Of a stretch of 64,000 bases of DNA, positions 1 to 64,000 are shown in pieces (the first letter of the stretch is position 1; every line of letters begins with the position of its first letter). The position numbers were made by a program, and so were the translations under genes. Origin of the DNA: Nocardioides conyzicola. Lineage in GTDB: Bacteria; Actinomycetota; Actinomycetes; Propionibacteriales; Nocardioidaceae. The notes under the pieces are model-generated. The model made no database searches, was not told the origin of the DNA, and worked only from the letters and a program-made list of their open reading frames with translations. Location of the stretch: the NCBI RefSeq assembly GCF_039543825.1, contig NZ_BAABKM010000001.1, positions 62,001 through 126,000 of the forward strand. The letters run 5' to 3'.

Positions 1-890
1 CCGGCGCGTCCGGCTTCATCGGCTCCGCCGTCGTCCCCGAGCTCCTGTCCGCCGGCCACACCGTCGTCGGTCTGGCCCGCTCCGACGAGGCCGCCGCGAC
101 CGTCGCCGGCCTCGGCGCCGAGGTCGTGCGCGGCTCCGTCGACGACCTCGACGTGCTGCGCGCCGCCACGGCCGACGCCGACGCCGTCGTCCACCTCGCC
201 TTCCGCCACGACATCGCGTTCACCGGCGACTTCGAGGGCGCCACCGCGTCCGACCGGGCCGCCATCGAGGCGTTCGGCAACGTGCTCGCCGGCACCGACA
301 AGGCGCTCACGATCGCGTCGGGCACCGCCCTGCTCTCCCCCGGGCGGCTGGCCACCGAGGAGACCCCGGCCGGGGAGTCCGAGCACGCCGGCGGCCGGGC
401 CGCCAACGCGACCCTGACCCTCGCGCTGGCCGAGCGGGGCGTGCGCTCCTCGGTCGTCCGCCTCACCCCGACCGTCCACGACGCCGGGGACAACGGCTTC
501 ATCCCCACCACGGTCGCGATCGCGCGCGACAAGGGCGTCTCGGCGTACGTCGGCGACGGCTCGCAGCGCTGGCCGGCCGTCCACCGGCTCGACGCCGCCC
601 GGCTCTTCCGGCTGGCGATCGAGGAGGTGCCGGCCGGGACCTCCCTGCACGCCGTCGCCGAGGAGGGCGTGCCGCTGCGCGAGGTCGCCGAGCTGATCGG
701 TGAGCGGCTCGGCGTACCGGTGGAGTCGGTCGCACCGGAGGCGGCCATGGAGCACTTCGGCTTCCTGGGCGGCTTCCTGTCGGCCGACCTGCCCGCCTCC
801 AGCGCGATCACCCGCGAGCGGTTCGGGTGGGAGCCGACGGAGATCGGTCTGCTCGAGGACATGGCGAAGCACTACTTCGACTCGAAGTGA
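1..890 (+). CDS. SDR-type NAD(P)-binding epimerase/reductase-like protein (5' truncated)
   Basis: The frame is already open at the window edge (codons from base 3) and stops at 890, so the N-terminus is missing. The first visible residues include the glycine-rich loop GASGFIGSAVV, the NAD(P)-binding Rossmann motif of extended or atypical short-chain dehydrogenases. The rest fits the family: a central SSVVRLTPTVHDAG segment and a C-terminal WPAVHRLDAARLF segment as in NAD-dependent epimerase/dehydratase relatives. I do not see a clear YxxxK catalytic pair, so the chemistry is unknown; it may be an atypical SDR that acts as a reductase or only binds nucleotide. It is separated by 47 bases from the next gene on the same strand and looks transcriptionally independent. 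Confidence 0.75.
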   Translation, partial: GASGFIGSAVVPELLSAGHTVVGLARSDEAAATVAGLGAEVVRGSVDDLDVLRAATADADAVVHLAFRHDIAFTGDFEGATASDRAAIEAFGNVLAGTDKALTIASGTALLSPGRLATEETPAGESEHAGGRAANATLTLALAERGVRSSVVRLTPTVHDAGDNGFIPTTVAIARDKGVSAYVGDGSQRWPAVHRLDAARLFRLAIEEVPAGTSLHAVAEEGVPLREVAELIGERLGVPVESVAPEAAMEHFGFLGGFLSADLPASSAITRERFGWEPTEIGLLEDMAKHYFDSK

Positions 891-908
891 CACCGATCAC
901 GGCATTCC

Positions 909-938
909 GTTGACACGCGTCAACTAGAACCGGTTCCA
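909..938. promoter_or_regulatory. Operator-like palindromes, including a KstR-type TnnAACnnGTTnnA match
   Basis: Two adjacent dyads precede the amidohydrolase gene. GTTGAC-ACGC-GTCAAC (909-924) is a perfect 6-bp inverted repeat. TAGAACCGGTTCCA (925-938) fits exactly the TnnAACnnGTTnnA pattern known for KstR, the TetR-family repressor of steroid catabolism in mycobacteria and rhodococci. The second dyad runs into the first candidate ATG (938), which favours the in-frame ATG at 947 as true start. Binding by KstR or another TetR-type repressor is an inference. Confidence 0.45.
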
Positions 939-2752
939 TGCCCTGTATGACGTACGACGCGATCATCAAGAACGGCCTTTGGTTCGACGGCACCGGTGCG
1001 GCCGGCGCCGTCCGCAACCTCGGCGTACGGGACGGCCGCGTCGAGGTCGTCACCTCCGACGAGCTCGACGAGACCGGGTGCGCCGAGGTCGTGGACGCGC
1101 AGGGCAAGTGGGTCGTCCCGGGCTTCGTCGACATCCACACGCACTACGACATCGAGGTGCTCGACGGCCCGGGCCTGCCCGAGTCGGTGCGGCACGGCGT
1201 GACCACGCTGCTGCTCGGGTCGTGCTCGCTGTCGACCATCCACGTCGGCGGCGTCGACGCCGGCGACCTCTTCGGCCGGGTCGAGGCGATCCCGCGCAAG
1301 CACGTGATCCGCGCCGTCGACCAGCACAAGACCTGGAGGAGCGCGGACGAGTACGTCGACGCCCTCGAGTCCCTGCCCCTCGGACCCAACCTGGCGGCGT
1401 TCATCGGTCACTCCGACATGCGCGCGGCGACGATGGGACTGGACCGCGCCACCCGCAAGGCGGTCCGACCGACGCGTCGCGAGCAGGCGCGCATGGAGTC
1501 CATGCTCGACGAGGCGCTGGACGCGGGCTTCGTCGGCATGTCCGCCCAGCAGCTGCTCTTCGACAAGGTCGACGGCGAGCTGTGCCGCTCGCGCACCCTG
1601 CCCTCGACGTACGCCAAGGGCAAGGAGATGCGCGGGCTCCGCGGCATCCTCCGTCGCCGGCGCCGCGCGCTGCAGGCGGGACCCGACGCGAGCCACCCGC
1701 ACACGATCGTCACCCAGGCCCTCGGCTCGATCGGCCTCTTCGGCCGCAACCCGCTGCGCACCAGCCTGCTCTCGGCCGCCGACATCAAGGCGATCCCGTT
1801 CGTGATCCACCTGATGCGGCCGCTCGCCTGGGTCGCCAACTGGGCCGGCGCCGACTTCCGGTGGCAGCACCTGCCGGTGCCCTTCGAGGTGTACGCCGAC
1901 GGCATCGACCTGGTCATCTTCGAGGAGTTCGGATCCGGCGCGATGGCGCTGCACATCCAGGAGAAGATCGCCCGCGACGAGCTGATGGCGGACCCGGCGT
2001 ACCGCGAGAAGTTCCGCAAGGACTACGAGAGCAAGTTCGGCCCGCGGGTCTGGCACCGCGACTTCTTCGACGCCGAGATCGTGGCCTGCCCCGACGAGTC
2101 CGTCGTCGGCAAGTCGTTCGGCCAGGTCGGCGTCGAGCGCGGCGGCAAGCACCCGGTCGACGCGTTCCTCGACCTGGTGCTCGAGCACGGGACCGACATC
2201 CGCTGGCGGACGACGATCAGCAACCACCGGCCCGCCGTGCTCAAGAAGCTGGCGGCCGACCCCGGCATCCAGGTCGGCTTCTCCGACGCCGGTGCGCACC
2301 TGCGCAACATGGCCTTCTACAACTTCGGGCTGCGGCTGCTCAAGCACGTCCGCGACGCCGAGCGCGCCGGCAAGCCGTTCATGACGACCGAGCAGGCGGT
2401 GCACCGGCTGACCGGCGAGCTCGGCGAGTGGTACCGGATCGACGCCGGCACCCTGCGCCAGGGCGACCGCGCCGACCTCGTCGTCATCGACCCGGACCGT
2501 CTCGACGACACCCTGGAGGCGTACGCCGAGAGCCCCGTCGAGCAGTACGGCGGCCTCTCCCGGATGGTCAACCGCAACGACGCCGCCGTCCCGGCCGTGT
2601 TCGTCAGCGGCCGCCGCGTCGTCACCGACGGGGAGCCGAACGCGCTGCTCGGCACCGAGCGGACCGGACAGTTCCTGCGTGCCGAGCGGCCCGGCGCCCC
2701 CGTCGCCCCGGTGGTCGAGGTCGTCGCGGCGCGCAGCGAAGCGATCGCGTGA
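938..2752 (+). CDS. Amidohydrolase family protein (N-acyl-D-amino-acid deacylase-like)
   Basis: A 604-residue metal-dependent amidohydrolase (TIM-barrel, amidohydrolase-3/D-aminoacylase type). The metal-binding HTHYD motif sits near residue 68 after VVPGFVDI, the usual exit from the N-terminal beta-sandwich. GFSDAGAHLRN near residue 448 supplies the late metal-site Asp. The C-terminus has the typical return of the sandwich (LRQGDRADLVVIDP). The reaction is probably hydrolysis of an amide or N-acyl bond in an unknown substrate. The next gene starts inside its stop codon, so the two are an operon. A KstR-like operator upstream hints at a link with steroid or lipid catabolism, but this is not shown. 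ATG at 947 is an equally good start because the operator overlaps 938. Confidence 0.82.
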   Translation: MPCMTYDAIIKNGLWFDGTGAAGAVRNLGVRDGRVEVVTSDELDETGCAEVVDAQGKWVVPGFVDIHTHYDIEVLDGPGLPESVRHGVTTLLLGSCSLSTIHVGGVDAGDLFGRVEAIPRKHVIRAVDQHKTWRSADEYVDALESLPLGPNLAAFIGHSDMRAATMGLDRATRKAVRPTRREQARMESMLDEALDAGFVGMSAQQLLFDKVDGELCRSRTLPSTYAKGKEMRGLRGILRRRRRALQAGPDASHPHTIVTQALGSIGLFGRNPLRTSLLSAADIKAIPFVIHLMRPLAWVANWAGADFRWQHLPVPFEVYADGIDLVIFEEFGSGAMALHIQEKIARDELMADPAYREKFRKDYESKFGPRVWHRDFFDAEIVACPDESVVGKSFGQVGVERGGKHPVDAFLDLVLEHGTDIRWRTTISNHRPAVLKKLAADPGIQVGFSDAGAHLRNMAFYNFGLRLLKHVRDAERAGKPFMTTEQAVHRLTGELGEWYRIDAGTLRQGDRADLVVIDPDRLDDTLEAYAESPVEQYGGLSRMVNRNDAAVPAVFVSGRRVVTDGEPNALLGTERTGQFLRAERPGAPVAPVVEVVAARSEAIA

Positions 2753-3198
2753 CCCGCACCCCCAAAGAGGCCGTGCTCGGCCTCTGGCGGACGCTGTCCG
2801 CGCGCGACTACGACGGCATCGCCGAGTGGGTCACCGACGACTGCATCTACCTCGACATGCCGGTCGGCCCGACGCTCGCGGCCCGCGGGCCTGCCGACAT
2901 CGCCAAGCGGCTGCAGGTCGGCTGGGGCGGGCTCGCGGCGTACGAGAACCACGACGGCCTGCTCGTCGCCGACGGCGACGACGTGATGTACGAGCACTCC
3001 GAGACGTGGACCTTCGCCTCGGGCGAGGTCTTCACGCTCGCCTTCGCGACCGTGCACCGGGTGCGCGACGGCAAGGTCTGCCTCTGGAAGGACTACTGGG
3101 ACTACGGCGCGATCATGAACAGCGCACCCGCCGCCTGGGTCGAGGGGCTCGCCACCGCCGACACCTCGTGGGTGTACGACGCGAGCGGCGACGTCTGA
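2749..3198 (+). CDS. SnoaL-like / NTF2-fold protein
   Basis: A 149-residue protein starting with GTG in a GTGA overlap with the amidohydrolase stop, so translation is coupled. The pattern of an N-terminal helix (KEAVLGLWRTLSARDYDGIAEWV), a DDCIYLDMP strand, and a C-terminal FATVHRVRDGKVCLWKDYWD sheet is the cone-shaped NTF2/SnoaL/limonene-epoxide-hydrolase-like fold. Members act as small isomerases, hydrolases, cyclases or ligand-binding proteins, and the sequence does not say which. It presumably acts on a substrate or product of the adjacent amidohydrolase. Confidence 0.75.
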   Translation: MTRTPKEAVLGLWRTLSARDYDGIAEWVTDDCIYLDMPVGPTLAARGPADIAKRLQVGWGGLAAYENHDGLLVADGDDVMYEHSETWTFASGEVFTLAFATVHRVRDGKVCLWKDYWDYGAIMNSAPAAWVEGLATADTSWVYDASGDV

Positions 3199-3280
3199 CG
3201 CAGGACCACCCTCGGGTGAGGAGAACCACCGCGACAGGTGAGATCGGGCGACCGATGCGAGCGGTTGGGCCCGTCGGCGC

Positions 3281-3313
3281 TAGCATTCGCGCTCCGCCCC
3301 GAGAGGACCTCAT
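3281..3313 (+). promoter_or_regulatory. Promoter -10 and RBS of the DUF4193 gene
   Basis: TAGCAT (3281-3286) fits the actinobacterial -10 pattern TAnnnT, and GAGAGGA (3301-3307) lies seven bases before the ATG at 3314 as a good Shine-Dalgarno. No convincing -35 is seen. Confidence 0.45.
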
Positions 3314-3610
3314 ATGGCTACTGACTACGACGCATCACGCAAGAGCGAAGACGAGCAGAAGGAAGAGAGCCTGGAGGCCCGCCGACTCACCTCGGGCGAG
3401 CAGGACAAGACCTCGGGCAAGGTCGACGAGGACGAGGCCGAGCTGGCCGACACCTATGAGCTGCCCGGCGCGGACCTCTCCCACGAGACCCTCTCGATCG
3501 AGGTGACCCCGATGCAGGCCGGCGAGTTCACCTGCACCGTGTGCTTCCTGGTCCAGCACGAGACCCGCAGGTCCGCCCCGGGCGTCGACGTCTGCAACGA
3601 CTGCGCCTGA
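3314..3610 (+). CDS. DUF4193 family zinc-ribbon-like protein
   Basis: A 98-residue acidic protein of the actinobacterial DUF4193 family (opening MATDYDASRK). The first half is a charged, probably disordered region rich in Asp, Glu and Lys. The C-terminal 30 residues hold two Cys pairs, CTVC and CNDC, spaced like a small zinc ribbon. Function is unknown; the family is widely conserved in actinobacteria. It has a good ribosome binding site (GAGAGGA) and its own promoter-like sequence, and converges with the ABC exporter gene 21 bases downstream. Confidence 0.85.
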   Translation: MATDYDASRKSEDEQKEESLEARRLTSGEQDKTSGKVDEDEAELADTYELPGADLSHETLSIEVTPMQAGEFTCTVCFLVQHETRRSAPGVDVCNDCA

Positions 3611-3631
3611 TCGATCGGCGACGGGCACCGG

Positions 3632-6600
3632 TCAGCCGGCGAGGTGCCCCCAGGCCGCACTGAGCTCCGTCCACGGGCCGACGGCGGCGATCCGTCCCTC
3701 GACGAGGACGACCACGCGGTCCGCCTGGGCGAGGGCGGCGCGCTTGCTGGTCGCACCGATGACGGTCGCACCCCGGTCGCGGAGCGCGGACCAGAGCTCG
3801 ATCTCGGTGGCGGCGTCCAGAGCGGATGAGACGTCGTCGGCCAGCAGGAGCTCGGCGTCGCAGGCGAGGCCGCGGGCCAGGGCCAGGCGCTGGACCTGAC
3901 CGCCCGAGAGCCGGACGCCGCGGTGGCCGACCAGCGAGTCGGGGCCTCCGGCGCTCTCGACGTCGGGCAGCAGGCGCGCGCTCTCGATCGCCGGCAGGAC
4001 CACTCGGTCGAGGTGGTCGAGCCGGACGTTGTCGGTGAACGTGCCCGACAGCACCCGCGGCACCTGGGCGACGTGCGCGACCCGGCCCGGTCGCAGGAAC
4101 GTCTCCGGATCGGTCGCCGCCTCGCCGTTCCACCGGATCTCCCCGGTCGAGGACACCAGCCCGGCGAGGGCCGAGAGCAGGCTGGACTTGCCGGACCCGA
4201 CCTGGCCGAGCAGCAGCACCAGCTCCTGCGCGCCCACCGTGAGGTCCACGTCGCTGACGCCGATCGTCCCGTCGTCGTGGACGGCGGAGACGCCGCGCAG
4301 CTCGAGGGTGCGCAGCGGGTCCCGCGGACCAGGGGCCGGTGCCGGCGCGACCCCGCGCACCAGGTCGACTCCCTCGGGGAGGTGCATCAGGTCACCACCG
4401 CCGGCCAGCCGGCTGGTGGTCTGCATCCAGGCCCGCGTGCCCGGGGCCTCGGTGATGACGGCGCCCGCCACCCGTCCGAACCAGTCGAAGCCGTTGACGG
4501 CACCGGCCACCAGCAGCGCCGTCGCGAGTCCCCAGCCGCCGGCGGCGAGGATGCCCCACGCCGCCACCACTCCGCACTGCACCATCACGATGGGTACGCC
4601 GTCGAGCAGCGCCTGCACCCGGTGCTCCCGGACGGCCGCGTCGACGCGGCCGCCGTCGACCTCACGGAGGTGGCCGTGCACGCTCGGGGTGGACGCCGCG
4701 AGCTTCACGGTGCGGATCGAGTCGAGGGCGGAGACCAGCGAGCGGCCGAACCGGGCCCGGGCCGCGGCCGATGCCGCCGCGGAGCGACCGGCGACCCGTC
4801 GTCCCAGCGTCGACGCGAGCGACGAGGCGACCATGACGGCGAGCAGGACCCCGCCGGCCAGCAGGCTCTGCGCCAGGATCGCGGTCAGCGCGGCGATCAC
4901 GAGGCCGTTGCAGAAGTCGACCCACCGGTCGGCGTACCGGGCGAGCCGGTCGGCGTCCATGGTGCGGGCGACCACCTCGCCGGGCGGGGTGCGCCGGAGC
5001 CGGTGCTGCTCGGTCTGGCCGGCGAGCACGGAGGTGCGGACCCGCAGCATCACGGCGATCCACCAGCGGGGATAGAGCCGGATCGCCTCGGCCAGCAGCA
5101 GCGGCGAGGCGAGCAGGGACAGGACGACCGCAGCGGTCAGCATGGTGGGGGTGTCCCCGCGCTGCAGGGCGACGATCAGGTGGCCCCAGATCCAGCCAGT
5201 CACGGCGCCGAAGGCACCGCACAACGCAGACGCCAGGAAGATCGCGATGCTCAGCACGCCCCACTGGGGCTCGACCACGAGCGCCGACCACGTGGCGCGG
5301 GCCAGCCCGGGGACCGGCTCGAGGACCGGCGCCGCGGGCGGCGTACCGACCCGGCGGGCGGTGCCGACCTGGGTCGACCCGCCCTCGACGACGGCGCCGC
5401 GGTCCTCCTCCGCCGAGGCGGTCAGCAGCGACCGGAACGGCCCCTGCTCGACCGCCAGCCGGGCGCGCGGACCCCGCTGGACGACCCGCCCGTTGTCGAG
5501 CACCGCGACCTGCTCGGCGCGTTCGGTGGTCGAGAGCCGGTGCGCGACGAGGAGGCCGGTGCGACCCGAGAGCAGGCGCTCGGCGGCGCGTACGACGTTG
5601 GCCTCGGTGACCGGGTCCATGCGAGCGGTCGCCTCGTCGAGCACGACGACGCTGACGTCGCGCACCAGCAGCCGGGCGAACGCCACCAGCTGCTCCTCGC
5701 CCGCTGACAGCGTGGTGCCGCCCGGACCGAGCAGCGTGTCGAGGCCGGCGGAGAGACCTGCGACCCAGCCGTCGAGGCCGAGCTCGGCGACCGCCTCCTC
5801 GATCCGGGCGCGCGGGACGTCCTCGAAGAGCGCGATGTTCTCGGCGAGCGTCCCGGCCAGGACCTCCGTGCGCTGGGTGACCACGCCGACGGTCGAGCGC
5901 AGCGACTGGAGCCCGAGGTCGAGCACGTCGACGCCGCCCAGGAAGACGGAGCCGGGTTCGGGCTCGACGGCCCTCGAGAGCAGCGAGGCCAGCGTCGACT
6001 TGCCGGACCCGGTGCGACCGACCAGCGCGAGCGTCGAGCCGGCGGGGACGTGCAGGTCGACGTGCTGGAGCGCGAACCGGCCCTCGGCGTACGCGAAGTG
6101 CAGGTCGGAGAACCGTACGTCGAGCGGGCCGTCCGGGACCGGGGCACCGTCGCTGGGCTCGCGCTCGGAGCCGAGCACGCCGCGGAGCCGGATCACCGCG
6201 CCGAAGCCCTCCTGCAGGTCGGGGAGGTGCCGCGCGAGCTGGTCGACCTGGCCGACGAACATCGTGGTGACCAGGAAGAGCGTGACCAGGGACGCGGTGC
6301 CGAGGTGGTCGTTGACCACCAGGGTGACCCCGACCAGGGCGGTGCCGGCGAGCACCGCGTGCAGCATCGACCCGGCCCGGCGCGTGACCCGGGCCTCCAC
6401 CTGGAGGACCGCGTCGAACAGCGCGTGCACCCGGGCCGCGAGCTCGGTGCACCGACGCAGCACGTGCGCCTGCCCGAGGCTGGCACGCAGGTCGTCGCGC
6501 CCGGCGACGCCCTCCTCCAGGGCGGCCGCGTGGTCGGTCCACGCCGCCTCCTCGACGACCTTGCGCGTGGAGATCTCCGGCAGCAGCGGGCGGACGACCG

Positions 6601-7138
6601 TCAGGGCCGCCAGCCCGGTCACCGGGAAGAGGAAGAACGCCGGCCACCAGGTCACGCCGGCGACGATCCACAGCGGCCCGGAGGCGAACACGGTGCGGAT
6701 CGCCATCCAGCCGCTCTGCCGCAGCAGCGTGCCGACCTCGTGGGTGTCGTCGTCGATCCGGTCGAGCACCTCCCCCACGGCCTGCTCGGTCAGCGCCGAG
6801 AGCGGCTGGTGCATGGCGGCGTCGAGCAGGTCTGCGCGCAGTCGGCCCTCCGCCCGGTCGACCGTGCCGGCCCACAGGGTGCGCGCGACGGTGTCGAGCA
6901 GCGCGGCGCCGATCACGCAGATCGCGAGCACGCCGACCAGACGGTCGGTCGCGTTGTCGGCGAGCCGGCCGGCGACGAGCGACCCGAGCGAGGTGCCGAT
7001 CGCGGCGACCGCGCAGGCGACCAGCGCGCAGACGGCCACCGGCGTACGCAGCCGACGCCAGTCGACGGTGCGGGACGGTGCCGGTGGGTCGAGGCGTGCG
7101 GACGTGACCGTCCGGTCGGGGCCGAGAGTGGTGGACAT
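3632..7138 (-). CDS. Fused two-half ABC exporter (TMD-NBD-TMD-NBD)
   Basis: A 1168-residue single-chain exporter equivalent to two half-transporters, as in mycobacterial Rv0194-type multidrug pumps. Half 1: membrane domain about 30-310, Walker A GRTGSGKST near 374, signature LSAGE near 477, Walker B VVVLDE near 497, H-loop His near 533. Half 2: membrane domain about 615-900, Walker A GQVGSGKSS near 978, signature LSGGQ near 1077, Walker B LLLADD near 1097, and GATSK where the H-loop His should be. Thus the NBD2 catalytic Glu and His and the NBD1 signature are altered, which together make one degenerate ATP site. The ATG at 7138 was chosen because the sequence upstream of it lacks family features; TACCGT lies 8 bases before it, so the message may be leaderless. 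Substrate unknown. Confidence 0.88.
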   Translation of the reverse strand: MSTTLGPDRTVTSARLDPPAPSRTVDWRRLRTPVAVCALVACAVAAIGTSLGSLVAGRLADNATDRLVGVLAICVIGAALLDTVARTLWAGTVDRAEGRLRADLLDAAMHQPLSALTEQAVGEVLDRIDDDTHEVGTLLRQSGWMAIRTVFASGPLWIVAGVTWWPAFFLFPVTGLAALTVVRPLLPEISTRKVVEEAAWTDHAAALEEGVAGRDDLRASLGQAHVLRRCTELAARVHALFDAVLQVEARVTRRAGSMLHAVLAGTALVGVTLVVNDHLGTASLVTLFLVTTMFVGQVDQLARHLPDLQEGFGAVIRLRGVLGSEREPSDGAPVPDGPLDVRFSDLHFAYAEGRFALQHVDLHVPAGSTLALVGRTGSGKSTLASLLSRAVEPEPGSVFLGGVDVLDLGLQSLRSTVGVVTQRTEVLAGTLAENIALFEDVPRARIEEAVAELGLDGWVAGLSAGLDTLLGPGGTTLSAGEEQLVAFARLLVRDVSVVVLDEATARMDPVTEANVVRAAERLLSGRTGLLVAHRLSTTERAEQVAVLDNGRVVQRGPRARLAVEQGPFRSLLTASAEEDRGAVVEGGSTQVGTARRVGTPPAAPVLEPVPGLARATWSALVVEPQWGVLSIAIFLASALCGAFGAVTGWIWGHLIVALQRGDTPTMLTAAVVLSLLASPLLLAEAIRLYPRWWIAVMLRVRTSVLAGQTEQHRLRRTPPGEVVARTMDADRLARYADRWVDFCNGLVIAALTAILAQSLLAGGVLLAVMVASSLASTLGRRVAGRSAAASAAARARFGRSLVSALDSIRTVKLAASTPSVHGHLREVDGGRVDAAVREHRVQALLDGVPIVMVQCGVVAAWGILAAGGWGLATALLVAGAVNGFDWFGRVAGAVITEAPGTRAWMQTTSRLAGGGDLMHLPEGVDLVRGVAPAPAPGPRDPLRTLELRGVSAVHDDGTIGVSDVDLTVGAQELVLLLGQVGSGKSSLLSALAGLVSSTGEIRWNGEAATDPETFLRPGRVAHVAQVPRVLSGTFTDNVRLDHLDRVVLPAIESARLLPDVESAGGPDSLVGHRGVRLSGGQVQRLALARGLACDAELLLADDVSSALDAATEIELWSALRDRGATVIGATSKRAALAQADRVVVLVEGRIAAVGPWTELSAAWGHLAG

Positions 7139-7243
7139 CGGGGTCGACGGTACGGCGCGGTACGGACAGTCGTCGCCTGCTTTTACCGACCTGACAACCT
7201 GGGGGCCGATCCGGGCGTCACAGTCTCGGAAGGTGGGGTGCAG

Positions 7244-8596
7244 ATGCGTCGGGTGCTGGTCGTCGGAGCGCTGCTGGCTGCCGTGCTGCCGCTCGCCGCC
7301 GTGCCGCAGGCTGACGCCGCACCCCGTCATCGCGAGCGCGTGGTCCCGTGCTCGCGCGGGCTCGTCGCGCTGACCTTCGACGACGGCCCGTCGGTCACGG
7401 TCACCCCGCGGCTGGTCCGGCTGCTGCAGCGCGAGCGGGTGCCGGCGACGTTCTTCATGATCGGCCAGCACGTCGACGCGCATCCCGAGGTCGCGCGCAT
7501 GGTCGCCCGGGCCGGCTTCGCGATCGGCAACCACACCTGGGCGCACGAGGACCTCACCACGCGGACGCCGAAGCAGATCCGGACCTCGATCCGGGCCACC
7601 CACCAAGCCCTCCTGCGGGCCGGGATCGCGCCGACCTCGTTCGCTCGGCCGCCGTACGGCGCGATGGACGACCAGGTCCGACGGGTGCTGGTCGGAATCG
7701 GCTACACGCCCGTGCTGTGGACGATCGACCCGCGCGACTGGGCCGGCGCGAGCACGCCACTGATCGAGACGCGGGTGCTCGGCGCCGTACGCCGCCACCG
7801 CACCAACGTCGTGCTCCAGCACGACGGCGTGACCAACTCCCCCGCGACCCTGCGCGCGATGTCCACGGAGATCCGCACCCTGCGCCGGCGCGGCTTCTGC
7901 TTCGCCGGCCTCGACGCGGCCGGACAGCCGACGCCACCGGTGCCGGTGGCGTCGGTCCGCCCGGACGAGCGGCGGGTGGCCGAGGGCGGCCGGGTGGGCC
8001 TGACCGTCCGGCTGGACCGGCCGACCTCGCGACCGACGACGGTCCGGCTGACGGCCGAGGGACGGCTGTCGACGGACGTGGTCCGGTTCCGCGTCGGAGA
8101 GACGTCCGCGCGGGTCTCGCTGCGCCTGCCCCAGGACGACGCCGACCTGCACGCGGCGCGCTCGAGCGTCGGCGTCTCCGGCGGCACCGGGATCCAGCCG
8201 TCGGCGCCGGTCCGGCTGCACGTGGTCGACGACGACCCGGCCCCGGTGGTCAGCCTCGGTGACGCCGAGGTCGACGCCTCCCCTCTGCTGCCGACCCAGG
8301 TGGACGTGCCGGTCCGGCTCGACCGGACGACCGACCATGACGTCGAGGTGGTCGGCCACAGCTCCCTGGGACGGGTGGAGACGGTGGTCCCCGCCGGGTC
8401 CCAGGAGGCCGTGCTGGTCTTCACGGTGCCGGTCGGGACGCCGCGCGACGAGGTGCAGGAGGTCCGGGTCCGGGTCCCGGGCGCGGCACCAGCCACGGTC
8501 GTCGTACGACCTCCGGCGCAGACGCGTGCCGAGGCCGTGCGATCGGCGCTGGCCACGGTGCGGTGGCCGGTCGTCACTCTGCCCTCGTTGTTCTGA
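7244..8596 (+). CDS. Secreted polysaccharide deacetylase with C-terminal Calx-beta-like domains
   Basis: A 450-residue secreted NodB-type carbohydrate esterase. A signal peptide (MRRVLVVGALLAAVLPLAAV) ends near PQADA. The catalytic motifs are present in order: TFDDGP (metal/base Asp), NHTWAH (metal His pair), RPPYG, WTIDPRDW and LQHDG. It should remove N- or O-acetyl groups from a cell-wall or extracellular polysaccharide. From about residue 230 to 430 there are two beta-rich repeats (for example VRPDERRVAEGGRVGLTVRL) like Calx-beta modules, perhaps for binding. GTG at 7238 is an alternative start; AGGTGGGG just upstream serves as ribosome binding site. It is divergent from the ABC exporter across a 105-bp control region. 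Confidence 0.87.
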   Translation: MRRVLVVGALLAAVLPLAAVPQADAAPRHRERVVPCSRGLVALTFDDGPSVTVTPRLVRLLQRERVPATFFMIGQHVDAHPEVARMVARAGFAIGNHTWAHEDLTTRTPKQIRTSIRATHQALLRAGIAPTSFARPPYGAMDDQVRRVLVGIGYTPVLWTIDPRDWAGASTPLIETRVLGAVRRHRTNVVLQHDGVTNSPATLRAMSTEIRTLRRRGFCFAGLDAAGQPTPPVPVASVRPDERRVAEGGRVGLTVRLDRPTSRPTTVRLTAEGRLSTDVVRFRVGETSARVSLRLPQDDADLHAARSSVGVSGGTGIQPSAPVRLHVVDDDPAPVVSLGDAEVDASPLLPTQVDVPVRLDRTTDHDVEVVGHSSLGRVETVVPAGSQEAVLVFTVPVGTPRDEVQEVRVRVPGAAPATVVVRPPAQTRAEAVRSALATVRWPVVTLPSLF

Positions 8597-8626
8597 CCGA
8601 TCCCGGCCGGGGAGCGGCTGCCGCGT

Positions 8627-9676
8627 CTACGCGTAGTCGGCCCACACGGTCCGGGTCTCGCCGTCCATCGTGACCTCGCCGCCGTACGGCAGGATCCACT
8701 GCGGCCGGGTGTGGCCGAACGGCACACCGACGCAGACAACCGCGTCGGGGTTGTAGCGGCCGATGATCTCGAGGGCCGAGTCCCGCTGGGCGGCGCGGTG
8801 CGCGGCCCGCCCCGCAGCATCCGGCCGTTGGTCGAAGCTCGACGACGCCGGCCGGGCGACCAGCACCCCGTCGACGGCCTCGAGCAGGCCCCGCTCGCCG
8901 AGCGCGCGCAGGATCCAGCCGAACTCCTGGGCCGGGATGACGTCCTCGCTGGTCTCGATCAGCAGGACGCCGCCGGCCAGCACCGCCGGGTCGGTCGGGA
9001 AGCGGCCGGCCGTGAGGATCCACTGGATCACCTCGATGCAGCCGCCCCAGGTGCGGCCGGTGACGCTGCGGCCGGGTCCGGCCCAGGTCCAGGGCTCGGT
9101 CGGCTCGCGGTCGCCGTACTCCGTGAGGGCGGCGGGGTCCTCCCACTTCCGCCCGAAGTCCTCGGACTCACCTGGTTCCGTGATCTCGAGGCGCTCGCCC
9201 GTGAAGAGGCAGGCGCGCAACGCCTCCTCGTGGCACGGGTCGAGGCGGGGGCCGGGGCCGATCTGCACCTGGGTCGATCCGCCGTAGAAGCCGGCGATCC
9301 CCTGGCTCCACAGCCACGACAGGATGTTGGTGTTGTCGCTGTAGCCCAGGTAGGGCTTGGGATCGGCGCGGACCGCGCCGCTGTCGAGGTGCGGTACGAC
9401 GGTGATCTGGTCCTCGCCGCCGATGGTGGCCAGGACCGCCCGGATCTCGGGATCCCGGAAGGCCGCGTTGAAGTCGGCGGCGCGGGCCTCGGCGGAGGCG
9501 CCGACCTGGCGGGTGGTCGGGTACTCGACGGGGACGAGCCCCAGGACGTCGCGGATCCGTCCCATCGCCTGCTCGTGCACCTCGGGAGCGACCCCGGGGG
9601 CGGCGAACGACGGCGAGAGCACCGCCACCTGGTCGCCTGGCCGTGCCTTCCTGGGATGGGTGAGATTGCGGGTCAT
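8627..9676 (-). CDS. S66 family peptidase (LD-carboxypeptidase / MccF-like)
   Basis: A 349-residue cytoplasmic serine peptidase of family S66. The nucleophile Ser lies in GYSDNTN, the Glu in LLIETSED and the His in PFGHTRPQ, matching the Ser-Glu-His triad of LD-carboxypeptidases and of MccF, which cleaves microcin C-type aminoacyl-nucleotide antibiotics. No signal peptide is seen. Murein tetrapeptide recycling and antibiotic self-immunity are both possible; there is no nearby peptidoglycan or microcin locus to decide. ATG at 9676 gives the family start (MTRNLTHPRKARPGD). Confidence 0.82.
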   Translation of the reverse strand: MTRNLTHPRKARPGDQVAVLSPSFAAPGVAPEVHEQAMGRIRDVLGLVPVEYPTTRQVGASAEARAADFNAAFRDPEIRAVLATIGGEDQITVVPHLDSGAVRADPKPYLGYSDNTNILSWLWSQGIAGFYGGSTQVQIGPGPRLDPCHEEALRACLFTGERLEITEPGESEDFGRKWEDPAALTEYGDREPTEPWTWAGPGRSVTGRTWGGCIEVIQWILTAGRFPTDPAVLAGGVLLIETSEDVIPAQEFGWILRALGERGLLEAVDGVLVARPASSSFDQRPDAAGRAAHRAAQRDSALEIIGRYNPDAVVCVGVPFGHTRPQWILPYGGEVTMDGETRTVWADYA

Positions 9677-9702
9677 GCCCCCATCAAACACGCTTGCGGT
9701 CC

Positions 9703-10233
9703 TCAGAGGACCCAGCGCGTCGCACCGCCCGGCTCCACGGTCTGCAGCGCCGTGACGGCGGTCGCGTCGATCCGGTAGACCTGCCACGGGGGCGAGCCGG
9801 CCGACGGTGCACTGAACGGCGCGGTGAGCGCCGTACCGGACGCGTCCACCTCGCACGGCCAGCCGCCAGCCGCCCAGTCCGCGGCTCGGGCGGCGACGAC
9901 CGCCGGGTCGGTGACGCGGGCGACCGTGCCGTCGACGATCACGTCGTACTCCCGGAGAGCGACCGCGAGGGCGCACCGCGAGTCGCGCACGACGTTGCGC
10001 CCTTTGCGGGTCCCGGCGCCGGTCTCGAACCAGAACGCGCCGTCCACCCAGAGCGCGCCGACCGCGGTCACGTGCGGCGACCCGTCGGCGTTGATCGTCG
10101 TCAGCCAGCAGGTGTGGCGGTCCGGTCCGCCACCGCCCGGGGCCTGGTCGAAGCCCTGGTCCAGGCGCGCCCGGAGGGCGGCGAGGTCCAGGGGCGGGAG
10201 GTCGTAGAGGTCAGCGAGGTTCGTGGCAGTCAT
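9703..10233 (-). CDS. Pyridoxamine 5'-phosphate oxidase-family flavoprotein
   Basis: A 176-residue split-barrel protein of the PNPOx-like group (FMN or F420 binding). The segment RHTCWLTTINADGSPHVTAV followed by GALWVDGAFWFETG and KGRNVVRDSRCALAV is the usual core that binds the flavin phosphate and isoalloxazine. Substrate and cofactor are unclear; such proteins in actinobacteria are often F420-dependent reductases or haem-degrading relatives. It lies 26 bases upstream of the S66 peptidase gene on the same strand and may be cotranscribed with it. Confidence 0.8.
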   Translation of the reverse strand: MTATNLADLYDLPPLDLAALRARLDQGFDQAPGGGGPDRHTCWLTTINADGSPHVTAVGALWVDGAFWFETGAGTRKGRNVVRDSRCALAVALREYDVIVDGTVARVTDPAVVAARAADWAAGGWPCEVDASGTALTAPFSAPSAGSPPWQVYRIDATAVTALQTVEPGGATRWVL

Positions 10234-10268
10234 GCGCGTGCTGACCCACCGGGCCCGCCGTACTCATC

Positions 10269-10283
10269 GGGCGCCGGGCGCCC
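10269..10283 (-). terminator. Stem-loop after the propeller-like gene
   Basis: GGGCGC-CGG-GCGCCC forms a 6-bp stem 5 bases after the stop at 10288. A wider pair of arms (CGGGCCCGC at 10250-10258 with GCGGGCCCG near 10291-10299) encloses it. No T-run follows, so termination is only plausible. Confidence 0.35.
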
Positions 10284-10287
10284 CCGG

Positions 10288-11469
10288 TCAGCGGGCCCGT
10301 GGTCCCGCGAACGGGTAGACCAGCTCGGAAGGAAGCTTGGCACCCTCGTACCGGGGCAGGACCAGCTCGCACGACGGCTTCGTGACCGTGCACCGCACGT
10401 AGCCGTGGCCGGTTCCGTACGGGTTCTCCTCGATGTGGTCGTCGATGCCGCTGAAGGCACTCATCAGGACCGAGGCGGAGTCCGGCTCCCACGCCGGCGA
10501 CTGGGGTCCGAAGAACTTCACCGCCAGCAGGCCGCGGTACTCCGCGACGAGCGCCCCGGTGCGCGCCTTCCGGATGCGGACGGTGGCGAAGGCCGGGAGG
10601 TCGTGGTCGCTGATGTCGAAGTAGGGCTTCGCGACGATGCTCAGCACGTAGCGGTCGTCGGGCGACCACGACTCGACCACCTCGTTGTGCCCGGTCCGCC
10701 AACGCGGACCGGACTCACCCGGAAGTGGCCGGACCAGCTGCCGCTGCCCGGTGGCGAGCACGGCCTGCCCCGCGCTCAGGTCGAGGGCGGCCACGGCGTC
10801 GAAGCCGCTGGCCTTGGCGCGCGCCTTCGGGAGGACCTGGGAGATCTTGTTGGAGTCGAGGTCCCACCGGGTGAGGTAGCCCGCGAACCGGTCGTCCGGT
10901 CCCGAGTCCCGCGCATGCGGACCCGACGCCAGCAGGACCCGGTGTCCCCGGAAGGCCAGCGCGCGGCCGGTGAGCGCGCGGCCATCGGTCGCCTTCCGCG
11001 ACGCGACCGTGCGTCCGTCGGACACCCGCATCACGAGCGTGAAGCCCGTGCCGGAGTCCAGCAGGAGCAGGCGGCCGTTCGCCGACGCCAGCTGGGCGAC
11101 GAGGTACCTGCGCTGGCCGGCCTGGGTCGACATGTTGTTCCGCCACAGGAGCCGCCGCTCCCCCGTGTCCGGGAGGAAGTAGATGTCCTCGACGAGGAAG
11201 CCGTGGTCCCGCCGGGCGAGGTCGACGACGTAGCCGCCGTGCACGCGCAACGGTTGGCTCATCGGTCGCGCGTAGTCGACCGTCGACCGGCCGGGTCGGA
11301 CCAGGTTGTGATCGGTGTCGACGTAGGCGACCTCCGGCAAGGCGCCCGTCGCAAGGTCGTCGGGCCGCACCTGCACCGGCTCGGGTGCCGCGGCAGCGGC
11401 GCTCCCTCCTGGTGTCATGGACACGACCAGCGTCGCGATGACGGCGCCGACCAGGTTGCGGATGCGCAT
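10288..11469 (-). CDS. Secreted propeller-like protein of unknown function
   Basis: A 393-residue exported protein I do not recognise. It has a signal peptide (MRIRNLVGAVIATLVVS... to AAAAP). The mature part is a series of beta-rich blades with recurring phrases such as LLLLDSGTGF, RVLLASGPH, SWSPDDRYVLSIV and SPAWEPDSASVLMSAF, suggestive of a TolB/WD-like beta-propeller. Two Cys (CTVTKPSC) near the C-terminus may form a disulphide. GGAGGATCC precedes the ATG; the upstream in-frame GTG/ATG codons lack this. It follows the membrane anti-sigma-like gene by 39 bases and is probably the last gene of the sigma-factor operon. Confidence 0.6.
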   Translation of the reverse strand: MRIRNLVGAVIATLVVSMTPGGSAAAAAPEPVQVRPDDLATGALPEVAYVDTDHNLVRPGRSTVDYARPMSQPLRVHGGYVVDLARRDHGFLVEDIYFLPDTGERRLLWRNNMSTQAGQRRYLVAQLASANGRLLLLDSGTGFTLVMRVSDGRTVASRKATDGRALTGRALAFRGHRVLLASGPHARDSGPDDRFAGYLTRWDLDSNKISQVLPKARAKASGFDAVAALDLSAGQAVLATGQRQLVRPLPGESGPRWRTGHNEVVESWSPDDRYVLSIVAKPYFDISDHDLPAFATVRIRKARTGALVAEYRGLLAVKFFGPQSPAWEPDSASVLMSAFSGIDDHIEENPYGTGHGYVRCTVTKPSCELVLPRYEGAKLPSELVYPFAGPRAR

Positions 11470-11508
11470 GGATCCTCCGAGATCGATGGGACAGGTGGAC
11501 GACACGGA

Positions 11509-12606
11509 TCAGCCGGCGGGGGCGCCCTTGACCTTCACCCGGACCTGAGCCGCACCGTGGGCGTCGGTGGCGGGGAGCTGGACGACGTACCACTGGTCGG
11601 CCACGGGGGTCGGTACGTCGAACCGCACGCTGCCGCCACTGCCGAGCCTGGCGCTGCCTTCCTGGACGAGCTGGCCGTCGCGCCGCGTCAGGAGGAGCAC
11701 CTGGTCGTCGGGCTGACCGCCATTGGCCGTCGCCGTGAGGGTCGCGGTCGCACCGGTGGTCCTGCTCGAGCCGGTCATCGTCGGCTGCACGACGAAGCGC
11801 CACGTCGCACTGCGCACCTCCTGTGCCACGAACCGGACGTCCGTGGTGCGCTGCAGGGGTCCGACCGCGATCGCGACGGAGCCGTCGCCGTCGGAGGACA
11901 CCGTCGTCACCCGGCGCCAGCCGCCGCCGTCGCGCTGCTGGAGCGTCACCGGGATGCCGGCGAGCGGGGCTCCGTCGGCGTCGAGGACCTGCCCGCTCAC
12001 CACCGCAGTGCCGCCCGGTGCGACGCTGTTGCCGGCGCCGGACGAGATGGAGACGGAGGCCGGCTGCGGGGTCGGGTCGGACGACGGGGTGCCCGTCGGC
12101 GAGCCGGCCGGATCGGTGGGAGGCACCTCGGTCGGGGTGGCCGTGGGCAGCTCTGTCGGGCTGGCCGACGGGGGCGGCACGGGTCGGCGGGTCGGCTTCC
12201 TGGACGGCGACCTCGTCACCGTGGGCGGGCTCGGGAGCACCACCGCGGGGGCCGTCGCCTGCGGCGCACGCGGCTTGCGTGCCACCGGTCGTGGGGTCTC
12301 CGGCGCCGGGACACCGATCGGGGCGAGCACCGAGTGGACGGCACGTTGGACCGGGTCGGGCAGGTGGCTCGAGTACGCCGCGGCGACGCCGCCGGTCGCC
12401 ACCGCGAGAGCGACGGCCAACGTGACGCCCGTCCCCAGTCGCCGTACGTTCCGGCGACCGGAGCCGACCGCCGTCGCCGTCCCGGCCCCGGTCCGGGCAC
12501 TCCGGAACATCGCCAGGTAGCGCTCCTCCTCGGCCAGCTCGGCCATGGTGCCGGGTGCCTGCAGCGCGCGCTCGAGCGCCTGCTCGTCGAACTCGTCGAC
12601 CGACAT
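11509..12606 (-). CDS. Single-pass membrane protein with Pro/Ser/Thr linker and Ig-like domain; putative anti-sigma partner
   Basis: A 365-residue protein. About 55 cytoplasmic residues (SVDEFDEQALERALQAPGTM, then EEERYLAMFRSARTG) are followed by one membrane segment (about 58-78). A linker (about 100-180) very rich in Pro, Thr and Ser leads to an extracellular beta-sandwich that resembles Ig/CnaB-like repeats (GQVLDADGAPLAGIPVTL). Its ATG overlaps the sigma-factor stop by one base (TGATG). The position directly after an ECF sigma gene suggests a membrane-bound anti-sigma factor or sensor, but no zinc-binding anti-sigma motif (HxxxCxxC) is visible, so the role is inferred from context only. 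Confidence 0.6.
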   Translation of the reverse strand: MSVDEFDEQALERALQAPGTMAELAEEERYLAMFRSARTGAGTATAVGSGRRNVRRLGTGVTLAVALAVATGGVAAAYSSHLPDPVQRAVHSVLAPIGVPAPETPRPVARKPRAPQATAPAVVLPSPPTVTRSPSRKPTRRPVPPPSASPTELPTATPTEVPPTDPAGSPTGTPSSDPTPQPASVSISSGAGNSVAPGGTAVVSGQVLDADGAPLAGIPVTLQQRDGGGWRRVTTVSSDGDGSVAIAVGPLQRTTDVRFVAQEVRSATWRFVVQPTMTGSSRTTGATATLTATANGGQPDDQVLLLTRRDGQLVQEGSARLGSGGSVRFDVPTPVADQWYVVQLPATDAHGAAQVRVKVKGAPAG

Positions 12607-13274
12607 CACTCACCGCCCTCCGGCTCGTGCCCCGGCGACGGGGACAGGGACGCGGACAGGGACCGAAGAGCCCGGTGCACGCCGACGCGCACCGTGCCGG
12701 GCTGCTTGTCGAGGAGCCGGGCGACGTCCGCGACGTCCAGGCCGGCCACGACCCGCAGCAGCACCATCTCGGCCTGCGCGGAGGGCAGCGTGGCCACGAG
12801 CCGCAGGGCCTGGGCGGTCGCATCGTTGTCGGCGGCCTCCTGCTCGGCACTCGGCGCCGTGGGCGCGAGCCCCGCGGCCGCGACCGGATCCGCCACCGAG
12901 ACCGTCTGCGGGGCGCGCGAGCGGGCCCGGCCCTGGTCGACCGCACGGTGCCGGGCGATCGTGAACAGCCAGGCACGGAACTCCGGGATGCCGCCCTCGA
13001 AGGTGGGCAGACCCCGGACGACGTGCATCCAGGTCTCGGCGGCCAGGTCCTCCGGCCCCTCGTCGCCGCACCCGCGCAGGTAGCGGAGCAGGCGCGGGTG
13101 CAGGTCGCGCCACAGCATGGCGAACCCCGCCTCGTCCCCGCTCCGTGCCGCCGTCAACGCCGTCTCCAGCTCGTCCGTGGTCCCGTCGCCGGCGGTCGGT
13201 GCGAGAGCGCGCAGGTGCACCCGGGACGTCACCGTCCCGAGTCGTGGTGACCGGCCCTCGGTCGCGTCCAGCAC
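12606..13274 (-). CDS. RNA polymerase ECF-type sigma factor
   Basis: A 222-residue sigma-70 family factor of ECF architecture. Region 2 covers about residues 45-115 (FAMLWRDLHPRLLRYLRG, then EDLAAETWMHVVRGL and FRAWLFTIARHRAVDQ). Region 4 covers about 155-210 (ALRLVATLPSAQAEMVLLRV, then LDVADVARLLDKQPGTVRVG as the helix-turn-helix). The start is GTG with GAGGAG close before it. It lies between a secreted repeat protein and a membrane protein with an extracellular domain, which suggests it responds to an envelope signal. Targets are unknown. Confidence 0.88.
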   Translation of the reverse strand: MLDATEGRSPRLGTVTSRVHLRALAPTAGDGTTDELETALTAARSGDEAGFAMLWRDLHPRLLRYLRGCGDEGPEDLAAETWMHVVRGLPTFEGGIPEFRAWLFTIARHRAVDQGRARSRAPQTVSVADPVAAAGLAPTAPSAEQEAADNDATAQALRLVATLPSAQAEMVLLRVVAGLDVADVARLLDKQPGTVRVGVHRALRSLSASLSPSPGHEPEGGE

Positions 13275-13302
13275 AGCTCCTCAGCAGTTCCACCCGGTCC
13301 CG

Positions 13303-14379
13303 TCAGTCCTCGCGCTGCGTCCCGGCGTTCGCAGCACGGTAGTTGTCCGAGGCGCCCGGTGCGCGCACGTCGACCCGCGCCACCCGGCTCGATCCTTGGG
13401 GCAGACCGGTCGCCGGCCGCGCGTGCAGCCGGTAGCGGGTGCTCTTCCTCGGGGAGACCTGGATGCTCACGGAGCCGTCCGTCGCGGTCGTGGCCGTGCC
13501 GACGACCGACCATGGCTTGTCCGAGCCGACGGCCCGGGCGAGCAGGTCGACCTTCACGCCCGCGACCGGGCTGCCGACGTGGGTCACCGTCCCGGTGATC
13601 GTCGTGGTGTCGCCCCGCTCGATCTGGGCCGGCGTCGCCGCGATCGTGACCGACTGGCGGATCCCGATCTGGACGACGCCGCTGCGGGCCGACTCGAGCT
13701 TGGCGGTGCGCGCGAAGACGAGCCGGTAGTAGGTCAGGGTGGTCGGCCAGACCCGGAAGGTGACGTGACCGCTCCGTCGGGTCCGGTGGCGCTGGCGCAC
13801 CTCCCAGTCGTCATGCGGTGACGTCCGGGCGAGCAGGACGACGTACCTGCCGCGGAGAGGGGTGTTCTTCGCGAGGAGCGTCCCGCCGACGACGCCGCTC
13901 TCGCCCGCGGTCACCACCGGATGCGCCGCGCGCACCGACAGCGAGGTCGCGCGGCGGTGGCCCGGCGGCGGTGAGGCCCGGACCTTGACCACGACGACGC
14001 CGCTGATGCGCGCGTGCGCGTTGTCGGCGCCCGCGTAGCTCCAGCGGTAGCGGGTCGTCGCCGCCGGCCTGACGCGGAGGCGCACGCCTCCCTGAGCGTC
14101 CGTGGTCGCCGTCCGCACCCGGCTGAAGTAGTGCTCACCGGTCGCCTGCGCCTCGAGGACCAGCGGCCGCCCGGCCGGCGACGCCCCCTCGACCTTGAGG
14201 TTCCCGGCGATGGTGCTCCTGCCACCCGGTGCGATGGTGGGCTGCAGGACCCGGATCGAGACGGAGGTCGCAGCCGGGGCCGCGGTCGGTGTTGGCACCG
14301 CGGCCCCGGCTCCCCCCAGTCCGGAGAGCACGACAGCGACGACCGTTGCTGCCCCAAGTGATGCACGTGCACCGCGCAT
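13303..14379 (-). CDS. Secreted protein with three Ig/CnaB-like beta repeats
   Basis: A 358-residue exported protein. The signal peptide (MRGARASLGAATVVAVVLSG) ends near GAGAA. The mature part has three about 100-residue repeats, each opening with a T(I)xxGxxxTIxG-type strand (TIAPGGRSTIAGNL; VVTAGESGVVGGTL; IERGDTTTITGTV) and closing with a Tyr-Arg strand (TTRYRWSYAG; TLTYYRLVFA; STRYRLHARP). These look like bacterial Ig-like or carboxypeptidase-regulatory-like folds for surface binding or structure. AGGAGGAAG before the ATG is an excellent ribosome binding site. The sigma-factor gene follows after 28 bases, so it probably heads that operon. Confidence 0.65.
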   Translation of the reverse strand: MRGARASLGAATVVAVVLSGLGGAGAAVPTPTAAPAATSVSIRVLQPTIAPGGRSTIAGNLKVEGASPAGRPLVLEAQATGEHYFSRVRTATTDAQGGVRLRVRPAATTRYRWSYAGADNAHARISGVVVVKVRASPPPGHRRATSLSVRAAHPVVTAGESGVVGGTLLAKNTPLRGRYVVLLARTSPHDDWEVRQRHRTRRSGHVTFRVWPTTLTYYRLVFARTAKLESARSGVVQIGIRQSVTIAATPAQIERGDTTTITGTVTHVGSPVAGVKVDLLARAVGSDKPWSVVGTATTATDGSVSIQVSPRKSTRYRLHARPATGLPQGSSRVARVDVRAPGASDNYRAANAGTQRED

Positions 14380-14480
14380 GCGGCTTCCTCCTGGATGGTC
14401 GTCGACGACGTCTCACCCAGGTAAGCGTCGAGACAGCCGGTTGCGTTACATCGGTCGTCGAGCCGGCCGACCCCGGGACG

Positions 14481-15692
14481 TCAGAGCTCCTTGATCCCCC
14501 ACGGGCTGCCGTACTCGGTCAGCAGGTCCAGGAAGGGCACGGCGTCGAACGCCTCCGGGCCGAGCACGCCCGCGCCGGTCCAGGTGCCGCGCGCCAGCAG
14601 CTCGAGGGCGACCACGGGGTTGATCGCGGTCTGCCACACCACGCACTGGTGGCCGTACTCCCGCATCGTCCACTCGTTGTCGACCACGTGGTAGAGGTAC
14701 GTCGATCGGGGCTGTCCGTCCGTGCCCGTCCCCGTGACCCACAGGCCGGCGCAGGTCTTTCCCTTCATCCGCGGCCCGACCGTCGCCGGGTCGGGCAGCA
14801 CGGCGGCGACGACGTCGCGCGGGCTGACCTCGACGCCCTTGACCCGGACCTTCTCGGTGCTGTCCAGGCCGAGCGTGTGCAGCACCTTGAGGATGTTGAT
14901 GAACTCGTCGCCCAGGCCGTACTTGAAGGTGGCCCGCTTGCAGTCCACCCAGCGCGGCATCAGGAGCACCTCCTCGTGCTCGACGTTGACGCACTCGACC
15001 GGCCCGATGCCCTCGGGGAAGTCGAAGACCTCCGGCTCGGAGAAGGGCGGCGTCGTGAACCAGCCGCGCTCCTTCTCCCACACCACCGGCGGGTTGAGGC
15101 ACTCCTCGATCGTGGTCCACATCGAGAACGACGGCGCGAAGATCTCGTTGCCGTCGTCGTCGGTGACGACGAGGTTGGCGCCGTCGCGGGTGCCGAGCTC
15201 GTCGATCTCGCTGAAGAGGTGGTCGGCGGCGTACCGCGCGAAGACGTCGGAGAGCCCCGGCTCGACGCCGATGCCGACCAGCGCGAGCCGGCCGGCGTCC
15301 TTCCAGTCCTGCTCCACCGCGAACTGCTCGTCCCCGAGCTTCACGCCCGTCTGCTCGTACGGCGCCTCCGGGTGCGGCTTCGACAGTGACATCGCCATGT
15401 CGAGGTAGTCGGCGCCGGCCTCGGCCGCGCCGCCGAAGATCGACATGTTGAAGACCGGGTCGACCGCGTTCATCACGTGGGTGATCCGGTGCTCGCGGCA
15501 CAGCGCCGCCACCGACTCGGCCGACGAGGCGTCGATCCGCGCCGCGGCGTACCTCTCGTCGATGGCCACGGCCTTGACCGCCTTCGCCTCGTCGTAGTCG
15601 GCGACCACGATCGCCTCGAAGAAGTCGCGGCGCGCCGCGATCGCGGCGAAGGCCGACCCGACGCCCCCGGCGCCGACGAGCAGGATCCGCAT
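14481..15692 (-). CDS. Saccharopine dehydrogenase-like NAD(P)-dependent oxidoreductase
   Basis: About 403 residues. The protein opens with the Rossmann loop MRILLVGAGGVGSAFA and continues with the substrate half typical of the saccharopine dehydrogenase/carboxynorspermidine synthase group (NAVDPVFNMSIFGGAAEAG, GIGVEPGLSDVFARYAADH). In its setting, 4 bases after a polyamine-type aldehyde dehydrogenase and next to agmatinase and PotABCD genes, a role in polyamine or lysine-derived metabolism is likely, but the exact substrate is not shown. ATG 15692 has GGTGAG about 8 bases upstream; GTG 15704 would overlap the preceding stop by 8 bases and has no ribosome binding site. Confidence 0.8.
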   Translation of the reverse strand: MRILLVGAGGVGSAFAAIAARRDFFEAIVVADYDEAKAVKAVAIDERYAAARIDASSAESVAALCREHRITHVMNAVDPVFNMSIFGGAAEAGADYLDMAMSLSKPHPEAPYEQTGVKLGDEQFAVEQDWKDAGRLALVGIGVEPGLSDVFARYAADHLFSEIDELGTRDGANLVVTDDDGNEIFAPSFSMWTTIEECLNPPVVWEKERGWFTTPPFSEPEVFDFPEGIGPVECVNVEHEEVLLMPRWVDCKRATFKYGLGDEFINILKVLHTLGLDSTEKVRVKGVEVSPRDVVAAVLPDPATVGPRMKGKTCAGLWVTGTGTDGQPRSTYLYHVVDNEWTMREYGHQCVVWQTAINPVVALELLARGTWTGAGVLGPEAFDAVPFLDLLTEYGSPWGIKEL

Positions 15693-15696
15693 CGGG

Positions 15697-17130
15697 TCAC
15701 TCACCGATGTAGCTCATCACGTGCTTGATCCGGGTGTAGTCCTCGAAGCCGTACCCGGAGAGGTCCTTGCCGTAGCCGGAGTGCTTGAAGCCGCCGTGCG
15801 GCATCTCGGAGACGAACGGGATGTGGGTGTTGATCCAGACGGCGCCGAAGTCGAGGCTGCGCGACATCCGCAGCGCCCGGGCGTGGTCCTTGGTCCAGAC
15901 GCTGGAGGAGAGCGCGTACTGGACGTCGTTGGCCCACGTCAGCGCCTGCGCCTCGTCGGTGAACTTCTGGACGGTCATCACCGGGCCGAAGATCTCGGTC
16001 TGGATCTGCTCGTCCTGCTGCTGGAGACCGGAGAGCACGGTGGGCTCGTAGAAGTAGCCCTTGTCGAACTTGCGCGCGCCGCCCGTCTCGATGCTGGCGT
16101 GGTCGGGCAGCCGGTCGACCATGCCGGTGACGTGGGCGAGCTGGTTGGCGTTGTTGAGGGGCCCGTAGTACGTCGACTCGTCGTCGGGCATGCCGGTCGG
16201 CATCCCCTTGGCGGCCTCGGCCAGCGCCGCGACGAACTCGTCGTGGATGCCGGCCTGGACGAGCACCCGGGTGGCCGCGGTGCAGTCCTGGCCCGCGTTG
16301 AAGAGCCCGGCACCGGCGATGCCCTCGGCGGCCTTGGCGATGTCGGCGTCGTCGAAGACGATGCACGGCGCCTTGCCGCCGAGCTCGAGGTGCACCCGCT
16401 TGAGGTCGTGGGAGGCCGCCTCGGCGACCTGCATGCCGGCGCGGACCGAGCCGGTGATGGCGACCATCTGCGGCGTCTTGTGCGAGACCAGCGCCCGGCC
16501 GGTGTCGCGGTCGCCGCAGACGACGTTGAGCACGCCCGGCGGGAGGAACTCCTGGGCGATCTCCGCGAGCAGCGTGGAGCTGGCGGGCGTGGTGTCGCTG
16601 GGCTTGAGCACGACGGTGTTGCCCGCCGCGAGCGCGGGCGCGATCTTCCAGATCATCATCAGCAGCGGGTAGTTCCAGGGCGTCACCTGACCGACGACGC
16701 CGACCGGCTCACGGCGTACCCACGAGGTGTGGTCGGCCATGTACTCACCCGCCGACTTGCCCTCGAGCATCCGCGCGGCACCCGCGAAGAACTTGAAGTG
16801 GTCCGAGGCGTACGGCATCTCCTCGTCCATCGTCAGCTGGACCGGCTTGCCGGTGTCCTTGCACTCGACGGCGTTGATCTCCTCGACCCGGTCCTCGATC
16901 GCGGACGCGAGCCTGAGCAGCGCGTTGGAGCGGTCCTGGGGGGTCGCGTAGCCCCAGCCCTCGAAGGCCGCGTCCGCGGCGGCGTACGCGCGGTCGATGT
17001 CTGCGTCCCCCGACTTGGGCGCCTGGGCGTACACCTCACCCGTCGTCGGGTCGATGACGTCGTAGGTCTCCCCCGACACGCTGTCGACGAGCTCACCGTT
17101 GATCACGTTCCTGAAGGTCTTGTCGGCCAT
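15697..17130 (-). CDS. Aldehyde dehydrogenase, gamma-aminobutyraldehyde dehydrogenase type
   Basis: A 477-residue NAD(P)-dependent aldehyde dehydrogenase. The catalytic Cys is in NAGQDCTAATR (about residue 283) and the general-base Glu in LELGGKAP (about 249). The order of NAD-binding and substrate segments (TPWNYPLLMMIWKIAPALAA, ITGSVRAG) and the QDCTAATR active site match 4-aminobutyraldehyde/betaine-type enzymes. In the polyamine route it would oxidise 4-aminobutanal from putrescine to GABA. It is divergent from the VOC gene; two RACGRAWTC boxes lie in the 82-bp control region. The first gene of a two-gene operon with the saccharopine-dehydrogenase-like gene. Confidence 0.88.
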   Translation of the reverse strand: MADKTFRNVINGELVDSVSGETYDVIDPTTGEVYAQAPKSGDADIDRAYAAADAAFEGWGYATPQDRSNALLRLASAIEDRVEEINAVECKDTGKPVQLTMDEEMPYASDHFKFFAGAARMLEGKSAGEYMADHTSWVRREPVGVVGQVTPWNYPLLMMIWKIAPALAAGNTVVLKPSDTTPASSTLLAEIAQEFLPPGVLNVVCGDRDTGRALVSHKTPQMVAITGSVRAGMQVAEAASHDLKRVHLELGGKAPCIVFDDADIAKAAEGIAGAGLFNAGQDCTAATRVLVQAGIHDEFVAALAEAAKGMPTGMPDDESTYYGPLNNANQLAHVTGMVDRLPDHASIETGGARKFDKGYFYEPTVLSGLQQQDEQIQTEIFGPVMTVQKFTDEAQALTWANDVQYALSSSVWTKDHARALRMSRSLDFGAVWINTHIPFVSEMPHGGFKHSGYGKDLSGYGFEDYTRIKHVMSYIGE

Positions 17131-17151
17131 GTCGTCGAGCCTAGTGATCGG

Positions 17152-17195
17152 ACAACGGAATCTGTAGGGTCTGATCGCCTCTGAAGACGGAATTC
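17152..17195. promoter_or_regulatory. Paired regulatory boxes A1/A2 upstream of the aldehyde dehydrogenase and VOC genes
   Basis: AACGGAATC (17154-17162) and GACGGAATT (17187-17195) are 33 bases apart, about three helical turns, in the divergent control region. Closely similar pairs occur in the two other control regions of the polyamine cluster. The Lrp/AsnC protein encoded at 27034 is the natural candidate to bind them; this is inferred. Confidence 0.45.
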
Positions 17196-17212
17196 GTTGA
17201 ATCGAGCCCCTC

Positions 17213-17623
17213 ATGCCATTGGGTACGACCATCCCGGCGCTTCCCGCCCGCGACGTCCCGGCGTCCACCGCCTTCTACGTCGACCGCCTCGGCTTCACGA
17301 CGCTGCACACCGACGGCCACTTCAGCGTGCTGCAGCGCGACGATGCGCGGATCCACCTCTGGGAGTCCGGCGACACGTCGTGGCGGGGGCGGCCGGACCT
17401 CGCGGCGAAGCCGGTCGTCAGCGGCGCCGAGTCCTTCCTGGCGGGCACCGCCAGCTGCCGGATCGAGGTGACCGGCATCGACGAGCTGTACGCCAAGATG
17501 GACGCCGCCGGGGTGCTCCACGGCGTGAGCGGGGCGGGCGCCCAGGACACCGACTACGGCACCCGCGAGTTCCACGTGCTCGACCTCGACGGCAACCTGC
17601 TGACGTTCTACCTCTGGCGGTAG
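17213..17623 (+). CDS. VOC superfamily protein (glyoxalase/bleomycin-resistance fold)
   Basis: A 136-residue protein with the paired beta-alpha-beta-beta-beta modules of the vicinal oxygen chelate fold (TIPALPARDVPASTAFYVDR, LGFTTLHTDGHFSVLQRDD; second half EFHVLDLDGNLLTFYL). The C-terminal DLDGNLLTF is the usual strand that carries a metal-ligand position or its remnant. It resembles the bleomycin-binding subgroup (IHLWESGD), which sequesters a drug or small metabolite. No substrate can be assigned. Its 3' end overlaps the convergent amidohydrolase gene by 16 bases. Confidence 0.78.
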   Translation: MPLGTTIPALPARDVPASTAFYVDRLGFTTLHTDGHFSVLQRDDARIHLWESGDTSWRGRPDLAAKPVVSGAESFLAGTASCRIEVTGIDELYAKMDAAGVLHGVSGAGAQDTDYGTREFHVLDLDGNLLTFYLWR

Positions 17624-19212
17624 CCCTCGAAGACCCGGGTCCCGTCGACCCAGGTCGACACCACGCCGGTGCCGCCGATGTCGTCGGCGGACCCGGCGAA
17701 CGGGTCGCGGTCCAGCACGACGAGGTCCGCGGTCGCTCCCGGGCGCAGCATGCCCGCGTTGTCGCGGTGGTTGATCCAGGCCGAGCCGGAGGTGTACGCC
17801 GCGAACGCGGTCTCGAGCGCGATCGCCTGCTCGGGGAGGAACCGTCGGCTGCCGACCGCCCCGTGCTCCATCCGGTTGACGGCGACGTGGATCGCCTCCA
17901 GGGGGTTCGGCGTGCTGACCGGCCAGTCGCTGCCCGCGACCAGCCGGGCGCCGGCGCGCTCCAGGTCGCCGAACGGGTACTGCCAGGTCGCGCGCTCCTC
18001 GCCCAGGAACGGCAGCGTCAGCTCGACCATCTGCTCGTCGAGGCAGGCCCAGAGCATCTGCAGGTTGGCCGCGACGCCGAGCCCGGCGAAGCGGCGTACG
18101 TCGTCGGGGTGCACCAGCTGCAGGTGGGCGATGTGGTGGCGCCGCTCGGGATCGGTGCCCTCGAAGGCGTCGAGCGCCTCGCGCGCACCGCGGTCGCCGA
18201 TCGCGTGCACGTGGACCTGGAAGCCGACGGCGTCGAGCAGGCGGACGTACTCGCGCAGCTCGACCGGGTCGACGAACGAGTGGCCGGTGTTGGAGGTCGC
18301 GTGGCCGCAGCGGTCGAGGTAGGGCTCGACGAGCGCGGCGGTGAAGTTCTCGGCCACCCCGTCCTGCATGATCTTGACGCTCGTGGCACGGAACTGCCCG
18401 TGGGTGTAGGCGTCGCGGCGCTCGACGAGGCCGGCCATCTGCTCCTCGCCGCGGCTGCGGTCCCACCAGAGCGCGCCGACGACGTGGGCCGAGAGGTCGC
18501 CCTCGCGCGCGGCCCGCAGGTACGTCGGGCCGGGGTCGTCCATGCCGGCGTACGCCCCGACGATGGCGTCCTGCCACCCGGTCACGCCGTACGAGTGGAG
18601 GTAGCGCTGGCCCTCGAGGAGGCCTTCGTAGTACTCGTCGTCGGTGGTCTGCGGGGTGAGCGACGCGACCGCGTGCATGGCGCCCTCGTGCAGGGTGCCG
18701 GTGGGGTGGCCGTCGGCGTCGCGCTCGAAGCGGCCGTCCGGCGGGTCGGGCGTGTGCCGGTCGACGCCGGCGAGCTCGAGCGCGCGGGTGTTGACCCAGG
18801 CGCCGTGGTGGTCGCGGTTGGGCAGGAAGACCGGCCGGTCCGGCACGACCGCGTCCAGGTCGGCCGCGGTCGGCGTGCCGCCCGGGAACGCCGACATCGC
18901 CCAGCCGCCGCCCAGGATCCAGGGACGGTCGGGGTGCCCGTCGGCGTACTCCTTGATGATCCGGAGGTAGTCCTCGCGCGTCTCGCCCTCGGTCAGGTCG
19001 CAGCGGGTGCGCTCCAGCCCGCCTTGGACCGCGTGCACGTGGGCGTCGACGAATCCAGGGCTGATCAACCCGCCCTGCAGGTCGACGACGTCGTCCGCCT
19101 CCCCGAGCTCACGACCGACGGCCAGGATCCGCCCCGCGCCGACCAGCACCTCCCCGGCGCCGAGGTAGCGGTGACCGTCGAAGAGCGCGCCGTTGGTGAA
19201 GAGGGTGGTCAT
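17608..19212 (-). CDS. YtcJ-like amidohydrolase
   Basis: A 534-residue metal-dependent hydrolase of the amidohydrolase-3/YtcJ-AepA type. The metal motif is VDAHVHA near residue 57; later ligands are in FQVHVHAIGD (about 310) and AGSDWPV (about 420). The terminal sandwich strand (LRPGATADLVVLDRDPF) is complete. The usual function is hydrolysis of an amide, formamide or cyclic amide. The ATG overlaps the agmatinase stop (TGATG), so it is translated with that enzyme and may act on an amidine or N-acyl polyamine from the same pathway; that is inference. Confidence 0.8.
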   Translation of the reverse strand: MTTLFTNGALFDGHRYLGAGEVLVGAGRILAVGRELGEADDVVDLQGGLISPGFVDAHVHAVQGGLERTRCDLTEGETREDYLRIIKEYADGHPDRPWILGGGWAMSAFPGGTPTAADLDAVVPDRPVFLPNRDHHGAWVNTRALELAGVDRHTPDPPDGRFERDADGHPTGTLHEGAMHAVASLTPQTTDDEYYEGLLEGQRYLHSYGVTGWQDAIVGAYAGMDDPGPTYLRAAREGDLSAHVVGALWWDRSRGEEQMAGLVERRDAYTHGQFRATSVKIMQDGVAENFTAALVEPYLDRCGHATSNTGHSFVDPVELREYVRLLDAVGFQVHVHAIGDRGAREALDAFEGTDPERRHHIAHLQLVHPDDVRRFAGLGVAANLQMLWACLDEQMVELTLPFLGEERATWQYPFGDLERAGARLVAGSDWPVSTPNPLEAIHVAVNRMEHGAVGSRRFLPEQAIALETAFAAYTSGSAWINHRDNAGMLRPGATADLVVLDRDPFAGSADDIGGTGVVSTWVDGTRVFEGYRQR

Positions 19213-20213
19213 CAGCGTCCTTCCAGCAGTGGGCCGGCGGGGTCGTGCGAGAGACCGTGCTTGCGCGCGGCCAGGCCGGACAGCGCCTCGAGGCACACCC
19301 GGTTGGCGAGGAACGCGGTGATCTCGGCGTGGTCGTACGGCGGCGACACCTCGACCACGTCGATGCCGGCGACCGGGAGCTCCAGGCAGATCCGGCGTAC
19401 GGCGTCGAGGAGCTGACGGCTCGACAGGCCGCCCGGCTCCGGCGTACCGGTGCCGGGCGCGTGGCCGGGGTCGCACACGTCGATGTCGACCGAGAGGAAG
19501 ACGGCGTCGCACTCGTCGAGCGCGATCTCGAAGGCCTCGTCGAGGCACGACTCCAGCCCGCGCTTGCCGATCTCGGTCATCTCATAGGACCGCATGCGCT
19601 GCTCGGCCATCCAGCCGAGCGTCTCGGGGCCGGGCCAGTAGCCGCGCAGCCCCATCTGCAGGAACCGGTCGCCGCGCAGGGCGCCGGACTCGATCAGCCG
19701 GCGCATCGGTTGGCCGTGGCCGTAGAGCGAGCCGAACTCGATGTCGCCGGTGTCGGCGTGCGCGTCGAAGTGGATCATCGAGACCTTGCCGTAGCCGTGG
19801 TGGCGCGCGACGCCGGTGGCGTCGGCCAGCGCGATCGAGTGGTCGCCACCGAGGACCAGCGGGATCGCCCCGGCGCTGCTCACCGCGTAGACCGCCTCCT
19901 CGAGCGCGTGCAATGAGCGCTCGATCTCCCCCGGTGGCATCTCGACGTCGCCGGCGTCGACGACGCGGACGTCCTGCAGCGCGTCGACCCGGAGCGCGAG
20001 GTGCGGCCGGGAGCCGTCGTGCGGCAGGTAGTCGGTCTGCCGGATCGCCATCGGGCCGAAGCGGGTGCCGGGGCGGTGCGACGTACCGCCGTCGAAGGGC
20101 GCGCCCACCACGACCACGTCGGCGGCACCCAGCGCGTCGCGGTCGTCGAGGTCGACCCGGTCGACGCCGAGGAAGGTGATGTCGGGTCCGAACTGCGGGC
20201 CGTACCGAGTCAT
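19212..20213 (-). CDS. speB: Agmatinase-type ureohydrolase
   Basis: A 333-residue arginase/agmatinase family enzyme. All Mn-ligand motifs are present: GGDHSIAL, FDAHADTG and SVDIDVCDPGHAPG. The absence of an arginase-type amino-acid recognition loop and the presence of putrescine-type catabolic neighbours favour agmatine (to putrescine + urea) or guanidinobutyrate as substrate; guanidinobutyrase cannot be excluded. ATG 20213 was preferred to an upstream start (20243) because the operator-like box B1 lies there. Divergent from the aminotransferase gene, with two RACGRAWTC boxes between. Confidence 0.85.
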   Translation of the reverse strand: MTRYGPQFGPDITFLGVDRVDLDDRDALGAADVVVVGAPFDGGTSHRPGTRFGPMAIRQTDYLPHDGSRPHLALRVDALQDVRVVDAGDVEMPPGEIERSLHALEEAVYAVSSAGAIPLVLGGDHSIALADATGVARHHGYGKVSMIHFDAHADTGDIEFGSLYGHGQPMRRLIESGALRGDRFLQMGLRGYWPGPETLGWMAEQRMRSYEMTEIGKRGLESCLDEAFEIALDECDAVFLSVDIDVCDPGHAPGTGTPEPGGLSSRQLLDAVRRICLELPVAGIDVVEVSPPYDHAEITAFLANRVCLEALSGLAARKHGLSHDPAGPLLEGR

Positions 20214-20227
20214 GCACCCATGTCTAC

Positions 20228-20267
20228 AACGGATTCCGGACAAAACACACGCCGCAGCGACGGATTC
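20228..20267. promoter_or_regulatory. Paired regulatory boxes B1/B2 between agmatinase and aminotransferase genes
   Basis: AACGGATTC (20228-20236) and GACGGATTC (20259-20267) are exact RACGRAWTC matches, 31 bases apart in the same orientation, about three helical turns. They lie in the 92-bp divergent control region, as the A pair does before the aldehyde dehydrogenase gene. Confidence 0.5.
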
Positions 20268-20305
20268 ACTTGCTTCTCTTGCTGCCGACCGCGCACCATG
20301 GAGGT

Positions 20306-21697
20306 ATGAGCACCGCCGACTACGACCACCTGCAGCGCGCCGCGAAGGATCACCTGTGGATGCACTTCACCCGGCACTCGACGTACGACACGTCGGACGT
20401 CCCGATCATCGTCCGCGGTGAGGGTGCCTACATCTACGACGCGCAGGGCAAGCGCTACCTCGACGGTCTGGGTGGGCTGTTCGTGTCGCAGCTGGGTCAC
20501 GGGCGCACCGAGCTCGCCGATGCGGCGGCCGCGCAGGCCAAGGAGCTCGCCTTCCACCCGCTGTGGTCCTACGCGCACCCCAACGCGATCCTGCTCGCCG
20601 AGCGCATCGCCGGCTACGCGCCCGGCGACCTCAACCGCGTCTTCTTCACGACCGGTGGCGGCGAGGCCGTCGAGTCCGCGTGGAAGCTCGCCAAGAACTT
20701 CTTCAAGATCACGGGCAAGCCGATGAAGCACAAGGTGATCAGCCGCTCGATCGCCTACCACGGCACCACCCAGGGCGCCCTGTCGATCACCGGGCTGCCG
20801 CCGCTGAAGCAGCAGTTCGAGCCGCTGGTCCCGTCCACCTTCCGGGTCCCGAACACCAACATCTACCGGGCCTCCGAGGCCACCGGCGGGTTCCTCGACG
20901 GCTCCGACCCCGAGGCCTTCGGTCGCTGGGCCGCCGACCAGATCGCGGTCGCGATCGAGAACGAAGGCCCCGACACCGTCGCGGCCGTCTTCCTGGAGCC
21001 GGTGCAGAACGCCGGCGGATGCTTCCCGCCGCCGCCCGGCTACTTCCAGCGGGTCCGCGAGATCTGCGACGAGTACGACGTGCTGCTGGTCTCCGACGAG
21101 GTCATCTGCGCCTTCGGTCGCCTGGGCTACATGTTCGGCGCCGAGCGCTACGGCTACCAGCCCGACATCATCACCTGCGCCAAGGGCATCACGTCGGGCT
21201 ACTCGCCGCTCGGCGCGATGATCGCCTCCGACCGGCTGATGGAGCCCTTCCTGCACGGCGCCGAGTCCTTCGCCCACGGCTTCACCTTCGGCGGCCACCC
21301 GGTCTCGACCGCCGTCGCGATGGCCAACTTCGACATCTTCGAGAAGGAGCACGTCCTCGAGCACGTGCGCGACCACGAGGGCGCCTTCCGCTCCACCCTC
21401 GAGCGGCTCCTCGACCTGCCGATCGTCGGCGACGTCCGCGGCGACGGCTACTTCTACGGCATCGAGCTCGTCAAGGACAAGGACACCCGCGAGACCTTCG
21501 ACGAGGAGGAGTCCGAGAAGCTGCTCCGCGGCTTCCTCTCCAAGGCGCTCTACGACGAAGGCCTCTACTGCCGCGCCGACGACCGCGGCGACCCGGTCAT
21601 CCAGCTCTCTCCCCCGCTGATCTGCGACCAGACCCACTTCGACGAGATGGAGCAGATCCTCCGCACCGTCCTCGACAAGGCCGCCACCCTCCTGTAA
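20306..21697 (+). CDS. Class III aminotransferase, probable putrescine/omega-amine:pyruvate aminotransferase
   Basis: A 463-residue PLP enzyme of class III. The Schiff-base Lys lies in ITCAKGITSGYSPLGA; the PLP-phosphate loop is TTGGGEAVESAWKLA and the cofactor Asp is in VSDEVICAFGR. Its close fit with the omega-amine:pyruvate/putrescine (SpuC-like) type, and its place among Pot and aldehyde dehydrogenase genes, indicate transfer of a primary amine of putrescine to pyruvate to give 4-aminobutanal. GGAGG is only one base before the ATG, and a three-codon ORF (ATG at 20298) ends in the start codon; translation may be unusual. A short 3-bp gap separates its stop from the inverted-repeat cassette. 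Confidence 0.87.
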   Translation: MSTADYDHLQRAAKDHLWMHFTRHSTYDTSDVPIIVRGEGAYIYDAQGKRYLDGLGGLFVSQLGHGRTELADAAAAQAKELAFHPLWSYAHPNAILLAERIAGYAPGDLNRVFFTTGGGEAVESAWKLAKNFFKITGKPMKHKVISRSIAYHGTTQGALSITGLPPLKQQFEPLVPSTFRVPNTNIYRASEATGGFLDGSDPEAFGRWAADQIAVAIENEGPDTVAAVFLEPVQNAGGCFPPPPGYFQRVREICDEYDVLLVSDEVICAFGRLGYMFGAERYGYQPDIITCAKGITSGYSPLGAMIASDRLMEPFLHGAESFAHGFTFGGHPVSTAVAMANFDIFEKEHVLEHVRDHEGAFRSTLERLLDLPIVGDVRGDGYFYGIELVKDKDTRETFDEEESEKLLRGFLSKALYDEGLYCRADDRGDPVIQLSPPLICDQTHFDEMEQILRTVLDKAATLL

Positions 21698-21700
21698 CCG

Positions 21701-21742
21701 CGAGTCGGCGCCAGATTGCAGCCGAGTCGGCGCCAGATTGCA
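21701..21742 (+). repeat. Left terminal repeat (two tandem 20-bp units)
   Basis: CGAGTCGGCGCCAGATTGCA occurs at 21701-21720 and again at 21723-21742 with GC between. Each unit carries the palindrome GGCGCC. Confidence 0.9.
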
Positions 21743-21802
21743 CTCGCCTCCCGGCGTTGTCCACAGGGGCCGTGCCGCCCTGGTGAGTGAGCCGCAGGCC
21801 CG

Positions 21803-21837
21803 GGCAGGTCTCGTGTCATGGAGACACCAGACCTGCC
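21803..21837 (+). promoter_or_regulatory. Perfect hairpin with the start codon in its loop
   Basis: GGCAGGTCT (21803-21811) pairs with AGACCTGCC (21829-21837), and inside it GTGTC (21813-21817) pairs with GACAC (21823-21827), leaving one C/C mismatch and a five-base loop ATGGA whose ATG is the start codon of the cassette gene. It may be an autoregulatory operator for the gene's own winged-helix domain, or an mRNA hairpin that limits translation. Confidence 0.6.
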
Positions 21838-22756
21838 ACGTCATCCGTTCACGTTCGCCATGGCCCGTGACCTGGGCCTCGACGGGCCTGCCCTCTTCCG
21901 GCTCGTCCGGTACGGCGTCCTGCGCCATCCCGTCCGCGGCGTCTACCTGCCGGCCACGGCCCCGGACACGATCGCGGTGCGCTGTCGGGCGTTGGGCCTG
22001 GTCCTGCCCGGCGATGCCTTCATCTGCGACAGGACCGCGTCGTGGCTCCATGCTGGCGACCGAGCGCTCGCGCCCAACGAGCACCTCGCCGTACCGCCGA
22101 TCTCGTGCTTCCGCCCGAGCGACGGCGGCCGTCTTCGCAACGGGCTCACCGAGAGCGGCGAACGTGCCGTCTTGCCGCAGGACCTGATGGAGATCAACGG
22201 GCTGGTCGTGACGACACCGCTGCGGACGGCACTCGACCTCGGGCGGCTGCAACGGACAGCAGACCTGAAGCTGCACGGCATGGACTGCATGTTGAGCCTG
22301 AACGTCTTCACCCATCAGCACCTGCTCGCCGAGATCCCTCGGTTCAGGCGGCAGCGCGGCGTGGTCGAGCTCCGCGTCCTGGCGCCGCTCGCGGACGGCG
22401 GCTCGGAGTCGTTCGGCGAGAGCGCCGTCCGACTTCGATGGCACGCCGCTGGACTGCCGCCACCGCAGACGCAGATCTCGGTCATGGTCGACGGCCGCGA
22501 GGTCTACCGCATCGATCTCGGTCTGGAGGATCTGCTCTTCGGAGCCGAGTACTTCGGTGAGCAGTGGCACGCCGAGACCGACGCCCCGCACGACGAGGAG
22601 CGCCTCGAGTGGCTGGCCCGCGAGCGTGGTTGGGCGATCGACGTCTTCCGCAAGCAGCACGTCTTCGGTCAGCAGCAGGACGCGGAGCGTCGGTTGAGGA
22701 TCGGGTACGACGCGGTCCGGGCTCGGCTCGGGCTACGCCCCAAGTTCTTTTCGTAA
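21818..22756 (+). CDS. AbiEi-like winged-helix + DUF559/Vsr-like nuclease-fold protein
   Basis: A 312-residue protein. Residues 10-45 (MARDLGLDGPALFRLVRYGV, then LRHPVRGVYLPA) match the N-terminal winged helix of AbiEi-type antitoxins. The C-terminal 110 residues look like a DUF559/Vsr-like PD-(D/E)XK fold: YRIDLG (Asp 233), GAEYFGEQWH (Glu 244) and the closing GWAIDVFRKQ. The usual EYDG has become EYFG, so catalysis is uncertain. No toxin partner (AbiEii) is present. The gene is enclosed by terminal inverted repeats and begins inside a hairpin. Related solitary genes are common in actinobacteria and unexplained. Function: unknown; a DNA-binding or DNA-cutting element protein is the best guess. 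Confidence 0.65.
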   Translation: METPDLPRHPFTFAMARDLGLDGPALFRLVRYGVLRHPVRGVYLPATAPDTIAVRCRALGLVLPGDAFICDRTASWLHAGDRALAPNEHLAVPPISCFRPSDGGRLRNGLTESGERAVLPQDLMEINGLVVTTPLRTALDLGRLQRTADLKLHGMDCMLSLNVFTHQHLLAEIPRFRRQRGVVELRVLAPLADGGSESFGESAVRLRWHAAGLPPPQTQISVMVDGREVYRIDLGLEDLLFGAEYFGEQWHAETDAPHDEERLEWLARERGWAIDVFRKQHVFGQQQDAERRLRIGYDAVRARLGLRPKFFS

Positions 22757-22757
22757 G

Positions 22758-22799
22758 TGCAATCTGGCGCCGACTCGGCTCGAATCTGGCGCCGACTCG
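22758..22799 (-). repeat. Right terminal repeat (inverted copy of the left)
   Basis: Reverse complement of 21701-21742 with two mismatches. It starts one base after the cassette gene's stop codon and ends 8 bases before the PotC stop. Confidence 0.9.
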
Positions 22800-22807
22800 G
22801 CGATGGG

Positions 22808-23671
22808 TCAGGTGAGGGCGCGCTGGCGGCGGCGGCTGTTGACCTCGCCGCCGACGACGATCAGGACCGAGATCAGGAACATCACGGTGCCGACCACGTT
22901 GACCTGCATCGGTACGCCGCGCTGGGCGACGCCCCAGACGAACATCGGGAACGTCGTGGTGTTGCCGGCGTTGAGGTTGGTGACGATGAAGTCGTCGAAG
23001 GACAGCGAGAAGCTGAGCAGCGCCGCACCCAGGATGCCGGGGAAGACCAGCGGGAAGGTCACCCGCCAGAACGTCTGCTGCGGGGTGGCGTAGAGGTCCA
23101 TCGCCGCCTGTTCGAGGTTGTCGTCGAGACCGGCCAACCGGGCTCTCACGGTGACCACCACGAACGAGATGCAGAACATGATGTGCGCGATCAGGATCGT
23201 CCAGAAGCCGAGCTGACCGCCACGGCCCGCGGCCACGAACAACGCCAGCAGCGAGGACCCCATCACGATCTCGGGCGAGGCCATCGGCAGGAAGATCAGC
23301 AGGTTCATCGAGGACCGGCCGACGAAGTCGTGGCGGACCAGGGCGAAGGCGATCAGGGTGCCGAGGACCGTCGAGCCGAGGGTCGCGAGCAGGCCGATCT
23401 CGATGCTCGTGCCGAGGGCGCTGCACATGCCCTCGGCCTCGCACGGGTTGAGCCAGTTGTGGAGCGTGAAGCCGTCGAAGCGGTAGATCAGCCGGCTGGT
23501 CGGGGCGTTGAAGCTCATCAGCACGACCACGAAGATCGGCACGAACGTGTAGACCAGCACGATCAGGCCGAGGATCAGGACCAGGTGTCCACGCAGCCAG
23601 CGACCCGCCGCGGAGCCCTGCTTGTAGGTGACCGTCCGGTTGCCCGTCGCGGTGCTGGTGGAGGTGCTCAC
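22808..23671 (-). CDS. potC: Spermidine/putrescine ABC transporter permease (PotC-like)
   Basis: A 287-residue inner-membrane permease of the binding-protein-dependent transport type, with about six membrane segments. The cytoplasmic EAA loop (EQAAMDLYATPQQTFWRVTF) that docks to the ATPase is near residue 190. It pairs with the PotB-like permease just upstream, whose stop it overlaps (GTGA). Last gene of the potABCD-type operon, in the order D-A-B-C. The 3' end abuts the inverted-repeat cassette. Confidence 0.87.
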   Translation of the reverse strand: MSTSTSTATGNRTVTYKQGSAAGRWLRGHLVLILGLIVLVYTFVPIFVVVLMSFNAPTSRLIYRFDGFTLHNWLNPCEAEGMCSALGTSIEIGLLATLGSTVLGTLIAFALVRHDFVGRSSMNLLIFLPMASPEIVMGSSLLALFVAAGRGGQLGFWTILIAHIMFCISFVVVTVRARLAGLDDNLEQAAMDLYATPQQTFWRVTFPLVFPGILGAALLSFSLSFDDFIVTNLNAGNTTTFPMFVWGVAQRGVPMQVNVVGTVMFLISVLIVVGGEVNSRRRQRALT

Positions 23672-24528
23672 AGCAGGTCCTCCGTCCCGGCCCGGCGGAC
23701 GTAGAACAGGACCATCACCACGATCAGCAGCATCAGGATGACCGACAGTGCGCCCGCAGCCGGGTAGTTGTTGGCGTTGGTGAAGAGGCTCTGGATGACG
23801 CTGCCGATCATCCGCTGGTTGGGGCTGCCCAGCAGCTCGGCGTTGATGTAGTCACCGACCGCCGGGATGAAGGTCAGCAGCGTGCCGGACACGACGCCCG
23901 GCAACGACAGCGGCCAGGTGACCTTGAAGAAGCCGACGAACGGGTTCGCGTAGAGATCGCTGGACGCCTCGATCAGGCGCGGGTCGATCTTGTCGATGCT
24001 GGCATAGAGCGGCAGCACCATGAACGGCAGGAAGTTGTACGTCAGCCCGGCGATGACGGCGAACGGCGTCGCGAGCAGGCGCCCGTCGGCGCCCAGGATG
24101 TGCACGAACTGCAGCGTGTTGACGATGATGCCGTCGTCGGCGAGCAGCAGCTTCCAGGACAGCGTGCGGACGAGGAAGCTGGTGAAGAACGGCGCGATCA
24201 CCAGCACCAGCATCAGGTTCTTCCAGCGGCCCGCCTTGAACGCGATCGCGTACGCCAGCACGTAGCCCAGGATCAGGCAGAAGAGCGTCGCGAGGGCGCC
24301 GTACGCCAGCGAGCGCACGAGCGGCTGCCAGTAGTCGCTGATGACGTGCGAGTAGTTCGCCCAGTGGTACGTCATCGTGTAGCCGACGGTGTCCGACCCG
24401 CTCGGGTCGAAGAGGCTGGTCGCGACCAGGGAGTAGAGCGGGATCACGAAGAACAGGCCCAGCCAGAGCACCCCGGGGATGAGCAGGAGATAGCCGGTCC
24501 TGCCGCGTTTGCGGACCGTCTCGCTCAT
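23668..24528 (-). CDS. potB: Spermidine/putrescine ABC transporter permease (PotB-like)
   Basis: A 286-residue permease with six predicted membrane helices. The EAA motif (EASSDLYANPFVGFFKVTWP) is near residue 190, and the N-terminal segment TGYLLLIPGVLWLGLFFVIP is typical of PotB. Starts with ATG in an ATGA overlap with the ATPase gene and ends in a GTGA overlap with potC, so the three are translationally coupled. Forms the membrane channel with PotC. Confidence 0.87.
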   Translation of the reverse strand: MSETVRKRGRTGYLLLIPGVLWLGLFFVIPLYSLVATSLFDPSGSDTVGYTMTYHWANYSHVISDYWQPLVRSLAYGALATLFCLILGYVLAYAIAFKAGRWKNLMLVLVIAPFFTSFLVRTLSWKLLLADDGIIVNTLQFVHILGADGRLLATPFAVIAGLTYNFLPFMVLPLYASIDKIDPRLIEASSDLYANPFVGFFKVTWPLSLPGVVSGTLLTFIPAVGDYINAELLGSPNQRMIGSVIQSLFTNANNYPAAGALSVILMLLIVVMVLFYVRRAGTEDLL

Positions 24529-25691
24529 TCGGCGTCGACCTTCTGCGAGCCGGCGGACGCGTCCTGGCTGAAGTCGAGGAGGAACGCGTACTCGGGACGC
24601 CAGGACAGCTCGACCTTCGCGCCCGGGGCGAAGATCTGGTGGCGGCCGGTGTTCTGCTGGAAGACCGAGAGCTCCTGGCCCCACGGCATCCGGACGAGGT
24701 ACTGCGTGCTGACCCCGACGAAGCTGACGTCGGTGACCACGCCGCCCGGGATGGTGTTGCCCGGGGCGTCGAGCTCCTCGCCCGGCTCGCCGATGAGCAC
24801 CTTCTCCGGCCGGATCCCGATCCACCCCTTGTCGCTGTCGGCATGGCAGCGCTCGGCCGGCACCGAGACGCCGATGCCGTGCATGTCGACCGTCACCAGG
24901 TCGGCCGCCCGGTTGGTGATCGTGCCCTCGATCAGGTTGGACTGGCCGAGGAAGTTGGCGACGAACGTCGACTGGGGGTTCTCGTACAGGTCGGCCGGGG
25001 CGCCCATCTGCTCGATCACCCCGGCGTTCATGACCGCGACCGTGTCGGCCATCGTCATGGCCTCCTCCTGGTCGTGGGTCACGTGCACGAAGGTCAGCCC
25101 GACCTCGGTCTGGATCCGCTTGATCTCGAGCTGCATCGAGCGCCGCAGCTTGAGGTCGAGCGCACCGAGCGGCTCGTCGAGCAGCAGCACCTCCGGCTTG
25201 TTGATCAGCGCCCGCGCGAGGGCGACCCGCTGCTGCTGACCGCCCGAGAGCTGCGCCGGCTTCTTGCGCGCCTGCGAGGTCAGCTCCACCAGCTCGAGCA
25301 TCTCCCGCACGGTGGCGTCGACGTCATGGCGCTTGCGGCGACGCAGCCCGAACGCCACGTTCTCGTAGATGTCGAGGTGCGGGAAGAGCGCGTAGCTCTG
25401 GAAGACCGTGTTGACCGGACGCTGGTACGGCTTGGCGTAGGTGATGTCCTGCCCGGCCAGCGTGATCGAGCCCGCCGTCGGCGTCTCGAGACCGGCGACC
25501 ATCCGCAGCGTCGTCGTCTTGCCGCACCCGGACGGGCCGAGGAGGGCGATGAACGAGCCGCTGGGTACGTCGAGGTCGAGGTCGTCGACAGCGGTGAACG
25601 CCCCGAAGGACTTCGTCACGTTCCGCAGCCTCAGGCCGTCGTACGACTCGCCGTCGGCCGCGGCCGGCTCCTGCTCAGCCACCTGTGACAT
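24525..25691 (-). CDS. potA: Spermidine/putrescine ABC transporter ATP-binding protein (PotA-like)
   Basis: A 388-residue ATPase. Walker A GPSGCGKTTT, Q-loop VFQSYALFPHL, signature LSGGQQQRVALARAL, Walker B VLLLDEP and the His of HVTHDQEEA are all intact. A C-terminal TOBE-like domain (about 270-375) includes GIRPEKVLIGE. It energises uptake by PotB/PotC. The start at 25691 was chosen for its AAGGAGAG ribosome binding site; it lies 17 bases inside the end of potD, so the genes overlap. An upstream start at 25730 is less likely. Confidence 0.9.
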   Translation of the reverse strand: MSQVAEQEPAAADGESYDGLRLRNVTKSFGAFTAVDDLDLDVPSGSFIALLGPSGCGKTTTLRMVAGLETPTAGSITLAGQDITYAKPYQRPVNTVFQSYALFPHLDIYENVAFGLRRRKRHDVDATVREMLELVELTSQARKKPAQLSGGQQQRVALARALINKPEVLLLDEPLGALDLKLRRSMQLEIKRIQTEVGLTFVHVTHDQEEAMTMADTVAVMNAGVIEQMGAPADLYENPQSTFVANFLGQSNLIEGTITNRAADLVTVDMHGIGVSVPAERCHADSDKGWIGIRPEKVLIGEPGEELDAPGNTIPGGVVTDVSFVGVSTQYLVRMPWGQELSVFQQNTGRHQIFAPGAKVELSWRPEYAFLLDFSQDASAGSQKVDAE

Positions 25692-26871
25692 CGTCGAACT
25701 CTCCTTGGTAGGCAGTGATCTGCTCTTCACTCAGCGGCATGAAGTCGAAGGTGACGTCGAGGGTCTCGTCGTCGGGGAAGATCAGCTTGTTGTCGACGAG
25801 CGACGGGTCGACCTTCTCCATCTCCTGCTGGGCGCCCTCGACCGGACAGATGTAGTTGACGTACGCCGCCAGCTTGGCCGCGTTCTCGGGGTCGTAGTAG
25901 TAGTCGATCCACTTCTCGGCGTTGGCCTGGTGCTTGGCCAGGTTGGGGACCAGCATGTTGTCGCTCCAGAGCGACAACCCCTCCTCCGGCGCGATGAACT
26001 TGATGTCCGGGTTGTCGAACTGCGCCTGGATCACGTCGCCCGACCACGCCTCGCAGGCGACGATGTTGCCCGCCGCGAGGTCCTGGATGTACTCGTTGCC
26101 GGTGAAGGCCCGGATCTGCCCGGACGCGACGACGTCACGGAGCTTGTCGATCGCGTTGGCCCAGTCGTCGTCGCTGAAGTCGCTCGGGTTGGCGCCCACG
26201 ACCTTGAGCATGAAGCCCATCGTGTCGCGCATCTCGCTCAGCAGGCTGACCTTGCCCTTGAGCTCGGAGCGGGTGAGCAGCTCCTCGAAGCTCTTGACCT
26301 CGCCCGTCTTGGCGGCGTTGTAGGCGATCCCGGTCAGGCCGCTCTGCCACGGTGCGTGGTAGGTCAGGTCCTTGTCCCACTGGCGATCCCGCAGCGGCTT
26401 GATCAGGTTGGCGTGCAGGTTGGGGACCTTGGCCTTGTCGAGCGGCTGGATCCAGCCCAGCGAGATCATCCGGGCGGCCATCCAGTCCGTGAGGACGATC
26501 ATGTCCCGGTTGATCGGCTCGCAGGAGCCGAGCTGGTTCTTGACCTTGGCGTAGAACTCGTTGTTGTCGTTGACGTCGTCGGTGTAGTCGACGGTGATCC
26601 CGGTCTGGTCCTCGAAGACCCGCAGGGTCGACGTCGCCTTCTTCTTGGGGTCGATGTACGCCGGCCAGTTCGACACGATCAGCCGCTTGTCCTTCGCGGA
26701 CACGTCGGTCGCCCGGCAGTCGGCCGGGTTCACCTTCCGGGGCTCGACCCCGAAGAACGGGAGCTTCAGCGCCGCGATGCTCACGCCGGCGAAGGCGACG
26801 CCGCCACCGGCCTTGAGCAGCCCGCGACGAGACAGCCCGCCGCGTCCACCTCCGGTGGGTCCCTGCGCCAT
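25675..26871 (-). CDS. potD: Spermidine/putrescine-binding protein, Tat-exported (PotD-like)
   Basis: A 398-residue extracytoplasmic solute-binding protein of the PotD/PotF type. The N-terminus has a twin-arginine signal (LSRRGLLKAGGG, then FAGVSIAAL), so it is folded before export; actinobacterial Pot-type receptors often use this route. The mature part begins with LIVSNWPAYIDP and includes TDWMAARMISLGWIQPLD and ACEAWSGD, normal for polyamine receptors. First gene of the transport operon. Two box-like sequences lie in the gap to the divergent Lrp/AsnC gene. Confidence 0.88.
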   Translation of the reverse strand: MAQGPTGGGRGGLSRRGLLKAGGGVAFAGVSIAALKLPFFGVEPRKVNPADCRATDVSAKDKRLIVSNWPAYIDPKKKATSTLRVFEDQTGITVDYTDDVNDNNEFYAKVKNQLGSCEPINRDMIVLTDWMAARMISLGWIQPLDKAKVPNLHANLIKPLRDRQWDKDLTYHAPWQSGLTGIAYNAAKTGEVKSFEELLTRSELKGKVSLLSEMRDTMGFMLKVVGANPSDFSDDDWANAIDKLRDVVASGQIRAFTGNEYIQDLAAGNIVACEAWSGDVIQAQFDNPDIKFIAPEEGLSLWSDNMLVPNLAKHQANAEKWIDYYYDPENAAKLAAYVNYICPVEGAQQEMEKVDPSLVDNKLIFPDDETLDVTFDFMPLSEEQITAYQGEFDDVTGG

Positions 26872-26962
26872 GCGGACTCCCTTCGAACTGCCTCGACGCA
26901 TCGGATCGTGCCACGCTGAAGGGCCCCCCACAAGCGATCCCGTCGAGAAGAAACATCCTCGC

Positions 26963-26997
26963 AACGAAATCGCTTGCGAACACGGCCGGGCGAAATC
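26963..26997. promoter_or_regulatory. Regulatory boxes C1/C2 between potD and the Lrp/AsnC gene
   Basis: AACGAAATC (26963-26971) is an exact RACGRAWTC match and GGCGAAATC (26989-26997) matches with one change; they are 26 bases apart. The location would allow joint control of the transporter and autoregulation of the regulator gene at 27034. Confidence 0.4.
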
Positions 26998-27033
26998 TTT
27001 GACCGCAGCCCCGGCCTGCGGAAGCATCCCCCC

Positions 27034-27507
27034 ATGAGCCGGAATCCAGGTCGTACGTCGCAGCCTCTCGACGACGTCTCCAAGGCGATCATCGAGCAGC
27101 TGCAGCAGGACGGGCGCCGTTCGTACGCCGCCATCGGGAAGGTCGTCGGCCTGTCCGAGGCTGCCGTCCGCCAGCGGGTGCAGCGCCTGATCGAGTCGGG
27201 CGTGATGCAGGTGGTCGCGGTGACCGACCCGCTGGAGATGGGGTTCGCCCGGCAGGCGATGGTCGGGGTCCGCGTCACCGGCCCCCTGGAGCCGGTCGCC
27301 GACCGGCTGGCCGAGCTCGACGAGGTCGACTACGTCGTGGTGACCGCGGGCTCCTTCGACCTCCTCGTCGAGGTCGTGTGCGAGAGCGACGAGCACCTGC
27401 TCGAGCTGATCTCGGGACAGATCCGGGCGATCGACGGCGTCGCCGGGACCGAGACGTTCATGTACCTCAGCCTGCGCAAGCAGACCTACTCGTGGGGTGT
27501 CCGCTGA
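27034..27507 (+). CDS. Lrp/AsnC family transcriptional regulator
   Basis: A 157-residue feast/famine regulator. The N-terminal winged helix-turn-helix (DDVSKAIIEQLQQDGRRSYA, then AIGKVVGLSEAAVRQRVQRL) is followed by the RAM ligand-binding and oligomerisation domain (AMVGVRVTGPLEPVADRLAE). It is divergent from potD and directly upstream of a FAD oxidase gene. Given its context, it probably senses a polyamine or an amino acid made from it and controls the cluster through the RACGRAWTC boxes. Confidence 0.87.
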   Translation: MSRNPGRTSQPLDDVSKAIIEQLQQDGRRSYAAIGKVVGLSEAAVRQRVQRLIESGVMQVVAVTDPLEMGFARQAMVGVRVTGPLEPVADRLAELDEVDYVVVTAGSFDLLVEVVCESDEHLLELISGQIRAIDGVAGTETFMYLSLRKQTYSWGVR

Positions 27508-28886
27508 GCCGGGACCCCCACTACGAGCGGCTGTCGCTCTGGCACGACACGGTCGACACCGACTGGTCGCCACGGCCGCCGCTGCCGGGTGACGTCGAGG
27601 CCGACGTCGCCATCGTCGGTGCGGGCTTCACCGGCCTCTGGACCGCGCACTACCTGGCCGAGGCCGATCCGACACTGCGGATCGTCGTGCTCGAGGCCGA
27701 GACCGCCGGCTTCGGCGCGTCCGGCCGCAACGGCGGCTGGTGCTCGGCGCTCTTCCCGGCGTCCCTGCCGACGCTGGCGGGGTACGCCGACCGCGGCGCC
27801 GCCCTCGCCCAGCACCGCGCCGTGCGCGCCACCGTCGACGAGGTCGTCCGCGTCGCCACGGCGGAGGGCATCGACGCGCAGGTGAGCAAGGGCGGCACGA
27901 TCACCCTGGCGCGGAGCCGCGCCCAGTGGTCGCGCGCGAAGGCCGAGGTCGCCGAGGCGCGGGCCTGGGACCGGGGCGACGACGACCTCCGGCTGCTCGG
28001 TCGGCAGGAGGCGACCGAGATCCTGCACGGGAGCAACACCCGCGGCGCGACGTACACGCCGGACTGCGCCGCCCTCCACCCCGCCCGCCTGGTCCGCGGG
28101 CTCGCGTCGGCGGTCGAGCGACGCGGGGTGACGATCCACGAGCAGACCCGGGTGACGGCGATCGAGCCGCGCCTCGCCCGGACCGAGCACGGCACCGTGA
28201 GGGCGCGCACCGTGCTCCGCGCGACCGAGGGCTACACCGCGACGCTGGCCGGCGAGCGGCGCACGATGGTGCCCGTCTACTCCCTGATCATCGCGACCGA
28301 GCCGCTGCCGGCCGAGGTGTGGGACGAGATCGGCCTGGCGCGGCGCGAGACGTTCACCGACCACCGGCACCTGATCGTCTACGGGCAGCGGACCGCCGAC
28401 GACCGGTTGGTGTTCGGCGGGCGCGGTGCGCCGTACCACCTGGGCTCGCGGATCAAGCCGGAGTACGACCGCGACGAGAAGGTCTTCGCCCGGCTCTACG
28501 CCACCCTCGTCGACCTCTTCCCGGTGCTGCGGGGCACCCGCGTCACCCACGCGTGGGGCGGAGCGCTCGGCATCCCGCGCGACTGGTGCGCCTCGGTCGG
28601 CCTCGACCGCGCGACCGGGCTCGGCTGGGCCGGCGGGTACGTCGGCGACGGGGTCAGCACCACCAACCTCGCCGGCCGCACGCTGCGCGACCTCGTGCTG
28701 GGCCGCGACACCGAGCTCACCCGGTTGCCGTGGGTCGGGCACCGCTCCCCCGGCTGGGAGCGCGAGCCGCTGCGCTGGCTCGGCATCAACGCCGGCCTGC
28801 GGGCGATGACCCTCGCCGACGCGGAGGAATCCGTCACCCGGATGCCCAGCCTGGTAGCGCGCACGGTCGCTCCCCTGCTGGGATGA
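27492..28886 (+). CDS. FAD-dependent oxidoreductase, PuuB/DAO-like amine oxidase
   Basis: About 464 residues. The FAD-binding Rossmann loop VAIVGAGFTGLWTAHYLAEA is near residue 36, followed by GRNGGWCS and a C-terminal FAD motif GYVGDGVSTTNLAGR, the plan of DAO/gamma-glutamylputrescine oxidases. It should oxidise an amine or N-substituted amino compound with oxygen. The start is uncertain: GTG 27492 overlaps the regulator stop by 16 bases without a ribosome binding site; CTG 27504 forms a CTGA overlap and would give LSRDPHYERL, which also fits the family. Part of an operon with the regulator and the DDAH-like gene. Confidence 0.82.
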   Translation: MGCPLSRDPHYERLSLWHDTVDTDWSPRPPLPGDVEADVAIVGAGFTGLWTAHYLAEADPTLRIVVLEAETAGFGASGRNGGWCSALFPASLPTLAGYADRGAALAQHRAVRATVDEVVRVATAEGIDAQVSKGGTITLARSRAQWSRAKAEVAEARAWDRGDDDLRLLGRQEATEILHGSNTRGATYTPDCAALHPARLVRGLASAVERRGVTIHEQTRVTAIEPRLARTEHGTVRARTVLRATEGYTATLAGERRTMVPVYSLIIATEPLPAEVWDEIGLARRETFTDHRHLIVYGQRTADDRLVFGGRGAPYHLGSRIKPEYDRDEKVFARLYATLVDLFPVLRGTRVTHAWGGALGIPRDWCASVGLDRATGLGWAGGYVGDGVSTTNLAGRTLRDLVLGRDTELTRLPWVGHRSPGWEREPLRWLGINAGLRAMTLADAEESVTRMPSLVARTVAPLLG

Positions 28887-28890
28887 GCAG

Positions 28891-29655
28891 ATGACCAAGC
28901 GCGCCCTCGTCCGCCGCCCCGGCCCGCGTCTCGACGACGGCCTCCTCACCCACCTCGAGCGCGTCCCGGTCGACGCCGACCTCGCCCTCCGGCAGTGGGA
29001 GGCGTACGTCGAGGCGCTGCGGGCCGAGGGCTGGGAGACGGTCGAGGTGCCGCCGGTCGACGACTGCCCGGACGCGGTCTTCGTCGAGGACACCGTGGTC
29101 GTCCTCGACGACCTCGCGGTGATCAGCCGGCCGGGTGCCGACGAGCGCAAGCCGGAGACGGCCGGCACCGAGGCGACGCTCGCCGCACTCGGCTACCGGA
29201 TCGCCCGCATCGAGGCGCCGGGCACCCTGGACGGCGGCGACGTGCTGAAGCACGACCGGACGGTCTGGGTGGGTCTCGGCGGGCGCACCAACAGCGAGGG
29301 GCTGGAGCAGCTCGCCGCCCACCTGGCTCCGCTCGGCGCGGACGTCGTCGGCGTACCCGTCTCAAAGGTGCTGCACCTCAAGTCGGCCGTCACCGCCTTG
29401 CCCGACGGCACCGTGGTCGGGTTCGAGCCGCTGGTCGACCACCCGGAGGAGTGGGACCCGTTCCTCCCGGTGCCCGAGGAGGGCGGCTCCCACGTGGTGG
29501 TGCTCGACGAGTCGACCGTGCTGATGGCGACGAGCGCCCCGCTGACCCGCGCGCTCTTCGAGGAGCGGGGCCTGCGGGTGGTGTCGGTCGACCTCAGCGA
29601 GTTCGAGAAGCTCGAGGGCTGCGTGACCTGCCTGTCGGTGCGGCTACGGGGCTGA
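28891..29655 (+). CDS. ddaH: Dimethylargininase-like guanidino hydrolase (DDAH family)
   Basis: A 254-residue member of the pentein superfamily. The catalytic His lies in KVLHLKSAVTAL and the nucleophile Cys in the C-terminal LEGCVTCLSVRLR; the Asp/Glu wall (PDAVFVEDT) is present. Such enzymes hydrolyse methylated arginine to citrulline and methylamine. Next to agmatinase-type and polyamine genes, it may feed guanidino compounds into the same route. It starts 5 bases after the oxidase stop, so it is in the same operon. Its 3' end overlaps the convergent M1 peptidase gene by 12 bases. Confidence 0.84.
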   Translation: MTKRALVRRPGPRLDDGLLTHLERVPVDADLALRQWEAYVEALRAEGWETVEVPPVDDCPDAVFVEDTVVVLDDLAVISRPGADERKPETAGTEATLAALGYRIARIEAPGTLDGGDVLKHDRTVWVGLGGRTNSEGLEQLAAHLAPLGADVVGVPVSKVLHLKSAVTALPDGTVVGFEPLVDHPEEWDPFLPVPEEGGSHVVVLDESTVLMATSAPLTRALFEERGLRVVSVDLSEFEKLEGCVTCLSVRLRG

Positions 29656-31101
29656 CCGCAGCCCGTTGTCGACGGTGTCGGCCGGCTTGGTGGCCGTGTG
29701 CAGCCAGGCGGCGAAGAACCCGTCGAGGTCCTGACCACTGACCTCCGCGGCGAGCGCCTCGAACTGCGCGGTCGAGCCGTTGCCGCCCTCGCGGTCGGCG
29801 ACCCACCGGCGCAGCAGCGCCCAGTAGGCGGTGTTGCCGATCCGGGTGCGCAGTGCCTGCAGCGTCATCGCGCCGCGCTCGTAGACCCGGTCGTCGAAGA
29901 TGTCGTTCACGCTGGAGCACCCGGTCGGGTCGGGGCACGGGTCGGCGACGACCAGGTCCCAGAACTCGTCGTCGGCGTCGAGGTTGTCGTAGCGCTGGTG
30001 CAGCTCGTCGTCCGCCGAGGACGCACCGCGCGCCTCTTCCCAGCGCCACTCCATGAAGGTCGCCGCGCCCTCGTTGAGCCAGATGTCGCTCCAGTGGGCG
30101 ACCGCGACCGAGTCACCGAACCACTGGTGGGCGAGCTCGTGGACGACGGTGATCTGGGTCAGGCTGGCCGGAGAGTACGTCGGCCGCGTCTGGTTCTCGA
30201 GCGCGAACCCGGGCTCGAGGTTGGTGACCAGGCCACCGACCGTCGAGAAGGGGTAGTCGCCGAGCTGGGTCTCCAGCCAGCGGGTGATCCCGGGCGTCTG
30301 CCGCATCAGCCGCATCGCGTTCGGCTGGGCGTTGGTCGGGAGCGCCTTCGAGACCGCCACCAGCCAGGGCCGGCCGTCGCGGGCCCCGTCGGCGATCTTG
30401 TAGTGGCCCGCGGCGAAGAAGGCGAGGTACGGCGCCATCGGCTCGTCCGCGTGCCAGGTGGTGGTCGCCAGCCGGCCGTGGGCCTTGCGACGGACCTGAC
30501 GCCCGTTGGAGACGACGTCGTACTCCTTCGGGACCGTGATGCTGACGCGGACCCGGGCCTTGTCGAGGGGGTGGTCGTTGGCGGGGAACCACCACGGCGC
30601 CATGTGCGGCTCGTTCATCGCGACGACCTCGCCGTTGCGCGCGAGCCAGTTGCTCTCCCCGGCGTAGGAGCGTCGATCCGGCCGCCCGGCGTACTGCACC
30701 CACACGTCGACGACCTCGCCCGGCTCGAGCCCGTGCTTGACGACGAGCTCGTGTCGGCCCTGCGTGAAGGTCACGGACCGTCCGCCGACGCGCACGGAGC
30801 GCACCGGCAGCAGGAAGTCCAGGTCGAAGCTGGAGATCGACGCCGTGCCCCGCAGCCGGAGGCCGGTCCAGCCGGACAACCGGCCCGAGCGGAAGCCGTA
30901 GCGGTCGTGGATGTCGTACGAGAGAACGTCGATGCCGCCGTTGCCGTCGAGCGGGAAGTACGGGTCGCCGATCCCTGCGGCGCCGGCCGGTCGCACGGCG
31001 TCGCGGTGCGCGGCGCCCACGGACGGGCCGACCGGGCCGAGGCCGAGGGCGACGGCAACGGCAGCGACGACGAGGGCCGTGGACCGGCGAGGACGCGACA
31101 C
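29644..31101 (-). CDS. Secreted M1 family zinc metallopeptidase
   Basis: A 485-residue gluzincin. The zinc motif HELAHQWFGD and the downstream third ligand in NEGAATFMEW are intact, and RVYERGAMTLQALR supplies the transition-state Tyr region. It is an exported aminopeptidase-like enzyme, with a signal peptide (STALVVAAVAVALGLGPVG). The start was set to GTG 31101: TACTTT lies 6 bases before it, giving a plausible leaderless promoter, and the signal peptide would begin normally (VSRPRRS). GTG 31140 is an alternative giving a 13-residue longer N-terminus, and a TATAAC lies near it. Confidence 0.85.
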   Translation of the reverse strand: MSRPRRSTALVVAAVAVALGLGPVGPSVGAAHRDAVRPAGAAGIGDPYFPLDGNGGIDVLSYDIHDRYGFRSGRLSGWTGLRLRGTASISSFDLDFLLPVRSVRVGGRSVTFTQGRHELVVKHGLEPGEVVDVWVQYAGRPDRRSYAGESNWLARNGEVVAMNEPHMAPWWFPANDHPLDKARVRVSITVPKEYDVVSNGRQVRRKAHGRLATTTWHADEPMAPYLAFFAAGHYKIADGARDGRPWLVAVSKALPTNAQPNAMRLMRQTPGITRWLETQLGDYPFSTVGGLVTNLEPGFALENQTRPTYSPASLTQITVVHELAHQWFGDSVAVAHWSDIWLNEGAATFMEWRWEEARGASSADDELHQRYDNLDADDEFWDLVVADPCPDPTGCSSVNDIFDDRVYERGAMTLQALRTRIGNTAYWALLRRWVADREGGNGSTAQFEALAAEVSGQDLDGFFAAWLHTATKPADTVDNGLRSAP

Positions 31102-31192
31102 CCGGGCAAAGTACCCGACGCGTGCCCCCCGACCCCGCACCCGCCTTGTGTTATAACTCTACTGATTCACTGCACTTAATCGAGGGGGCGTC

Positions 31193-32533
31193 ATGCAGGT
31201 GGTCACGCTGGAGATCCCGGAGCTGGGCAACCACACCCATCTCGTCCACGACGGCCGGCAGGCGCTCGTCGTCGATCCCTCGCGCGACATCGCCCCTGTC
31301 GAGGCAGCGGCCGAGCGGGCCGGCGTGGAGATCGCCGCCGTCGCGGACACCCACATCCACAACGACTACGTGTCCGGCGCCCTGGGCCTGGCCCGCCGCC
31401 ACGGCGCTGACTACCTGCTGTCGGCCGACGAGCCCGTGCAGTTCGAGCGGGTCGGCGTCCGCGACGGCGACCTCCTGACGGTCGGCCGGCTCGAGGTGAC
31501 GGTCCTGGCCACGCCGGGCCACACCCGCCACCACCAGGCGTTCGCGGTCCGCGACCCGGAGGGCAGCGGTCCGGATGCTCTTCTCAGCGGCGGCAGCCTG
31601 CTGCACGGCACGGTCGGACGCACCGACCTGGTCGACCCGCGGCTGCGCCACGACCTGGCCCGGGCCCAGTGGGCCAGCGCCCGGGCGCTGGCCCGGCTGG
31701 ACCCCGCGACCCGCCTGCTGCCCACCCACGGCTTCGGGAGCTTCTGCGCCGGCGGTGACGCGACGACCGGCACCGACGGCAGCCTCGGCGCCGAGCTGCT
31801 CACCAACCCCGCGCTGACGCAGGAGCGCGACCGGTTCGTCGCGGACCTGGTCGCCGGCTTCGGTCCGGTCCCGGCCTACTACGGCCACATGGCGCCCCTC
31901 AACCGTGCGGGCGCGGGCCGCGCGGTGCCCCGGCCCGGACGTCCCGTCACCCGCGACCAGGTGACCGACGCGATCCTCGCCGGTCAGTGGGTCGTCGACC
32001 TGCGCCAGCGCGCCTCGTTCGCGCGCGGACACGTCGCCGGATCGGTCAACGTCGAGTACTCCAGCCAGTTCGCGACGTACGTCGGCTGGCTGGTGCCGTG
32101 GGCCGACGACCTGGTCCTGCTCTACGACACGGCCGACGACGTCGGCTCGGCGCTGCACGACCTCGCCGCGATCGGCATCGACGGTCCCGGGATCCACGAC
32201 CTCGGCCCGACGTCGACGCTGGCGGCGAGCTTCCGGCGTACCGACTGGGCGGGGTTCCGCAGCCACTCCGGCCCGCGGGTCGTCGTCGACGTCCGCGACC
32301 AGGACGAGTACGAGTCCGGCCACCTGCCCGACGCGGTGCACCTGCCCGTCCACGAGGTCGACCGACGGGGGGCCGACCTCCCCGCGGGCGAGCTGTGGGT
32401 GCACTGCAGGTCGGGCTACCGGGCGGGCATCGCGGCCAGCCTGCTGCACCGCAGCGGCCGCAGCGTCGTGCACGTCGACGACTCCTGGGACCAGGTCAGC
32501 GAGCTGGCGATCGCGACGACCGTCGCCGCCTGA
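31193..32533 (+). CDS. Persulfide dioxygenase-like MBL-fold protein fused to two rhodanese domains
   Basis: A 446-residue fusion. Residues 1-230 are a metallo-beta-lactamase fold with THIHNDYVSG and TPGHTRHH, the metal-ligand pattern of the ETHE1/glyoxalase-II-type persulfide dioxygenase group. Residues about 250-345 form a rhodanese-like domain without the catalytic Cys (LLYDTADD in its place). Residues about 352-440 form an active-looking rhodanese with Cys in VHCRSGYRA. The likely role is disposal of glutathione- or mycothiol-type persulfide and sulfane sulphur. GAGGGGG precedes the ATG. Divergent from the M1 gene across an AT-richer promoter region. Confidence 0.85.
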   Translation: MQVVTLEIPELGNHTHLVHDGRQALVVDPSRDIAPVEAAAERAGVEIAAVADTHIHNDYVSGALGLARRHGADYLLSADEPVQFERVGVRDGDLLTVGRLEVTVLATPGHTRHHQAFAVRDPEGSGPDALLSGGSLLHGTVGRTDLVDPRLRHDLARAQWASARALARLDPATRLLPTHGFGSFCAGGDATTGTDGSLGAELLTNPALTQERDRFVADLVAGFGPVPAYYGHMAPLNRAGAGRAVPRPGRPVTRDQVTDAILAGQWVVDLRQRASFARGHVAGSVNVEYSSQFATYVGWLVPWADDLVLLYDTADDVGSALHDLAAIGIDGPGIHDLGPTSTLAASFRRTDWAGFRSHSGPRVVVDVRDQDEYESGHLPDAVHLPVHEVDRRGADLPAGELWVHCRSGYRAGIAASLLHRSGRSVVHVDDSWDQVSELAIATTVAA

Positions 32534-32551
32534 CGTCGTCGCCCCCTGATC

Positions 32552-32586
32552 GACGCCCCGCCCGGCGCACCCCCGGGCGGGGCGTC
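32552..32586 (+). terminator. Strong stem-loop terminator after the persulfide dioxygenase gene
   Basis: GACGCCCCGCCCGG (32552-32565) and CCGGGCGGGGCGTC (32573-32586) form a perfect 14-bp stem with a 7-base loop, followed by TCCTTATT. Confidence 0.75.
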
Positions 32587-32675
32587 TCCTTATTCGGTTG
32601 CGGTCGCCGGGCGGCAACGACCACAGTTGCCCCGAGCGACCGGAGTGACCGGTGCCCGAGCGAGAGGAGCGTGAC

Positions 32676-32774
32676 ATGTCCACGACTGTCCTTGGCCTGT
32701 CCGCAGACCACTCCCCTTCTCGCTTCTGGAGCACCCACACCGATGACGCACGACGCACCACCCCCGTTCACTGA
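32676..32774 (+). CDS. Putative 32-residue leader peptide overlapping the RIO kinase start
   Basis: An ATG with a strong ribosome binding site (AGAGGAG, 32663-32669, six bases upstream) opens a 32-codon frame (MSTTVLGLSADHSPSRFWST...TPVH) that ends at 32774, 32 bases inside the RIO kinase gene. The kinase ATG (32743) has only a weak, distant GGAG. The small frame therefore looks like the better initiation site on this message and may be a translated leader that couples to or limits kinase synthesis. I recognise no conserved domain in it; it may also be a chance frame. Confidence 0.4.
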   Translation: MSTTVLGLSADHSPSRFWSTHTDDARRTTPVH

Positions 32775-33606
32775 CCCCGACCTCGACCCCGCCTTCGTCT
32801 TCGAGTTCGAGGCGTACGACGACCTCGACGAGGGCCAGCGCTGGTCCACCTGGCTGAGCGTCGAGCCGCTCTGCCGCGGCCCGCAGCCACGACCCGACTG
32901 GGTCGTCACCTCCCAGGCCGCGGTCGACACCGACCTCGGCATCCTCAAGACCGGCAAGGAGGCCGACGCGTTCCTCCTCGAGCGCGCGGTCCCCGGCTCC
33001 GACGCCGTCGGCGACTCCGTGGTGCTGGTCGCCAAGCGCTACCGCAGCACCGAGCACCGCACCTTCCACCGGGCCGCGACCTACACCGAGGGCCGCAGCG
33101 TGAAGCGCTCCCGCGACGAGCGGGCGCTGAAGCGCAAGAGCACCTGGGGCAAGATCGTCGCCGCCGGCGAGTGGGCCGTCTCCGAGTGGGACGCGCTCAA
33201 GCGGTGCTGGGAGCTCGGTCTCCCCGTCCCCTACCCCGTGCAGATCGACGGCACCGAGATCCTGATGGAGTGGATCACCTACGACGGGGAGACCGCCCCG
33301 CGGCTGGCCCAGACCCGCCCGGAGCCGGCGCTGCTGGCGTCGTACTTCGACCAGCTCCGCGACGCACTGGCGCTGATGGTGCAGCACGGGATCGTCCACG
33401 GCGACCTGTCGGCCTACAACATCCTGGCGGCGGGCGACCGTCTGGTGATCATCGACCTGCCACAGGTGGTCGACCTGGTCGGCAACCCGGCCGGCATGGA
33501 CTTCCTGCTGCGCGACTGCACCAACGTCTGCACCTGGTTCCAGACGCGCGGGCTCGATGTCGATCCCGGCGAGCTCTTCGGGGAGCTGATCGCGCACGCG
33601 TTCTAG
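32743..33606 (+). CDS. RIO-type atypical serine/threonine protein kinase
   Basis: A 287-residue RIO1-like kinase. The nucleotide-binding segment ILKTGKEADAFLL precedes VVLVAKRYR (Lys for ATP), the catalytic loop is HGDLSAYNILAAG and the metal-binding motif is LVIIDLPQ. In archaea and eukaryotes these kinases work in ribosome assembly; bacterial actinobacterial members are little studied. A small frame with a stronger ribosome binding site overlaps its start. The LOG-like gene follows after 9 bases and is probably cotranscribed. Confidence 0.87.
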   Translation: MTHDAPPPFTDPDLDPAFVFEFEAYDDLDEGQRWSTWLSVEPLCRGPQPRPDWVVTSQAAVDTDLGILKTGKEADAFLLERAVPGSDAVGDSVVLVAKRYRSTEHRTFHRAATYTEGRSVKRSRDERALKRKSTWGKIVAAGEWAVSEWDALKRCWELGLPVPYPVQIDGTEILMEWITYDGETAPRLAQTRPEPALLASYFDQLRDALALMVQHGIVHGDLSAYNILAAGDRLVIIDLPQVVDLVGNPAGMDFLLRDCTNVCTWFQTRGLDVDPGELFGELIAHAF

Positions 33607-33615
33607 GGTGCGACT

Positions 33616-34536
33616 GTGAAGAAGAGCGTGGTGCGCGGTGAGCCGGCAGCGATCGTCGGGCGGCTCGAGGAGTGGATGGCCGAGCACCCGGGTGTCCCGG
33701 TCGACACCGCGCGCACCTCGCTCTACACGGCGGCCGAGCTCTACGACACCGCGACGTACGACGCGTCGCTCGACGCCCGTGCCTACGCGTGGTCGCAGGA
33801 GCCGCGGACGAGGGAGGCGGCGCTCGCCCGGGCGCTGCACGACCACGCCATCGACCTCGCGCTCGCGGACTGGACCGCCGGACGCCACCTGGTCGGGGTG
33901 ATGGGAGGTCACCGGCTCGAGCGCGGACAACCGGCGTACGCCGAGGCCGCCCGGCTCGGTGCGGCGCTCGGTGCCGGCCTCGTCGTCGCCAGCGGAGGCG
34001 GGCCGGGCGCGATGGAGGCGGCCAACCTCGGCGGCCGTCTCGCCGAGCAGCCCGACGACCTCGACGCCGCGCTCGCGCTGCTGGCCGAGGTGCCGTCGTA
34101 CCATCCGACCGTCGAGGCCTGGGTCCACCGGGCGTTCGACGTGCTGGCCCGGTTCCCCGGCGGCGCGGACACCCTGGGGATCCCGACCTGGTACTACGGC
34201 CACGAGCCGCCGAACGTCTTCGCCACCGCGATCGCGAAGTACTTCCGCAACTCCACCCGGGAGGCCACGCTGCTCGAGGTGTGCGACGCCGGGATCGTCT
34301 TCCTCCCGGGCCTCGGCGGCACCGTGCAGGAGATCTTCCAGGACGCGTGCGAGAACTACTACGCCACCGAGGAGTCGGTGGCGCCCATGGTGCTGGTGGG
34401 CACGGCGTACTGGACCGAGGAGCTGCCGGCCTGGCCGCTGCTGCGCTCCGTCGCCCGCGGCCGGCCGATGGAGCGGCACGTGCACCTGGTCGACGGGGTC
34501 GACGACGCTGTGAACCTCATTGTTTCGAGGACGTGA
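33616..34536 (+). CDS. LOG/TIGR00725-like Rossmann-fold nucleotide-binding protein
   Basis: A 306-residue protein with the lysine decarboxylase-like (LOG) Rossmann fold: VASGGGPGAMEAANLGGRLA carries the phosphate-binding loop and LPGLGGTVQEIF the usual PGGxGTxxE element. Relatives are cytokinin-activating phosphoribohydrolases or unassigned nucleotide-binding proteins; this one is long for LOG (about 190 residues) and has an extra N-terminal helical region of about 90 residues. The start is GTG. It follows the RIO kinase gene by 9 bases. Confidence 0.75.
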   Translation: MKKSVVRGEPAAIVGRLEEWMAEHPGVPVDTARTSLYTAAELYDTATYDASLDARAYAWSQEPRTREAALARALHDHAIDLALADWTAGRHLVGVMGGHRLERGQPAYAEAARLGAALGAGLVVASGGGPGAMEAANLGGRLAEQPDDLDAALALLAEVPSYHPTVEAWVHRAFDVLARFPGGADTLGIPTWYYGHEPPNVFATAIAKYFRNSTREATLLEVCDAGIVFLPGLGGTVQEIFQDACENYYATEESVAPMVLVGTAYWTEELPAWPLLRSVARGRPMERHVHLVDGVDDAVNLIVSRT

Positions 34537-34551
34537 ACGACGGACGGCGCC

Positions 34552-34557
34552 TAGATT
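34552..34557 (+). promoter_or_regulatory. -10 element of the metallophosphoesterase gene (leaderless)
   Basis: TAGATT fits TAnnnT and lies seven bases before the GTG at 34565, so the transcript may begin at the start codon; no Shine-Dalgarno is present. Confidence 0.45.
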
Positions 34558-34564
34558 GACGCGG

Positions 34565-36178
34565 GTGCAGATCTCTCGTCGTGACCTCATCCGTTCCACC
34601 GCCGCCGTCGGCGCCGTCACCGCCCTCGGTGGGCTCGGACTGGCCGACGCCGCCGTCGCCGGCACCGGGCCCGTAGCCCGGGCGACGACCCGCACCACGA
34701 CCCTCGACAAGGGCCCGGCCGGGGCCGGCGGCTGGCGTCCCGTCGTCACGAGGGCCGGCGAGGGGTACGCCGTGCGCGGCGGGCTGGGCGCCAAGGCGCG
34801 GGGCGGCCGGGCCCGGCGCCGCAAGTCGCTCCTGGCGTTCGCGCAGATCAGCGACGTGCACATCATGGACTGCCAGTCCCCCGTCCGGTCCGAGTACGGC
34901 GAGAACTTCAGCCCGAGCGCCTACCGCCCCCAGGAGATCCTGAGCGCCCACGTCGCCGACGCGATGGTCCGCCGGATCAACGCCGTGCGCCGTGGTCCGG
35001 CGACGGGCAGCAAGCTCGCGTTCACGATCCAGACCGGCGACAACTCCGACACCGGTCAGTACAACGAGCTGCGCTGGAACATCGACGTCCTCGACGGCGG
35101 CACGCTGAGGGTCGACTCCGGCGACCTCACCAGGTACGAGGGGGTCATGGACCAGGACCCGACGTACTACGACACCGTGTTCTGGCACCCGGACGGCACC
35201 CCGGACGGCAAGGCCGACGACGACGCCCGGGCGGTGTACGGCTTCCCCGTGGTCGACGGCCTCCTCGACGCGGCCCGCCAGCCGTTTAGCGCCGCCGGGC
35301 TGCAGATGCCGTGGTACGCCGTCATGGGCAACCATGACGGCCTGGTCCAGGGGAACTTCCCGCACACCCCCGCCGACAACGCGCGCGCGATCGGCACGGC
35401 CAAGAAGGTCACGGGCGGCGCCACCCGGACCGTCACCGCCGACCCCGACCGCCGGCTGCTCGACAAGGCGGAGTGGGTCGACGAGCACTTCGTCACGACC
35501 GGTACGCCGGACGGCCACGGCTTCACCAAGGAGAACAAGGCCAAGAAGACGGCGTACTACTACTTCGACCGGGGGCCGAAGGGCGTGGTGCGGTCCGTCG
35601 TCCTGGACACGGTCGCCCCGTCGGGTGACCAGGGCGCGATGGACAGCAAGCAGTTCAGCTGGCTGCTGCGCCTGCTCGACCGGAGCAAGAACAAGCTCGT
35701 GGTGCTGTACAGCCACCACCCGCTGCAGTCGTTCACCGACGAGAACATCGCCACGATGATCCGTCAGGAGCTGACCAGCCGCCCCCAGGTGATCGCGTGG
35801 GTCAACGGCCACACGCACCGCAACCAGATCTGGGCCTACCCCCGGAAGAAGAAGGGCAAGGTGGTGGGCGGGTTCTGGGAGATCAACACGGCCTCGCACA
35901 TCGACTGGCCGCAGCAGGCCCGCCTGATCGAGATCGCCAACAACAAGGACGGCACGCTGTCGATCTTCACCACGATGATCGACCACGAGGGCCCGACGCA
36001 GTTCAACGGCGACCTGACCAGCCCGATCCAGCTCGCGGGCCTGTCCCGCCTGCTGTCCGCCAACGACTGGCAGGAGCGCGAGGAGCACCGCCGCGGCAAG
36101 CGCACCGACCGCAACGTGGAGCTGCTGCTCCCCGCCCCGGCCTTCCTCTGGAAGAAGAAGAAGAAGAAGAAGAAGTAG
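34565..36178 (+). CDS. Tat-exported metallophosphoesterase with a poly-lysine C-terminus
   Basis: A 537-residue calcineurin-like phosphoesterase. A twin-arginine signal (ISRRDLIRSTAAVGAV) starts at residue 3. Metal-site motifs occur in order: ISDVHIMD, QTGDNSD, MGNHDG, YSHHPLQ and NGHTHRN. The substrate is unknown (phosphoesters of nucleotides or phospholipids are possible). The protein ends in WKKKKKKKK, encoded by eight tandem AAG codons. GTG 34565 was chosen because the signal peptide begins there and TAGATT lies seven bases before; an ATG at 34520 is possible but places the motif too far in. Confidence 0.83.
   Translation: MQISRRDLIRSTAAVGAVTALGGLGLADAAVAGTGPVARATTRTTTLDKGPAGAGGWRPVVTRAGEGYAVRGGLGAKARGGRARRRKSLLAFAQISDVHIMDCQSPVRSEYGENFSPSAYRPQEILSAHVADAMVRRINAVRRGPATGSKLAFTIQTGDNSDTGQYNELRWNIDVLDGGTLRVDSGDLTRYEGVMDQDPTYYDTVFWHPDGTPDGKADDDARAVYGFPVVDGLLDAARQPFSAAGLQMPWYAVMGNHDGLVQGNFPHTPADNARAIGTAKKVTGGATRTVTADPDRRLLDKAEWVDEHFVTTGTPDGHGFTKENKAKKTAYYYFDRGPKGVVRSVVLDTVAPSGDQGAMDSKQFSWLLRLLDRSKNKLVVLYSHHPLQSFTDENIATMIRQELTSRPQVIAWVNGHTHRNQIWAYPRKKKGKVVGGFWEINTASHIDWPQQARLIEIANNKDGTLSIFTTMIDHEGPTQFNGDLTSPIQLAGLSRLLSANDWQEREEHRRGKRTDRNVELLLPAPAFLWKKKKKKKK
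36152..36175 (+). repeat. (AAG)8 trinucleotide tract
   Basis: Eight consecutive AAG codons just before the TAG stop of the phosphoesterase gene. Changes in copy number would only lengthen or shorten the Lys tail. Confidence 0.95.
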
Positions 36179-36185
36179 GTCGGGT

Positions 36186-36204
36186 CCGGTCCCTCGGGGA
36201 CCGG
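36186..36204. terminator. Bidirectional stem-loop between the phosphoesterase gene and rlmN
   Basis: CCGGTCCC (36186-36193) and GGGACCGG (36197-36204) form a perfect 8-bp stem with a three-base loop in the gap between two convergent stops. No T-run is seen. Confidence 0.6.
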
Positions 36205-37329
36205 TCAGGACTCGGTCGCGGCGAGCTGGCCGCAGGCGCCGTCGATCTCGCGACCGCGGGTGTCGCGGACGGTGGTCGAGATGCCCTTAGCCTCGAGCCG
36301 GCGCACGAACTCACGCTCGTCGGCCGGGTCGGAGGCGGTCCACTTCGACCCCGGCGTCGGGTTGAGCGGGATCAGGTTGACGTGCACCCAGCCCCAGTCG
36401 CCCCGCGCCTGCAGGACGTCGGCGAGCAGGTCCGCACGCCACGCCTGGTCGTTGATGCCGCGCATCATGGCGTACTCGATCGAGACGCGGCGCTTGGTGA
36501 CCTTCGCGTAGTTCCAGGCGGCGTCGACGGTCTCGTCGACGGAGTAGCGGGTGTTGATCGGCACCAGCTCGTTGCGCAGCTCGTCGTCCGGAGCGTGCAG
36601 GCTGAGTGCCAGCGTGACCGGGATGCCCTCCTCGGCCAGCTGCAGCATCCGCGGCACCAGGCCGACCGTCGACACGGTGATCCCGCGCGCGCTCATGCCG
36701 AGGCCGTCGGGCGTCGGGTCGGTGAGCCGCCGGACGGTGCCGATGACGGCCTTGTAGTTGGCCATCGGCTCGCCCATGCCCATGAACACGACGTTGGAGA
36801 CGCGTCCCGGTCCCCCGGGCACCTCACCCCGCGCCAGCGAGCGGGCGCCGGCGACGACCTGCTCGACGATCTCGGCGGTGGACATGTTGCGCTCGAGGCC
36901 GCCCTGGCCGGTGGCGCAGAACGGGCAGGCCATGCCGCAGCCGGCCTGGCTCGAGACGCAGACCGTGGCGCGATCGGGGTAGCGCATCAGCACCGACTCG
37001 ACGAGCGCGCCGTCGAACAGCTTCCAGAGCGTCTTGCGCGTCGTGCCGCGATCCGCCTCCATGGTGCGCAGCGGCGTCATCAGGCTGGGCAGCAGGCCGG
37101 CGACCAGCTCGTCGCGCTGGCTTGCCGGCAGGTCGGTCATCTCGGCCGGGTCGTCGACCAGGCGCGCGAAGTAGTGGGTGGAGAGCTGCTTGGCGCGGAA
37201 GCCCGGCAGGCCCAGCTCCTTGAGCCGCTCGACCCGTTCGTCGGGGGTGAGGTCGGCGAGGTGCGGCGGCGGCTTCTTGCGGCCACGCGGCTCGTCGAAG
37301 ACGAGGGGAAGGGGGGTGCGCTCGGACAT
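36205..37329 (-). CDS. rlmN: 23S rRNA / tRNA adenine C2-methyltransferase RlmN
   Basis: A 374-residue radical-SAM methyltransferase. The 4Fe-4S motif is CGMACPFC; the SAM and substrate segments [18 protein letters not shown] and [17 protein letters not shown] are present, and the C-terminal GACGQLA holds the catalytic methyl-carrying Cys. It methylates C2 of A2503 in 23S rRNA and A37 in some tRNAs. It lies next to the cdsA-frr-pyrH group as in many actinobacteria. Confidence 0.93.
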
Positions 37330-37384
37330 CTGGACGATTCTCCCACCCCGCCCGCGCCGGACGCGATTCTTGGGCAGGCTCGGC

Positions 37385-37750
37385 TCAGGCCTCGCGGGTG
37401 ATCATGTACCAGAGCACGAGCGCGGCGACGCCGCCGACGACCAGCGCCGTGGCGACCATCCCGATCAACATGTAGATGCCGAAGCGTCGCGAGCGCGGCG
37501 CGATGACCAGGCCGATCGGCACCGCCAGCGTCACCAGCACGAACGGGAACAGCTGCTCGGCCGTGTCGTCGTCGACCAGGACGTGCAGCAGCGCGATGAA
37601 CGCGCCGGGCACCAGGACCACGAACGCCAGCCCGGTGAAGAACCCGGTGAGCGACACGAAGGTCGGGTGGTCGCGGTGCCACCAGTCCGGCTGCCGCTCC
37701 GGGGCCGGCTCGCTCGGACCGGTGGGGTCGGTCTCCTGCTCGGTCGTCAT
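37385..37750 (-). CDS. Small membrane protein with about three helices
   Basis: A 121-residue protein I do not recognise by family. The first 28 residues are polar and acidic ([20 protein letters not shown]). Three hydrophobic segments follow (about 34-56, 68-84 and 92-115), the last ending in MITREA. It sits between rlmN and cdsA in the same orientation but with gaps of 55 and 68 bases, so it may form its own transcript. Confidence 0.65.
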
Positions 37751-37818
37751 CGCCTCGATGCTAGACGGGTCGTCCGCCGTACCACCGTCTATGGGCGCGT
37801 GTCAGGCGGACGACTCGG

Positions 37819-38691
37819 TCACGTGAAGACCGCGTAGTGGAGCAGCAGCCAGATCGGCGCGACCGTCGCGAGCAGGGAGTCGAGCCGGTCCATCAGGCCG
37901 CCGTGGCCGGGGATCACCTGGCTCATGTCCTTGATGCCCAGGTCGCGCTTGATCACCGACTCGCACAGGTCGCCGAGCGTGGCCATCACGACCGCGATCA
38001 GGCCCAGCGCGAGGCCGACCCACCAGTCGCCGTCGAGCAGGTAGACGACCAGCGCCCAGCCGGCCACGAGGCAGAAGACGACCGACCCGGCGAAGCCCTC
38101 CCAGGACTTCTTCGGCGAGATGACCGGGGCCATCGGGTGCTTGCCGAACAGCACCCCGGCGACGTACCCCCCGGTGTCGGAGGCGACGGTGATCGCGATG
38201 AACGCGATGATGCCCTGCACGCCCGGGTCGTCGAGGCCGTGGGCGTTGACGCCGCCGCCCTCCGCGAGCAGGAGCGCGACGAACGAGCCGAGGAACGGCA
38301 CGTAGATCAGGCTGAAGACGGAGGCCGTGGCGTTCTGGACGTAGCCGTCGATCCCCCGGCGCAGCAGCCAGAGCATCGTCATCAGGGCGGCGACGGCCGT
38401 GGCGGTCACCAGCGCCGGAGCGCCCCAGAAGTACGCGACGACGACCATGACGACGCCACCGAGCATCAGCGGCTGCTCGGGCAGGTCGATGCCCTTGGCG
38501 CCGAAGCCGCGCTGCAGCTCCCAGATCGCGACCACGACCGCGATGGCGACGATCACCATGAACGCCGTCTTCCAGAAGAGCAGCGACAGCAGGATCGCGG
38601 CCACCAGGACGAAGGCGGAGGTGAGGGCGGCGGGAAGGTCCCGGCCGGCGCGACCGTGGTCCTTGATCGCCGGCGTGGTGGTATCGCTCAT
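37819..38691 (-). CDS. cdsA: Phosphatidate cytidylyltransferase CdsA
   Basis: A 290-residue integral-membrane enzyme with about eight helices that makes CDP-diacylglycerol from phosphatidate and CTP for phospholipid synthesis. The family signature spans CESVIKRDLGIKDMSQVIPG, HGGLMDRLDS near the C-terminus, with the metal-binding Asp residues. It follows frr by 15 bases, so pyrH-frr-cdsA is one operon. Confidence 0.93.
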   Translation of the reverse strand: MSDTTTPAIKDHGRAGRDLPAALTSAFVLVAAILLSLLFWKTAFMVIVAIAVVVAIWELQRGFGAKGIDLPEQPLMLGGVVMVVVAYFWGAPALVTATAVAALMTMLWLLRRGIDGYVQNATASVFSLIYVPFLGSFVALLLAEGGGVNAHGLDDPGVQGIIAFIAITVASDTGGYVAGVLFGKHPMAPVISPKKSWEGFAGSVVFCLVAGWALVVYLLDGDWWVGLALGLIAVVMATLGDLCESVIKRDLGIKDMSQVIPGHGGLMDRLDSLLATVAPIWLLLHYAVFT

Positions 38692-38706
38692 CAGTTGCCG
38701 ATCCGC

Positions 38707-39264
38707 TCAGACCTCGAGCAGCTCGGCCTCCTTGCTCTTGAGCAGCTCGTCGATGGCGTCGGTGTGCTTCTTGGTGATGCCGTCGAGCCGCTTCTCGGCG
38801 CCGGTGACGTCGTCCTTGCCGACCTCGCCGTCCTTCTCGAGCTTCTCCAGGCCCTGCTTGGCCGTACGACGCAGGTTGCGCACGGCGACCCGGCCGTCCT
38901 CGGCCTTGGCCCGGGCGACCTTGACGTACTCCTTGCGGCGGTCCTCGGTCAGCTCCGGGAAGTTGCAGCGCAGCACCTTGCCGTCGTTGGACGGGTTGAC
39001 GCCGAGGTCGGAGTCGCGGATGGCCCGCTCGATGTTGCCCATCGCGCCCACGTCGTACGGCTGGATCAGGATGATCCGCGCCTCGGGGGCGGTGAAGGAC
39101 GCGAGCTGCTGCAGCGGGGTCGGGGTGCCGTAGTAGTCGACCATGATCTTGCTGAACATGCTGGGCTGCGCCCGACCGGCCCGGATCGCCGAGAACTCCT
39201 CGCGCGTCGACTCGACCGACTTGGCCATCTTGCCGTCGGCCTCGTTGAGGATGTCGTTGATCAC
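38707..39264 (-). CDS. frr: Ribosome recycling factor
   Basis: A 185-residue RRF of normal length. The opening MINDILNEADGKMAKSVEST, the internal RAGRAQPSMFSKIMVDYYGT and the C-terminal KKHTDAIDELLKSKEAELLE are all typical; the last part forms the three-helix bundle with the first. It releases post-termination ribosomes with EF-G. It follows pyrH by 27 bases. Confidence 0.95.
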   Translation of the reverse strand: MINDILNEADGKMAKSVESTREEFSAIRAGRAQPSMFSKIMVDYYGTPTPLQQLASFTAPEARIILIQPYDVGAMGNIERAIRDSDLGVNPSNDGKVLRCNFPELTEDRRKEYVKVARAKAEDGRVAVRNLRRTAKQGLEKLEKDGEVGKDDVTGAEKRLDGITKKHTDAIDELLKSKEAELLEV

Positions 39265-39291
39265 CGCTGCTCCTTCAATGTCGTGGTGCTG

Positions 39292-40005
39292 TCAGCCTGC
39301 GCTGACGAGCGTGCCGATCTTCTCACCCTGGACGACGCGCAGGATGTTGCCCTCGGGCTCCATCCCGAAGACGACCATGGGCAGCTTGTTCTCGCCGCAG
39401 AGGGCGAAGGCCGTCTGGTCCATGATCCGCAGGCCCTGGGCGATCGCCTCGGCGTACGTCAGCTCGTCGTACTTGGTGGCCGTCGGGTCGAGCTTGGGGT
39501 CGGCGCTGTAGACGCCGTCCACCCCGCTCTTCGCGACCAGCACGACGTCGCACTTGCTCTCGAGCGCCCGCTGGACGGCCACCGTGTCGGTGGAGAAGAA
39601 GGGCATGCCCATGCCGGCACCGAAGATGACGACCCGGCCCTTCTCCATGTGGCGGATGGCGCGACGCGGGATGTAGGGCTCGGCGACCTGGCCCATGGTG
39701 ATGGCGGTCTGGACGCGGGTCTCGACGCCCATCTTCTCCAGGAAGTCCTGGAGCGCCAGGCAGTTCATGACGATGCCGAGCATGCCCATGTAGTCGGCCC
39801 GGACCCGGTCCATGCCGCGCTGCTGGAGCTCGGCGCCGCGGAAGAAGTTGCCGCCACCGGTCACGACCGCGATCTGCACGCCCGCCTCGACGACGGCCGC
39901 GATCTCCTGCGCGACCTTCTGGACGACGTCGGGGTCGATCCCCACGTTGCCACCACCGAAGACCTCACCGGAAAGCTTGAGCAGGACTCGCTTGTAACCC
40001 GTCAC
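39292..40005 (-). CDS. pyrH: UMP kinase
   Basis: A 237-residue bacterial UMP kinase of the amino acid kinase fold that makes UDP from UMP. The N-terminal phosphate loop [13 protein letters not shown] and the later [20 protein letters not shown] and [13 protein letters not shown] match the family. Separated from tsf by a 129-bp gap with a strong stem-loop, so it probably has its own promoter. Confidence 0.95.
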
Positions 40006-40060
40006 GGGCGGCTCCTTCGGATGGCATGGGTGCCCCGGCGGCGAGGCCGGGGACGCGAGA

Positions 40061-40102
40061 AGGCCGGTCCGATGATCAGTGGTGCTGTCATCGAACCGGC
40101 CT
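40061..40102 (-). terminator. Long stem-loop between tsf and pyrH
   Basis: AGGCCGGT/ACCGGCCT (40061-40068 and 40095-40102) continue through one mismatch into CGATGA/TCATCG (40070-40075 and 40088-40093), a 15-step stem. A second hairpin (CCCCGGC/GCCGGGG, 40033-40052) follows on the minus strand. It probably ends or attenuates the rpsB-tsf transcript before pyrH. Confidence 0.65.
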
Positions 40103-40134
40103 CCTCGTCGTACGTCTGGCAGAAACCTATCCGC

Positions 40135-40947
40135 TTACGCGCCGACCTCGAAGCGGGCGAACCGCTTGAGGGTGGTGCCGGCCTCGTCCATGACGGCCTT
40201 GACGGACTTCTTGTTCTCGGTGACCGACGGCTGCTCGAGCAGCACGACGTCCTTGAAGAACCCGTTGAGGCGACCCTCGGTGATCTTGGCGATCGCCTGC
40301 TCGGGCTTGCCCTCCTCACGGGAGGTCTTCTCGGCGATGTCCCGCTCGTGCGCGACGACGTCCGCGGGGACCTCGTCGCGGGTGAGGTACTTCGGACGCA
40401 TCGCGGCGATCTGCATCGCAGCGGCGCGCGCGGCGTCGGCGTTGCCGTCGTACGCCACGAGCACGCCCACGGCGGGCGGCAGGTCGGCGGCACGCTTGTG
40501 CATGTAGGCCACGACCGGGCCGTCGAAGTAGACGTACTGGCCGAGCTCGATCTTCTCGCCGATCGAGACCGCGAGGCCGTCGACGACCTCGCCCACGGTC
40601 TGGTCACCCACGGAGACCGCACGAAGCGCGTCGACGTCGGCCGGCTTGGCCTCCGCAGCAGCGTCCGCGATCTTCTGGGCGGCGACGATGAAGTCCTCGC
40701 CCTTGGCCACGAAGTCGGTCTCGCACTTGAGCTCGACGAGCACGCCGGGGGCGTGCGCGACGAGACCGGCGGAGGCCTCGCGCTCGGCGGCGCGGTTGGC
40801 CGCCTTGGCGGCGCCCTTGACGCGGAGGATCTCGACGGCCTGGTCGAAGTCGCCGTCCGCCTCGTCGAGCGCCTTCTTGCAGTCCATCATGCCGGCGCCA
40901 GTGAGCTCACGGAGCTTCTTGACGTCGGCTGCGGAGAAGTTAGACAT
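40135..40947 (-). CDS. tsf: Translation elongation factor Ts
   Basis: A 270-residue EF-Ts, the nucleotide exchange factor of EF-Tu. The UBA-like N-terminus ([20 protein letters not shown]) and the EF-Tu contact region [12 protein letters not shown] are typical. It follows rpsB by 42 bases in the usual rpsB-tsf operon. Confidence 0.96.
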
Positions 40948-40989
40948 GATCCTTCTTCCTCGAAGTATCCGAAGTGTGGTGAGTGGTGC

Positions 40990-41973
40990 TCAGGCCTGGG
41001 CGTCGGTCGTCTCGGCGGCGGCCTCGACGGGCGCCTCCGCAACGGCCTCGGTGGCCTCGGGAGCGACGGGGGCCTCGGTGACAGCCTCGGTGGCCTCGAC
41101 GGCCTCAGCGGCCTCGGAAGCGGCACCGGTCGACGCGGCGGCCGGGGTCTCCTCCGTGGCGGTGTCGCCACCGGTCGCCTCGACGGCGGCAGCCTCGGCC
41201 TCGCCACCCAGGAGCTCGCGCTCCCACTCGGGCAGCGGCTCCTCGGCGCCCACGGCCTCGGTGCCCTCGGACGCCTTGGCGCCGGAGCGGGCGATCAGGC
41301 CCTCGGCCACGGCGTCGGCGACGACGCGGGTCAGCAGGCCGACCGCGCGGATCGCGTCGTCGTTGCCCGGGATCGGGTAGTCGACCAGGTCCGGGTCGCA
41401 GTTGGAGTCCAGGATGCCGATGATCGGGATGCGCAGCTTGCGCGCCTCCTCGACGGCGAGGTGCTCCTTGTTGGTGTCGACGATCCAGACGGCGGACGGC
41501 GTCCGGCTCATCTCGCGGATACCGCCGAGGGACTTGTTGAGCTTGTCCCGCTCGCGGCGCATCTGGAGCAGCTCCTTCTTCGTGCGGCTGCTGCCGGCCA
41601 CGTCGTCGAAGTCGATCTCGTCGAGCTCCTTGAGGCGGTTGATCCGCTGGTGCACCGTCTGGAAGTTGGTGAGCATGCCACCGAGCCAGCGCTGGTTGAC
41701 GTAGGGCATCCCGACGCGGGTCGCCTGCTCGGCGATCGCCTCCTGGGCCTGCTTCTTGGTGCCGACGAACATCACGGTGCCGCCCTTGGCGACGACGTCC
41801 TTGATGAAGGCGTAGGAGCGGTCGATGTAGGCCAGCGACTGCTGCAGGTCGATGATGTAGATGCCGTTGCGCTCGGTCATGATGAAGCGCTTCATCTTGG
41901 GGTTCCAGCGACGGGTCTGGTGCCCGAAGTGGACGCCGCTCTCGAGAAGCTGGCGCATGGTGACGACTGCCAT
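40990..41973 (-). CDS. rpsB: 30S ribosomal protein S2 with a long acidic C-terminal tail
   Basis: A 327-residue S2; the core ([20 protein letters not shown] through [20 protein letters not shown]) ends near 235. The remaining about 90 residues are an Ala/Glu/Thr-rich, probably disordered tail (for example [20 protein letters not shown]), longer than in many bacteria. The ATG at 41973 has AGGAG about eight bases upstream. A 378-bp gap before it holds a structured leader. Confidence 0.95.
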
Positions 41974-42351
41974 TGAAATGTCTCCTGTGAGCGGAGCGCA
42001 CACCGTGACGCCCGTCCTTGAGCCAGGACGGACCGGAGCGTGCTCCTGTTGTGTTCTCAGTTGCTGCCTCCGGCGGGTGCCGGCGGCCCTGACGCCTGCG
42101 CGCGGCCCGATCTTCGTGAGAAGAACTGAGGGTCGCGCCCACGGGTGGTCGGGTCCTCGGAGTGCCAGGTCCCGTCGCGGTCTGCGAGCGTGCGAAGTCA
42201 ACCCTTGCGGGTTGCAGCGACCAGAGTAGTCCACGGGCGCCCGCGGGGGGAAATTGCCAGGAACCGTCCACAAGCGGCTGCCGGACACCCGTTTCCCCAG
42301 GCCGCCACGCACTCGACGCGGCCCGCCGGGATCTCGCGGCACGCTCGCCCC
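41974..42351 (-). promoter_or_regulatory. rpsB upstream region with leader hairpins (gap of 378 bp)
   Basis: This gap has no gene. Two stem-loops are seen on the side near rpsB: CCGTCC/GGACGG (42012-42017 with 42026-42031) and GGAGC-GT-GCTCC (42035-42046). A third short stem, CAACCC/GGGTTG, lies near 42200. Ribosomal protein S2 controls its own operon through leader RNA in some bacteria, so these may be regulatory. No confident -10/-35 pair was found for either strand. Confidence 0.35.
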
Positions 42352-42924
42352 ATGACACCACGTCTCGCGCTCGTCACCCTCGTCCTCGCGGCCCTGGTCG
42401 CCCTGCCGGCGGCCGCGTCCGCGGAGACCGACCCGGTCGGCGTCTGGCCGCTGGCACCGGAGCCCGAGGTGGTGCACGGCTTCGACCCGCCCGACGACCC
42501 GTGGGGCGCCGGCCACCGCGGCGTCGACCTGCTCGGCACCGTCGGGCAGCCGGTCCGGGCGGCGCTGCCCGGCCGGGTGTCGTGGGTGGGCGTGCTGGCG
42601 GGGCGCGGTGTGGTGGTGGTCGACCACGGCGGGACGCGGACGACGTACGAGCCGGTCGACGCCACGGTGTCGCTGGGCTCGACCGTGGGTGCGGGCGACC
42701 GGATCGGGATCCTCGAGCTGGCCGGCACCCACTGCCTCCTGCGCGCCTGCCTGCACTGGGGGTGGCTCGAGGGCGAGACCTACCTCGACCCGCTCCGTCT
42801 CGTGGGCGCCGGGCCGGTGCGCCTGCTGCCGCTGTGGGTCGACGCACCCGTGACGACCGGGCCGCCGGTCGCGCGGCCCGCCTATGCCGGCTGGCGGACG
42901 CCGCTGGAGCTGGTGCGGGGCTAG
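42352..42924 (+). CDS. Secreted M23-type peptidase-like protein
   Basis: A 190-residue exported protein with a signal peptide ([20 protein letters not shown]). It has the LytM/M23 fold: the zinc motif HxxxD in GHRGVDLLG near residue 64 and the later HxG in LHWGWLEG. It should act on peptidoglycan cross-bridges or guide an amidase. It is convergent with xerC, and the two genes share the palindromic CTAG at 42921-42924 as stop codons on both strands. Confidence 0.8.
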
Positions 42925-43880
42925 GCCCGTGGGTGGGCCTGCTGGTAGGCCCGACGCAGCCGGTCCGTGGTGACGTGCGTGTAGAGCTGGGTCGTGGCCA
43001 GGGACGCGTGACCGAGCAGCTCCTGGACCGAGCGCAGGTCGGCGCCGCCCTCGAGCAGGTGGGTGGCGGCGGTGTGGCGCAGCCCGTGCGGGCCGATGTC
43101 CGGCGCACCGGGGACCTCGGCGATGCGGCGGTGCACCATCGTCCGGACCGCCCGCTGGTCGATCCGCTTGCCCCGGGTGCCGAGAAAGAGGGCCGCACCC
43201 GAGCCCTCGACCGCGAGCGGTGGACGGCCGTGTCGCACCCAGAAGTCGACCGCGCGGGCGGCCGGCCGGCCGAACGGCACGGTCCGCTCCTTGCGGCCCT
43301 TGCCGAAGACCCGGATGACGTTGCGCTCACGGTCCACGTCGTCGACATCGAGGCCGACCAGCTCGCCGACCCGGATGCCGGTCGCGTAGAGCAGCTCCAG
43401 CATCGCGATGTCCCGGAGTCCGGTCGGGCTGCCGTCGTCGGCGTGCTCGGTCGCCGCCCGGATCAGGTCGGCCGCCTCGTCCGCGCGCAGCACCGGCGGC
43501 AGGGACTTGTGCGCCTTGGGCGAGCCGAGGCTCGCCCCGACGTCGGTCGGGATCCGGCCGGTGCGGGTCAGCCAGGCGGTGAACACCCGCGCCGCGGTCG
43601 CCCGCCGGGCGATGGTGGTGCGGGAACGCCCCATGGTCTGCTGCTTCGCGAGCCAGCTGCGCAGCGTGCGCAGGTCCAGCTGGGTGACGTCGGTGTCGCC
43701 CAGCCGGGCGGCGTGGTCGAGCAGGCCCGCCACGTCGGCCAGGTAGGCCCGCACCGTGTGCGGCGTGAGGTCGCGCTCGATCGCGAGGTGGCGGTCGTAG
43801 GCCGCCAGCACGCCCGCCATCGCCTCCGGCAGCGCGTCGGTCGCCCCGGACTCGTCGACCTCCTCGGCCTGCTCCGTCAC
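42921..43880 (-). CDS. xerC: Tyrosine recombinase XerC
   Basis: A 319-residue tyrosine recombinase. The N-terminal SAM-like core-binding region ([20 protein letters not shown]) is followed by the catalytic domain: Arg in ATGIRVGEL, Lys in [22 protein letters not shown] and [15 protein letters not shown] with the nucleophile Tyr. It resolves chromosome dimers at dif with XerD. It is the usual neighbour of dprA in this cluster. Confidence 0.92.
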
Positions 43881-43908
43881 GCCTCCACTCTAGGAACCAC
43901 CACCCGCC

Positions 43909-45024
43909 TCAGTCATGAGCGAGCGCGGCGAGCCGCCAGCCGTCCACACCTCCTTCCACCATCCCCCGGACCTCGAGCTCCAGCAGTGCCGTGTGCGTGG
44001 CGTCGGCGCCGAGCCCGATGACGCGGGCGATCGAGGCCGAGGTGGCGCCGCGGGCGACCGGCACCGCGTCGAGCACGAGCCGCTGCCTGTCCGTCAGTGC
44101 GTCGCGCGGCCGGTCCCGGCCGCGAGGCCGCTCGAGCAGGTGCTCGCCGGCTGCGCCGAGCACCTCCAGGACCTCGGGGCCGGAGGTGACCAGGCTCGCG
44201 GCGCCCGTCCGGATCAGCTGGTGCACGCCGGCCGAGGGCGCGCTCGTGACCGGACCCGGGACCCCCATCAGGTGCCGGTTGAGCCGTGCCGCCCAGTTGG
44301 CGGTGTTGAGCGCACCGCTGCGCACCGCCGCCTCGACCACGACGGTCCCGCCCGTGAGCGCCGCGATCAGCCGGTTGCGCGTCAGGAACCGCACCCGCAT
44401 CGCAGCGCCGCCCGGCACCGTCTCGGACACCACCGCGCCCTCGGCCGCGATGTGGGCGAGCAGGTCGGCGTGGCGTGGCGGGTAGACGCTGTCGGCCCCG
44501 CAGGCGAGCACCGCGACGGTCGGGGCACCGACCGAGACCGCGCCGCGGTGGGCGGCCTGGTCGATCCCGTAGGCCGCGCCGGAGACCACCACGCGACCGG
44601 CCTCCGCGACGTCCGCGGCGATCTCGCGCGCGAGGTCGGTGCCGTAGGTCGTGGCGGCCCGGGACCCGACGATCGCGACGGACCCGGCCAGCGCGTCGAG
44701 ACGAAGCGGTCCGCGCACCCACAGGCCGAGCGGGACACCGCCGCGCTCCTGCACCGGACCCGCGTGTGCGAGGTCGTCGAGGCCAGCCGGCCACTCCGCG
44801 TCGCCGGGCACGACGAACCGGAGACCCGCGCGGGTCGCGCTCTCGAGATCGCGCTGGGCGTCGACCTCCGCCTGCAGCACGCGGGACCTGGTCTCCGGCT
44901 CGTCCCGCAGCGAGTCCAGGACGGTGAGCGCCCCGACCTCGGTCACCGCGCCCAGCATCGAGAGCCGGCCAGGCTCCACGATCCGGCCGAGGGTGATGCG
45001 GGCCAGCCGGTCGCTGTCGGTCAC
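43909..45024 (-). CDS. dprA: DNA-processing protein DprA
   Basis: A 371-residue protein with the Rossmann-like DprA domain (SVAIVGSRAATTYGTDLARE, VSGAAYGIDQAAHRGA, and TSAPSAGVHQLI) and a C-terminal winged-helix (SIARVIGLGADATHTALLEL). In competent bacteria it loads RecA on incoming single strands; in actinobacteria its role is unclear. The GTG start forms a GTGA overlap with the comM stop. Confidence 0.88.
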   Translation of the reverse strand: MTDSDRLARITLGRIVEPGRLSMLGAVTEVGALTVLDSLRDEPETRSRVLQAEVDAQRDLESATRAGLRFVVPGDAEWPAGLDDLAHAGPVQERGGVPLGLWVRGPLRLDALAGSVAIVGSRAATTYGTDLAREIAADVAEAGRVVVSGAAYGIDQAAHRGAVSVGAPTVAVLACGADSVYPPRHADLLAHIAAEGAVVSETVPGGAAMRVRFLTRNRLIAALTGGTVVVEAAVRSGALNTANWAARLNRHLMGVPGPVTSAPSAGVHQLIRTGAASLVTSGPEVLEVLGAAGEHLLERPRGRDRPRDALTDRQRLVLDAVPVARGATSASIARVIGLGADATHTALLELEVRGMVEGGVDGWRLAALAHD

Positions 45025-46607
45025 GACGCCCGCTCCAGCATCTTCACCAGCAGCGCGTCGCCGGTGCGCAGGCGCAGCGCGGTCTCCACCTCGGCGACCC
45101 CCGGCGCCGGTAGTCGGCGCAGGTCGGCGACCGTCCAGGCCACCCGGTGCACCCGGGTCGCCCCGCGTCGCGAGATGACGCCGCTGTAGACCTGCTCGTC
45201 GATGAGCTGCTGACCTGGGGGTGGCAGCGGCCATCGGTCCCGGAGTGCCGGACCGGGTGCGTGCGCGTTGAGGCGCCAGCTCTCCCGCGCGAAACGGTCG
45301 GCCTGGCGCAGCCGAGCATCCTCGACGCGGGCACGGATGGCAGCCGACGACTCCGGCAGCGCGAGCGGGTCCGGCCGGTCGGTGCGTCGGAGGGCGCGCA
45401 GGTTGCGCGTGATGTCGACCCGGTCGGCCACCGGCCCGGTGACCCGGAGCTGGTAGTCCCGGACCGCTCGGGGAGCGCACTGGCACCGGCTGGTGCGCTG
45501 GTCCTTGGTCCAGTCGCCGCAGGGGCACGGGTTGCACGCGAGCACGACCATGCCGCGGGCGGGCAGCGTCACCGACTCCTCCTGGCGGGCGATGGTGACG
45601 TCGCCGCTCTCGAGCGGCTGCCGAAGCGCCTCGATCACGTCGGACCTGAAGAGCGGGAACTCGTCGAGGAAGAGCACTCCGGCGTGGGCGCGACTCACCT
45701 CGCCCGGCCGGACGGCACCGCTGCCGCCGCCGATGATGCTGGCCTTGCTGGCGTCGTGGTGCGGCGCGGAGAACGGCGGCCGGACCAGCATCCCGCTGCT
45801 GGGATCGAGGACGCCGGCGAGCGAGTGGACCGCGGTGAGCTCCAACGACTCCGACCGGGTCAGGTCGGGCAGGAGCCCCGGGATCCGCTCGGCGACGCTC
45901 GTCTTGCCCGATCCCTTGGGACCCGACAGCAGCAGGTGGTGCCCGCCGGCCGCCGCGACCTCGACCGCGAAGCGAACGTCCTCCATGCCGAGCAGGTCGG
46001 ACATGTCGGTCTCCTCGAGCCGGTCCTCCCCCTGCCAGCTGAGCAGCCGCGCACCCGACATCGGCGCGACCGGCGGCGCCTCGGGCACCTCCTCGCCGCG
46101 GAGCTCCGCGACCACCTGGGCCAGCGACCGCATCCCGAAGACCTCCATGTCCGGGACCATCGCGGCCTCGCGCGCCTGCGGCTCCGGCACGAAGACCCGG
46201 CGCACGCCGCGCTCCGACGCCGCCAGCACCATCGGGAGGGCACCGGCGACCGCGCGCAGGTTGCCGTCGAGGGTGAGCTCGCCGACGAACGCCGTCGCTT
46301 CGAGGGCGTCCGTCGGGACGGCGCCGTCGGCGGCGAGCACGGACACGGCGACCGCCAGGTCGAAGTGGGTCCCGCGCTTCAGCAGGTCGGCCGGGGAGAG
46401 CAGGACCGTGATCCGCTTGGTGGCCGGCCAGGTCAGCCCGCTGTTGACGATGGCCATCCGGCACCGGTCGGGCGCCTCGTGGAGCATGGAGTCGGGTCGG
46501 CCCACCAGGGTCAGGCCGGCCTGGCCCGGCGACACGTCGGACTGCACGTCGACGAGATGACCGACGGCGCCGTTGAGGGAGACCGCGTGCGTCGTCGCGA
46601 CCGGCAT
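45021..46607 (-). CDS. comM: YifB/ComM-family Mg-chelatase-like AAA+ ATPase
   Basis: A 528-residue protein: N-terminal LonC-like domain, then AAA+ with Walker A SGPKGSGKTS, Walker B VLFLDEFP, and a Cys-rich insert (CNPCPCGDWTK, CQCAP) near residue 380. ComM is a helicase that extends branch migration in natural transformation. Translation is coupled to the YraN stop by a one-base TGATG overlap. Part of the yraN-comM-dprA-xerC group. Confidence 0.88.
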   Translation of the reverse strand: MPVATTHAVSLNGAVGHLVDVQSDVSPGQAGLTLVGRPDSMLHEAPDRCRMAIVNSGLTWPATKRITVLLSPADLLKRGTHFDLAVAVSVLAADGAVPTDALEATAFVGELTLDGNLRAVAGALPMVLAASERGVRRVFVPEPQAREAAMVPDMEVFGMRSLAQVVAELRGEEVPEAPPVAPMSGARLLSWQGEDRLEETDMSDLLGMEDVRFAVEVAAAGGHHLLLSGPKGSGKTSVAERIPGLLPDLTRSESLELTAVHSLAGVLDPSSGMLVRPPFSAPHHDASKASIIGGGSGAVRPGEVSRAHAGVLFLDEFPLFRSDVIEALRQPLESGDVTIARQEESVTLPARGMVVLACNPCPCGDWTKDQRTSRCQCAPRAVRDYQLRVTGPVADRVDITRNLRALRRTDRPDPLALPESSAAIRARVEDARLRQADRFARESWRLNAHAPGPALRDRWPLPPPGQQLIDEQVYSGVISRRGATRVHRVAWTVADLRRLPAPGVAEVETALRLRTGDALLVKMLERAS

Positions 46608-46975
46608 CAGCCGATCCCCCGCACGTGCTCGATCAGGGACGGTCCGCGGCGCGGGCGCAGCACCGCGACGAGGTCGACCCGGACGTCGGGCACGCTCAGC
46701 CCGTGAGCCACCTGCCAGGCGACGCCGAGGCGGCGCAGCCGGTCGAGCTTGTCGGCACCGACCGCCTCGTGGGGGGTGCCGTGGTCGACGCTGGTGCGCG
46801 TCTTGACCTCGCACACGACGAGCACGTCACCGTCGCGCAGCACCAGGTCGATCTCGCCGACGGCGCAGCGCCAGTTGCGGTCGAGCACCACCATGCCCGC
46901 CGCCTGGAGCAGCTCCGCAGCTCGCCGCTCGCCGTACGCACCCAGGGCCTGCTTCACCGTTGCCGAACTCGTCAT
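46607..46975 (-). CDS. YraN/UPF0102 family nuclease-fold protein
   Basis: A 122-residue member of UPF0102. LGAYGERRAAELLQAAGMVV opens the fold; VGEIDLVLRDGDVLVVCEVK carries the Glu-Asp-Glu-Lys set of a PD-(D/E)XK nuclease-like core. The family sits beside dprA and comM in many bacteria and its role is unproven, probably in DNA processing. Confidence 0.85.
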   Translation of the reverse strand: MTSSATVKQALGAYGERRAAELLQAAGMVVLDRNWRCAVGEIDLVLRDGDVLVVCEVKTRTSVDHGTPHEAVGADKLDRLRRLGVAWQVAHGLSVPDVRVDLVAVLRPRRGPSLIEHVRGIG

Positions 46976-47100
46976 CCCGAGACCTCCTGACCACCACCCT
47001 CGCGGTCGGCGGGGACGCTCAGGAGGGCACGGGGGCGTGCCTGTGGATCACGGGGTCTGGAGCGCGCCTGTGGACGAAAAGCGGTCCGTTGGCCCCCAGA

Positions 47101-47409
47101 TCAGGTCTTGGGGAGGTCGATCTCCGTCGGGCTGAGCTCCTCGACGTTGACGTCCTTGAAGGTCAGCACCTTCACGTTCTTGGCGAACCGGGCGGGGCGG
47201 TACATGTCCCACACCCATGCGTCGCTCATCGAGACCTCGAAGAACACGTCGCCGGCCTCGGTGCGCGCCTTCACGTCCACCTGGTTGCACAGGTAGAACC
47301 GACGGTCGGTCTCCACGACGTACTTGAAGATGCCGACGACGTCGCGGTACTCGCGGTAGAGCGTCAGCTCCATCTCGGTCTCGTACTTCTCGAGGTCCTC
47401 GGCGCTCAC
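47101..47409 (-). CDS. DUF2469 family protein
   Basis: A 102-residue actinobacterial protein of unknown function (SAEDLEKYETEMELTLYREY, with VFFEVSMSDAWVWDMYRP in the middle). It starts with GTG in a GTGA overlap with the RNase HII stop. It is conserved next to rnhB and yraN in many actinobacteria. Confidence 0.85.
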   Translation of the reverse strand: MSAEDLEKYETEMELTLYREYRDVVGIFKYVVETDRRFYLCNQVDVKARTEAGDVFFEVSMSDAWVWDMYRPARFAKNVKVLTFKDVNVEELSPTEIDLPKT

Positions 47410-48101
47410 GAGGCCGACTCTATCTCCGCGGCCTCGGGCGCCAAGGGCTCCAGGCCCGCGGCACGCCGGACGTTCACGAACCGCATCCGGTGCACCGGCG
47501 ACGGCCCGTGCTCGATCAGCGCCGCGGTGTGGACGTCGGTGATGTAGCCCTTGTGGGTCTTGAAGTCGTACGCAGGCCAGTCGGCGTCCAGGTCGGTCAT
47601 GATCCGGTCGCGGGTGACCTTCGCGATCACCGACGCCGCGGAGATGCAGGCCGCCACGCGGTCGCCCTTCCACACGGCCAGCCCGGGCACGCCGAGCCCG
47701 TCGACCGGGAACCCGTCGGTGAGCACGTACGCCGGCGGCAGGTCCAGCAGTGCGACGGCTCGGCGCAGCGCCTCGATGTTGGCCACGTGCATGCCGAGCC
47801 GGTCGCACTCCTCGTGCGAGATCGCGACCACCGACCAGGCGACGGCGCGCTGGACGATGTGGGCGTAGCAGCGCTCCCGGGCCTTCTCGGTGAGCAGCTT
47901 GGAGTCGGCCAGGCCCGGGATGATTCCGGCCTTGCCGGCCGGCAGGATCGCCGCACCCGCCACCAGCGGGCCGGCGCACGCGCCGCGGCCGGCCTCGTCG
48001 ACGCCGGCGATCGGCTCGATCCCGTGCCGCCGCAGGGCGCGCTCGTAGCCGTAGAGCCCGGCGTCCTTGCGGACCGTGGCTCCCCGTGGCAGCGCGCTCA
48101 C
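47406..48101 (-). CDS. rnhB: Ribonuclease HII
   Basis: A 231-residue type 2 RNase H that removes RNA from RNA:DNA hybrids and single ribonucleotides. The DEAGRG catalytic motif is in GVDEAGRGACAGPLVAG; DSKLLTEKAR and SVIAKVTRDRIM are the later landmarks. GTG start. It lies 9 bases after lepB, which is the usual order. Confidence 0.93.
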   Translation of the reverse strand: MSALPRGATVRKDAGLYGYERALRRHGIEPIAGVDEAGRGACAGPLVAGAAILPAGKAGIIPGLADSKLLTEKARERCYAHIVQRAVAWSVVAISHEECDRLGMHVANIEALRRAVALLDLPPAYVLTDGFPVDGLGVPGLAVWKGDRVAACISAASVIAKVTRDRIMTDLDADWPAYDFKTHKGYITDVHTAALIEHGPSPVHRMRFVNVRRAAGLEPLAPEAAEIESAS

Positions 48102-48110
48102 GACCAGGAC

Positions 48111-48995
48111 CTACTTGGCGTCGGGGACGTCCGCGAAGGTGTCGGGACGGTGGATGGTCTTGAACCGGTCGCTCGGCCAGAGCAGCACGAACACCTTGCC
48201 GACGACGTCGTCCACGTCGACGTACGGGTTCTTGGTGCAGTCCGTCGCCTTGGGCTGGCACATGTGGTACGACGAGTCCGCCGAGTTGTTGCGGTTGTCG
48301 CCCATCACGAAGATCTGGCCCTTCGGGACGGGACCGACCTCCCAGTCCTGGTTGCAGTCGGTGACCATCGGGCCGTAGCAGGTCGCGCCGCCGAGGCGGG
48401 CGTACCCCTTCTCGTTCAGCGCCTTGCCGTTGACGGTCAGGCGGCCCTTGTCGTCGCAGCACTTGATCACGTCGCCCTCGACGCCGATCACCCGCTTCAC
48501 CAGGTGCCCGCCGGTCGGGTAGAGCCCGATCTTGGAGAGCACCTTGGCGACGGGGCTGGTCGGGCCGGCGGCCTCCTCGCCGTCGAGCCAGCCGCCCGGG
48601 TCCTTGAAGACCACGATGTCGCCGCGCTCGGGTCCGTCGAACCAGTACGAGGGCTTCTCGACCAGGATCCGGTCGTTCTTGACCAGGCCGGGCTCCATCG
48701 ACTCCGACGGGATGTAGAACGCCTGGACGAAGAGCGCCTTGATCACGATGGCGAGCACCAGGGCGATGCCGAGGAGGAGGATCGTCTCCTGCCAGACCGG
48801 CAGGTGCTTCTTCTCCTTCTTGACCGGCTTGTCGGGCTTGCCGGGATCCGGCGCCGGAGCGTCCGTCGTGGGTTCGGTGGTGCTCATGGGTGAAGGACCA
48901 GCCTCGCCGGTGTCGTCGGGGTCGGGAACGTGAGAAGACCGCGACCCCTGCTCGTCCGGATCGACGGGCTGCGGGTCGCGGTCTTCAGGAGTCAC
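48111..48995 (-). CDS. lepB: Type I signal peptidase
   Basis: A 294-residue membrane-anchored leader peptidase. One membrane segment (TILLLGIALVLAIVIKALFV) is followed by the catalytic Ser in IPSESMEPGLV and Lys in GGHLVKRVIGVEGD; GDNRNNSADS is the box E. Four Cys (KCCDDK, CYGPMVTDC) are unusual. The first about 80 residues are acidic and Pro-rich. GTG 48995 is chosen because TACGCT lies six bases before it, a leaderless promoter pattern; ATG 48887 is a shorter alternative. Confidence 0.9.
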   Translation of the reverse strand: MTPEDRDPQPVDPDEQGSRSSHVPDPDDTGEAGPSPMSTTEPTTDAPAPDPGKPDKPVKKEKKHLPVWQETILLLGIALVLAIVIKALFVQAFYIPSESMEPGLVKNDRILVEKPSYWFDGPERGDIVVFKDPGGWLDGEEAAGPTSPVAKVLSKIGLYPTGGHLVKRVIGVEGDVIKCCDDKGRLTVNGKALNEKGYARLGGATCYGPMVTDCNQDWEVGPVPKGQIFVMGDNRNNSADSSYHMCQPKATDCTKNPYVDVDDVVGKVFVLLWPSDRFKTIHRPDTFADVPDAK

Positions 48996-49023
48996 GCGGA
49001 GAGCGTAACGAGCGAGCCTGAGC

Positions 49024-49374
49024 TCAGAGCTCGCGGCGCTCCTTGATCTTCGCCTTCTTGCCGCGGAGGTTGCGCAGGTAGTAGAGCTTCGCGCGGCGGA
49101 CGTCACCGCGGGTGACGATCTCGATCTGCTCGAAGATCGGGGAGTTGAGCGGGAAGGTGCGCTCGACACCGACGCCGAAGGAGACCTTGCGGACGGTGAA
49201 GGTGCGGCCGACGCCGGCACCGTGGATGCGGATGACGACACCCTGGAAGACCTGGATGCGGGACCGGTTGCCCTCGACGACCTTCACGTGCACCTTGACG
49301 GTGTCGCCGGCGCGGAAGGCGGGGAGGTCGGTGCGCTTGATCGAGTTGCCGAGATCGGCGATGACGTTCGTCAT
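49024..49374 (-). CDS. rplS: 50S ribosomal protein L19
   Basis: A 116-residue L19 with the standard core ([40 protein letters not shown]) and the terminal [18 protein letters not shown]. It lies downstream of trmD across a 211-bp gap with inverted repeats, and 28 bases upstream of lepB. Confidence 0.95.
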
Positions 49375-49585
49375 GGTGTTCTCTCCTCGCGAGTGTCACA
49401 GGTCAGCCGCGGTACGGGGATGTGGTGCAGTGGCGGGTCCAACGATGCCGGTCGGCGGCGCCGGACTCCCCCTGTGACAGGAGCCGGAGCGGATCCCCCT
49501 CGGAGAGCTCCTCGGGGCGATCCCTGTTTGACCAATAGGACCAAGGAGCAAGTCTGCCACAGCGGTCCGCGGGCCTGCTAATCCG

Positions 49586-50761
49586 TCAGCCGCGGCGGAT
49601 CGGCTTCTGCAGGACCACCGCGCCCGGCTCGTCGTACGCCCCCATCACGCGGTAGCCGGCCTTCTTGTACATCCGCAGGTTGCGCTCGCTCCTGGCCCCG
49701 GTGAAGAGCCAGTACGACGTCGCGCCGGCGGGTGCCAGGGCCTCCATCCGACCCAGCAGCTCACGGCCCAGGCCGCGCCCCTCGAGGTCCGGGGCGACCA
49801 TCAGGCGGCCGATGTCCCAGACGTCCTCGTGCCGGATGCCGCGGACCGCGCCCACCAGGCGCCCGGCGGAGCGGACGACCAGCACGGTGTGGGTCCCGAT
49901 CCACGAGCGGACGTCGTCGAGCGACTCGTGCAGGGCGGCGACGTGGACGCCGGGGTTCTCGTGCTGGACCTGCACCCAGCAGGCGAGCTGCAGCACGTGG
50001 AGCTCCGCGGCGTCGGCGAGCAGGGCCGGCCGGATCTCCAGGTCGTCGAACAGCGAGGGTGCGGACACCAGGTCGGGTCGTCGCTCCGCCGTACGCCGGA
50101 CCGCCTGGTCGCGCCGCCAGGCGGCGATCGCGGCGTGGTCGCCCGACAGCAGCACCGGCGGCACCTCGAGCCCGCGCCACGACGACGGCTTGGTGAAGAC
50201 GGGGTACTCGAGCAACCCGTCCTCGTGGGACTCCTCGACCAGCGACGAGGCGTTGCCCATGAACCCCGGCACCAGGCGGACGACCGCCTCGGTGATCGCC
50301 AGCGCGGCCACCTCACCACCGTTGAGCACGTAGTCGCCGAGCGAGATCTCGCGGACCTCCGCCCGCGTCGCGACCTCGTCGATCACCCGCTGGTCGATGC
50401 CCTCGTAGCGGCCGCACGCGAAGACGATCCGCTCCTTGCCCGCCAGCTCACGGGCGACGGCCTGGGTGAACGGCTGCCCCGACGGGGTCGTGAAGACGAC
50501 GGTCGGCCGGTCGTCGCCCTCGTGGTCGAGGAGGGCGTCGAACGCCTCCCCCCACGGCTCCGGCTTCATCACCATGCCGGCGCCGCCGCCGTACGGCGTG
50601 TCGTCGACGGTGTGGTGGCGGTCGTGCGCCCACTGCCGCAGGTCGTGCACGCGGATGTCGATCAGCCCCTTGTCCCGCGCCTTGCCCGCGAGCGAGAGCT
50701 CGAGCGGGGCGAGGTAGTCCGGGAAGATCGTGACGACGTCGATCCGCAGGCCGGTCGACAC
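49586..50761 (-). CDS. trmD: tRNA (guanine37-N1)-methyltransferase TrmD fused to a GNAT acetyltransferase domain
   Basis: A 391-residue fusion. Residues 1-230 are Trm[21 protein letters not shown] opens it, [17 protein letters not shown] and [16 protein letters not shown] follow, and the trefoil-knot SAM site is [17 protein letters not shown], with [15 protein letters not shown] near the end. Residues about 240-385 are a GNAT acetyltransferase (acetyl-CoA loop [13 protein letters not shown] near 327-339). TrmD alone makes m1G37 in tRNA; the substrate of the acetyltransferase is unknown. Both parts are in one frame with no stop, and the gene starts 2 bases after rimM. A GTG start is used. Confidence 0.9.
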
Positions 50762-50763
50762 GG

Positions 50764-51309
50764 TCAGTCGTCCTCGAGCGGAGCGACCAGGCCGGGACGG
50801 TCGGCGACGACCACGCGGCCACCGGCGACGTCAACCTCGGGCACCAGTGCCTTCACGAACGGCACCAGCGTGTCGCGGCGGTCCGGCGTCCGGATCGCGA
50901 GCAGGTCCTGCGCGCCACCGTGGACCAGTCCGGTGACCTCGCCCAGCACCACGCCCTCCAGGTCGTACGCCGTGAGCCCGACCAGCTGGTGGTCGTAGAA
51001 CTCGTCCGGGTCCTCGGGTGACTCGTCGGCCGGGATCGAGGCGTGCAGCAGGAGGCCGCGCGCCGCCTCGGCGGCGGTGCGGTCCGGGACCTCCTCGAAG
51101 CGGACCAGCAGCACCGACGAGTGCCAGCGGGAGCTCGCGACAGTGACGGTCCGCAGGGTCGACGCGGATCCCGACGGTGCCTCGACGCCCAGCACGGAGC
51201 CGGGCGCGAACCGCCGGTCCGGCTCGTCGGTGCGGACGTTGATGGTCACGTCGCCGCGCAGGCCGTGTGCCTTGCCGATGCGGCCCACGACCACGTCGGT
51301 GCTGTCCAC
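50764..51309 (-). CDS. rimM: Ribosome maturation factor RimM
   Basis: A 181-residue RimM with the [20 protein letters not shown] start and the PRC-barrel ([20 protein letters not shown]). It assists maturation of the 30S head with S19. GTG 51309 has AGGGAG five bases before it; upstream in-frame codons lack this. It lies 2 bases before trmD. Confidence 0.93.
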
Positions 51310-51378
51310 GATCTCCCTCTCGAAATGCCGAACGGGTGTCGCCCCGGAGGGCGACACCCATTCAAGCGGTCCTAGGAC

Positions 51379-51621
51379 TCAGCGACGACGGTCCACGTCG
51401 ACGAAGTCGATCCGGGCCCCGCCGCGTCCCGCCAGGGCGGAGATCACAGTGCGGAACGCCGTCGCGGTGCGACCGGCTCGCCCGATGACCTTGCCCAGGT
51501 CATCGGGGTGCACGCGCACCTCGAGGATCGAGCCGCGACGCAGGTCCTTCTCACGCACGACCACGTCGTCGGGGTGTTCGACGACACCACGCACCAGGTG
51601 CTCGAGCGCCTCGGCGAGCAT
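51379..51621 (-). CDS. khpA: KH-domain RNA-binding protein (KhpA-like)
   Basis: An 80-residue single KH-domain protein with the RNA-binding loop GKVIGRAGRT and the strand VEVRV/ILEVRVHPDD around it. It acts with KhpB-type partners in RNA binding and cell-wall growth control in some Gram-positives. It follows rpsP by 5 bases in the usual order. Confidence 0.9.
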   Translation of the reverse strand: MLAEALEHLVRGVVEHPDDVVVREKDLRRGSILEVRVHPDDLGKVIGRAGRTATAFRTVISALAGRGGARIDFVDVDRRR

Positions 51622-51626
51622 GGCGG

Positions 51627-52187
51627 TCAGGACTCGGTCTTCTCGGCGTCGGCCTCGGCGACCTCAGGGGTCTCCTCGGCCGCAGCCGGAGCGGCCTCGG
51701 CGGCGGGCGCCTCGGCGGGGGTCTCCTCGGCGGCCGGGGTCTCCGCGGCGGGAGTCTCCTCCGCTGCCGGGGTCTCCTCGGCGGGCTTCTCCTCGGCCTT
51801 CTTCTTCGGGGCCTTCTTGGTCACCGCGTCACCCTTGGGTGCGCTGGCGGCGTCCTTGAGGGCCTCGTTGAAGAGGTCCACCTTGCTCGGCTTCTCGGCG
51901 GCGTGCTTCAGGGTGCCCTCGGTGCCGGACATGCCCTTGAAGGTCTGCCAGTCACCGGTGATGGTGAGGATCTTGGCGACGGCGTCGGACGGCTGTGCGC
52001 CGACACCGAGCCAGTACTGGACCCGGTCGGAGGTGACCGCGATGTACGACGGGTCCTCCTTGGGGTGGTACTTGCCGATCTCCTCGATGACCTTGCCGTC
52101 GCGCTTCTTGCGGGAGTCGACGACGACGATGCGGTACTGCGGGACCCGGACCTTGCCCAGGCGCTTCAAACGGATCTTGACGGCCAC
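51627..52187 (-). CDS. rpsP: 30S ribosomal protein S16 with a long acidic C-terminal tail
   Basis: A 186-residue S16. The core ([40 protein letters not shown]) ends near residue 80-110. The last about 70 residues are Ala/Glu/Pro-rich tandem-like units ([20 protein letters not shown]) with no known fold. Standard S16 is about 80-140 residues. First gene of rpsP-khpA-rimM-trmD-rplS. Confidence 0.94.
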
Positions 52188-52371
52188 GTTTGTGGTGTCT
52201 CCTCAGGAATAAGTGTGGTGAGGAAGTCTCCGGGACCAGGTGGGGAAAGCACCGGCCGGTTCCTTCGATGGGCTCTGCGACGCTCGGGTGAGAGGGTCCG
52301 GGCGCGCAGGACTCAGCGGCCAAGTCTGCCAGACGGGGCGCCCGGTGGAAAAATCGGGCAGAGTCGTGACC

Positions 52372-52959
52372 ATGAGCCAGCCACCGCCGTCGTACCCGGT
52401 CCCGTCCGGCTACCCGCCAGGCGCGTCTCCGTCGCCGCCCAAGTATCGGCCGAGCGGATGGTGGTTCGTCGTCGGGGCCGCGCTGGTCGTCGCCGCCGTC
52501 GCGGCCGCGGTCGGGCTGTTCGTCTGGACCCTCTCGGCGTTCTTCTCGACCGACGCGACGGTGCCGGCGGACGGCAGGACCCACACCGTCACCGTCGGCA
52601 CCGACGGCGACCGGGTGCTGTGGCGGGACACGGCGGTCGCGGATCCGGAGTGCGCCGTCGTGGACACCACGACCGGCGACCAGGTCGACCTGCGCGTGGT
52701 CACCAGCCACATGACCAAGGACCTCAACGAGGACCACTGGACGGCGGCGTACCGCTTCGACCCGGGCTCCGGGAGGCTCGACGTCACGTGTGCTGCGGGA
52801 GACGAGGTCGAGATCGGCCCGGCACCCAGCATCGGCGGGTTCGTCGGCGGCATCATCGCCACCGTCGCGGTCCCAGGCCTGCTCGGCCTCCTCGGCCTGG
52901 TGACCCTGATCGTGACCGGGGTCCTCTGGGCCTCGCGGCCGGCGAGGCCGAAGGGCTGA
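52372..52959 (+). CDS. Membrane-anchored protein of unknown function
   Basis: A 195-residue protein. A Pro-rich N-terminus (PPPSYPVPSGYPPGASPSPP) precedes a membrane segment (WWFVVGAALVVAAVAAAVGL) and a second hydrophobic segment at the C-terminus (VPGLLGLLGLVTLIVTGVLW). The extracellular middle part contains a few Asp-rich turns and two Cys (PECAVV, VTCAAG). It resembles small actinobacterial DUF-type membrane proteins, but I do not assign a family. It begins the accessory block between rpsP and ffh. Confidence 0.55.
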   Translation: MSQPPPSYPVPSGYPPGASPSPPKYRPSGWWFVVGAALVVAAVAAAVGLFVWTLSAFFSTDATVPADGRTHTVTVGTDGDRVLWRDTAVADPECAVVDTTTGDQVDLRVVTSHMTKDLNEDHWTAAYRFDPGSGRLDVTCAAGDEVEIGPAPSIGGFVGGIIATVAVPGLLGLLGLVTLIVTGVLWASRPARPKG

Positions 52960-52995
52960 CCACAACCAACGGCCCGCCGGCGGCGTCCCACCGGC

Positions 52996-53790
52996 ATGAC
53001 CCTCTCCCAACGGCACCCGCGGCTGCGCCCGGCTGCCGTGCTCGCCCACCGCGCCACCCGCCGGGCGCAGTGGCTGCTGGGCGACACCGACTGGGCGACG
53101 TACCGCGCTCCTGACGAGCTGCCCGTGCGGCTCCAGCGGCACGGCTCGCTGCTGCTGCGCGAGCTGGCGGGCGCGGAGATGGTGCTGCAGCACAACAAGG
53201 TCGTGAACCTGCGGATCGCCGCTCCCCGGGTCGACCGGCTGGTGATCGGGCCGGGACAGACCTTCTCCTTCAACAAGGTGGTCGGCAACTGCACCCGCCG
53301 GAAGGGGTACGTCGAGGGCATGCGGCTCTCGGACGGCGCGGCCGTGCCCGGCGTCGGCGGCGGCATCTGCCAGCTCGCCAACCTCCTGCACTGGATGGTC
53401 CTGCACTCGCCGCTCACCGTGGTCGAGCGCTCCGAGCACAGCTTCGACCCGTTCCCCGACAACGGCCGGGTGCTGCCGTGGGGAGTCGGCTGCTCGATCG
53501 CCTACAACTACGTCGACCTGGTGGTCCGCAACGACACGGCAACGACGTTCCAGCTGCGCACCTGGGTCGGCGAGCGGCACCTGCGCGGCGAGCTCCGTGC
53601 CGACCGGGAGCTGCCGGTGTCCTACTCGGTCGAGGCGCGGGAGGAGCGGTTCGAGCGCGGCGACGACGGGCTCGTGCGGCGCAGCAACGAGATCTGGCGG
53701 AGCACCGTCGACCGGCGTACCGGCGACGTCGTGGCCACCGAGCTGGTCCGGCGGAACAGGGCCGTGGTGAAGTACGCCGTGGGCGTGTGA
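52996..53790 (+). CDS. VanW family protein
   Basis: A 264-residue VanW-like protein with the VanW domain (GPGQTFSFNKVVGNCTRRKG, VPGVGGGICQLANLLHWMV, DPFPDNGRVLPWG). The family is named for an accessory gene of vancomycin resistance clusters, but most members, as here, stand alone and have no known function. There is no signal peptide, unusual for extracellular VanW proteins. It follows the membrane protein by 36 bases. Confidence 0.82.
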   Translation: MTLSQRHPRLRPAAVLAHRATRRAQWLLGDTDWATYRAPDELPVRLQRHGSLLLRELAGAEMVLQHNKVVNLRIAAPRVDRLVIGPGQTFSFNKVVGNCTRRKGYVEGMRLSDGAAVPGVGGGICQLANLLHWMVLHSPLTVVERSEHSFDPFPDNGRVLPWGVGCSIAYNYVDLVVRNDTATTFQLRTWVGERHLRGELRADRELPVSYSVEAREERFERGDDGLVRRSNEIWRSTVDRRTGDVVATELVRRNRAVVKYAVGV

Positions 53791-53800
53791 CCGGCCGACC

Positions 53801-54880
53801 TCAGGCGACCACGACGCCGCGCAGGACGACGCAGGCGGGCCGGAGCAGGACCGAGAGGTCCGCGAGCGGGTCGGAGTCGTAGACCACGAAGTCGGCGGGC
53901 GCTCCCTCGGTCAGGCCGGCGTTCCAGCCCAGCCACTCACGGGCCCGCCAGGACGCCGCGCCGAGGGCGTACTCCCGTGGGAGCCCCATCGCCGCGAGCC
54001 CGATCACCTCGCCGGCGAGGTTGCCGTGGCGGCTGACCCCGCCGTTGTCCGAGCCGGCGTAGAGCGGCACCCCCGCGTCGTACGCCGCCATCAGGGTGTC
54101 GCGACGGTGGACGAAGAGGTCGGTCATGGTGCGCGAGTACGCCGGGAAGCGCTCGCGGCTCGACCACGCGTACTCGGGGAACTTCTCGGTCTGCATCACC
54201 GTCGGCACCAGCGCGACGCCGCGCTCGGCCATCAGCTCGAGGTGCTCCTCCGCGAGCCCGGTGCCGTGCTCGATGCAGTCGATGCCCGCCTCGAGCAGGC
54301 CGGTCAACACGTCGCGGCCGAAGCAGTGGGCGGTGACCTTCGCGCCGTGCTCGTGGGCGACCCGGATCGCCTCGGCGAAGTCGGCCGCCGGGAAGGACGG
54401 CGTGAGGTCGCCGTCGTCGCGGGAGATCCAGTCCCCCACGAGCTTGACCCAGCCGTCGCCGCGCTGCGCCTGCTCGGCGACGGCCTCGACGAGACCGGCC
54501 GGCTCGACCTCGTCGGCGTAGTTGCGCAGGTAGCGCCTGGTGCGCGCGATGTGGCGCCCGGCGCGGATCAGCCGCGGCAGGTCGTCGCGCTCCTGGACCC
54601 AGCGGGTGTCGGCCGGCGATCCGCAGTCGCGGATCAGCAGGGTGCCGCCGTCGCGGTCCTCGACCGCCTGCTGCTCGGTCTCCTCGTCGCTGACCGCACC
54701 CTCCTCGCCGAGGCCGAGGTGGCAGTGGGCGTCGACCAGACCGGGGACGATCCAGCCGTCGACGGCGCGCTCGGCGCCGGCGACCGGCTCGTAGGTGACC
54801 GTGTCCCCGACGACGAACAGCTCACGCCGTTCGCCGTCGGGGAGCACCGGACCGGAGAACTTCAGTACGGGAGCAGCCAT
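53801..54880 (-). CDS. Amidohydrolase family protein (imidazolonepropionase/prolidase-like)
   Basis: A 359-residue TIM-barrel amidohydrolase. The metal motif VDAHCHLGL is near residue 50, the His ligands lie in VTAHCFGRD and IEHGTG, and the late Asp in YAGSDNGG. The C-terminal sandwich returns with GAPADFVVYDSDPLADL. The substrate is unknown; peptide- or imidazolone-like amides are typical. It is 10 bases from the VanW stop in convergent orientation. ATG start with no close ribosome binding site. Confidence 0.8.
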   Translation of the reverse strand: MAAPVLKFSGPVLPDGERRELFVVGDTVTYEPVAGAERAVDGWIVPGLVDAHCHLGLGEEGAVSDEETEQQAVEDRDGGTLLIRDCGSPADTRWVQERDDLPRLIRAGRHIARTRRYLRNYADEVEPAGLVEAVAEQAQRGDGWVKLVGDWISRDDGDLTPSFPAADFAEAIRVAHEHGAKVTAHCFGRDVLTGLLEAGIDCIEHGTGLAEEHLELMAERGVALVPTVMQTEKFPEYAWSSRERFPAYSRTMTDLFVHRRDTLMAAYDAGVPLYAGSDNGGVSRHGNLAGEVIGLAAMGLPREYALGAASWRAREWLGWNAGLTEGAPADFVVYDSDPLADLSVLLRPACVVLRGVVVA

Positions 54881-54899
54881 GTTCCCGGACGGTACCGCC

Positions 54900-56882
<1,983 letters not shown>

Positions 56883-56911
56883 GCCTTCTCCTTGCCGAGA
56901 TCAAGGGTGGG

Positions 56912-56925
56912 GTGACGCCCGTCAC
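56912..56925. promoter_or_regulatory. Palindromic operator-like site over the GH3 start region
   Basis: GTGACG-CC-CGTCAC is a perfect dyad. It overlaps the -10 (TAACGT) and presumed transcription start of the GH3 gene. A 12-base core (GACGCCCGTCAC) recurs inverted at 56967-56978. Confidence 0.6.
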
Positions 56926-56953
56926 GTTAGGAACCGACGTTCGTCCGGGTCAA
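56924..56953 (-). promoter_or_regulatory. GH3 gene promoter
   Basis: On the minus strand TTGACC (56953-56948) and TAACGT (56929-56924) are separated by 18 bases, a good sigma-70-type promoter. The palindrome at 56912-56925 overlaps its -10 end. Confidence 0.55.
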
Positions 56954-56966
56954 TGCGTAAAGAACG

Positions 56967-56978
56967 GTGACGGGCGTC
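56967..56978 (-). promoter_or_regulatory. Second, inverted operator half-site
   Basis: GTGACGGGCGTC is the reverse complement of the core GACGCCCGTCAC in the palindrome at 56912-56925. It lies 41 bases away, on the side of the ROK gene. Confidence 0.5.
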
Positions 56979-57008
56979 TTGTTTGTTCACTTCCCGGATG
57001 AATGGCTC

Positions 57009-57014
57009 TACGCT
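57009..57014 (+). promoter_or_regulatory. -10 of the ROK gene (leaderless)
   Basis: TACGCT fits TAnnnT and ends six bases before ATG 57021, so the mRNA may start at the ATG. The lepB gene shows the same hexamer and spacing. Confidence 0.45.
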
Positions 57015-57020
57015 CGCCCG

Positions 57021-58187
57021 ATGGTCACGACCGGGGCGCTGGAGCGCCTGCGCGAGGCGCACCGCCGGGCGATCACCGGGCTGCTGGCCGGCGAGGGACC
57101 GATGAGCCGGGCGGACCTGGCCCGTGGCACCGGTCTCTCCCGGACCACCATCTCGAGCCTGGTCACCGACCTGATCGGCAGCGGCGACATCGTCGAGACC
57201 GCCGACCGCGGCCGACCTCACAAGGGCGGCAGCGGGCGGCCACCGCTCCTGGTCGCACTGAGCACGCCGCACGGCGTGGTCGCCGGGGTCGACATCGGCC
57301 ACGGGCACGTCCGCGTCGCGGTGGCGGACCGCGGTGGCGCCGTCCTCGCCGAGGAGAGCGACGTCCTCGACGTCGACGAGCACGGCGTGGACGCGCTGGA
57401 CCGCGCCGCCCGGATGGTCCGCGACGGGCTGGCCGCGGCCGGGATCGCGCGCAGCGACCTGCACGCCGTCGGCATGTGCGTGCCGGCGCCGCTCGACCGG
57501 CGTTCGGCCCGGATCCGCACCGGGATCATGCCGGGCTGGCGTCACCTCTCCCCCGGCGACGAGCTCCACCGCCGGCTCGACGCCCCCGTCTTCGCCGACA
57601 ACGACGCCAACCTCGGCGCGCTCGCCGAGCTCGGTCACGGTGCCGCCCGCGGCATCGCCGACGTCCTCTACGTGAAGGTCGCGAGCGGCCTGGGCGCCGG
57701 CATCGTCCTCGGCGGCCGACTCCACCGCGGCGCCACCGGCATCGCCGGCGAGATCGGCCACGTCCAGGTGGGCGAGGACGGCCAGGTCTGCCGCTGCGGC
57801 AACCGCGGCTGCCTCGAGACCGCCGTCTCCGCGCCGCGGCTGGTGGCGCTGCTGCAGCCGGCGTACGACGAGGAGCTCACCGTGGAGAGCGTGCTCGACC
57901 TCGACGACGCCGGGGACGCCGGCGTACGACGGGTGCTCAGCGACGCCGGTCGGTCCGTCGGCCGCGCCCTCGCCGACCTGTGCAACAGCCTCAACCCCGA
58001 GGCGATCGTCCTGGGCGGCTCGCTGGGCACGTCGACCTCCCTCGCGGCGGGGGTCCGCGCCGCGGTGGACCGCTACGCCCAGCCCGACACCGCCGCGGCC
58101 GTACGCGTGGTCGCCGGCGAGCTCGGCGACCGGGCCGAGGTCGTCGGCGCGGTGTCGCTCGCGATCGCGCGGGTGGCCGCGGGCTGA
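57021..58187 (+). CDS. ROK family transcriptional regulator
   Basis: A 388-residue NagC/XylR-like regulator. The N-terminal winged helix (SRADLARGTGLSRTTISSLV) precedes the ROK sugar-kinase-like part: ASGLGAGIVLGG, the zinc motif with CRCGNRGCLE, and the conserved GEIGHVQVG. The setting next to a GH3 glycosidase suggests a sugar ligand and local control of glycoside use. The shorter ATG (57021) is preferred because TACGCT lies six bases before it. Confidence 0.87.
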   Translation: MVTTGALERLREAHRRAITGLLAGEGPMSRADLARGTGLSRTTISSLVTDLIGSGDIVETADRGRPHKGGSGRPPLLVALSTPHGVVAGVDIGHGHVRVAVADRGGAVLAEESDVLDVDEHGVDALDRAARMVRDGLAAAGIARSDLHAVGMCVPAPLDRRSARIRTGIMPGWRHLSPGDELHRRLDAPVFADNDANLGALAELGHGAARGIADVLYVKVASGLGAGIVLGGRLHRGATGIAGEIGHVQVGEDGQVCRCGNRGCLETAVSAPRLVALLQPAYDEELTVESVLDLDDAGDAGVRRVLSDAGRSVGRALADLCNSLNPEAIVLGGSLGTSTSLAAGVRAAVDRYAQPDTAAAVRVVAGELGDRAEVVGAVSLAIARVAAG

Positions 58188-58208
58188 GTGCTCGGCTGCC
58201 GCCGAGGT

Positions 58209-58271
58209 CGTCGAGTGACGCGAAACGGCCCTTTTCAGGTTTGTCCGAGGGCGATCTCGCGTCACTCGACG
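58209..58271. terminator. Long inverted repeat between the ROK gene and the NYN gene
   Basis: CGTCGAGTGACGCGA (58209-58223) and its exact complement (58257-58271) form a 15-bp stem around a 33-base loop. GACGCGAAA occurs three bases apart in both arms' neighbourhoods, and the whole lies between convergent stops. It may be a bidirectional terminator or a dispersed intergenic palindrome. Confidence 0.5.
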
Positions 58272-58284
58272 CGAAAGGGCGCAG

Positions 58285-58653
58285 TCAGAGCTGGTCGAGC
58301 AGCCAGGACGGGCTGAGCGCCTGGGCGCCCACTCCCCCGACCCGGGCCTGCAGGAACCGGTCGGCGGTCACCACCACGACCCGGTCGCCGCGAGCGGCCG
58401 CGACCCGGGCCTGCTCGACGATCGTGTCGTCGCCGGCGCCCTTCGCGTGGACGGTGCGCACGTGGCCGTCACGCCCCGCCTTGACCCCGCCCTTGGCCTG
58501 GCCCTCGAGGACCAGCACCACCTCGTCGTACGGCGTGTCCGCGACCAGCAGCCCCTCGTGCAGGCGCCGGGCCGCACCGGCGCGGTCCTTCCACCACCCG
58601 TCCGGGCGGCTGCCCACGACGTTGGCGCCGTCGACGATGAGGACCGATGTCAC
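58285..58653 (-). CDS. NYN-domain protein (PIN-like nuclease fold)
   Basis: A 122-residue protein with the NYN/YacP-like fold: TSVLIVDGANVVGSRPDGWW carries the first Asp, VVLVLEGQAKGG and GAGDDTIVEQAR the middle acidic residues, and VVVVTADRFLQARV the last. Such proteins are putative metal-dependent RNases. The GTG start overlaps the upstream stop (GTGA), so it is coupled to the secreted repeat protein gene, an odd combination. Confidence 0.8.
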   Translation of the reverse strand: MTSVLIVDGANVVGSRPDGWWKDRAGAARRLHEGLLVADTPYDEVVLVLEGQAKGGVKAGRDGHVRTVHAKGAGDDTIVEQARVAAARGDRVVVVTADRFLQARVGGVGAQALSPSWLLDQL

Positions 58654-59738
58654 CGCTGCAGTCGCACCGGAGCCGACACCGCACCCAGTCGGCCGCCCTG
58701 ATGGGCGAGCACGACCCTGTAGGTGCCGCGCGGCAGGTCGAGGGTGCGGGTCTCGGCTCGTCCCCGCGTGTGGAGAACACCCGGGCGGGTGTGCCAGGCC
58801 CCCGACATGGCCCGACGCTGCACGCGGAACTTCCAGGACCCGGAGGCTCGGTTGGGATTGACGTTGAGAAACAGCCGACTGCGATGCCGGAGAGCGCCGA
58901 CGCGGAGCGTGAGGTGTTGCGGCATGGTCGTGGGCGGCGGCAGCTGATGCCCCAGCTGGATGTCCGCACCCGCTGCCGTGCCGCCGGCACCCACCGTGAC
59001 GCTGTCGGCCTGGTCCACGGACGACGCACCGCCGAAGTACTCGTCGTCGAGGGCACCGGACGGATCATGTGCGCTGATCCGGTAGGCGCCTGCCGCGAGA
59101 CCGCCGAGGTCGTAGGCCCCGGAGGCGTCGGCCGCGACCGTGGTCACGGCCTGCCAGCTGAACCGCTCGTCACCACCGCCCCACGGGGTGTGCTCCGTCG
59201 TGCCCTCCGTCATCCACGAGTACGCCGTCACCTCCGCGCCGGCCAGAGCCGCCCCGTCCGAATCGGTCACGGCCCCGGTGACGTGAGATGCCGGACCGAG
59301 CTGGACGTCCATGCCCGAGACGGTCGTGCCGTAGGGGACGTGGATCGCGACCGCGTCCGTCGGCCCGCCACCGCTGACCGTGATGCGGGTCGCGTTGTCG
59401 TAGTACTCGAACGCATGGACACCGTCGGAGAACCGGAGGTAGTAGTCACGGTGGTCGGCGCCCGCGTAGGAGTCCGTGAGCAGGTTGCTGACGTCGTAGG
59501 CCCCGGAGGCGTCGGTCTGCACCGAGGTCACAACCACCGGTCCCAGGAGCTGGGTGCCGAAGTCGTTCCAGGTGTACGCGGTCACAGTCACGCCGGCGAG
59601 CGGTGCGTCATCCGCGCCGATCACCGTCCCGGTGATGTGCCCGCGGTCCGCTGCCCACGCGCCGCCTGGCACCATCGCTGCGACGAGCCCGAGGACGAGG
59701 CCCGCGCATCCCGTCACGATCCGCGTTGCTGCAGGCAT
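58650..59738 (-). CDS. Secreted protein with carboxypeptidase-regulatory-like repeats
   Basis: A 362-residue exported protein. The signal peptide (MPAATRIVTGCAGLVLGLVA) is followed by two CarboxypepD_reg-like/Ig-like repeats (ITGTVIGADDAPLAGVTVTA; VTGAVTDSDGAALAGAEVTA) and a C-terminal RVQRRAMSGAWHTRP-type beta sandwich. It may be a surface or matrix protein. No catalytic motif is seen. Confidence 0.65.
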   Translation of the reverse strand: MPAATRIVTGCAGLVLGLVAAMVPGGAWAADRGHITGTVIGADDAPLAGVTVTAYTWNDFGTQLLGPVVVTSVQTDASGAYDVSNLLTDSYAGADHRDYYLRFSDGVHAFEYYDNATRITVSGGGPTDAVAIHVPYGTTVSGMDVQLGPASHVTGAVTDSDGAALAGAEVTAYSWMTEGTTEHTPWGGGDERFSWQAVTTVAADASGAYDLGGLAAGAYRISAHDPSGALDDEYFGGASSVDQADSVTVGAGGTAAGADIQLGHQLPPPTTMPQHLTLRVGALRHRSRLFLNVNPNRASGSWKFRVQRRAMSGAWHTRPGVLHTRGRAETRTLDLPRGTYRVVLAHQGGRLGAVSAPVRLQR

Positions 59739-59818
59739 CAGTGGCTCCCTCGAGTTCCCAGGACGACGTCGTCCCTCGCCGTTCTATCACTACCCACGAG
59801 TGGCGGACCGGTGCGCGG

Positions 59819-61387
<1,569 letters not shown>

Positions 61388-61482
61388 GTCGTGGTCCTAC
61401 TCGTGGTCCTGAGGTGTCAGCGACGGTCGATGAGAGGTGCCAAGCCTAACCGGGACGCCCTGGTACGCCGTACGCTGGCGGC

Positions 61483-61770
61483 ATGGTCATCCTGGCGATC
61501 TGCGTCGCATCGGTGCTGCTGCTCGGCGTCATCGTGTGGATCGGCACCAACATGGTGGCCCACCCCGACCCGGCCGCGGGCGCCGTGGGCGCCGGGATCG
61601 GCTCCGGCCTGGGCATGTTCGACCCCGGTGCGGGACGGGCCCGCGAGGAGATCGACGACAAGGCGAACCAGACCGAGGTGCTACCGACTCCCGACGAGGA
61701 CGAGGACCACCCGGTGTGGAAGGTCGACCTGCGCCGCGGGACCGTCAAGATCCCCCGGCCGCCGCAGTGA
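61483..61770 (+). CDS. Small single-pass membrane protein
   Basis: A 95-residue protein with an N-terminal membrane segment (MVILAICVASVLLLGVIVWI), a short Gly/Ala loop (GAVGAGIGSGLGMFDPGAGR) and an acidic, charged C-terminus (PDEDEDHPVWKVDLRRG). I do not recognise the family. Its 3' end overlaps the convergent glnD gene by 26 bases. Confidence 0.6.
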   Translation: MVILAICVASVLLLGVIVWIGTNMVAHPDPAAGAVGAGIGSGLGMFDPGAGRAREEIDDKANQTEVLPTPDEDEDHPVWKVDLRRGTVKIPRPPQ

Positions 61771-63976
61771 GAGCGGCCCGTACGGCGTGCGCGGCCTCGG
61801 CCGCACGCTGGTCGCTGAGCACCCCGGCGTGCGCCTCCTGCAGGTAGAAGACGTCCACCGCCTGCGGTCCCAGGGTGTCGACGTGGGCCGACCGGACGGC
61901 GATGTCGAGGTCGGCCAGCGCCGCGCAGGCCAGGTAGACGACCCCCGGCCGGTCGCCGGTCCGGACCTCGAGGACCGTCGCCTGCTGCGACGCCTCCGGA
62001 CGTACGGCGACGGTCGGCTCGAGCGCGTCGGTCGCGGACGCCCGGCGGAGCCGCTTGGAGGCCTCGACCCGGCCGGCGACGACCGCTTCGTACCGTTGCC
62101 GCAGCACGGCCGCGTCGAGGTCGGGCACGCCGACCTCCCAGACGGAGACGCCGTACTGCTCCTGCGCCCAGGCGCGCGCGGCGCGCACGGGGATGCGCTG
62201 CAGCGCGAACATGGCCGCGAAGTCGGCCAGCAGGCCGACCCGGTCGGGTGCGATGACCGTGACGCGGGTGCCGTCCTCGTCGTGCTCGACGGTGATCGCC
62301 GCCGAGCCGCGGCGTACCTCCTTGGGGATCTGGACGTCGTCGGTGACGATCGGCGGCAGCGCCACCCCGGAGTCCAGGGCGGCCCGCGCGCGCCGCGCCA
62401 GGTCGTTGATCAGGCCGGACCGCCAGGCGGACCAGGCCTTCGGTGAGGCCGCCTTCGCGTCGGCCTCGGACAGCGCGAGCAGCAGGTCCAGCGCCTCCAC
62501 GGACCCGACGCGGTCGGTGATGAGCTCGACGGTGGCGGGGTCGTCGGGGTCGCGGGTGGTGGCGGTCTCGGCGAGCACGAGGTGCCACCGCACCAGCCGC
62601 GCGATCAGGTCGACCGCGTCCGGCGCGAAGCCCATCCGGGTGGCGACCTCGCGGGCGATCGGCTCGCCGGCCACGCTGTGCTCGGTCAGGCTCCCCTTGC
62701 CGATGTCGTGGAGCAGCGCCGCGACCATGAGCACGTCGGGCCGGGCCACGTGGCGGATCAGGGCGGACGCCTCGATGCAGGTCTCGACGACGTGCCGGTC
62801 CACGGTGAACCGGTGGATCGCCGACGCGTGCGGCAGCATCCGGATCCGGTCCCACTCGGGGAGCGCCCGGCTCATGGCGCCGGTCTCCTCGAGCGTCTCC
62901 CAGACGGCCAGCAGGCCGCGGCCCGAGGCGAGGAGCCGCACCAGCAGCTGCCGTGCCTCGGCGGGCCACGGAGTCGGCAGCGGGACGCCCTCGCGGGCCA
63001 GCCGGGCCGCGGTCGCGGGAGCCAGGACCACGTCGTGCTCGGCTGCCGCCGCCGCCGCTCGCAGCAGGAGGACGGGGTCCTCGGCCGGTCGGGCGGACCG
63101 GTCCAGCACGACCTCACCGTTGGAGAGCGCGACGCCGGGTGCCAGCGGGGTCAGCTCGGGGCGCCGCGCGCGCTGGTTGGGGGCCGGCCGCGCCAGCGCG
63201 GCGTCGACCCGGCGCCAGGTCAGGTGCGAGAGGTGGGTGATGCGGCGACCGAGCTCGCGCACGTGGATCTGGGCCTCGCGTGCGTCGGTCAGCCCCAGCG
63301 CGTGCCCGAGGTCGCTCCACTGCTCGGGGTTGATCCGGTCGGTCGGCCGGCCCGCGGTGTCCTGCAGCGCGTCGCGCACGTCGAGCATGGTCAGGCGCAC
63401 CCGCTCGAGCTCCACGTGCGGCACGTCGACCATCCAGGTCGCGACCAGGGCCTTGAGGACGGTCGCGTCGCGGAGGCCGCCCTCGGCCTCCTTGATGTCG
63501 GGCACCGAGAGGTGGGCGACCTCGCCGACCGACTCGTGCCGGGCGCGGACCATGGCCTGCAGGGCGGGCAGCCGCTCCTTGGCGGTCCGGCGCCAGCTGG
63601 CGAGCATCGTCGTGCGCAGCCGCAGGGTGAGGTGGGGGTCGCCGGCCAGGTGGCGTACGTCGAGCAGACCGAGCGCGACCTTCAGGTCGGCGTCGGCGGC
63701 ACTCACCATCTCGCTCATCGTGCGCACCGAGTGGTCGAGCCGGGCGCCGGAGTCCCACAGCGGGTACCAGACCTTCTCGGCGACCGCCCGGACGTCGACC
63801 CCGTCGTCCGAGACCAGGACGACGTCGAGGTCGGAGTAGGGAGCCAGCTCGCGTCGTCCGTAGCCGCCGACGGCGACCAGCGCGGCCCCGGACTCCGGGC
63901 CGCCGCTGTCGCGGTAGGCCTCGGCGCAGAGCGCGTCGGCCTCGTCGGCTCGGCGCGTGCGGTCGGATGCGCTCAG
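61745..63976 (-). CDS. glnD: Bifunctional [protein-PII] uridylyltransferase / uridylyl-removing enzyme
   Basis: About 743 residues. The nucleotidyltransferase motif is GGYGRRELAPYSDLD, near residue 45. The HD domain has HRFTVDRHVVETCIEA and LLHDIGKG, and two C-terminal ACT domains follow (RVTVIAPDRVGLLADFAAM, RTGDRPGVVYLACAALAD) that bind glutamine. It modifies PII according to nitrogen status. No ATG/GTG precedes the conserved start region; CTG 63976 in a CTGA overlap with the glnB stop gives LSASDRTRR and is the likely start. If not, the gene begins outside the window. Confidence 0.9.
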   Translation of the reverse strand: MSASDRTRRADEADALCAEAYRDSGGPESGAALVAVGGYGRRELAPYSDLDVVLVSDDGVDVRAVAEKVWYPLWDSGARLDHSVRTMSEMVSAADADLKVALGLLDVRHLAGDPHLTLRLRTTMLASWRRTAKERLPALQAMVRARHESVGEVAHLSVPDIKEAEGGLRDATVLKALVATWMVDVPHVELERVRLTMLDVRDALQDTAGRPTDRINPEQWSDLGHALGLTDAREAQIHVRELGRRITHLSHLTWRRVDAALARPAPNQRARRPELTPLAPGVALSNGEVVLDRSARPAEDPVLLLRAAAAAAEHDVVLAPATAARLAREGVPLPTPWPAEARQLLVRLLASGRGLLAVWETLEETGAMSRALPEWDRIRMLPHASAIHRFTVDRHVVETCIEASALIRHVARPDVLMVAALLHDIGKGSLTEHSVAGEPIAREVATRMGFAPDAVDLIARLVRWHLVLAETATTRDPDDPATVELITDRVGSVEALDLLLALSEADAKAASPKAWSAWRSGLINDLARRARAALDSGVALPPIVTDDVQIPKEVRRGSAAITVEHDEDGTRVTVIAPDRVGLLADFAAMFALQRIPVRAARAWAQEQYGVSVWEVGVPDLDAAVLRQRYEAVVAGRVEASKRLRRASATDALEPTVAVRPEASQQATVLEVRTGDRPGVVYLACAALADLDIAVRSAHVDTLGPQAVDVFYLQEAHAGVLSDQRAAEAAHAVRAALTAAAGGS

Positions 63977-64000
63977 AGGGCTGCCTCGCCCTGGTCGCCG
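63973..64000 (-). CDS. glnB: C-terminal end of a PII nitrogen regulatory protein (partial)
   Basis: Eight residues (GDQGEAAL) and a stop at 63973 are visible. They resemble the usual PII C-terminus, which ends RTGxxGxxAL, and the position directly before glnD is the standard glnB-glnD order. The identification rests on this short match and on context. Confidence 0.6.

What the first reader, a model, noticed from the sequence alone, without database searches (positions are those of the whole stretch)
21701..22799. A single-gene cassette bounded by 42-bp terminal inverted repeats inserted in the polyamine cluster
The two ends are 42-bp inverted copies with 40 identities, each built of two 20-base units carrying GGCGCC. 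They enclose one gene whose product joins an AbiEi-like winged helix to a DUF559/Vsr-like nuclease fold, with no toxin and no transposase. The cassette fills exactly the gap between two convergent stops. A standalone antitoxin-like nuclease gene inside its own repeats could be a non-autonomous element or an uncharacterised self-mobilising family.
Basis: partly seen in the sequence, partly recalled or inferred. Interest (0 to 1): 0.72.

Follow-up and report, generated by a model that had tools for sequence, protein, structure and literature searches.

The report
Nuclease gene with genome-wide matching repeats
A DNA-cutting enzyme gene in an actinobacterium sits between inverted copies of a short sequence; copies of that sequence scattered round the chromosome carry the same genome-specific letters even where relatives have other letters at the same place, which suggests an enzyme that copies or rewrites its own sites across a genome.

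Summary
The repeats and gene are real. What is dispersed is not the 1.1-kb cassette (one close copy in this genome) but its ~20-bp unit, found at 19 other places that I read, 17 of them gene-free inverted pairs. The gene joins an AbiEi-antitoxin-like part to a Vsr/EDxHD-type nuclease (AlphaFold pLDDT 92.9; nearest nuclease fold, homing endonuclease I-Bth0305I). Bracketing inverted repeats occur at 70 of 80 named homologous loci against 1 of 295 controls, with units that vary widely. In 8 of 14 genomes tested, dispersed units match their own genome's nuclease arrays; in 6 they match none fetched. A second nuclease here has its own unit family (71 hits, 23 places). Orthologous positions hold different, genome-specific units: concerted evolution. 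Unit spacings follow the DNA helical turn (best periods 10.3-10.6 bp in the main tests), pointing to double-stranded recognition. No Y1 (RAYT-type) gene was found in 8 of 8 genomes. Best reading: a non-RAYT, REPIN-like system in which the nuclease drives copying or conversion of its units. The coupling is well supported; catalysis and direction of cause are inferred. Ten searches of open papers found no description.

The parts
21701..21744 (+). left arm: two direct units, 21701-21720 and 21723-21742 (22-nt spacing)
22756..22799 (-). right arm: two inverted units, about 22758-22777 and 22780-22799
21818..22756 (+). nuclease gene, 312 aa, lying between the two arms
   Evidence: homologues at E<=1e-10 in 126 of 147 genus genomes
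21818..22396 (+). residues 1-193: AbiEi-antitoxin-like part (winged helix about 1-49 plus middle domain); presumed unit-binding module
22397..22726 (+). residues 194-303: Vsr/EDxHD-type nuclease; E201, D233, E244, H251, D259 each conserved in 51-53 of 53 rows
20270..21697 (+). left neighbour, class III aminotransferase-like ORF; name by recall
22808..23671 (-). right neighbour, ABC transporter permease-like ORF; name by recall

Best explanation
The gene and its ~20-bp units form one co-evolving, REPIN-like system run by a nuclease that is not a RAYT. SHOWN by comparison: the gene lies between inverted unit arrays; gene-free inverted unit pairs are dispersed in intergenic spots, mostly just after stop codons; in 8 of 14 genomes tested the dispersed units carry letters found in the own genome's nuclease arrays; orthologous positions carry different letters in different genomes; units are spaced by whole helical turns. 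INFERRED: the AbiEi-like part binds each unit in double-stranded DNA; two protomers on the two inverted halves, on one face of the helix, bring Vsr/EDxHD nuclease domains together between them; a nick or break there is repaired from another copy, so units are copied into, and homogenised across, existing sites. The arrays beside the gene would be the home set that keeps unit and enzyme specificity linked.
For: Inverted repeats bracket the gene (score >=16) at 29 of 31, 32 of 40 and 70 of 80 loci (shifted controls 1 of 295); the three sets overlap in genomes. Arms with direct repeats: 120 of 160, against 3 of 149 control segments. Dispersed unit tails match the own genome's nuclease flanks at mean 0.32 against 0.009 for other genomes, 0 of 20000 permutations as good; in G054 two nucleases each match a different dispersed subfamily. 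Second family in this genome: 71 hits, 0 in the reversed control. 17 orthologous site pairs have mean tail identity 0.28, against 0.56-0.92 between different sites of one genome. Spacings phased at about one helical turn. EDxHD-like residues conserved. Outside the family: G317, G412 and G256 have 17, 13 and 19 dispersed pairs of another core, and the tail is in the nuclease flank for G317 and G256, in part for G412. No Y1_Tnp match in 8 of 8 genomes.
Against: No cleavage, binding or movement was observed; all evidence is comparative. In 6 of 14 genomes (G001, G113, G110, G098, G021, G058) the dispersed hairpins match no fetched nuclease array of that genome, and several further nuclease copies (e.g. 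L215, L216 in G054; L223, L224 in G060) match none of the listed tails. G090 (7 core hairpins) and G119 (1) have no homologue at E<=1e-10. If breaks were repaired from the gene-bearing site, gene copies should accumulate at dispersed sites; none was found here. 10 of 80 loci score below 16.
Confidence: 0.6

Rival explanations
1. Host regulator: the protein binds the paired sites at gene ends for a cellular job (transcription termination, convergent-gene or chromosome-structure control). Sites follow changes in its specificity by selection, not by enzyme-driven copying.
For: Sites lie mostly after stop codons: 33 of 59 between convergent ORFs, 24 between same-direction ORFs, 1 divergent, 1 inside an ORF call; median 9.5 nt from the stop, 72 of 90 sides within 25 nt. 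Some positions are conserved between genomes. An AbiEi antitoxin binds palindromes in its promoter (PMC11062541, passages).
Against: In G101, 16 of 22 pairs are identical over all 42 bp including the centre, which looks like copying. A conserved nuclease active site is not needed for regulation.
Confidence: 0.22
2. Defence or self-marking nuclease: units are self tags or titration sites for an otherwise harmful nuclease.
For: PADLOC AbiEi similarity; nuclease fold.
Against: No partner toxin ORF beside it within the arms; homogenisation within a genome and helical phasing have no obvious defence reason.
Confidence: 0.07
3. Mobile single-gene cassette with terminal inverted repeats.
For: The gene is absent from 13 of the 15 loci with both aminotransferase and permease (smallest gap between alignments 21 bp); the family lies at several different sites, and three one-flank matches (L037, L049, L092) are in opposite orientation.
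Against: One close copy in this genome, same orientation in every group that shares both flanks, ends that are tandem units found without the gene elsewhere, no target duplication seen by eye.
Confidence: 0.07
4. Ordinary hairpin terminators or RAYT-type REPs that happen to flank the gene.
For: Gene-end position; a dispersed pair folds strongly (-29 kcal/mol as DNA).
Against: No Y1_Tnp at E<=0.001 in 8 of 8 genomes, with the control search positive in 5 of 14 control genomes; flanking at 70 of 80 loci against 1 of 295 controls; by eye no run of four or more T directly after the hairpins; phased spacing.
Confidence: 0.04

Closest known systems
REP/REPIN with RAYT (TnpA-REP)
   Same: Enzyme gene flanked by the repeat; dispersed intergenic inverted doublets, often just after convergent gene ends; RAYTs are described as single-copy and vertically inherited (PMC8049555 and PMC3733652, passages).
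   Different: Enzyme is AbiEi-like plus Vsr/EDxHD nuclease, not HUH/Y1; no Y1_Tnp match in 8 of 8 genomes. TnpA-REP acts on single-stranded REP (PMC8266576, passages), whereas helical phasing here points to duplex DNA. Orthologous sites differ in concert between genomes.
EDxHD homing endonucleases (I-Bth0305I)
   Different: No intron or intein seen; the sites, not the gene, are multiplied; the DNA-binding part is AbiEi-like.
AbiEi antitoxin of type IV AbiE
   Same: N-terminal 193 residues fit AbiEi 6y8q; AbiEi binds inverted repeats (PMC11062541, passages).
   Different: No toxin partner between the arms; fused nuclease; sites dispersed in the genome.

Membership tests
REPIN/RAYT | HUH/Y1 (PF01797) transposase | tested here: not met
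   no Y1 match in the protein; none at E<=0.001 in 8 of 8 genomes
REPIN/RAYT | enzyme gene flanked by the repeat | tested here: met
REPIN/RAYT | dispersed inverted repeat doublets in intergenic space | tested here: met
REPIN/RAYT | GTAG-type tag | tested here: not met
   the main units of both families in this genome have no GTAG; it occurs only in variant tails in L019 and L022
EDxHD/Vsr nucleases | fold and catalytic residues | tested here: met
   assignment of the residues to the motif is by order and recall, not by superposition
homing endonuclease | cuts its site and copies its own gene into it | not testable with these tools
   one close gene copy here; cleavage needs an assay
AbiE type IV toxin-antitoxin | AbiEii toxin partner | tested here: not met
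   no further ORF of 80 aa or more between the arms that does not overlap the gene
insertion sequence or MITE | several copies of the gene element with target duplication | tested here: not met
   one close copy in this genome, no duplication seen by eye

The most novel reading that the evidence does not exclude
A distributed homing system: an AbiEi-guided EDxHD nuclease that recognises helically phased, inverted double-stranded units and, through break repair from other copies, rewrites its whole set of chromosomal sites in place. Each species' scattered sites and the enzyme's specificity then change together, and several such systems can run side by side in one genome.
Probability: 0.45. Interest if true: 0.93.

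Novelty: categorically new. Interest (0 to 1): 0.85.

Why it matters
It would be a second, unrelated enzymatic solution to keeping a repeat population in bacterial genomes, with homologues common in the class (197 of 296 genomes at E<=1e-15), and a case of genome-wide concerted evolution of dispersed sites in bacteria. Many natural enzyme/unit pairs of different specificity could make a source of long-target DNA-binding nucleases.

Tried and rejected
Cassette inversion: one search seemed to show both orientations at one site. This was an artefact, because genome-search loci are not turned for minus-strand matches, oriented by gene, shows one orientation in each group that shares both flanks; three one-flank matches (L037, L049, L092) remain opposite and unexplained. 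Very high scores in the cross-locus null came from homologous flanking genes; I replaced that null by window and same-locus shifted controls. A strand bias of a YGA motif in the left arms was weak (203 against 161) and is not used. Rfam: one sub-threshold chance match. A search of PDB sequences gave nothing convincing (best E 0.035). NCBIfam: no match. Orientation (+ then -) is not evidence for the G101, G040 and G054 sites, because the search pattern required it; only this genome's sites (17 of 19; 20 of 23 places, two of the other three being the arms of the second gene itself) are unbiased. Literature: ten searches, several with narrow term sets, listed no such nuclease-repeat system; only open-licence PubMed Central papers are held. 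Five papers were seen as found passages, the others as search listings.

Rows left out: 3 two-mismatch single hits (C1:533687, C1:573493, C2:1349603) were not read. One search used 14 of the 16 genomes whose hairpins were printed (G090 has no nuclease locus; G011 was left out) and left out some printed copies: one beside a nuclease gene in each of G101, G067 and G113, one long copy in G101, and repeated, overlapping or variant copies in G021, G040, G098 and G110. One search used the 18 of 30 loci that come from other genera, plus 20 fetched ones; its 39 controls come from the latter only.

Full report
WHAT IS THERE. The arms 21701-21744 and 22756-22799 (44 nt, 95% complementary) each hold two ~20-nt units at 22-nt spacing and enclose one 312-aa ORF, 21818-22756. 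The neighbours are convergent ORFs ending at 21697 and 22808. The window lies in a 4.96-Mb genome, G000, that by its homologues is a Nocardioides or close kin: best named one Nocardioides sp. URHA0020, 76%.

THE UNIT IS DISPERSED, THE CASSETTE IS NOT. GAGTCGGCGCCAGATT with up to 2 mismatches has 48 hits, against 1 for the reversed pattern. I read 19 other places: 17 hold + then - units with a short centre and no gene inside; one (L028) has two + units and one (L031) a single recognisable unit. The protein has itself and one 39% relative here; other genomes of the genus list up to 4 homologues.

A SECOND, ORTHOGONAL SYSTEM IN THE SAME GENOME. The 39% relative (L012) has its own arms of a different unit. 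That unit gives 71 hits up to 2 mismatches against 0 in the reversed control, in 23 places, 20 with + then - order; two of the other three are the arms of the gene itself.

THE ARRAYS GO WITH THE GENE FAMILY. Homologues at E<=1e-10 occur in 126 of 147 genus genomes. Inverted-repeat scores of 16 or more across the gene: 29 of 31 loci, 32 of 40 further loci (one, L088, is cut by a contig end), 70 of 80 named loci (the best 80 of 178 found). The three sets overlap in genomes. Controls: 0 of 80 window intervals reached 14; 1 of 295 shifted intervals in the same loci reached 16. In the class-wide sample, 14 of 18 loci from other genera and 11 of 20 further, more distant ones reached 16, against 2 of 39 controls. 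Direct repeats occur in 120 of 160 arms against 3 of 149 control segments.

UNIT AND ENZYME MATCH WITHIN A GENOME. The core pattern GCCGAGTCGGCG-N10-40-CGCCGACTCGGC occurs in 34 of 147 genus genomes, with no reversed-pattern hit, and the tails differ between genomes. For 14 genomes the tails of most of the printed dispersed copies (not all copies; omissions under Tried and rejected) were sought in nuclease flanks: own genome mean 0.32, other genomes 0.009, 0 of 20000 permutations as good. In G054, nuclease L044 matches 7 and L067 matches 10 of 20 tails, different ones; L215 and L216 match none. Against this, 6 of the 14 genomes show no own match (G001, G113, G110, G098, G021, G058), and G000 tails also match G040 flanks at 0.32. 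In other actinomycete families G317, G412 and G256 have 17, 13 and 19 pairs of another core; the other 7 of the 10 genomes searched, G000 and G101 among them, have none. The tail of G317 and G256 is in its nuclease flank; for G412 only part of it is.

CONCERTED EVOLUTION. Of 59 dispersed sites fetched from four genomes (19 G000, 20 G101, 10 G040, 10 G054), 17 site pairs have both flanks homologous, 10 of them between G000 and G101; 3 more share one flank. Flanks are conserved close to the hairpin in several pairs while the inner part differs. Mean tail identity is 0.28 at orthologous sites, 0.35 at non-orthologous sites of different genomes, and 0.67, 0.92, 0.69 and 0.56 between different sites of G000, G101, G040 and G054. 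The tail was used to find sites only in G000, not in the other three. Repeated insertion at the same points is not excluded, but 16 of 22 identical 42-bp copies in G101 point to recent copying.

HELICAL PHASING. Innermost +/- spacings in G000 are 20-21, 29-31, 41-42 and 61 for unit 1 (17 places) and 20, 29, 40-41, 50-51, 71-72 for unit 2 (20 places); resultants at 10.4 bp are 0.91 and 0.96, best periods 10.3 and 10.4. G060, G040 and G054 agree more weakly (0.84, 0.77, 0.70; best periods 9.95, 10.6, 9.9), and G317, G412 and G256 give 0.85, 0.82 and 0.81. Copies within a genome are not independent, so the printed P values are too small; distinct values alone still give 0.88 and 0.94 for the two G000 families. 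Array spacings in 80 loci: 37 of 120 at 21-22, 61 at 31-32, 12 at 41-44 (best period 10.6, R 0.90, null 99% 0.26). Hairpin pairing in single strands gives no reason for such spacing; a protein on one face of duplex DNA does.

POSITION AND HISTORY. Dispersed sites: 33 of 59 between convergent ORFs, 24 same direction, 1 divergent, 1 inside an ORF call; stop to unit median 9.5 nt (ORFs by composition, not annotation). The cassette site is occupied with both flanks shared in 6 genomes (L011, L033, L034, L035, L042, L044). Of 30 permease loci, 15 also show the aminotransferase: 2 have the gene and 13 do not; at least two of these (L192, L195) seem to have another gene between, and two (L198, L199) carry gene-free inverted arrays of another unit type (my reading of the printed gaps). 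So the site is not always occupied. Groups sharing both flanks have one orientation; three one-flank matches are opposite.

MECHANISM AND PLACE AMONG KNOWN SYSTEMS. It works like REPIN/RAYT but is not one: the defining Y1 enzyme was not found. It resembles EDxHD homing enzymes in fold and in target length (PMC3943268, passages), but the sites are multiplied rather than the gene. The best reading is nuclease-driven copying or conversion of duplex unit pairs; the main rival is a regulator whose sites follow by selection. The coupling is strongly supported; the chemistry and the direction of cause are inferred. I rate it categorically new because the defining features of both nearest kinds are either not met or not shown; someone who defines the kind by behaviour alone would call it a new variant of REP systems.

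Noticed in passing
G000:C5:111850-112689 (L012): Second nuclease of the same family with its own unit and 23 places of that unit in this genome.
   Followed up: yes
G001, G113, G110: 34-bp palindromes of the type GCCGAGTCGGCGCGT..ACGCGCCGACTCGGC that match no fetched nuclease array of those genomes.
   Followed up: partly
L198 and L199 (G014, G034), aminotransferase-permease junction: Inverted tandem arrays of a different unit (GTTGAGTCGTC type) without a nuclease gene at the orthologous junction.
   Followed up: partly
L186 (G010) and L201 (G033), same junction: Several hundred bases of unrelated repeats (GGTCTCGATACGCTCGCTACTCGACCACC and GTCGAGGAGGTCGCGC types).
   Followed up: no
class search, family f7 genus g13: Many genomes of this group list 8 homologues each, the number scored; inverted repeats present at some and absent at others.
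   Followed up: partly
L054, L057, L066, L069, L070, L071, L076, L077: Left and right flanks fall in one similarity group in inverted orientation over 150 bases or more; cause not resolved.
   Followed up: no
G090: Seven uniform core hairpins but no homologue at E<=1e-10; possibly a lost or divergent nuclease.
   Followed up: no
[not shown]
   Followed up: no
L037, L049, L092: One shared flank in the opposite orientation relative to the gene, compared with the other loci of the group.
   Followed up: no
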